This document shows, one piece after another, positions 1-22,820 of a DNA stretch of 22,820 nucleotides (position 1 is the stretch's first letter; each line of letters starts with the position of its first letter). The translations under genes and the position numbers were made by a program. The notes beneath the pieces were generated by a model. It was given only the letters and a program-made list of their open reading frames with translations. It had not been told where the DNA came from and searched no databases. Origin of the DNA: a virus; the IMG/VR virus record IMGVR_UViG_3300032323_000188, positions 1 through 22,820 of that record. One strand, 5' to 3'.

Positions 1-1
1 A

Positions 2-871
2 CGCCTAGGCGACCACCCAAGAACAGTTATTACGACGACCCCTAAGCCAGTACCCCTAATTCGTAAGCTGAACGGCAGAGATGACGGCTCAGTTGTGGTC
101 GTTCGCGGTTCTACCTTCGATAACGCTAAGAACCTAGCACCCCAAGCCCTAGTCGAGTTACAGGCTCGATACAACGGCACACGCTTGGGTCGCCAAGAAC
201 TCTATGGCGAGATCCTAGAGGACATCGAAGGCGCGTTATGGACAAAGGGGCTTATTGAGCGTAATCGCATTACGGAGATTCCCCCACTATCTCGCATTAC
301 TGTATCTATTGACCCTGCGGTAACGAATACCCAAGACTCTGATGAAACCGGAATTATCGTATGCGGGGCTGACGCGCGAGGGTTCGGCTATGTGCTGGGC
401 GATCATTCATTTAAGGGTTCGCCCCTCGAATGGGCGCGTAAGGCGGTCGAGATTTACAAGGAATACAAGGCTGACTCGATTCTCGTCGAGGTTAATCAAG
501 GTGGCGACATGGTAAGCGCGGTTCTCCGCCAAGTAGACGCTACTCTCCCTATCCGCGAGGTGCGAGCGCACATAGGTAAGAAGCTAAGGGCTGAACCTGT
601 CGCTGCCATGTATGAGCAAGGGCGTATTAAACATGTGGGAATCTATGAGAAGCTTGAAGACCAAATGACTATGTGGACGCCCGAAAGCCCTACCTCACCA
701 GATAGGCTCGACGCTATGGTGCAAGGCTTCGCGGATCTGTTAGGCACAACTAATATCTCGAATTACTTTAACGCTATTGCTAACTTCTGTATGAAATGCA
801 ATTTACCTATGCCCAAGTCGCAGAGCCATTGTTCCAAGTGTGGTTCTGTTATGATTCAGCCTGAATCTTAA
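2..871 (+). CDS. terL: Terminase large subunit, C-terminal part (5' end cut by window edge)
   Basis: This is the motor and nuclease that packages phage DNA into proheads. The frame is open to the left edge, so the GTG at 95 is not the real start. The first codons read PRTVITTTPKP, the end of the ATPase domain around the coupling motif. The RNase H-like nuclease follows, with SIDPAVTN (Asp, codon at 311), LVEVNQGG (Glu, codon at 488) and DRLDAMV (Asp, codon at 710), the usual acidic metal ligands. The C-terminus adds a CxxC-x10-CxxC zinc ribbon (codons 788-841), which is not a standard part of TerL. An SD sequence for the next gene follows directly. The small subunit and Walker motifs must lie upstream of the window. 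The assignment is firm. Confidence 0.96.
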   Translation, partial: RLGDHPRTVITTTPKPVPLIRKLNGRDDGSVVVVRGSTFDNAKNLAPQALVELQARYNGTRLGRQELYGEILEDIEGALWTKGLIERNRITEIPPLSRITVSIDPAVTNTQDSDETGIIVCGADARGFGYVLGDHSFKGSPLEWARKAVEIYKEYKADSILVEVNQGGDMVSAVLRQVDATLPIREVRAHIGKKLRAEPVAAMYEQGRIKHVGIYEKLEDQMTMWTPESPTSPDRLDAMVQGFADLLGTTNISNYFNAIANFCMKCNLPMPKSQSHCSKCGSVMIQPES

Positions 872-881
872 AGGAGAAAAT

Positions 882-1163
882 ATGGCAACGATTCATTTGA
901 CCCCAATTGTTCGGGCAACAGCGCAAAAGTTATTCACAATTCCAACAGGCGTTCAGTACACAACAGTGACAATCTATAACGGATCTGCTGCTTCTATTTT
1001 CGTAGGCGACGCTACCTGTACGACAACTGGCGCAAACAAAGGCATGACTGTTGCTGCAGCCGGAAGCTTGGTGTTGAACATGAATGCTAACGATTCTCTT
1101 TGGGCGATCGCAGCGAGCGCTACCGCAGCAGGAGAAGTTGTAATTATTTATTCTGGTGTCTAA
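882..1163 (+). CDS. Small beta-rich virion protein, first gene of adhesin cassette A
   Basis: A 93-aa protein with no recognised family. The start is fixed by a strong SD (AAAGGAGAAA) about 5 nt before the ATG. It is rich in Ala, Thr, Val and Gly and reads as alternating beta strands (LFTIPTGVQYTTVTIYNGS, then VAAAGSLVLNM, then VVIIYSGV). This pattern suits a small beta sandwich of the kind found in virion decoration and tail-tip proteins. By eye it resembles the C-terminal 80 or so residues of the protein at 17924, which contains IYTVPAST, IIVVNTSSS and IAANSSAYFDL in the same order. Its stop abuts the ATG of the polyglycine protein, so the two are probably translated together. Function is inferred from context only. 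Confidence 0.7.
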   Translation: MATIHLTPIVRATAQKLFTIPTGVQYTTVTIYNGSAASIFVGDATCTTTGANKGMTVAAAGSLVLNMNANDSLWAIAASATAAGEVVIIYSGV

Positions 1164-2048
1164 ATGAGGCGCGCTATTTACGGAACAGTCGCTCAACCTA
1201 ATCAAGCTAGCCAACCACAACCAGTATCAGTAGACATTTTCTTGCTTGCTGGTGGCGGTGGCGGTGGTGCTGACTGGGTTTCTGGTGGTGGAGGTGGTGG
1301 CTTTAGAGAGTTCACTGCTTCTTTACTACCTGTAGCGACTCCTTTAACTTTTTCGGTTGGTGCTGGAGGGGCTGCTATTGCTCGTCTTGCAACCAATGAA
1401 GCGACAGGAAGCCCATCTTCTATTTCTGGATCTGGTTTTACTACAATTTCGGCTGCTGGCGGTGGCGGTGCGAAAACTTGGTACGGTCCGCAAACAGGTA
1501 CTGGCGGTTCTGGTGGTGGTGGTTCTCCCGGGAATCAATCTGCGGGTGCAGGAAATACGCCAAGCACCTCTCCTGTTCAGGGCTATGACGGCGGTGTAAG
1601 CGTCGGAGACGGAGCAGCCTCAGCTGCTGGCGCTGGCGGTGGCGGGGCAAATGCCGTAGGTGGAAGTAACTCCGGTAACAACGGAGGAAGTGGTGGTAAT
1701 GGGCGTACCGCAGCAATTAATGGCGGTACATACGGCGGTGGTGGCGGAGCTGGTGGTGGCGATTCAGGCGGATCGGGTGGTTCAGGCGGATCGGGTGGAG
1801 GTGCTAGCGGAGCACCTGCTGGGTATGCAAATAATGGTTTTTCTGCCAACCCAAATACTGGCGGTGGTGGCGGTAGTGGTAACTACGGCGGTGGTAACGG
1901 TGGTAACGGTGGCTCGGGGCTTATCGTTATCAAGTATTTATCAACATTAACTCCGACAATTTCTGGTGGTTTAACGTCGAGCACCGCAACTGCTGGTGGA
2001 TTTAAGACAACAACATTTACGGCAGGAACAGGAACGGTGACTTTCTAA
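1164..2048 (+). CDS. Polyglycine-rich adhesin-like protein (cassette A)
   Basis: A 294-aa protein with a short N-terminal lead and then a Gly-rich domain. It has the hallmarks of the phage-tail glycine-rich domain family: a hydrophobic strand running into a Gly run (VDIFLLAGGGGGG), a second Gly run, LTFSVGAGGAA, many GGxGG blocks, and a closing strand (GSGLIVIKYL). Known relatives include receptor-binding adhesins of gp38 type, where Gly tracts pack as polyglycine-II helices and the loops contact the receptor. The last 40 or so residues (from TPTISGG) are Thr/Ala-rich and end in a likely beta strand. The gene follows 882-1163 with no gap and overlaps the next as TAATG. A receptor-binding role is inferred. 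Its place between terminase and portal is unusual. Confidence 0.8.
   Translation: MRRAIYGTVAQPNQASQPQPVSVDIFLLAGGGGGGADWVSGGGGGGFREFTASLLPVATPLTFSVGAGGAAIARLATNEATGSPSSISGSGFTTISAAGGGGAKTWYGPQTGTGGSGGGGSPGNQSAGAGNTPSTSPVQGYDGGVSVGDGAASAAGAGGGGANAVGGSNSGNNGGSGGNGRTAAINGGTYGGGGGAGGGDSGGSGGSGGSGGGASGAPAGYANNGFSANPNTGGGGGSGNYGGGNGGNGGSGLIVIKYLSTLTPTISGGLTSSTATAGGFKTTTFTAGTGTVTF
1763..1798 (+). repeat. Perfect 18-bp tandem duplication inside the polyglycine gene
   Basis: The unit TTCAGGCGGATCGGGTGG occurs twice in direct succession (1763-1780 and 1781-1798) with no mismatch, encoding the series SGGSGG twice. Identical codons across a Gly tract point to recent replication slippage, which would lengthen one polyglycine helix by six residues while keeping the frame. 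Confidence 0.9.
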
Positions 2049-2392
2049 TGGCTCATTACGCGTTTCTTGACAAAAATAACATAGTCACAGAGGTCATAAC
2101 TGGCCGGAATGAAACGGAAGTTGTAGAAGGAATCTCTGACTGGGAAGAACATTATGGCGCATTTCGTGGTCAGCGTTGCCTAAGAACAAGCTATTCAGGG
2201 TCTATCCGAGGTCGGTTCGCAGGAATTGGATATTCTTATGACGAGGAAGCAGACGTGTTTATTACGCCTCAGCCTTATCCGTCATGGAAGTTAGATTCCG
2301 GTAAGAATTGGCAAGCACCAAAGCCTTATCCAAAAGATAAGAAAGCTTACACATGGAATGAGAAAACCCTTAACTGGGATCTCCTAGCATAA
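2048..2392 (+). CDS. Small tail-associated protein following the adhesin (cassette A)
   Basis: A 114-aa soluble protein with no signal or membrane segment. It begins MAHYAFLDKNNIVTEVITG and contains DWEEHYG, RCLRTSY, RGRFAGIGYSYDEE, DVFITPQPYPSW and a Trp-rich end. I recognise this as a small protein family common in aquatic tailed phages, usually near tail-fibre genes; its biochemical role is not known to me. Its start overlaps the stop of the polyglycine gene (TAATG), implying coupled expression. A similar arrangement recurs at 19587, where another small protein beginning MAKFAAIQDDVVYNIIEA follows the second polyglycine gene. A role as adhesin chaperone or accessory tip protein is inference. 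Confidence 0.8.
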   Translation: MAHYAFLDKNNIVTEVITGRNETEVVEGISDWEEHYGAFRGQRCLRTSYSGSIRGRFAGIGYSYDEEADVFITPQPYPSWKLDSGKNWQAPKPYPKDKKAYTWNEKTLNWDLLA

Positions 2393-2393
2393 C

Positions 2394-2416
2394 TGGTACT
2401 ATTACGGCAGCCGTAA
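2394..2416 (+). promoter_or_regulatory. Extended -10-like element and short hairpin before the portal gene
   Basis: The gap between cassette A and the portal holds TGGTACTAT (TGN-TANNNT, 2394-2402), overlapping a 6-bp hairpin TTACGG-CAG-CCGTAA (2402-2416). No T tract follows, so this is not an obvious terminator. No convincing -35 is seen. The site could restart transcription of the head genes. Confidence 0.3.
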
Positions 2417-2443
2417 CACAAGGGCAATACAAGGGAGATTCAC

Positions 2444-4285
2444 ATGGGTCTAAGAGACCGAATCGCAAAAGCAATAGCAAGAACAGACGTAGAAAAGGCA
2501 GCGCCTAATCTCCCAGCAGGATCGGTTACTATGACCGAACAACAAATGCGCCAAGCCAATGGGGCGATTGGTCAAACATACGGTAACAATGTGCCATTAG
2601 AGCGCAACCCTTGGTTGTCTATGGTTCCATTCGGTCCGGGAAACCCAATTACTCCGGGAGCGATTAACCCACTACGCGCTGACGGTCGCCCAGATCCCCG
2701 ACGCTACGAATACCAAGTAGCACAAAACATAAACATAACTGAAACTCGCCTCGTTCCTTTTAAGACTTTACGCGCAGCAGCCGACCAGATAGATATTATT
2801 CGTCGTTGCGTTGAGGTAATTAAAAGCAAGCTTGTAGGCTTAGAGTTCGACATAGTATTAGGCCAAGACGCAGGAGAAAAGATTCAAGCCAAGTCCGGCG
2901 GAGACCATGTCCGCGCTATGGTGAGCGCTCGCGAAGAATTGACTGATGAGATAGACCGCCTACGCACATTCTGGGAAAACCCAGATAAGGCGAACGGATT
3001 AACTTTCACAGACTGGTTAATGATTGCGCTAGAGGAAGTTCTCGTTATTGACGCGCTCGCTATCTGGCCACAGAAGACAGTAGGTGGAGATTTATACGGC
3101 TTACAGATTCTCGACGGCGCAACTATTAAGCCATTATTAGATGATCGCGGTATGCGCCCAATGGCACCTGCCCCTGCCTTTCAACAGATTTTGTATGGCT
3201 TCCCACGCTCGGAATTCTCAGCCAATAGTGATGACCCGCAAGCCGACGGCGAATTTACTTGTGATGATCTTGCGTACCTCGTGCGTAATCGCCGAACAAC
3301 AAGCCTGTACGGACAATCACCAGTAGAGCGATCCCTCCCTCTCGCAGATATTTATCTTCGACGCCAACAATGGATTCGCGCCGAATACACAGACGGCGTA
3401 ATCCCAGCCATGATGTTTGAGACAGACGCTACATGGGGTACGAACCCAGACCTCTTGCGCGCGTACGAGAATATCCTCAATGACGATCTTGCTGGACAGA
3501 CAGAGCAACGCAAGCGCGCTCGCCTATTGCCTACCGGACTCAAGGCGGTCATGGACGAAGGATACGGAGAAAAGTTCAAGGACACGCTCGATAACTTCCT
3601 CATCGAATCTATCTGTGGACACTTCGGCGTTCAGCCAACAGAGATTGGATACAACCCAAAGGGTGGGCTAGGCGGAGCAGGGTTCGAAGAAGGTAAGGCA
3701 GGTAACGCTGAGGCTCTCGGCGCTCAACCTCTTATCGCATGGCTCAACAAAATGCTCACCAACCTTTCATACACTTACCTCGGTATGCCCCGCGAACTCG
3801 AATTCCGGTTAATGCCAAGCAAGCGCCAAGACGACGAATCAAGCGCGCGTAAGCACCAGATAGAAATTACCTCAGCAGCTAAGACTGTGAATGAGGGTCG
3901 CGCGGAACTAGGCTTACCGCTCTTGGATACCCCACAAGCAGACATGCCAATTCTTCTTGCGGGTCAATCAGTATTGCTATTCAGCCCCGACGGAATTATC
4001 GACGCTATGGCTGGCGGATCTGCGCCACAACTAGAATCAGACGGCGTAACAGAGGTAGAGGGAACAGAAACCCCAGCGCCTAAGGCGGAAGAAGAAGTCG
4101 AGCCTAAAAAGGAAGAAGTCGCGGTAGAGGTTAAAGCCTTTATGAAGTGGGCAAACAAAGGGCGACGCGGTAGGGATTTCGAGTTCAAGACTATCGACTC
4201 GGTAGTTGCCGACGCGCTTAATCGTTGCGCTATGGAAGGCGACCTTGAAACGGCTCGCCAACTAGCCAAAGCGTATATTTACTAA
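2444..4285 (+). CDS. Portal protein
   Basis: A 613-aa protein placed after terminase and before MuF, as expected for the dodecameric ring at the capsid vertex through which DNA passes. It contains portal-like segments: FKTLRAAADQIDIIRRCVEV early, the wing/stem region with LVRNRRTTSLYGQSPVERSL around residues 278-297, then a long helical part with YTDGVIPAMMF. After about residue 535 the protein becomes Glu/Pro/Lys-rich and low in complexity, then ends in a short basic and helical tail (KWANKGRRGRDFEFK and beyond). That tail lies outside the usual portal core and may reach into the capsid. The start is set by an AGGGAGA SD. The stop overlaps the MuF start as TAATG. Confidence 0.93.
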   Translation: MGLRDRIAKAIARTDVEKAAPNLPAGSVTMTEQQMRQANGAIGQTYGNNVPLERNPWLSMVPFGPGNPITPGAINPLRADGRPDPRRYEYQVAQNINITETRLVPFKTLRAAADQIDIIRRCVEVIKSKLVGLEFDIVLGQDAGEKIQAKSGGDHVRAMVSAREELTDEIDRLRTFWENPDKANGLTFTDWLMIALEEVLVIDALAIWPQKTVGGDLYGLQILDGATIKPLLDDRGMRPMAPAPAFQQILYGFPRSEFSANSDDPQADGEFTCDDLAYLVRNRRTTSLYGQSPVERSLPLADIYLRRQQWIRAEYTDGVIPAMMFETDATWGTNPDLLRAYENILNDDLAGQTEQRKRARLLPTGLKAVMDEGYGEKFKDTLDNFLIESICGHFGVQPTEIGYNPKGGLGGAGFEEGKAGNAEALGAQPLIAWLNKMLTNLSYTYLGMPRELEFRLMPSKRQDDESSARKHQIEITSAAKTVNEGRAELGLPLLDTPQADMPILLAGQSVLLFSPDGIIDAMAGGSAPQLESDGVTEVEGTETPAPKAEEEVEPKKEEVAVEVKAFMKWANKGRRGRDFEFKTIDSVVADALNRCAMEGDLETARQLAKAYIY

Positions 4286-5772
4286 TGTGGGGCGCTCATA
4301 AGGTCGATGGGCGTATAGCAGCAAAGAATTCAGTTAAGATCCGCGCAGCGCTACGCCAAAGTATCGACGCCAAAGAGGTGTTCGAAGAGTATTCGCGTAC
4401 CCAACCCAATGTAAGCGATAACATCACGCAAGACCGCGCTCGCGCGCGCGCGTGGGCTATGCTCAATGTGCGCGTAAATACCGAACCTATTACCGCAGCA
4501 CTACGCGCAATTTACGCAGACGGCTATGTATTAGGGGAAGCTTCGGCGCAAGAAGCGGTCGCTCGCGCGCGTAAGGCACAAGATAAAGCCCTAAGTAAGT
4601 CCGACGACGCCTACATAGACTGGTCAAAATGGACTCCCGGCAACAAGGCGACGGCACTATTGCTCCGCCCTCGTGGGGCATTCAAGAAATTCCTAGACGA
4701 CGCTGGCGTTGTAAGCAAGGCTATCGAGAAGGCTGGTTACGATCGTATTGGTACGGCGCTGGCAGATTCGATTGCAGCAGGATTCAGCCCAACCAGAGCA
4801 GCGAAAGTAATCACAGAGAAGATAGGCGACCCCGCGCGAGCGCTGACTATTGCCATAACAGAACAGAATCGCGCCATGAGTGCTGCGACACTATTAACAT
4901 ACCAAGAAGCACAAGTAGAACAGATTGAGTGGAACGCGGTAGAGCCTTGCGACATTTGCGCGCCGAATGACGGACAGGTAGTGAATCTAGGGGAAGCATT
5001 TGATTCCGGCGATACCCAACCACCCGCTCACCCGAACTGCCGTTGCGCTCTATTGCCTGTAATTATGGGTATGGTAGATGATCTCAGCTTGGGGCAAGAT
5101 TTCCTCGACACACTAGGCGGAGCAGATGTAGAAGAGCAAAGATTTCCTGCGAGCCTATCCATTGAAGAAGCCGCAACTATCATTCGCGCAGCAACGCCAA
5201 GAAGCGACAAAGGAGATTACAAACTTGAGGCTATTCAGGAAGCCTTGGGCTTCAATGGCTTACCTAAATTGGTCACAGAACAAGAAATGGAGCAACTTAA
5301 ATCAGAAGGCTGGACAGGCGTTTATCGCGGAGTCAGGAATTTGGGTGTTAAAGATTACCTCGCCCCTGAATTGGTCGCTGAATTTAAAACTGGGAAGCAT
5401 TATCCAGGTTTAGGCATTTTTGGCAATGGTACTTATGCTTCGACAGACATCGTAACTGCTGGGAATTATGCAGAAGGTCGCACAGCGAATCTCATTACTT
5501 TAGCCATTTCCCCCGAAGCGAAAATTATTAACTACAAAGATTTGCAGCTAATGTTGGAGGCGGAGCAAACCCAAGTAATAGATCGCATGGGAGCAAGCCA
5601 GTATGTCCATAGCGGAGAAATGGCGATTTTCAACGACCCGGGAAGGTACGCTGCGTCAAAGGGTTACGACGCTATAATTGTTCCACAACGAGAGAAGAGC
5701 AATCAGCTTACCCAAAGAGACGAAGATTTTTATGTAATCCTCAATAGAACAAAGGTGGCGGTGGTTGAATGA
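4285..5772 (+). CDS. MuF capsid morphogenesis protein fused to an ADP-ribosyltransferase-like domain
   Basis: A 495-aa fusion. Residues 1-265 are an SPP1 gp7/MuF-type head protein with the diagnostic VEPCDIC (C222, C225) and PPAHPNCRC (H249, C252, C254) metal-site signature. Residues 305-495 look like an ADP-ribosyltransferase (ART): VYRGV with R348, a GIFGNGTYAST segment at 377-387 with S386/T387, GNYA at 393-396, GYDAIIV at 460-466, and a final strand DEDFYVILNR with E480. These fit the R-S-E order of ART toxins. MuF proteins carrying C-terminal polymorphic toxin domains, including ARTs, are described for many phages. My hand count gives about 55% GC in 4381-4860 but 46% in 5221-5700, suggesting separate origins. 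MuF is packaged in the head, so delivery into the new host is plausible. Activity is unproven. Confidence 0.88.
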   Translation: MWGAHKVDGRIAAKNSVKIRAALRQSIDAKEVFEEYSRTQPNVSDNITQDRARARAWAMLNVRVNTEPITAALRAIYADGYVLGEASAQEAVARARKAQDKALSKSDDAYIDWSKWTPGNKATALLLRPRGAFKKFLDDAGVVSKAIEKAGYDRIGTALADSIAAGFSPTRAAKVITEKIGDPARALTIAITEQNRAMSAATLLTYQEAQVEQIEWNAVEPCDICAPNDGQVVNLGEAFDSGDTQPPAHPNCRCALLPVIMGMVDDLSLGQDFLDTLGGADVEEQRFPASLSIEEAATIIRAATPRSDKGDYKLEAIQEALGFNGLPKLVTEQEMEQLKSEGWTGVYRGVRNLGVKDYLAPELVAEFKTGKHYPGLGIFGNGTYASTDIVTAGNYAEGRTANLITLAISPEAKIINYKDLQLMLEAEQTQVIDRMGASQYVHSGEMAIFNDPGRYAASKGYDAIIVPQREKSNQLTQRDEDFYVILNRTKVAVVE

Positions 5773-5960
5773 AAGCAGAAATTAGCAGGTTAGCAGCAAT
5801 AATCGTACAAGAAATGCCTATGTCCGAACGCGTCAAGCTGATACCTTTCATCGAAAAAGCGCAATCCCTCAAGGACATTCCTGAGCCTTGGCGGGGGCAA
5901 ATGAAAGCCCTTAAAAAAGACCTAGCCGATCCATACGGCGGTCGCATACAAGAACTCTGA
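5769..5960 (+). CDS. 63-aa ORF overlapping the MuF-ART stop; candidate immunity protein
   Basis: This small, charged, apparently helical protein has no cysteine, signal peptide or membrane segment. Recognisable stretches are IVQEMPMSERVKLIPFIEK and SLKDIPEPWRGQMK. Its ATG overlaps the MuF-ART stop codon (ATGA), so translation is coupled to the toxin-like domain, and the unit ends here: a 75-nt gap follows before the protease. Being small, soluble and translationally coupled just downstream of a polymorphic toxin domain is the usual setting for a cognate immunity gene. I do not recognise a family, so the role is inference; it could equally be a small head accessory protein. Confidence 0.65.
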   Translation: MKAEISRLAAIIVQEMPMSERVKLIPFIEKAQSLKDIPEPWRGQMKALKKDLADPYGGRIQEL

Positions 5961-5963
5961 CCC

Positions 5964-5972
5964 TGCTAAGCT
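5964..5972 (+). promoter_or_regulatory. Extended -10-like element before the protease gene
   Basis: TGC-TAAGCT in the 75-nt gap matches TGNTANNNT, the same pattern seen at 12655 and 22751. A second possible -10, TATGAT, lies at 6002-6007. Neither has a clear -35. A strong SD (AAGGAG) follows about 9 nt before the ATG at 6036. Confidence 0.3.
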
Positions 5973-6035
5973 TAGGGCAAGATTATCTTTACAGTCTGGC
6001 GTATGATTAGCAATAATTCTAAGGAGAATTCATAA

Positions 6036-8021
6036 ATGGCAGAAGGACATGTACCCCCACAAGCGGTTCGTAATAATGCGAAGCGCGGTTTAGAATTACG
6101 CAAGAAGCATGGTCGGGGCGGTACAGAAGTAGGGGTCGCGCGCGCGAGAGATTTATCTAACGGTGCAGCGTTATCATTAGACACAATTAAGCGCATGAAT
6201 TCATACTTTGCGCGCCATGAAGTGGATAAAAAAGGTGAGGGTTGGGGCGTAGATAGCGCAGGTTACATAGCGTGGCTACTCTGGGGCGGTGACGCTGGCA
6301 GATCATGGGCGCGGGGAATCACAAACAGAGCAGAAACCAAGGAGAAATCAACAGTGAACGATTTAACAACGGCATTTTTCGAAATCGTCAAGGCTGATAA
6401 GCGCGACGACGGTACTCTTATGGTTTATGGTAAGGCAACCGACGACTCGCTCGACATTGACCAACAAATCTGCGACCCTCTATGGCTAGATCGTGCTATG
6501 CCTGAGTGGTTCAAGTCAGGCGGTAATATCCGCGAACAACATTCTTCAATCGCTGCGGGAGTAGCTAAGGAATACGAGAAGAAGGCAGACGGACACTACA
6601 TCCACGCTCTCGTGGTCGATCCTATCTCGGTCAAGAAGGTAGATACAGGCGTACTCAAGGGATTTTCTATTGGAATTAAGTCGCCACGCGTAGTGCGCGA
6701 CCAAAAAGCTGCGAATGGACGCATTATCGACGGTCAGATTGTAGAAGTAAGCTTGGTGGATCGCCCAGCCAACCCTAACTGCCAGCTTGTCCTCGCTAAA
6801 AGCGTAGACGGCGAAAGCGGTATGTGGAAAACAGAAGAATTAATCGAGAAGAAAGAAACGAATTACGGTGCGATTAACTCCGGCGGAGAAGGGTCTGAGC
6901 CAGCCGATAAAGATTTATACGCGCGCGTGAAGGCGGAAGCCAAAGAGAAGTTCGATGTTTATCCGTCTGCTGTTGCTAACGCATGGGTAACACGCGAGTA
7001 TAAGAAGCGCGGTGGCGGGTACAAGAAGACGAAAGAAAAGTCAGCCTCTATTGCATTACAATTATCCGAGATTGCAGACGATTCAGAAAAGAGAGCACTA
7101 CTTATGAAGAATGCCCAAGACCTTATTGAACTCTCAAAGTCAATCGCTCCTGCGGATCTTGTAAAATTCGACCAGAAGTTGTACGACGACGCACGACGCG
7201 CGCTCGCTCAACTTATTGTGGTCGAGGCTAACGAAATGGAAGCCGGAAGTAACGAAGAAATGTCTATCGCTCACCTATTGAGCGCAGTACATCACCTACT
7301 AGCATGGTACGGTGGCGAAGTCGCCGAGGGAGAAGTCATGGAACAAGAAACAGAAGATATTGAATTAGCAGCAAAGCCAGAGGAAGAAGAAGAAGAAGGC
7401 GAAGAAAAGGCGTTGTGCGCTGAATGCGATAAATCCAAGAAGGAATGTATGTGCAAAGGCGGATACAAGGCTATGCACAAAGAAGAAAAGAGCGCAGAAA
7501 ACAAGTGCCTAGAGTGCGGTTGCCATTCACCAGCCGACGCACACGGTAGCGACGAAGTAACTACTGCGGAAATGGTTACCCCTGATGAAGCACCTAAGTC
7601 AGCGGAGCCAACCGAAGAAGTAACAGAATTAGCTGACCAAGAACTTCCGGAAGAGGAAGAAACAGTTTCTGAGGGGTCAAATCTCACAGAAGAAATAGAA
7701 GCAATCGTTGAGAAAGCAATCAAGAGTGCTACCGAATCTCTCAAATCAGAGATCGCTACATTGGCTAATGCAAAAGAGGCAGCAGTTAATAAGGCGGTAG
7801 GTTTGGAATCGGATTTAGCAGTTGCGAAGTCACTCGCCGTTGCTGGTGGTCCTAAGCGGACTATCAAGCCGGTAGATCATTCAACAAATGACCTACTTGT
7901 AAAAGCAGCCACATACAAGGCTAAAGCAGACGCGTCTACTGACCCCGATCTTATGAAGGGTTACAAGCTTCTAGCAGAGAAATACTTTGCTGAGGCAGAC
8001 GCGATTACTAAATCCAACTAA
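6036..8021 (+). CDS. Prohead protease fused to N-terminal XkdF-like-context domain and C-terminal scaffold-like region
   Basis: A 661-aa multidomain head maturation protein. Residues 1-95 form a conserved small domain (VRNNAKRGLELRKKHGRGGT, then YIAWLLWGGDAG) found in various phage head proteins. Residues 107-260 are an HK97/S78-type serine protease: REQHSS with H169, VLKGFSIGI with S211, and EVSLVDRPANP at 237-246. Residues 285-330 resemble a DUF5872-like domain (YPSAVANAWVTREYKKRGGG). The remainder is highly acidic and coiled-coil-like with two Cys clusters (CAEC/CMC at 461-473, CLECGC at 491-496), as expected of scaffold. It therefore probably supplies both scaffold and protease and degrades itself after assembly. 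It lies directly before the major capsid gene. Two in-frame internal starts with SD sequences are listed separately. Confidence 0.88.
   Translation: MAEGHVPPQAVRNNAKRGLELRKKHGRGGTEVGVARARDLSNGAALSLDTIKRMNSYFARHEVDKKGEGWGVDSAGYIAWLLWGGDAGRSWARGITNRAETKEKSTVNDLTTAFFEIVKADKRDDGTLMVYGKATDDSLDIDQQICDPLWLDRAMPEWFKSGGNIREQHSSIAAGVAKEYEKKADGHYIHALVVDPISVKKVDTGVLKGFSIGIKSPRVVRDQKAANGRIIDGQIVEVSLVDRPANPNCQLVLAKSVDGESGMWKTEELIEKKETNYGAINSGGEGSEPADKDLYARVKAEAKEKFDVYPSAVANAWVTREYKKRGGGYKKTKEKSASIALQLSEIADDSEKRALLMKNAQDLIELSKSIAPADLVKFDQKLYDDARRALAQLIVVEANEMEAGSNEEMSIAHLLSAVHHLLAWYGGEVAEGEVMEQETEDIELAAKPEEEEEEGEEKALCAECDKSKKECMCKGGYKAMHKEEKSAENKCLECGCHSPADAHGSDEVTTAEMVTPDEAPKSAEPTEEVTELADQELPEEEETVSEGSNLTEEIEAIVEKAIKSATESLKSEIATLANAKEAAVNKAVGLESDLAVAKSLAVAGGPKRTIKPVDHSTNDLLVKAATYKAKADASTDPDLMKGYKLLAEKYFAEADAITKSN
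6339..6356 (+). promoter_or_regulatory. Internal SD and in-frame GTG start of the protease domain
   Basis: AAGGAGA at 6339-6345 lies 9 nt (from GGAG) before an in-frame GTG at 6354. Initiation here would give a 555-aa protein beginning at residue 107 (VNDLTTAFFEIVKA), exactly at the protease domain boundary. This could be a second start or a relic of two once-separate genes. Confidence 0.55.
7326..7340 (+). promoter_or_regulatory. Possible internal SD and in-frame ATG for a nested scaffold
   Basis: GAGGGAGAAG precedes an in-frame ATG at 7338, with 5 nt between GGAG and ATG. Translation from here would give a 227-aa acidic, Cys-containing, coiled-coil protein (starting MEQETEDIE) without the protease, as lambda Nu3 is nested in gene C. 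Spacing is short but workable. Confidence 0.4.
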
Positions 8022-8040
8022 CCCGAAAGGAACCAAAACT

Positions 8041-9708
8041 ATGGCTGAAATGCCACGCGCTAAGGACCTATTCGGCGACGCAACACCAATCGAAGCAGCA
8101 CAGAAAATGGAAGAGTTCACCGATCTACTCGGTAAGTCACTCTCTCAGTCTTCTTCTGTTCCGGGTCAAGCGCCAGCCGTAGATCCATTAACTGCAATCG
8201 AAGGACTTGTTGCTAACAAGTCACTCACACCAGACGCTCTCGCTGGACTCAACAACGCACTCGCTTCCCAGCGTCTTGCTATGCAGGAAATCCAGAAGGA
8301 CATTACCCTTACATCACCATTGAGCACATCTTTTGCAGCCTTCGACCTCGAAGCACCTGCTAAGTTGCTCACACCACGCCCAACACCACTTCGTAACCGA
8401 ATCCCACGCAAGAAGGGCGTCGGTACTTCACACCGCGTCAAGCGTATTCTTGGTTACACAGGTACAGGCACAGGCGGAGTCGGACAGACTTGGCCGGGAA
8501 TTACAGAAACATCAACTCAGCAGTTCGGTCAAATCAACTATGAGCGCGGTAAGTTAATCTCTTACGCAGCTGATGATCTTGTACTTCCATACAACTCATA
8601 CTCACTATCTGACTCAGTAAGCTTCGACGCTAACTTCTCAGGTCTTGGTTATCAGGATCTTCGCCAGCTTTCAAGCACATCTACTCTCTACGCAACAATG
8701 TTGATGGAAGAGCGTATGATGCTTATGGCTCGCGGTACTGCAAGCGGATACTCAGGCGCACTTACAGCACCTACATTCGCACTCGCTTCACCAGTCGCAG
8801 CGACAGGACAGACTGCGATTGCTGCGAATACTTACTACGTCAACGTAACTGCTGACGCTGGTATCTCAACAACAGGTTTCGGTGAGTCTATCCTCGGAAC
8901 AGAAGCCAACACAGTAGTTGCTTCAGGCGACGTTCTAACAGTCACAGTTTCAACTGCGGTTGCTGGCGCGCTCGGTTACAACATCTATGTCGGTACTGCA
9001 ACAGGTGCAGCGAACCTCAAGTATCAGGGAACACTTCGCGGAACAGGTACCTTCACAATTCAGGGTGCAGGAACTCAGGGTCTAACTGGTAACAACGCAG
9101 CTCTCACCACAACAGGTGCAGCAGCCTCACGCGCGAGCGCAGATACATCTGCTTACGCAACAGGTTACGACGGAATCCTTCCAACAGTCCTCGGTGCAAA
9201 CTCAGGATTTAACAACGCAATTAACTCAACATTCTCTACATCTAACCCAGGTGCTGAGTATCAGACAGTATTTGCGCGCCTCTACGACGCAGTCAAGGCA
9301 GATCCAGATTTGGTTCTCCTTAACGGTAACGACCGTAAGCAACTCTCTGACGCAATCAAGAGTGGCTCAACTGCTAACTATCGTTTGACTATCAACGATC
9401 CAGGACAGGGTGGAACTACATACGGTTCTATCGTTACTGGTCTTCAGAACGAAGTTACAGGTAAGGCAGTAGACCTAGAAGTACACCCTTGGCTTCCACA
9501 GGGCGTATCACCAGTTCTCTCCTTCACACTTCCTATCCCAGACACAGAGGTTTCTGATGTTTGGTCAAACTTTATGGTTCAGGATTACATGGGCATTCAG
9601 TGGCCAGTAACTCAGTTCGCATACGAGTTCTCAACTTACTTCCGAGGAACATTCTTCTGCACAGCTCCAGCATGGAACGGTGCAGTTTCAGGAATTACTT
9701 CTGCATAA
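8041..9708 (+). CDS. Major capsid protein with inserted Ig/FnIII-like domain
   Basis: A 555-aa shell protein, probably HK97 fold. The ATG at 8041 is chosen because AAAGGAACC precedes it and the frame upstream overlaps the protease stop. The first 85 or so residues are helical and polar, possibly a delta-like region removed by the protease. The central part (TPLRNRIPRKKG, WPGITETS, DDLVLPYNSY) and the end (DLVLLNGNDRKQLSDAI, DLEVHPWLP, YMGIQWPVTQFAYEF) look like capsid core. Residues about 241-345 are a separate beta domain (TYYVNVTADAG, GYNIYVGTATG, GTFTI) resembling an Ig/fibronectin-III fold inserted within the core rather than at the C-terminus. Codon choice is strongly skewed to AAC, CTC and ACA, as expected for a very abundant protein. 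Confidence 0.93.
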   Translation: MAEMPRAKDLFGDATPIEAAQKMEEFTDLLGKSLSQSSSVPGQAPAVDPLTAIEGLVANKSLTPDALAGLNNALASQRLAMQEIQKDITLTSPLSTSFAAFDLEAPAKLLTPRPTPLRNRIPRKKGVGTSHRVKRILGYTGTGTGGVGQTWPGITETSTQQFGQINYERGKLISYAADDLVLPYNSYSLSDSVSFDANFSGLGYQDLRQLSSTSTLYATMLMEERMMLMARGTASGYSGALTAPTFALASPVAATGQTAIAANTYYVNVTADAGISTTGFGESILGTEANTVVASGDVLTVTVSTAVAGALGYNIYVGTATGAANLKYQGTLRGTGTFTIQGAGTQGLTGNNAALTTTGAAASRASADTSAYATGYDGILPTVLGANSGFNNAINSTFSTSNPGAEYQTVFARLYDAVKADPDLVLLNGNDRKQLSDAIKSGSTANYRLTINDPGQGGTTYGSIVTGLQNEVTGKAVDLEVHPWLPQGVSPVLSFTLPIPDTEVSDVWSNFMVQDYMGIQWPVTQFAYEFSTYFRGTFFCTAPAWNGAVSGITSA

Positions 9709-9710
9709 GT

Positions 9711-9749
9711 AAGGCAACCCACGACCTGAGCATGTCGCTAAAAGGCTCA
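9711..9749 (+). other. Intergenic motif and weak hairpin after the capsid gene
   Basis: The 60-nt gap holds AAGGCAACCCACG (9711-9723), which recurs with one change at 12670-12682, and a 5-bp stem TGAGC/GCTCA (9727-9731 with 9745-9749). There is no T tract. It might slow read-through or protect the capsid mRNA, but the evidence is weak. Confidence 0.25.
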
Positions 9750-9768
9750 CCATTATTAGGAGGCTGGT

Positions 9769-10044
9769 ATGGCAAAGAAGATGATCGCGCCAGATAAGCG
9801 CGTAGCGGAAACGGTAGTAGGCAATAGAAGCTACAAGCCGAGCAGAGCGGGTGTTTACACGGTCAGCGATAGCGACGCAAGAGCTATGAAGTCAGAAGGA
9901 TTCTTCGAAGCTTCTCTTATGGGGGCAACAACAAGCCCAAGTCTTGGGTATAATTGCAACGAATGTGGCTTCGGCAGTTGGTTCAAGAAATGCGGTCGTT
10001 GCGGTCACGAGAACAATTCGGGAATTAATACAGACGGAGATTAA
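9769..10044 (+). CDS. Zinc-ribbon head-region protein
   Basis: A 91-aa protein of unrecognised function. The N-terminal half is basic and polar (MAKKMIAPDKRV, then SYKPSRAGVYTVSDSDARAM). The C-terminal part holds a clear zinc ribbon, CNEC at 63-66 and CGRC at 75-78. It has a strong SD (AGGAGG) and its stop abuts the ATG of the next gene. Its position between the major capsid protein and the first connector is where head-completion or decoration proteins are often found. This is one of three zinc-ribbon-like elements in the packaging and head genes here. Confidence 0.75.
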   Translation: MAKKMIAPDKRVAETVVGNRSYKPSRAGVYTVSDSDARAMKSEGFFEASLMGATTSPSLGYNCNECGFGSWFKKCGRCGHENNSGINTDGD

Positions 10045-10935
10045 ATGGCTATCGGTGTAACACCTCAAGATTCCTTCTCGGAATTCCCTTACCTTACTAT
10101 CGCCGAATACAAGAACGCCCCTACATCTATCGACTTCGATAATCTGGTGGTCGGTGGCAACGCACAAGCCCAAGACGCGGAACTCGCTAATGCGATTCTA
10201 CGCGCTTCGTCATTTATGGACGAATACCTCAACCAAAATCTTCGCGCGAGCACGAAGACCGAAACTCAACGCGTTCGAATTACGAGCCAAGGCACGATCG
10301 CCCTTCACCCGAACAATAATCCTGTAATTTCATTATCTAGTTTCGAGTATGGCGCTGACCCAAATAGCCTAGTCGCCTTGCCGGACTGCTCAAGAGCTTG
10401 GTTCGAGTCGCAACAGATTATTATCCCTCTGGCTAACATGGCTACAACCTACTCCAGCCAAGGTCCATTGGCGTTCGGTCCTTATGGCGCGCCTCGCCAA
10501 CAGGTATACACAAAATACGAATACACATCAGGCTATGTAAATAACCTTATCGCCAGCGCGACGGCTGCTGCTTCTACCATGACGGTTCAATCAGCCGAAG
10601 GTATCGTCGCGGGTATGGTTCTACGGATCTATGACGGCGCGAGCACTGAGCGTGTGACGGTAGCCAATAACTACACCTACGGCTCTACAACGGTGCAATT
10701 AGCCTCTCCGCTGGCGTTTACACACGCTTCTGGCGTCGCCTTTGGTAATCTTCCGACCACAATTAAACAGGCTTGTATCCTCATCACAACGGCGTTTTTG
10801 AAGGTTCGTGGAGACCGCTCCCTGACCATGAATATCACCACTCAGCCTTCCGGTAACATCTCAGGCGGGGCGCTCTACGGTGCGGAAATAGACCTTGCGC
10901 TGAAAATGCTCGACCTCTACAAGCGGATTCGCTAG
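10045..10935 (+). CDS. Head-tail connector (adaptor) protein with inserted beta module
   Basis: A 296-aa protein in the adaptor position after the capsid gene. The N-terminal part has the helical start and a long helix (AQDAELANAILRASSFMDEYL) typical of connector subunits that bind the portal, and the C-terminus returns to helix (TIKQACILITTAFLKVRG). Residues about 171-238 form a separate beta module (TMTVQSAEGIVAGMVLRIYDG, with ERVTVANNY and TVQLASPL) that I have seen inserted in phage connectors and other virion proteins. The stop overlaps the next GTG. Adaptor identity rests on position and architecture, not on a unique motif. Confidence 0.75.
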   Translation: MAIGVTPQDSFSEFPYLTIAEYKNAPTSIDFDNLVVGGNAQAQDAELANAILRASSFMDEYLNQNLRASTKTETQRVRITSQGTIALHPNNNPVISLSSFEYGADPNSLVALPDCSRAWFESQQIIIPLANMATTYSSQGPLAFGPYGAPRQQVYTKYEYTSGYVNNLIASATAAASTMTVQSAEGIVAGMVLRIYDGASTERVTVANNYTYGSTTVQLASPLAFTHASGVAFGNLPTTIKQACILITTAFLKVRGDRSLTMNITTQPSGNISGGALYGAEIDLALKMLDLYKRIR

Positions 10936-11426
10936 TGGCAGGGCGCACAGGCGTTCGTGCGACGCTATACAACTGGCTCAACACAGGCAACATAACTGGG
11001 CTGAACCAGATTTTCACAAGCTTCCCGAAGCGCATAGATTTTCAAGTAAATTCACAGGCGGGGCAGTTATCAAGATCCGCCGTAGTCATTTTTATCCAGA
11101 GCGAGCGCGAAACTCGCTTGGCTATTGGTGGCGCGACCAGCGGTTGGAAGCGTGTTGATTATTCAATTATTTTGCAGGTTTATCAGCATTCTCTCGAACG
11201 GAATTCAATTGCAGCTATGACCTCGTTCGATACCCTCATAGATTCTATAAAAGACAGGTTACGCGCCGACCATAACTTCGGCGATACAACAGGAACTCTG
11301 GTTTGGCAAGGTGCCGAGCCAGTCATTAACTGCACATACGGAGAACCAGCCTCGGTAGAAGGTAGTCCAGCAACGGAAACCTTCGCTGAGATACAATTCG
11401 ATGTAACAGAAATGATTCAAGCATAG
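10935..11426 (+). CDS. Head-tail joining or tail terminator-like protein
   Basis: A 163-aa protein starting with GTG at 10935, which overlaps the preceding TAG. It has a short N-terminal helix, then alternating strands (FQVNSQAG, SAVVIFIQSE, VDYSIILQVYQH), a helix (SFDTLIDSIKDRLRAD) and closing strands (ETFAEIQFDVTEMIQA). This alpha/beta pattern and its place two genes before the tail tube match tail terminator or minor tail completion proteins. Which of the neck functions it serves cannot be fixed from sequence alone. Confidence 0.65.
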   Translation: MAGRTGVRATLYNWLNTGNITGLNQIFTSFPKRIDFQVNSQAGQLSRSAVVIFIQSERETRLAIGGATSGWKRVDYSIILQVYQHSLERNSIAAMTSFDTLIDSIKDRLRADHNFGDTTGTLVWQGAEPVINCTYGEPASVEGSPATETFAEIQFDVTEMIQA

Positions 11427-11433
11427 GAGTAAC

Positions 11434-11601
11434 ATGAAGCACACTAACGAAGGAAGCGACGATCGGGTGTATCCTACGCTTGGCGTCACTCTCGCAGCAG
11501 GTAAGTCTTTCGACGACGCAACTGCTAAAATAAATGCACCAAAAGACCCCGAAATAACACCGTCAGCCTCGTCTGACATTACCGTAGAAGAGGTGAAATA
11601 A
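11434..11601 (+). CDS. 55-aa conserved-position hypothetical protein
   Basis: A small gene with a good SD (TAGGAGT) 4 nt before ATG at 11434; it ends in TAATG overlapping the tail tube start. The product starts MKHTNEGSDDRVYPTLGVTL, continues FDDATAKINAPKDPEI and is acidic and probably largely unstructured at the end. I do not recognise it. Tight coupling on both sides supports it as a real gene, perhaps a small tail or neck accessory. Confidence 0.65.
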   Translation: MKHTNEGSDDRVYPTLGVTLAAGKSFDDATAKINAPKDPEITPSASSDITVEEVK

Positions 11602-12587
11602 TGTCCGTACAAGCTTCCGTAAGAAGTTACCTCGGCGTTGCCAAAGAAGTAACAAAAGGAACTCCTGTAACACCAACAGACTTTATTCCAGTCATGGCGT
11701 CGAGCCTAAAGGCAGTAGACATTATTGACCCACTCTACGATGAGGGTCTACGCGGTTCTAATGTTAAGAATTACAACTACATTCCGGGTCGCACACGCTC
11801 AACTATCGACTTCGGCGGATCTGTATTTGCGGATACAGTCGGTTATGGAATCGCAGGTATGCTCGGCGATGTGGCAACTGTCGGTGCTTCCGCGCCATTC
11901 ACACACACTATTTCGCTCGAAAACTCTGGCGTCGCAGCAGCTGATGTTCAACCAATCTCATACACATTCACAGATTTCTATGCAGCAGCGGTACGCACAT
12001 ACTCTGGCGTACAAATGCACGACTTCACATTGAAGTTTAACGCAGACGGAATGCTCGAATACGACGCAAAGGGAACAGGTTGGGGATCCGCTTCAGCAGC
12101 GACTCCGACTCCAAGCTTCTCGACTGTGCTTCCTACTCCTGTATGGCAGGGAACAGTAACTATCGGTGGAACTGCAATTACCAACGCTATAACTGGCGAA
12201 ATTGCTATGAAGCGCCCAGTTACCCCTATCTACGGTATCAGCCAGACCCAGAACCCATACAATGTGTTCGTCGGTCCTTTGGAAGTTACCGGAAAACTCG
12301 AATTTATCATGGAAGATAACACAGAACTTACTCGCTTCCTCACAAATACTCAGCCAGCTATCGTCCTCAACTGGGCGTATGGCGCGGGTGCTACTGCGGT
12401 ACAGATTCAAGCGACTCTTACAAAGGGCGCTTATGTCGCTGCCGTAAGCGATCGTGGTTCTGATTTCGTTAAGATTGCGGTAGATATTAACGGACAAGGT
12501 AATACAACAGACGCGGGTGCAACTGCGGGATTCTCACCTATCAAGTGGGTTCTCAAAAATGCAAAGGCTTCTGGTACATACAACTAA
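11601..12587 (+). CDS. Major tail (tube) protein
   Basis: A 328-aa protein that forms the stacked rings of the tail tube. The N-terminus (YLGVAKEVTKGTPVTPTDF, then MASSLKAVDII) is characteristic of phage tail tube proteins. Later segments with repeated strands (RTRSTIDFGGSVFADTVGY, FTDFYAAAVRTYSGVQMHDF, GPLEVTGKLEFIMED) fit the tube fold. The position just upstream of the tail assembly chaperones is canonical. Codon usage is as skewed as in the capsid gene, fitting high expression. A large stem-loop follows the stop. Confidence 0.9.
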   Translation: MSVQASVRSYLGVAKEVTKGTPVTPTDFIPVMASSLKAVDIIDPLYDEGLRGSNVKNYNYIPGRTRSTIDFGGSVFADTVGYGIAGMLGDVATVGASAPFTHTISLENSGVAAADVQPISYTFTDFYAAAVRTYSGVQMHDFTLKFNADGMLEYDAKGTGWGSASAATPTPSFSTVLPTPVWQGTVTIGGTAITNAITGEIAMKRPVTPIYGISQTQNPYNVFVGPLEVTGKLEFIMEDNTELTRFLTNTQPAIVLNWAYGAGATAVQIQATLTKGAYVAAVSDRGSDFVKIAVDINGQGNTTDAGATAGFSPIKWVLKNAKASGTYN

Positions 12588-12594
12588 TCTCCAA

Positions 12595-12646
12595 GCAGGT
12601 AGGGTAGGTGCAGAACGACGCCTTCCCGATCTCCCTCCCTACCTGC
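12595..12646 (+). terminator. Stem-loop after the tail tube gene
   Basis: GCAGGTAGGG (12595-12604) pairs perfectly with CCCTACCTGC (12637-12646), a 10-bp GC-rich stem around a 32-nt loop. The T tract after it is weak (CCTTGATTTG), so it may be a partial terminator or an mRNA-stabilising structure that lowers expression of the chaperones relative to the tail tube. Confidence 0.55.
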
Positions 12647-12654
12647 CCTTGATT

Positions 12655-12663
12655 TGCTAAGAT
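12655..12663 (+). promoter_or_regulatory. Extended -10-like element before the tail chaperones
   Basis: TGC-TAAGAT, just downstream of the stem-loop and 32 nt before the ATG at 12695, matches TGNTANNNT. AAGGCAACCTACG (12670-12682), also seen at 9711, lies between it and the SD (GGAAAGG). No -35 is apparent. Confidence 0.35.
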
Positions 12664-12694
12664 AATCGGAAGGCAACCTACGGAAAGGCACAAA

Positions 12695-13039
12695 ATGTCC
12701 ACAACAGTCAAGCTTCCTTCGGGGGCGACGGTAGTTCTTAAAGACCCTTCTCTTTTGCGCGTGAAGGATCGTAAGGCAGTAATCAAAGCAAGCGAAAGCG
12801 CAGAAGGCGATTTATCTAAGGCACTCGTCCTCGGCGACGCCCTAATTGCCATGCTCGTAGAGTCTTGGTCTTTTGACCTTATTCCGCCGGCAATCAAATT
12901 GGAATCACTCGACGAACTAGAGATTCCCGATTACGACGCGCTAGTAGAAGCAACCAAAGAAGCGCAAGGTAAGTTATTCCCTAATGTCGGAAAGACACCA
13001 GAGAACGAACAAAACCCAAAAGCGGATTCCGCCAGCTAG
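12695..13039 (+). CDS. Tail assembly chaperone, short form (G-like)
   Basis: A 114-aa soluble protein with an N-terminal beta hairpin (TVKLPSGATVVLKDPSLLRV) and a helical remainder, typical of chaperones that hold the tape measure during tail assembly. It lies between tail tube and tape measure as in lambda-type siphoviruses. The last residues after the slippery site are Ala/Ser-rich and end at TAG 13037-13039. The longer frameshift product is listed separately. Confidence 0.85.
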   Translation: MSTTVKLPSGATVVLKDPSLLRVKDRKAVIKASESAEGDLSKALVLGDALIAMLVESWSFDLIPPAIKLESLDELEIPDYDALVEATKEAQGKLFPNVGKTPENEQNPKADSAS

Positions 13040-13251
13040 AACGATTAAAGTGGTGGCTCAAAGGCGGTGAGCGACTTGCTCAATTCGACTACCCTGATGA
13101 AGCTTGGTTCTATTATCAATTCGCCGATCGGTTTGGCTGGACGCCAGAACAGGTGGATAATTTACCTGCGGATACTGCGGACTGGTTGCTGGCCATAGGC
13201 AACACGGTAGAACAGATTAAAGCGGAGAACGCAGAACAGGCTGGGTCGTAA
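12695..13251 (+). CDS. Tail assembly chaperone, -1 frameshift product (GT-like)
   Basis: Reading 0-frame codons through AAA at 13019-13021 and then slipping back one base gives a 185-aa product: 109 residues of the G-like part, then 76 from the -1 frame (starting SGFRQLERLKWWLKGGERL, later AWFYYQFADRFGWTPEQ), ending at TAA 13249-13251. The -1 frame is open throughout and has no good independent start after the first stop. Its Trp/Tyr-rich helical sequence is typical of the T domain that binds the tape measure. The stop overlaps the next ATG. The layout matches the lambda gpG/gpGT system. Confidence 0.88.
13015..13021 (+). promoter_or_regulatory. Programmed -1 frameshift slippery site
   Basis: CCCAAAA, set in the 0 frame as C-CCA-AAA, is a perfect X-XXY-YYZ heptamer located 16 nt before the short-form stop. 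Both tRNAs can re-pair after slipping to CCC-AAA. Confidence 0.85.
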
Positions 13252-13685
13252 TGGGCGCTATCATTATCAAGAATCTTGATGAAGTAATGTCCGGGCTGAC
13301 TGCGTACGAATTAAACATGGAAAAGGCTGGTCAATTAGCCTTGACTCAAGCTGCATTAGCGGTAGAGCGCCAAGCCAAACTTAATGCCAATACAGGCACA
13401 CACAAGCGCGGGGAACCTCGCGTAGCTGGTTCGGGTCCGGGTCCGAACAAAGTAACAGGCACACTTCAACGGTCTATTAACACGCAAGTACGGTTCGGTT
13501 TCGGATCTTATGTAGCCACAGTCGGTCCGAGCGTCGAGTACGCGCGCGCGGTCGAACTAGGAAGCCCTCGTTGGAAGTCGGGTGTACGGTATCCTTTCCT
13601 TAGCACTGCGGTCGGTTACATGGTCAAAAGCGGTAATCTGCAGCGTGTTTTTCAACTTAACTTTCTGCGCTTAATGAAGGGATAG
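13251..13685 (+). CDS. HK97 gp10-like head-tail/tail completion protein
   Basis: A 144-aa protein with the layout of the HK97 gp10-like family: an N-terminal strand and long helix (AGQLALTQAALAVERQAK), then TGTLQRSI, VGPSVEYARAVELGSPRWK and a Pro-Phe segment before the C-terminal helix. Family members act at the head-tail or tail-completion interface. Here the gene lies after the tail chaperones rather than with the other connectors, an order seen in some actinobacterial phages. The start overlaps the frameshift product's stop (TAATG). Confidence 0.8.
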   Translation: MGAIIIKNLDEVMSGLTAYELNMEKAGQLALTQAALAVERQAKLNANTGTHKRGEPRVAGSGPGPNKVTGTLQRSINTQVRFGFGSYVATVGPSVEYARAVELGSPRWKSGVRYPFLSTAVGYMVKSGNLQRVFQLNFLRLMKG

Positions 13686-13686
13686 T

Positions 13687-16242
13687 ATGGCCAACACGAT
13701 CCCACCAGTCCTCGTCGAATTACAGTTAGAAACCGCCAACATTAAAGCGCAAATGGCGCAGGTGAATAAGAACTTCGAACAATTTGGGGCGACGGTATCC
13801 AAGCAAACGAGCTTCCTGTCTAAATTTAAGGCTACGGCAGCGGGTGTGTTTTCAGGCAATCTCATGACCAGCGGTATGCAAGCAATACAAGCGAGCATTC
13901 GTGGGGCTATCGTAGAAGCGCAAGAATACGAGAAGGTGACTGCCCAACTTAACGCGGGTATTGCGTCTACTGGTAACTTAGCAGGGCTGACCGTCGCGGG
14001 GCTACAAGAACAAGCAGCAGCGCTAGAATCATTATCGGCACAAGACGAAATTGCTATTATGAAAAATCAGGCGTTACTCCAAACTTTTACAAATGTACGA
14101 AATGTGGTCGGAGAAGGCAACAATATTTTTGACCAAGCTTCCCTTGCTATTCTAAACATGGGCGCAAAAATGGGCGATAATGCTGGGTCTGCCATGCAGT
14201 TGGGCAAGGCTTTGAACGATCCAATTCGCGGTATGGGCGCACTCAGGCGTGTAGGCGTGGTATTCACTGCGGAGCAAGAAGAATCAATTAAAACTATGGT
14301 CGCTGCTGGCGACATTATGGGCGCGCAAAAAGTTATTCTACAAGAATTAGAGGTCGAGTTCGGTGGGGCTGCTGCTGCTGCCGGAGATACTTTTGCGGGT
14401 GCAATTTTCCGCGCCAAAGACAAGGTAGGAGATTTCTCTCGTACTTTGATTGCCAATTTACAACCTATTTTATTGAGCGTGGGCAAGGTCATAGGCGATT
14501 TATGGAGCAGGTATTTAACTCCTTTATTTAAGATTATTAACGATAACAAAGAAGCGTTACTCGCATTTGTCGGCGTTCTCGGTGCTGCTTACGCTGCCTT
14601 AAAACTTTACGGTGTAATTCTCGGGGTGGTTAAGGCTGCCCAAACAGGTTATGCGGTCGCGCAGGTTCTCATGTCGGGTGGGCAACTAGCTTCTATCGCT
14701 TCCACCAACGGACTCGCTGCTTCTATGCTTCGCCTTAATGCAATCATGACTGCTAACCCTGTCGGGCTTATCGTCGCTGGTATTGCCCTTCTCGCTGCGG
14801 GCTTCGTAATTGCATGGAATCATTCTGAAACTTTCCGTAAGGTAGTCGTCAAAGGCTTGCAGATTGTCCTTAACGGCGTCGGCTATCTAGTCGGTGCTAT
14901 CGCCAAGATGATCGGACTATTCGCCAAGATTCCCGGAATGGGCTGGGCGAAAGGTATTGCCGACGGTGCCGCCAAGGCTGCTACTGATATTCGCAAGGTA
15001 AGCGACGGACTCGACGGATTAGCTAATAAAAAAATTAAGATTCCGGGCTTCGGCGCTAGTGCTGCAACTGCTGGCGCTACTGGGGCAGAGGCTCCTGGGG
15101 GCGGTATTACTGCGCAAGACATGAAAGACATGAAGAAGGCTGCCCAAGAGAAGGCTAAGGATCTGGCGAAAGCCAGAGAAGACGTTAAAAAGTCATACGC
15201 GAAAATGAATGAAGTAATAACAGAAGCGCGTAAAAAGAGTGTCGAATTAGAAACTGATTACCATAAAGAAGTATCTAAGATTAGCCAGCAATACGCCGAT
15301 AAAGAATTGGCTATCCGCAAGAATTACGCGAACAAGGCAATTGAACTTGAAGTTGAGGCAGACAAAAAGCGCGCAAGCATAATTCAGAGGTCAAGAGAAT
15401 TATTGACCAACGCCTTTGCAAGTGGTACCAAAATCGACCTCGGTAAATTATTCGAGGACTCAGATAAATCTGGTGCCGGACTTGTCGCTAAACTCAAAGA
15501 AAAATATGCAGCGATAGCGAAACTGCAAAGGTCAGCCGGAGCGTTAGCGAGCGCTGGATTCACCCAGACATTTATTCAGGACGTCGTAAGCCAAGGTCCT
15601 GAAGCTGGAAATGCTATGGCTGAGGCTATTCTGCAATCTACCCCTGAAGCTATCTCCGAAATGCAGAACCTGTTTATAGGTATTGAGAGCATAAGCAAGA
15701 ACGGGCTTAACACGCTCGCGGAACAGATGAGCACCTCGACAAGTTTCGCTACGCAGGAACTTCTTGATGAGTATGAAAATGTAGGGGTGGAACTTAAAAA
15801 TCTACTTACCAAGAACACCAATGATCTTACAGACGCACTAGCGACCAACCAACAGGAGCTACAAGACGCGTTACTCGCTGCTCAAACTGCCTATAAAGAC
15901 GCTATTGATAAGCTTGAAAAAGACACGAAAGACAAGCTCGCGACCCTGCAAGATGAATTACGCACGACGGCTGAAACAATTAGGCAACTATCAGGGGCTA
16001 AGGCTGCCGCGGGTGCGCTAGCTGCTTCCCCTGCTGCCCCAATTCTCGCGAATACAAGTAACCTCGGTCTTGCTGGTCAATCTAGTGGTACGGTCATTAT
16101 CAACAATAATGCCAATGTGTCTGGCATTAACCTGACCGATCCGCAAGCAACGGCTACGACAGTAAGTAATGCCATGCGATTCGGTTCGACGCAAGGTATA
16201 ACCACACTTCGTTACCGCCCAGATGAGATGGAGTATAGATAA
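13687..16242 (+). CDS. Tail tape measure protein
   Basis: An 851-aa protein, the longest in the window, in the canonical place after the chaperones. It starts with a helical, Gln/Ala-rich region, has hydrophobic segments near residues 295-320 and 357-378 (PVGLIVAGIALLAAGFVIAW) and 398-420, and then a long charged coiled coil from about 478 to 560. Tape measures set tail length at roughly 1.5 angstrom per residue, so a tail near 125-130 nm would be expected. The C-terminus has a short Gly/Asn strand region (TVIINNNANVSG). No peptidase or lysozyme motif was recognised. The stop overlaps the Dit-like gene start. Confidence 0.92.
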   Translation: MANTIPPVLVELQLETANIKAQMAQVNKNFEQFGATVSKQTSFLSKFKATAAGVFSGNLMTSGMQAIQASIRGAIVEAQEYEKVTAQLNAGIASTGNLAGLTVAGLQEQAAALESLSAQDEIAIMKNQALLQTFTNVRNVVGEGNNIFDQASLAILNMGAKMGDNAGSAMQLGKALNDPIRGMGALRRVGVVFTAEQEESIKTMVAAGDIMGAQKVILQELEVEFGGAAAAAGDTFAGAIFRAKDKVGDFSRTLIANLQPILLSVGKVIGDLWSRYLTPLFKIINDNKEALLAFVGVLGAAYAALKLYGVILGVVKAAQTGYAVAQVLMSGGQLASIASTNGLAASMLRLNAIMTANPVGLIVAGIALLAAGFVIAWNHSETFRKVVVKGLQIVLNGVGYLVGAIAKMIGLFAKIPGMGWAKGIADGAAKAATDIRKVSDGLDGLANKKIKIPGFGASAATAGATGAEAPGGGITAQDMKDMKKAAQEKAKDLAKAREDVKKSYAKMNEVITEARKKSVELETDYHKEVSKISQQYADKELAIRKNYANKAIELEVEADKKRASIIQRSRELLTNAFASGTKIDLGKLFEDSDKSGAGLVAKLKEKYAAIAKLQRSAGALASAGFTQTFIQDVVSQGPEAGNAMAEAILQSTPEAISEMQNLFIGIESISKNGLNTLAEQMSTSTSFATQELLDEYENVGVELKNLLTKNTNDLTDALATNQQELQDALLAAQTAYKDAIDKLEKDTKDKLATLQDELRTTAETIRQLSGAKAAAGALAASPAAPILANTSNLGLAGQSSGTVIINNNANVSGINLTDPQATATTVSNAMRFGSTQGITTLRYRPDEMEYR

Positions 16243-17360
16243 TGCCAACGGTATCCAGCCTTAATCAATATTCTTTAGCGTTTAACGGTTATGTGTTCGG
16301 TGGCGGATCATCTATGCACCAGATTCTGGATTTAAATGGCTTAGAATCTTTGCCTTCTATTCGTAACCAAGACGACAACCGAGGCTATGCCGACGGTATG
16401 TTCACAGGTAACGACTTCCTATCAGGGCGCGAGATTACGGCGACGATACTTACTACCGGCAATACGGCTTCGGCTTCTATCTCTAGCGCAACGGCGACAG
16501 GCGGAAGCGTAATTACATACAATACTTCTACGGTTCATGGCTTAATCTCAGGACAAATTGTGACTATAACTGGCGTCGTTTCGACTGGTAATCCTTCGGG
16601 AACTGCTGGCACAGGCTTTAACCAAACTCTTACCGCAGCGACAGTAACCTCACCTACGCAATTTACAATTGCGGTGGTATTAACGGACACTCGCACTTCC
16701 GGCGGGGTAATGAATATGTCCTCTAGCGCCCAAGCGAATTACAACTTACTTCAGCGAGCGCTTCTACCACAGACCACAGGTACGACAATTTTACAGTTCC
16801 AACTATCTTTATCGGCTGGATTGCAGCGTGTGAACGCGCGCGTGAGAGCAAATAAGACCCTTGTGGATCCTGATTACACATACGGCTACATTAAGAGCCA
16901 ATACACCTTCTTCTGCCCAGACCCGCGCTTTTATGACGATACCTTACAAACAGCTTCTCTGGCGGTATCTAATGCCCTTGGCCGTATCTATAACAGAACC
17001 TATAACCTCGTTTATGGTTTCGGGTCATCTGGCGCTGCGACTACGGTACAGAACAACGGTTGGGCTACGACCTATCCGACAATTACGCTCAACGGTCCGA
17101 TTGTGAATCCGACTATAGGTAATCAAACTACAGGCGATTTTATTACAATTACAGGATCTTATTCCAACACCAACACAATTTTTATTGACCTAGATTCTAA
17201 GTATGTAACGGTAGACGGAGTGCCAGCGCGTAATCTTATTACCGGAAATTCAACTTGGTTTGGCGCAATTCCCGGAGCCAATCAGTTTTACCTAACAGGC
17301 ACAGGTACGGTAGCAGGAGTAACCGCTGCTACGGTATCATGGCGCTCGGCGTACATTTAA
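16242..17360 (+). CDS. Distal tail (Dit-like) protein with inserted beta module
   Basis: A 372-aa protein directly after the tape measure, where distal tail proteins form the hub ring at the tube end. The N-terminus (SLAFNGYVFGGG, then LPSIRNQDDNRGYADG) and the middle (NKTLVDPDYTYGYIKSQYTF, FFCPDPRFYDD) follow the Dit-like pattern: a tube-like domain followed by a beta galectin-like part. Residues about 88-150 carry an inserted module (HGLISGQIVTITGV, then TSPTQFTIAV) also found twice in the fibre protein at 17924. Unlike many siphoviruses, the hub-like gene does not follow directly but comes after four fibre-region genes. Confidence 0.78.
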   Translation: MPTVSSLNQYSLAFNGYVFGGGSSMHQILDLNGLESLPSIRNQDDNRGYADGMFTGNDFLSGREITATILTTGNTASASISSATATGGSVITYNTSTVHGLISGQIVTITGVVSTGNPSGTAGTGFNQTLTAATVTSPTQFTIAVVLTDTRTSGGVMNMSSSAQANYNLLQRALLPQTTGTTILQFQLSLSAGLQRVNARVRANKTLVDPDYTYGYIKSQYTFFCPDPRFYDDTLQTASLAVSNALGRIYNRTYNLVYGFGSSGAATTVQNNGWATTYPTITLNGPIVNPTIGNQTTGDFITITGSYSNTNTIFIDLDSKYVTVDGVPARNLITGNSTWFGAIPGANQFYLTGTGTVAGVTAATVSWRSAYI

Positions 17361-17369
17361 GGAGAAATC

Positions 17370-17915
17370 ATGGCATTACGGACACCCCCAAGTTGGCAAC
17401 AAAATGCCTCACACCCTGCTGAGAATGATCGCCTGTCTACGCAAGGACTGTGGCGCACGACTGGCGTAATGAATGCTGCTGACCTAGCAGTTTCTGCAAA
17501 CGGCACACCAAACATGAGCGTTAATGTCGCTTCGGGTTGGGCTGCCATTGTCGGAGATTACACAACCAACATGGGAACTTACCAATGCTATAACGACGGC
17601 GTCACGAATCTTCTTATTGCCCCAGCCAACGGATCTAACCCTCGTATTGACCTTATTTGTATGACGGTATCGGATTCATACTACACAGGGTCGCTTAACC
17701 AAGTTGCGTTCAATGTCGTAACTGGTGTGCCTTCAGTTACCCCTGCTATTCCGGCAACCCCGACTAACTCGATTGCTCTCGCGCGCGTCGCGGTAGGGGC
17801 GGGGGCAGTCAGCATTACGGCTGGTAATATTACAGACGTGCGAGTTACCTCAACCTCTGCAATCACGGTAGACTTATCATCTGTCGAGACTGCTATCTTT
17901 ATGCAAGCTTACTAG
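17370..17915 (+). CDS. Baseplate or tail-fibre base protein
   Basis: A 181-aa protein with segments typical of small baseplate/tail-spike base proteins in actinobacterial and related phages: the LSTQGLWRTTGV start, VASGWAAIVGDY, GTYQCYNDG, NPRIDLICMTVSDSYY and a Pro-rich TPAIPATPTNSIALARVAV. It probably links fibres to the tail tip. It has a strong SD (AAGGAGAA) and is followed by another SD-led fibre gene. No enzymatic motif is seen. Confidence 0.72.
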   Translation: MALRTPPSWQQNASHPAENDRLSTQGLWRTTGVMNAADLAVSANGTPNMSVNVASGWAAIVGDYTTNMGTYQCYNDGVTNLLIAPANGSNPRIDLICMTVSDSYYTGSLNQVAFNVVTGVPSVTPAIPATPTNSIALARVAVGAGAVSITAGNITDVRVTSTSAITVDLSSVETAIFMQAY

Positions 17916-17923
17916 GAGAAAAA

Positions 17924-18727
17924 ATGCCAGTAAATACACCGAATCTGCTCGCGCGTAATTACCCTTTATTGGGGGCGACGCCCACGCAATTTAATATTTC
18001 TAACAAGGCGCTCACATCTAACCTTGCGACAATCACCACATCAGCGGTACATAACATTACACAGGTGGGAACCCTCGTAACAATCTCTGGCGTAGATACA
18101 GTCTTCGACGGCACATACAATATTCATTCTATCCCAACCACTTCAACATTCACTTTTGTAAAAACAAACGCAAACGTCACGAGCGCAGCAGTTAGCCCTG
18201 TCGGTATTGCGACATTTAACACAGGTGCTTCTGGCGTAACTAACGGTTTTCTAATTACCAACAAAGTAGTTCAGAACGGTATCGCGACACTGACAACTTC
18301 GGCAGCGCATGGTCTGGCAGTACAAGATTATGTGTCGGTTACGATCGGCGATACAATTTATGACTCAACGCAAATTTCAATCCTCGCGGTGCCGACAACT
18401 ACTACATTTTCATACGCGGTAGCGACCACGACCGCTGCGACAACAGCGGTGTCGCAAGGTTCTTACGGTCGCATGCCAGTAATTTATACAGTTCCGGCTT
18501 CTACTAGCACAATTGTCACAAACATAATTGTAGTAAATACTTCGAGTTCAGCACAAACATTTTCTATGTGCCTTAATACTTTTTGTCTTGCGTTTCAACA
18601 GTCAATTGCTGCGAACTCAAGCGCTTACTTTGACTTGAAGCAGGATCTAAACACCACACAAACAATTAACGCGTCGGCTTCTTCTTCTCGCGTAAATATA
18701 CAAATTAGCGGAATGACGGTGGTGTAA
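17924..18727 (+). CDS. Tail fibre protein with two repeated beta modules (cassette B)
   Basis: A 267-aa, Thr/Ser-rich beta protein. Two copies of one module are visible: residues about 35-85 (HNITQVGTLVTISGVDTVF, then TTSTFTFV) and about 115-170 (HGLAVQDYVSVTIGDTIYD, then TTTTFSYAV). Both follow the order Thr-rich strand, His-Gly/Asn, VTI, a YD/FDGTY-like turn and TFxY. The Dit-like protein at 16242 carries the same module. The C-terminal 80 residues look like the small protein at 882. The gene is followed 2 nt later by the second polyglycine protein. A fibre role is inferred. Confidence 0.72.
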   Translation: MPVNTPNLLARNYPLLGATPTQFNISNKALTSNLATITTSAVHNITQVGTLVTISGVDTVFDGTYNIHSIPTTSTFTFVKTNANVTSAAVSPVGIATFNTGASGVTNGFLITNKVVQNGIATLTTSAAHGLAVQDYVSVTIGDTIYDSTQISILAVPTTTTFSYAVATTTAATTAVSQGSYGRMPVIYTVPASTSTIVTNIIVVNTSSSAQTFSMCLNTFCLAFQQSIAANSSAYFDLKQDLNTTQTINASASSSRVNIQISGMTVV

Positions 18728-18729
18728 TT

Positions 18730-19578
18730 ATGGGTCTATCAGTATTTCCTGTTCCAGTTTCGAGCGCTCCTATTGCGCTCGGGGGAATCACCGCGCAAGG
18801 TCTTAATATTCCTACTGGGGTATCTTTACGCGCTACCTATACTTCGTCGCAGACAGGTTTAACTTATCCTTCTGGAATTATTAATGTGTTCGCAATTGTT
18901 ATTGGTGGGGGTGCTGGCGGTGGCAACGGCGGAGGCGGAGGCGGTGGTGGTGGTGGCGTAGCTATGGGTTGGATAAGTGCTCCTGCTAGGCTTACTGTCG
19001 GAGCAGGTGGCGCTGCAGTGAGTGCAGGAGGTTTTTCCAACGCGGGATTACTTGTCGGGGCTGGTGGTGGCAATAGTGGTACGAGTTCTGTTGCGCCTGT
19101 TTTAGGAGCTGGTGGCACTAATGGCGCAGGAAGCGCAGGAGGCGCAGGTTGGGCTTTGAGTTATCCTAATGCAGTTTTAGGCGGTTCAGGTGGCGCAACT
19201 GGTGGTACTGGAGCAGGATCGGGTGGAGCTGGTAATACGACAATTAACAATTTATCTGGTTCTGGCGGAGGCGGTACATTTGTCAGCGGTGGAGTGGGTG
19301 GCGCTGGTGGATTTGGCTTCTTCACTGGTGGCGGTGGTGGTGGATTTAATAACGGTGACGGCTCTGCTGGCACAGGTGGAGCAACTTCTACCTTCGCGGG
19401 TGCTGCTGGTGGCGGAAGTAGTGTGGGCGGTTCTGGTGGAAGTGGATATTTAGCGGCAGGTGTAACCCCTTCAACGTCTGTTGGAGGTGTCGGCGGTAGC
19501 GGTGGCGGAGGTGGTGGCGGAGGTGCTAGTAACTTCGGCGGTGCTGGCGGTGGCGGTGCAGTTCTAATTTATTACTAG
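18730..19578 (+). CDS. Polyglycine-rich adhesin-like protein (cassette B)
   Basis: A 282-aa protein with a 55-residue N-terminal lead (MGLSVFPVPVSSAPIALGG) and then a glycine-rich domain of the same type as at 1164: a hydrophobic strand entering Gly tracts (INVFAIVIGGGAGGGN), LTVGAGGAAV, many GGxGG blocks, and a closing GGAVLIYY. This one is richer in Gly and lacks the extra C-terminal strand region of the first. It sits in the tail-fibre region, where receptor-binding adhesins are expected, and polyglycine-II packing with variable loops is the known architecture of this class. Receptor binding is inferred. Confidence 0.8.
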   Translation: MGLSVFPVPVSSAPIALGGITAQGLNIPTGVSLRATYTSSQTGLTYPSGIINVFAIVIGGGAGGGNGGGGGGGGGGVAMGWISAPARLTVGAGGAAVSAGGFSNAGLLVGAGGGNSGTSSVAPVLGAGGTNGAGSAGGAGWALSYPNAVLGGSGGATGGTGAGSGGAGNTTINNLSGSGGGGTFVSGGVGGAGGFGFFTGGGGGGFNNGDGSAGTGGATSTFAGAAGGGSSVGGSGGSGYLAAGVTPSTSVGGVGGSGGGGGGGGASNFGGAGGGGAVLIYY

Positions 19579-19586
19579 GAGATAAA

Positions 19587-19757
19587 ATGGCAAAATTCGC
19601 AGCAATTCAAGACGACGTTGTCTATAACATTATAGAAGCAGATACATTAGAAATTGCTACTGCGGTTTCTGGTTTGGTATGCATAGAATACACAGACGAA
19701 ACTCCTTTATCTATTGGCGATGAGTACCAAGAAAAACCTGCTAAGACTGTAAAATAA
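19587..19757 (+). CDS. 56-aa small protein following the second adhesin (cassette B)
   Basis: A short gene with a clear SD (TAGGAGAT) before ATG 19587. The product starts MAKFAAIQDDVVYNIIEAD, continues with LEIATAVSGLVCIEYTDE and ends in IGDEYQEKP. This pattern is common to small proteins beside tail-fibre genes of aquatic phages. It parallels the 114-aa protein after the first polyglycine gene. It has no membrane segment. Its role (chaperone or accessory of the adhesin) is inferred. Confidence 0.75.
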   Translation: MAKFAAIQDDVVYNIIEADTLEIATAVSGLVCIEYTDETPLSIGDEYQEKPAKTVK

Positions 19758-19761
19758 CGGT

Positions 19762-20856
19762 ATGACCACTACATACCGATACCTTTTTGCGGATCTTCTG
19801 ACGAATGAAATTCTCGCGGAGCTTCCAATTACCGGAGTTAATTTTACCCAGCAACTTAATACCTCTGGCACTTTCACTGGTCATTTATTGCTTTCTGGCG
19901 TGAATGCGGTAGACCTTAATGTATCGGCTGGAACGATTCCGGGGCGCACCGCTATTTATGTAGATCGTAACGGTATTCTCGTATGGGGTGGCGTTCTATG
20001 GAATCGCCAATACAACTCCACTAGCCAAACACTTACCTTTCAAGCGCGGGAGTTCGAGTCGTACTTTGAGCGCCGTAAAATTACGACCACACAGGTATTT
20101 AACAATGTAGACCAGTTAACTATCGCTAACACACTAATAAATCAAGCGCAGCTAGTAACCAATGGCAACATAGGCGTCGTAACCACCCCGACAACTTCTG
20201 GTGTATTGGTTAGCCGTACTTATTACGGTTATGAATTGAAGAATGTGTATTCAGCGTTGCAGGATCTGTCGAAACAATTAGACGGATTTGACTTTAACAT
20301 TCTGGTCGCCTACGACGGTGGCGGTAATCCGACAAAAAGGCTCGTCTTATCTTTCCCTAAATCTGGCACTACTTATTCTCCTACGAGTTTATCTGCGCCT
20401 GTATTCCAATTCCCTAGCGGTAACATGATTGAATACGAATACCCAGAAGACGCTTCTATTGCAGCTAATACTATTTACGCTCTCGGTGCTGGCAGTAACG
20501 AAGGCAAGTTAATCGCGACTGCTAATGATCCTGCCTTATTAGCAGCGGGATTCCCGTTGCTAGAGCAAGAAGCTAACTATTCCGACATAACAGACGCGAC
20601 AATGCTAGCAAGCTTGGCGACAGGACAAATCAAGGCGACGGCATACCCACCGACAACTTTACGCGTGGTCGCCCCGCCTTCTCAAAATCCTGAATTTGGT
20701 ACTTATGTAATTGGAGATGAATGTCGCATTATTATTACAGATAATAGATTCCCTGAAACCCTCGACGCTATTTATCGCCTAGTTGCACTTAGCGTTACCC
20801 CGGGAGAAGACGGTCCTGAACGAATTACATTGACCCTTACGACAGGAACTTATTAA
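19762..20856 (+). CDS. Minor tail protein, baseplate hub/Tal-like
   Basis: A 364-aa protein resembling hub-type minor tail proteins of actinobacterial siphoviruses: an early strand block (ITGVNFTQQLNTSGTFTGHL), then GRTAIYVDRNGILVWGGVLW, TLTFQAREFESYFERRKI, a helical part (LKNVYSALQDLSKQLDGFDF), and a late EYPEDASIAAN segment. These follow the gp27-like hub pattern. The start is 4 nt after the 56-aa gene, and the stop overlaps the next gene. No lysozyme or peptidase domain follows at the C-terminus, so cell-wall penetration must lie elsewhere. Confidence 0.8.
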   Translation: MTTTYRYLFADLLTNEILAELPITGVNFTQQLNTSGTFTGHLLLSGVNAVDLNVSAGTIPGRTAIYVDRNGILVWGGVLWNRQYNSTSQTLTFQAREFESYFERRKITTTQVFNNVDQLTIANTLINQAQLVTNGNIGVVTTPTTSGVLVSRTYYGYELKNVYSALQDLSKQLDGFDFNILVAYDGGGNPTKRLVLSFPKSGTTYSPTSLSAPVFQFPSGNMIEYEYPEDASIAANTIYALGAGSNEGKLIATANDPALLAAGFPLLEQEANYSDITDATMLASLATGQIKATAYPPTTLRVVAPPSQNPEFGTYVIGDECRIIITDNRFPETLDAIYRLVALSVTPGEDGPERITLTLTTGTY

Positions 20857-21071
20857 TGGGATACATAAATCAACCCTTTGACTTTAAAGCGTTTTTCGAC
20901 GATATTTTTGCGCGGTTGCGTAAGTTAGAAACGGCTGGCAGATTTACTGTGCCGATTGTAACTACCGATCCTACCGCCCCTCGTAATGGCGACATGTGGT
21001 ACAACTCGACCTCTGGGCAGCTGAAATTCCGAGATAGCACTGGTACTATTCGCATTGTAACTTTAACATAA
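20856..21071 (+). CDS. Small minor tail protein
   Basis: A 71-aa protein whose second half, TDPTAPRNGDMWYNSTSGQL, is a widespread motif of phage tail-fibre and minor tail proteins (the GDxWYNxTxxxLK turn). The N-terminal half is helical (FKAFFDDIFARLRKLE). The start overlaps the hub gene stop (TAATG), placing it as the last gene of the tail module. It probably caps or trimerises a tip structure; the exact role is unknown. Confidence 0.75.
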   Translation: MGYINQPFDFKAFFDDIFARLRKLETAGRFTVPIVTTDPTAPRNGDMWYNSTSGQLKFRDSTGTIRIVTLT

Positions 21072-21086
21072 CCCGAGAGGGCGCTG

Positions 21087-21332
21087 ATGAATCTCGATAC
21101 GGCTGCGACAATAGCCCAACTCATTTCTTTAATATTTATTCTGCCGTTATCTGCATTTAAGGTATGGCGGAAGATAGATGAGCGCATGACGGCGCAAGAC
21201 CATAAATTATCGAGAATTGAATATGCCCTATTTAACGAAGGTAGGGGCATGGAGCAGCAACTCAAAGAAGTGTATAGGAATCAACAGACGGTGATTACGG
21301 ATCTTGCCGTAATCAAAGCAAAGAGTGCGTAA
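21087..21332 (+). CDS. Membrane-anchored coiled-coil protein at the start of the lysis module
   Basis: An 81-aa protein with one N-terminal membrane segment (AATIAQLISLIFILPLSAF) and then a charged coiled coil (residues about 27-75). SD GAGAGGG precedes it. The stop lies inside the next gene, which begins 8 nt earlier. Small TM/coiled-coil proteins like this occur in phage lysis modules as holin partners or pinholin-like factors. The family is not recognised with certainty. Confidence 0.65.
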   Translation: MNLDTAATIAQLISLIFILPLSAFKVWRKIDERMTAQDHKLSRIEYALFNEGRGMEQQLKEVYRNQQTVITDLAVIKAKSA

Positions 21333-21513
21333 GGCGTTACTAGGGGGCATACTATTAAGCGTTCTGTTATCTGGTTGCGGGTATCAGGGCTGGGTTCGTT
21401 ACCCTTGCCAAGAGTATGAGAATTGGAAAAAGCCGGAGTGCCAGCCCCCTCAATGCGAAGCTATCGGACAATGCACCAAAGACTTACTTCCGGAGGTGGA
21501 AACCAATGGCTAG
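21325..21513 (+). CDS. Small Cys-rich phage lipoprotein in the lysis module
   Basis: A 62-aa protein starting at GTG 21325 inside the preceding gene. It has a signal peptide with an LSGC lipobox (C18 would be lipidated), then GYQGWVRYPCQEYENWKK and a Cys/Pro-rich tail with four more cysteines. I recognise the GWVRYPCQEYENW motif from small lipoproteins in lysis regions of aquatic phages. In Gram-negative hosts such proteins may act as outer-membrane spanins. In an actinobacterial host the role would have to differ. The stop overlaps the next gene's start. Confidence 0.75.
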   Translation: MRKALLGGILLSVLLSGCGYQGWVRYPCQEYENWKKPECQPPQCEAIGQCTKDLLPEVETNG

Positions 21514-21784
21514 GCGACGATTTACACCCGAAGAATTACACGCTCGGCTCATAGTTACTATTGGGATTATACTAGCGGTGGTCTTCGCGGGGTCAGTATT
21601 CAGCCTTCTTTATGCCCTGTTATTCATTACCCAGCCTATGGCGCAAGCCCCTAACGACGCAGCCTTTATCGATCTTGTATCTACTTTATGTGTATTCTTG
21701 ACTGGTACATTGGCTGGAATCCTTAGCGCGAACGGACTAAAATCCAAGCCTAAACCACCAGAAGAAAAAGAGGAAAGCAAATGA
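21506..21784 (+). CDS. Two-TM membrane protein, holin candidate 1
   Basis: A 92-aa protein. The ATG at 21506 is chosen over an upstream in-frame ATG because GGAGG lies 9 nt before it and it starts inside the lipoprotein stop. A basic N-terminus (MARRRFTPEELHARL) leads into two membrane segments (IVTIGIILAVVFAGSVFSL and FIDLVSTLCVFLTGTLAGIL) and a charged Lys/Pro/Glu tail. This is holin-like topology, just upstream of the endolysin and overlapping its start (ATGA). The family may also be a generic phage membrane protein. Confidence 0.7.
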   Translation: MARRRFTPEELHARLIVTIGIILAVVFAGSVFSLLYALLFITQPMAQAPNDAAFIDLVSTLCVFLTGTLAGILSANGLKSKPKPPEEKEESK

Positions 21785-22251
21785 TAGATACGAAGAAGCT
21801 TCTCGAATTATGCGAAGCGAGCGTCGGATACCAAGAAGGCAAGAATAACGACACGACTTTCGGTAAATGGTACGGGCTCAACAACCAACCTTGGTGCGCC
21901 ATGAGCGCGTCTAAGATGTATTTCGACGCCGGAGCGCTGGCTACGGTCGCTAACACCAAAAAGGGTTATGCCTCATGCGACCTATGGCTAAAGCACCTAA
22001 CTCGCAATAATCAAATTGTTCCTATCGGACAGGCTCGGGCTGGAGATCTTGTATTCTTCCAATTCGACGCAGACGCGCAGCCAGATCATGTCGGCATTGT
22101 AAAAAATCACAATAAAACACTTAAATTCGTCAATGTTTATGAGGGCAATACTTCCGCAGATAAGAAGGGTAGCCAGTCAAATGGCGACGGCTTCTACCTA
22201 AAAAAGCGCACTTATGCGACAATTATGGCAATCGCACGACCAAAGGAGTAA
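21781..22251 (+). CDS. Endolysin, CHAP-type peptidase/amidase
   Basis: A 156-aa cell-wall hydrolase consisting of one CHAP domain. The catalytic Cys is in QPWCAMSASKMY (C39), the His in PDHVGIV (H103) and the acidic/polar partner in YEGNT (E121/N123). AGDLVFFQF precedes the His as is usual. No separate cell-wall-binding domain or signal peptide is present, so release would depend on holin. It is coupled to the two-TM gene by ATGA and followed by a second holin-like gene. Confidence 0.9.
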   Translation: MIDTKKLLELCEASVGYQEGKNNDTTFGKWYGLNNQPWCAMSASKMYFDAGALATVANTKKGYASCDLWLKHLTRNNQIVPIGQARAGDLVFFQFDADAQPDHVGIVKNHNKTLKFVNVYEGNTSADKKGSQSNGDGFYLKKRTYATIMAIARPKE

Positions 22252-22253
22252 TT

Positions 22254-22511
22254 ATGAACGCTAAATATCAGGCTATTCTCGCGTCTTATGGGCGCACATT
22301 TATTGCAGCGGTAATCGCTGTTTATGCGACTGGCAACCACGACGCGAAAGCAATCTTGATTGCTGGTTTAGCAGCGGTCGTCGGTCCTGCTATTCGTGCA
22401 ATTAACCCGAAAGATCCTGCATTTGGTATCGGCGCAGACTTATTGACCTTTGAACTCACCAAGCTTGCCAAGCCCTCTGTGAAGAAAGCAACGGCAAAAA
22501 AGGCTAAGTAG
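22254..22511 (+). CDS. Holin-like membrane protein, candidate 2
   Basis: An 85-aa protein with two membrane segments (RTFIAAVIAVYATG and AILIAGLAAVVGPAIRAI), a central NPKDPAFG turn, and a Lys/Ala-rich C-terminus (KKATAKKAK). This matches holins commonly found after endolysins in actinobacterial phages. It is the last gene of the lysis module; a terminator-like hairpin starts 20 nt after its stop. Confidence 0.8.
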   Translation: MNAKYQAILASYGRTFIAAVIAVYATGNHDAKAILIAGLAAVVGPAIRAINPKDPAFGIGADLLTFELTKLAKPSVKKATAKKAK

Positions 22512-22530
22512 CCTTCACAACTTAATAGCA

Positions 22531-22568
22531 AGAACCCTGACGAATCTTGGCGGAGGAAGCAGGGTTTT
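22531..22568 (+). terminator. Terminator-like hairpin ending the late operon
   Basis: AGAACCCTG (22531-22539) pairs with CAGGGTTTT (22560-22568) over a 20-nt loop, with one G-T pair. The 3' arm runs into TTTT. It follows the last lysis gene, so it probably ends the late transcript. Confidence 0.65.
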
Positions 22569-22625
22569 CGCATTTCTGGCGTGTCGCTACGAGTTATGCG
22601 CGTTATTGTGTGTTAATTTTCTGCG

Positions 22626-22641
22626 GTTGGGGTTACCCAAC
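22626..22641 (+). other. Compact hairpin in the noncoding region
   Basis: GTTGGG-GTTA-CCCAAC is a perfect 6-bp stem with a 4-nt loop, lying between the two larger stem-loops of 22512-22778. No T tract follows. Its role is unknown. Confidence 0.5.
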
Positions 22642-22659
22642 GGACTGAGTGCTGGACTG

Positions 22660-22717
22660 AACCCACCTTGACGGCTCTCTCTGATTGGTTTCAGAGTGAG
22701 AAGATAGAGTGGGTTTT
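22660..22717 (+). terminator. Two-tier stem-loop with T-rich tail
   Basis: AACCCAC (22660-22666) pairs with GTGGGTT (22709-22715). Inside it, CTCTCTCTGA pairs with TCAGAGTGAG with a single mismatch around a TTGGTT loop. TTTTGTTCTTT follows. The shape fits a second strong terminator or a structured RNA insulating the next unit. Confidence 0.6.
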
Positions 22718-22750
22718 GTTCTTTCGTGACTAGGCACTTCACGAGATACT

Positions 22751-22759
22751 TGCTACACT
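22751..22759 (+). promoter_or_regulatory. Extended -10 promoter element for the next unit
   Basis: TGC-TACACT lies about 20 nt before the ATG at 22779 and just after two terminator-like structures. The SD AAGGAGG (22766-22772) follows. No clear -35 is visible, as is usual for extended -10 promoters. The transcript leader would be very short. Confidence 0.5.
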
Positions 22760-22778
22760 TTATGCAAGGAGGCTTACA

Positions 22779-22820
22779 ATGGCATTAGCAGACCAACTTA
22801 AAAGCATGGATCGCACACGA
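22779..22820 (+). CDS. Start of a new gene, cut by window edge
   Basis: ATG 22779 follows a perfect SD and a promoter-like element. Only 14 residues (MALADQLKSMDRTR) are visible, too few to assign a function. A separate promoter and preceding terminators show it begins a new transcription unit. Confidence 0.65.
   Translation, partial: MALADQLKSMDRTR

What the first reader, a model, noticed from the sequence alone, without database searches (positions are those of the whole stretch)
4285..5772. MuF head protein carries a C-terminal ADP-ribosyltransferase-like toxin domain
Residues 1-265 are clearly MuF (CDIC and HPNCRC). Residues 305-495 follow the ART order: VYRGV (R348), GNGTYAST (S386/T387) and a final strand DEDFYVILNR (E480) after GYDAIIV. 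GC drops from about 55% (4381-4860) to about 46% (5221-5700) by my count, as if the tail domain were swapped in. MuF-linked polymorphic toxins are known, mainly from prophages. Here there is no sign of lysogeny in the window, so a packaged ART could modify the new host right after injection.
Basis: partly seen in the sequence, partly recalled or inferred. Interest (0 to 1): 0.8.

Follow-up and report, generated by a model that had tools for sequence, protein, structure and literature searches.

The report
Phage head protein with swapped-in ART cassette
A virus of bacteria carries, fused to a protein of its capsid, an enzyme domain predicted to modify host proteins with ADP-ribose, and this domain arrived as a ready-made cassette together with a small partner gene that is found beside this enzyme family and probably switches it off in the producing cell.

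Summary
Window 4285-5772 encodes MuF (PF04233, E 1e-14) plus a C-terminal domain that no family library covers. AlphaFold2 models the domain well (pLDDT 92, pTM 0.89). The 50 best PDB fold matches are PARP1, PARP2 and PARP4 catalytic domains; BFVD matches include ART-PolyVal proteins.
Over 44 relatives the constant residues are R348, GNGTY384, Y395, N487 and R488. S386 and E480 vary. This is a PARP/diphtheria-like (H-Y-E-class) pattern with Arg for His and no fixed catalytic acid.
The domain is a swapped-in module. The closest MuF relatives (71-78% identical) end after MuF. Homology breaks at window 5101 and resumes at 5968, where the old MuF tail survives as a fossil (SLGQDYLYSLAYD*).
The roughly 0.87-kb insert also holds a 63-aa gene. 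That gene belongs to an undescribed family found only directly 3' of this ART: 19 of 19 hits in 38 records, and none in 17 ART-less records.
Best reading: a virion-delivered ART plus an immunity-like partner, akin to Bxa/Bsi but unrelated in sequence. Activity, delivery and neutralisation are inferred. An ART-partner co-fold did not confirm docking.

The parts
2444..4285 (+). portal protein gene directly upstream of (and touching) the MuF gene
   Evidence: PF04860 E 2.4e-9, just below its cut-off; ORF list
4285..5073 (+). MuF head-morphogenesis part (residues 1-263) of the fusion protein
   Evidence: PF04233 E 1e-14 at residues 154-256; relatives 71-78% identical that end here
5086..5110 (+). 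5' copy of a short imperfect direct repeat (AGCTTGGGGCAAGATTTCCTCGACA, codes SLGQDFLDT) at the left edge of the cassette
   Evidence: homology to short-MuF relatives breaks at 5101-5114
5194..5772 (+). ADP-ribosyltransferase-fold domain (residues about 304-495 plus stop)
   Evidence: AlphaFold2 pLDDT 92.3, pTM 0.89; PDB fold matches PARP1/2/4; BFVD ART-PolyVal proteins; profile match to 7RB4, E 0.0021
5326..5328 (+). Arg348, motif 1 (YRG), position of diphtheria toxin His21
   Evidence: 43/44; motif aligned with 7RB4 VYRGV, in which Arg replaces His21 (PMC9018708)
5422..5469 (+). motif 2, G380-N-G-T-Y384-x(10)-Y395; spacing equals diphtheria toxin Tyr54/Tyr65
   Evidence: Y384 44/44, Y395 40/44
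5743..5748 (+). Asn487-Arg488 after the last core strand; R488 is invariant
   Evidence: R488 44/44, N487 39/44 with 5 Asp
5769..5960 (+). 63-aa partner gene, ATGA overlap with the ART stop; N-terminal Ser-Arg motif; immunity-like
   Evidence: family A5; found only 3' of ART genes
5102..5967 (+). inserted cassette (ART domain + partner gene), 46.2% GC
   Evidence: contiguous in L119/L120 (L119 5814/5798), absent there; GC
5969..6010 (+). fossil of the ancestral short MuF C-terminus (SLGQDYLYSLAYD*), now non-coding; its start is the 3' copy of the repeat
   Evidence: aligns with L119 SLGQDYLDSLAYD*
6036..8021 (+). next gene downstream (661-aa protein), where synteny with the relatives without the cassette resumes; function not assigned here
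   Evidence: weak PF19197 (DUF5872) hit; DNA identity to L120-L122 of about 77-83% from here on

Best explanation
The gene encodes a MuF polymorphic effector. The MuF part places the protein in or on the capsid near the portal. The C-terminal ART-fold domain enters the new host with the DNA and transfers ADP-ribose from NAD+ to a host macromolecule early in infection. The small gene translated with it (ATGA overlap) makes a helical partner that binds the ART and keeps it silent in the cell that is making virions. ART and partner move between phages as one cassette spliced into the 3' end of a MuF gene. Shown: the fusion, the fold, the conserved NAD-site motifs, the cassette insertion with its fossil tail, and the exclusive ART-partner linkage. 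Inferred: enzymatic activity, delivery, and neutralisation by the partner.
For: Fold; sequence profile against 7RB4. Conserved R348/Y384/Y395 with the diphtheria-toxin spacing. Modular tail: of 79 MuF N-terminal relatives the nearest seven have tails of 15-24 aa; others carry this ART or unrelated tails of 200-580 aa. Cassette edges and fossil tail. Partner: 19/19 hits in 38 virus records lie 3' of an ART; 15 of 21 ART+ and 0 of 17 ART- records; the one hit in a 4.6-Mb Bacillus genome is also at its ART; the partner follows MuF-fused, Phage_min_cap2-fused and tandem ARTs alike. Precedent: Bxa, a MuF-ART of a Bacteroides prophage, kills E. coli and is blocked by a small neighbour, Bsi (PMC11699363); T4 Alt is packaged and injected (PMC5512222).
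Against: No fixed catalytic acid: D/E at 481 in 22/44, anywhere in 480-482 in 30/44, so some members could be inactive or could bind rather than transfer. Foldseek PDB matches are weak (best E 0.01, TM 0.3-0.4). ART+partner folded as one chain gave pTM 0.73 with a well-folded partner: docking not confirmed. The partner is not recognised next to ARTs buried in 2-6 kaa polyproteins. A published survey tied MuF toxins to temperate phages (PMC5576092), yet integrase or resolvase is found in only 3 of 21 ART+ records.
Confidence: 0.7

Rival explanations
1. The ART acts inside the producing cell or on virion components (self-modification of portal/head, or protection of the packaging machine), not in the next host.
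For: Suggested as an alternative for head-linked ARTs in PMC9503650; the gene lies in the packaging/head operon.
Against: The nearest relatives assemble, as far as the operon shows, without the domain, so it is not needed for head building; a dedicated small partner fits a harmful enzyme better.
Confidence: 0.15
2. The domain has lost catalysis and serves as an ADP-ribose/NAD binding or decoy module, e.g. against NAD-based defence.
For: No conserved Glu/Asp at the usual strand-5 position; invariant Arg488 instead.
Against: R348, Y384 and Y395 are kept at the positions of diphtheria toxin His21/Tyr54/Tyr65; some PARPs without the Glu are mono-transferases (own knowledge); dedicated partner gene.
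Confidence: 0.15
3. The 63-aa protein is not an inhibitor but a loading chaperone that helps the ART domain into the capsid or keeps it unfolded for passage through the portal.
For: Strict linkage in head operons, small helical protein; co-fold does not confirm an active-site dock.
Against: It also follows ARTs that are separate ORFs, e.g. in the tandem array of L078; MuF toxins with known partners use inhibitors (PMC11699363).
Confidence: 0.2
4. The C-terminus is an ordinary structural part of MuF.
For: None beyond fusion.
Against: Closest MuF relatives lack it; cassette insertion with fossil tail; ART fold.
Confidence: 0.01

Closest known systems
Bxa / Bsi / BAH (MuF-ART of a Bacteroides stercoris prophage; PMC11699363)
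   Same: MuF head domain fused to a C-terminal ART, followed by small genes of which one binds and blocks the ART; tails swap among MuF relatives
   Different: Bxa works through a catalytic Glu (E820) and modifies arginines; the domain here lacks a fixed acid and has a PARP/diphtheria-like Y motif; no ADP-ribosylhydrolase gene noted beside it; partner found only by its own profile, no Pfam family
ART-PolyVal (PF18760), called Tox-ART-HYD2/N4-type ART in PMC5512222 and PMC9503650
   Same: Closest Pfam family: 6 of 43 members give weak hits (best E 0.0035); fold matches in BFVD; Y-type motif 2; phage effector proteins
   Different: Window domain 14.0 bits against a cut-off of 31.2; Arg instead of the stated strand-1 His; no fixed strand-5 Asp
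Diphtheria-toxin-like ARTs (Peptono toxin, 7RB4) and PARPs
   Same: Arg/His-Tyr motifs with the same Tyr-x10-Tyr spacing; 7RB4 has Arg at the His21 position; PARP fold matches
   Different: No translocation or receptor parts; the strict Glu148 equivalent is not conserved; no evidence for the same target
MuF polymorphic toxins in general (PMC5576092); Apk2/Tis1
   Same: MuF N-terminus, variable C-terminus, small ORF after toxin
   Different: That survey found MuF toxins only in temperate phages; most records here show no integrase; Apk2 is an alarmone synthetase
Cyanophage PSS2 minor head protein
   Same: MuF at the N-terminus and the same ART domain near the C-terminus (E 6e-6)
   Different: Also holds a Zeta-toxin-like kinase and what looks like an R-S-E ART; no partner recognised

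Membership tests
ART superfamily | ART fold | tested here: met
   pLDDT 92.3/pTM 0.89 model; the 50 PDB fold matches listed are all PARP1/2/4; BFVD ART-PolyVal hits E down to 5.6e-6
ART superfamily | motif 1 Arg/His on strand 1 | tested here: met
   R348 in 43/44
ART superfamily | motif 2 Tyr or Ser-Thr-Ser | tested here: met
   Tyr type: Y384 44/44, Y395 40/44
ART superfamily | motif 3 acidic/Gln residue at start of strand 5 | tested here: inconclusive
   D/E at 481 in 22/44, somewhere in 480-482 in 30/44; N487-R488 constant instead
ART superfamily | NAD+-dependent transferase activity | not testable with these tools
   needs protein
   S386 7/44, E480 14/44
ART-PolyVal PF18760 | score over the curated cut-off | tested here: not met
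   14.0 bits against 31.2; 6/43 members with weak hits
ART-PolyVal PF18760 | His-Tyr-Asp triad (PMC5512222) | tested here: not met
   Arg for His in 43/44; Asp not fixed
MuF polymorphic toxin | N-terminal MuF domain | tested here: met
   PF04233 E 1e-14
MuF polymorphic toxin | variable, exchangeable C-terminus | tested here: met
   short, ART, metallopeptidase-like and other tails on 35-78% identical MuF parts
MuF polymorphic toxin | small (<150 aa) ORF directly downstream | tested here: met
   63-aa ORF 5769-5960, conserved family
MuF polymorphic toxin | temperate phage | tested here: inconclusive
   no PF00589/PF00239 in most ART+ records, but records may be fragments
MuF polymorphic toxin | toxicity and neutralisation by the partner | not testable with these tools
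   co-fold pTM 0.73 neither shows nor excludes docking

The most novel reading that the evidence does not exclude
A widespread, unnamed family of virion ARTs with an Arg-Tyr-(Asn)Arg site instead of a catalytic acid, usually guarded by its own small Ser-Arg-motif inhibitor, is traded as a two-gene cassette among the head genes of phages of several bacterial phyla, many apparently virulent. It would show that toxin-immunity pairs in capsids are not tied to lysogeny, with the Ser-Arg N-terminus of the partner possibly acting as a mock substrate in the ART site.
Probability: 0.35. Interest if true: 0.8.

Novelty: new variant of a known kind. Interest (0 to 1): 0.6.

Why it matters
MuF toxins are common in gut and water phages, but very few are characterised and their role is unknown. 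This case gives an ART family without a curated model, a partner family not described in the literature searched here, and a natural experiment: closely related phages with and without the cassette, whose insertion scar is still readable. That makes it directly testable what a capsid-borne ART does for a phage, and whether immunity partners exist outside lysogeny.

Tried and rejected
Tox-GHH nuclease (weak Pfam hit, E 0.07-0.38): rejected, below cut-off and contradicted by the fold. Direct phmmer against the PDB: no significant hit; the profile search gave 7RB4 at 0.0021, suggestive only. PF18760 sought in 250 Bacillota genomes to map catalytic residues by profile alignment: nothing rang, including the controls, so this says nothing. 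Co-fold of ART and partner (L104, intervening stop read as Ser): both parts fold, relative placement uncertain. Looking for fossil tails beside other cassettes: no hit over the score limit. The partner found no relative in the phage collection by tblastn, because it is short and diverged. Regex sorting of gene architectures missed MuF domains that Pfam sees and is used only for domain counts and position.

Full report
OBSERVATION. The ORF at 4285-5772 has 495 codons. MuF is certain (PF04233 E 1e-14, residues 154-256; TIGR01641 above cut-off; many PHROG head families). Residues from about 300 on have no Pfam or NCBIfam family. In PHROGs the isolated domain matches only the far end of phrog_16619, 'minor head protein' (E 8e-6; 15 of 43 members match it). 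The gene sits between portal (2444-4285) and a 661-aa protein (6036-8021), in a terminase-portal-MuF-capsid order; the window is a whole virus record of 22,820 bases, probably a fragment.

RELATIVES OF THE DOMAIN. tblastn with residues 301-495 found the ends of cyanophage PSS2's minor head protein (E 6e-6), Bacillus phage SP-15 gp271 and Gordonia phage gp66/67 beside the portal gene. An alignment of five relatives found 61 viral loci, and a wider one found 12 loci in bacterial genomes (Bacillus, Nocardia, Clostridioides, Nostoc and others). In 44 non-redundant sequences R348 is kept in 43, G375, G377, G380, G382, Y384 and R488 in all 44, N381 in 42, T383 in 41, Y395 in 40, N487 in 39 (Asp in the rest). 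S386 is kept in 7, T387 in 13 and E480 in 14.

FOLD. AlphaFold2 on the 43-row alignment: mean pLDDT 92.3, pTM 0.89. Foldseek against the PDB: the 50 matches listed are all PARP1, PARP2 or PARP4 catalytic domains (E 0.01-0.16, probability up to 0.93, TM about 0.35), weak one by one but of one kind. Against BFVD: PSS2, SP-15, GodonK, a Microbacterium MuF fusion and several ART-PolyVal proteins, E 2e-13 to 1e-3. The sequence profile matches 7RB4, a diphtheria-toxin homologue, at E 0.0021 over the Arg and Tyr motifs. That paper reports Arg at the His21 position there and lists His21, Tyr54, Tyr65 and Glu148 as the NAD residues (PMC9018708). Y384 and Y395 have the same spacing as Tyr54 and Tyr65. 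The Glu148 equivalent is not fixed: Asp/Glu at 481 in 22/44, in 480-482 in 30/44.

A SWAPPED-IN CASSETTE. A scan with the MuF part gave 80 relatives. The nearest (71-78% identity over the MuF part: L119-L125) stop 15-24 residues after the MuF match. Relatives at 44-58% carry this ART (L130, L135, L151-L154), metallopeptidase-like tails with HEWGH or similar (L131, L139, L146, L150), RelA/SpoT-like tails by eye (L155, L163, L168) or others (L127, L138) (class by eye where Pfam was silent). At DNA level the window and L119/L120 run together at 75-81%, break at window 5101 and resume at 5968, while in L119 the two edges are contiguous. Just after the 63-aa ORF the window still holds AGCTTAGGGCAAGATTATCTTTACAGTCTGGCGTATGATTAG, which reads SLGQDYLYSLAYD* and matches L119's real MuF end SLGQDYLDSLAYD*. 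A second, imperfect copy of its start stands at 5086, at the left edge. The ancestral short MuF gene was therefore extended by a roughly 0.87-kb insert that left its old tail behind as a fossil.

THE PARTNER GENE. The insert also holds a 63-aa ORF, overlapping the ART stop by ATGA. A profile from 19 such ORFs, run against 24,364 six-frame ORFs of the loci, gave hits that with one weak exception (E 0.41) sit at or just past an ART stop; a few lie further into a longer ORF that starts there, where the best-scoring piece is internal. In 38 whole virus records the ART is in 21 and the partner in 15 of these and in none of the 17 others. All 19 partner hits follow an ART, including hits not among the seeds, such as three ART-partner pairs in a 277-kb record. 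The only hit in a 4.6-Mb Bacillus genome is beside its ART. Ser6 is invariant and Arg7 nearly so in the family; it has no Pfam family. It is not recognised where the ART is buried in a 2-6 kaa polyprotein; cyanobacterial ARTs are followed by longer ORFs with a similar [SC]R start, below threshold. The linkage argues for a function tied to the ART, most simply inhibition. A single-chain fold of L104's ART and partner gave a helical partner (pLDDT about 85) and pTM 0.73, which does not settle docking.

LIFESTYLE. Tyrosine integrase is found in 2 and resolvase in 1 of 21 ART+ records, while a 2017 survey saw MuF toxins only in temperate phages (PMC5576092). None of the records has a completeness rating, so this is a hint only.

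PRIOR KNOWLEDGE. ARTs on MuF are known and predicted to be injected (PMC9503650, PMC5512222). Bxa shows a MuF-ART that kills bacteria and is blocked by a small neighbour (PMC11699363). New here, as far as the open literature searched shows, are this ART family's site pattern, its partner family and the readable insertion scar. It remains possible that earlier surveys counted some members under N4-type ARTs.

VERDICT. New variant of a known kind; ART fold about 0.95, active enzyme about 0.75, partner as inhibitor about 0.65, delivery with DNA about 0.65 (my estimates).

Noticed in passing
L078 3153-9737 (327-kb contig IMGVR_UViG_3300028800_000001): Jumbo-phage-sized record with five ART-domain ORFs close together in one stretch and a sixth in a 1022-aa ORF near 270 kb; three of the six are followed by a recognised partner ORF.
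   Followed up: partly
L057 2158-6618: One 1487-aa protein joins portal, 2'-5' RNA ligase-like (2H) domain, MuF and this ART.
   Followed up: no
L055 4210-6675; L151, L152, L153, L154: Two-warhead MuF proteins: MuF + weak RelA/SpoT match + ART (L055), and MuF + HEWGH metallopeptidase-like domain + ART (L151-L154); Pfam support is weak.
   Followed up: partly
L127, L129, L132, L137 and L138 (MuF tails of 208-260 aa): Further unnamed C-terminal domains on close MuF relatives of the window, without Pfam families; L127/L129/L132/L137 share one tail type.
   Followed up: no
L003 281-4780 (cyanophage PSS2 minor head protein): Polyvalent head protein with MuF, Zeta-toxin kinase, a YRG...ESWS...EWE stretch that looks like an R-S-E ART, and the ART described here.
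   Followed up: partly
L024 2909-3721, L047, L067-L072, L086-L087: The ART is a separate ORF right after MuF, and the partner-like start (e.g. SRELSKKI) stands at the head of the next long protein, near KHGDHDQSSHG motifs.
   Followed up: partly
window 1164-2048 and 18730-19578: Two glycine-rich proteins of tail-tip/adhesin look, with high GC and GC skew (PF21722 for the first).
   Followed up: no
window 95-871: The terminase fragment ends in a zinc-ribbon-like stretch (CMKCNLPMPKSQSHCSKCG; weak Pfam hits).
   Followed up: no
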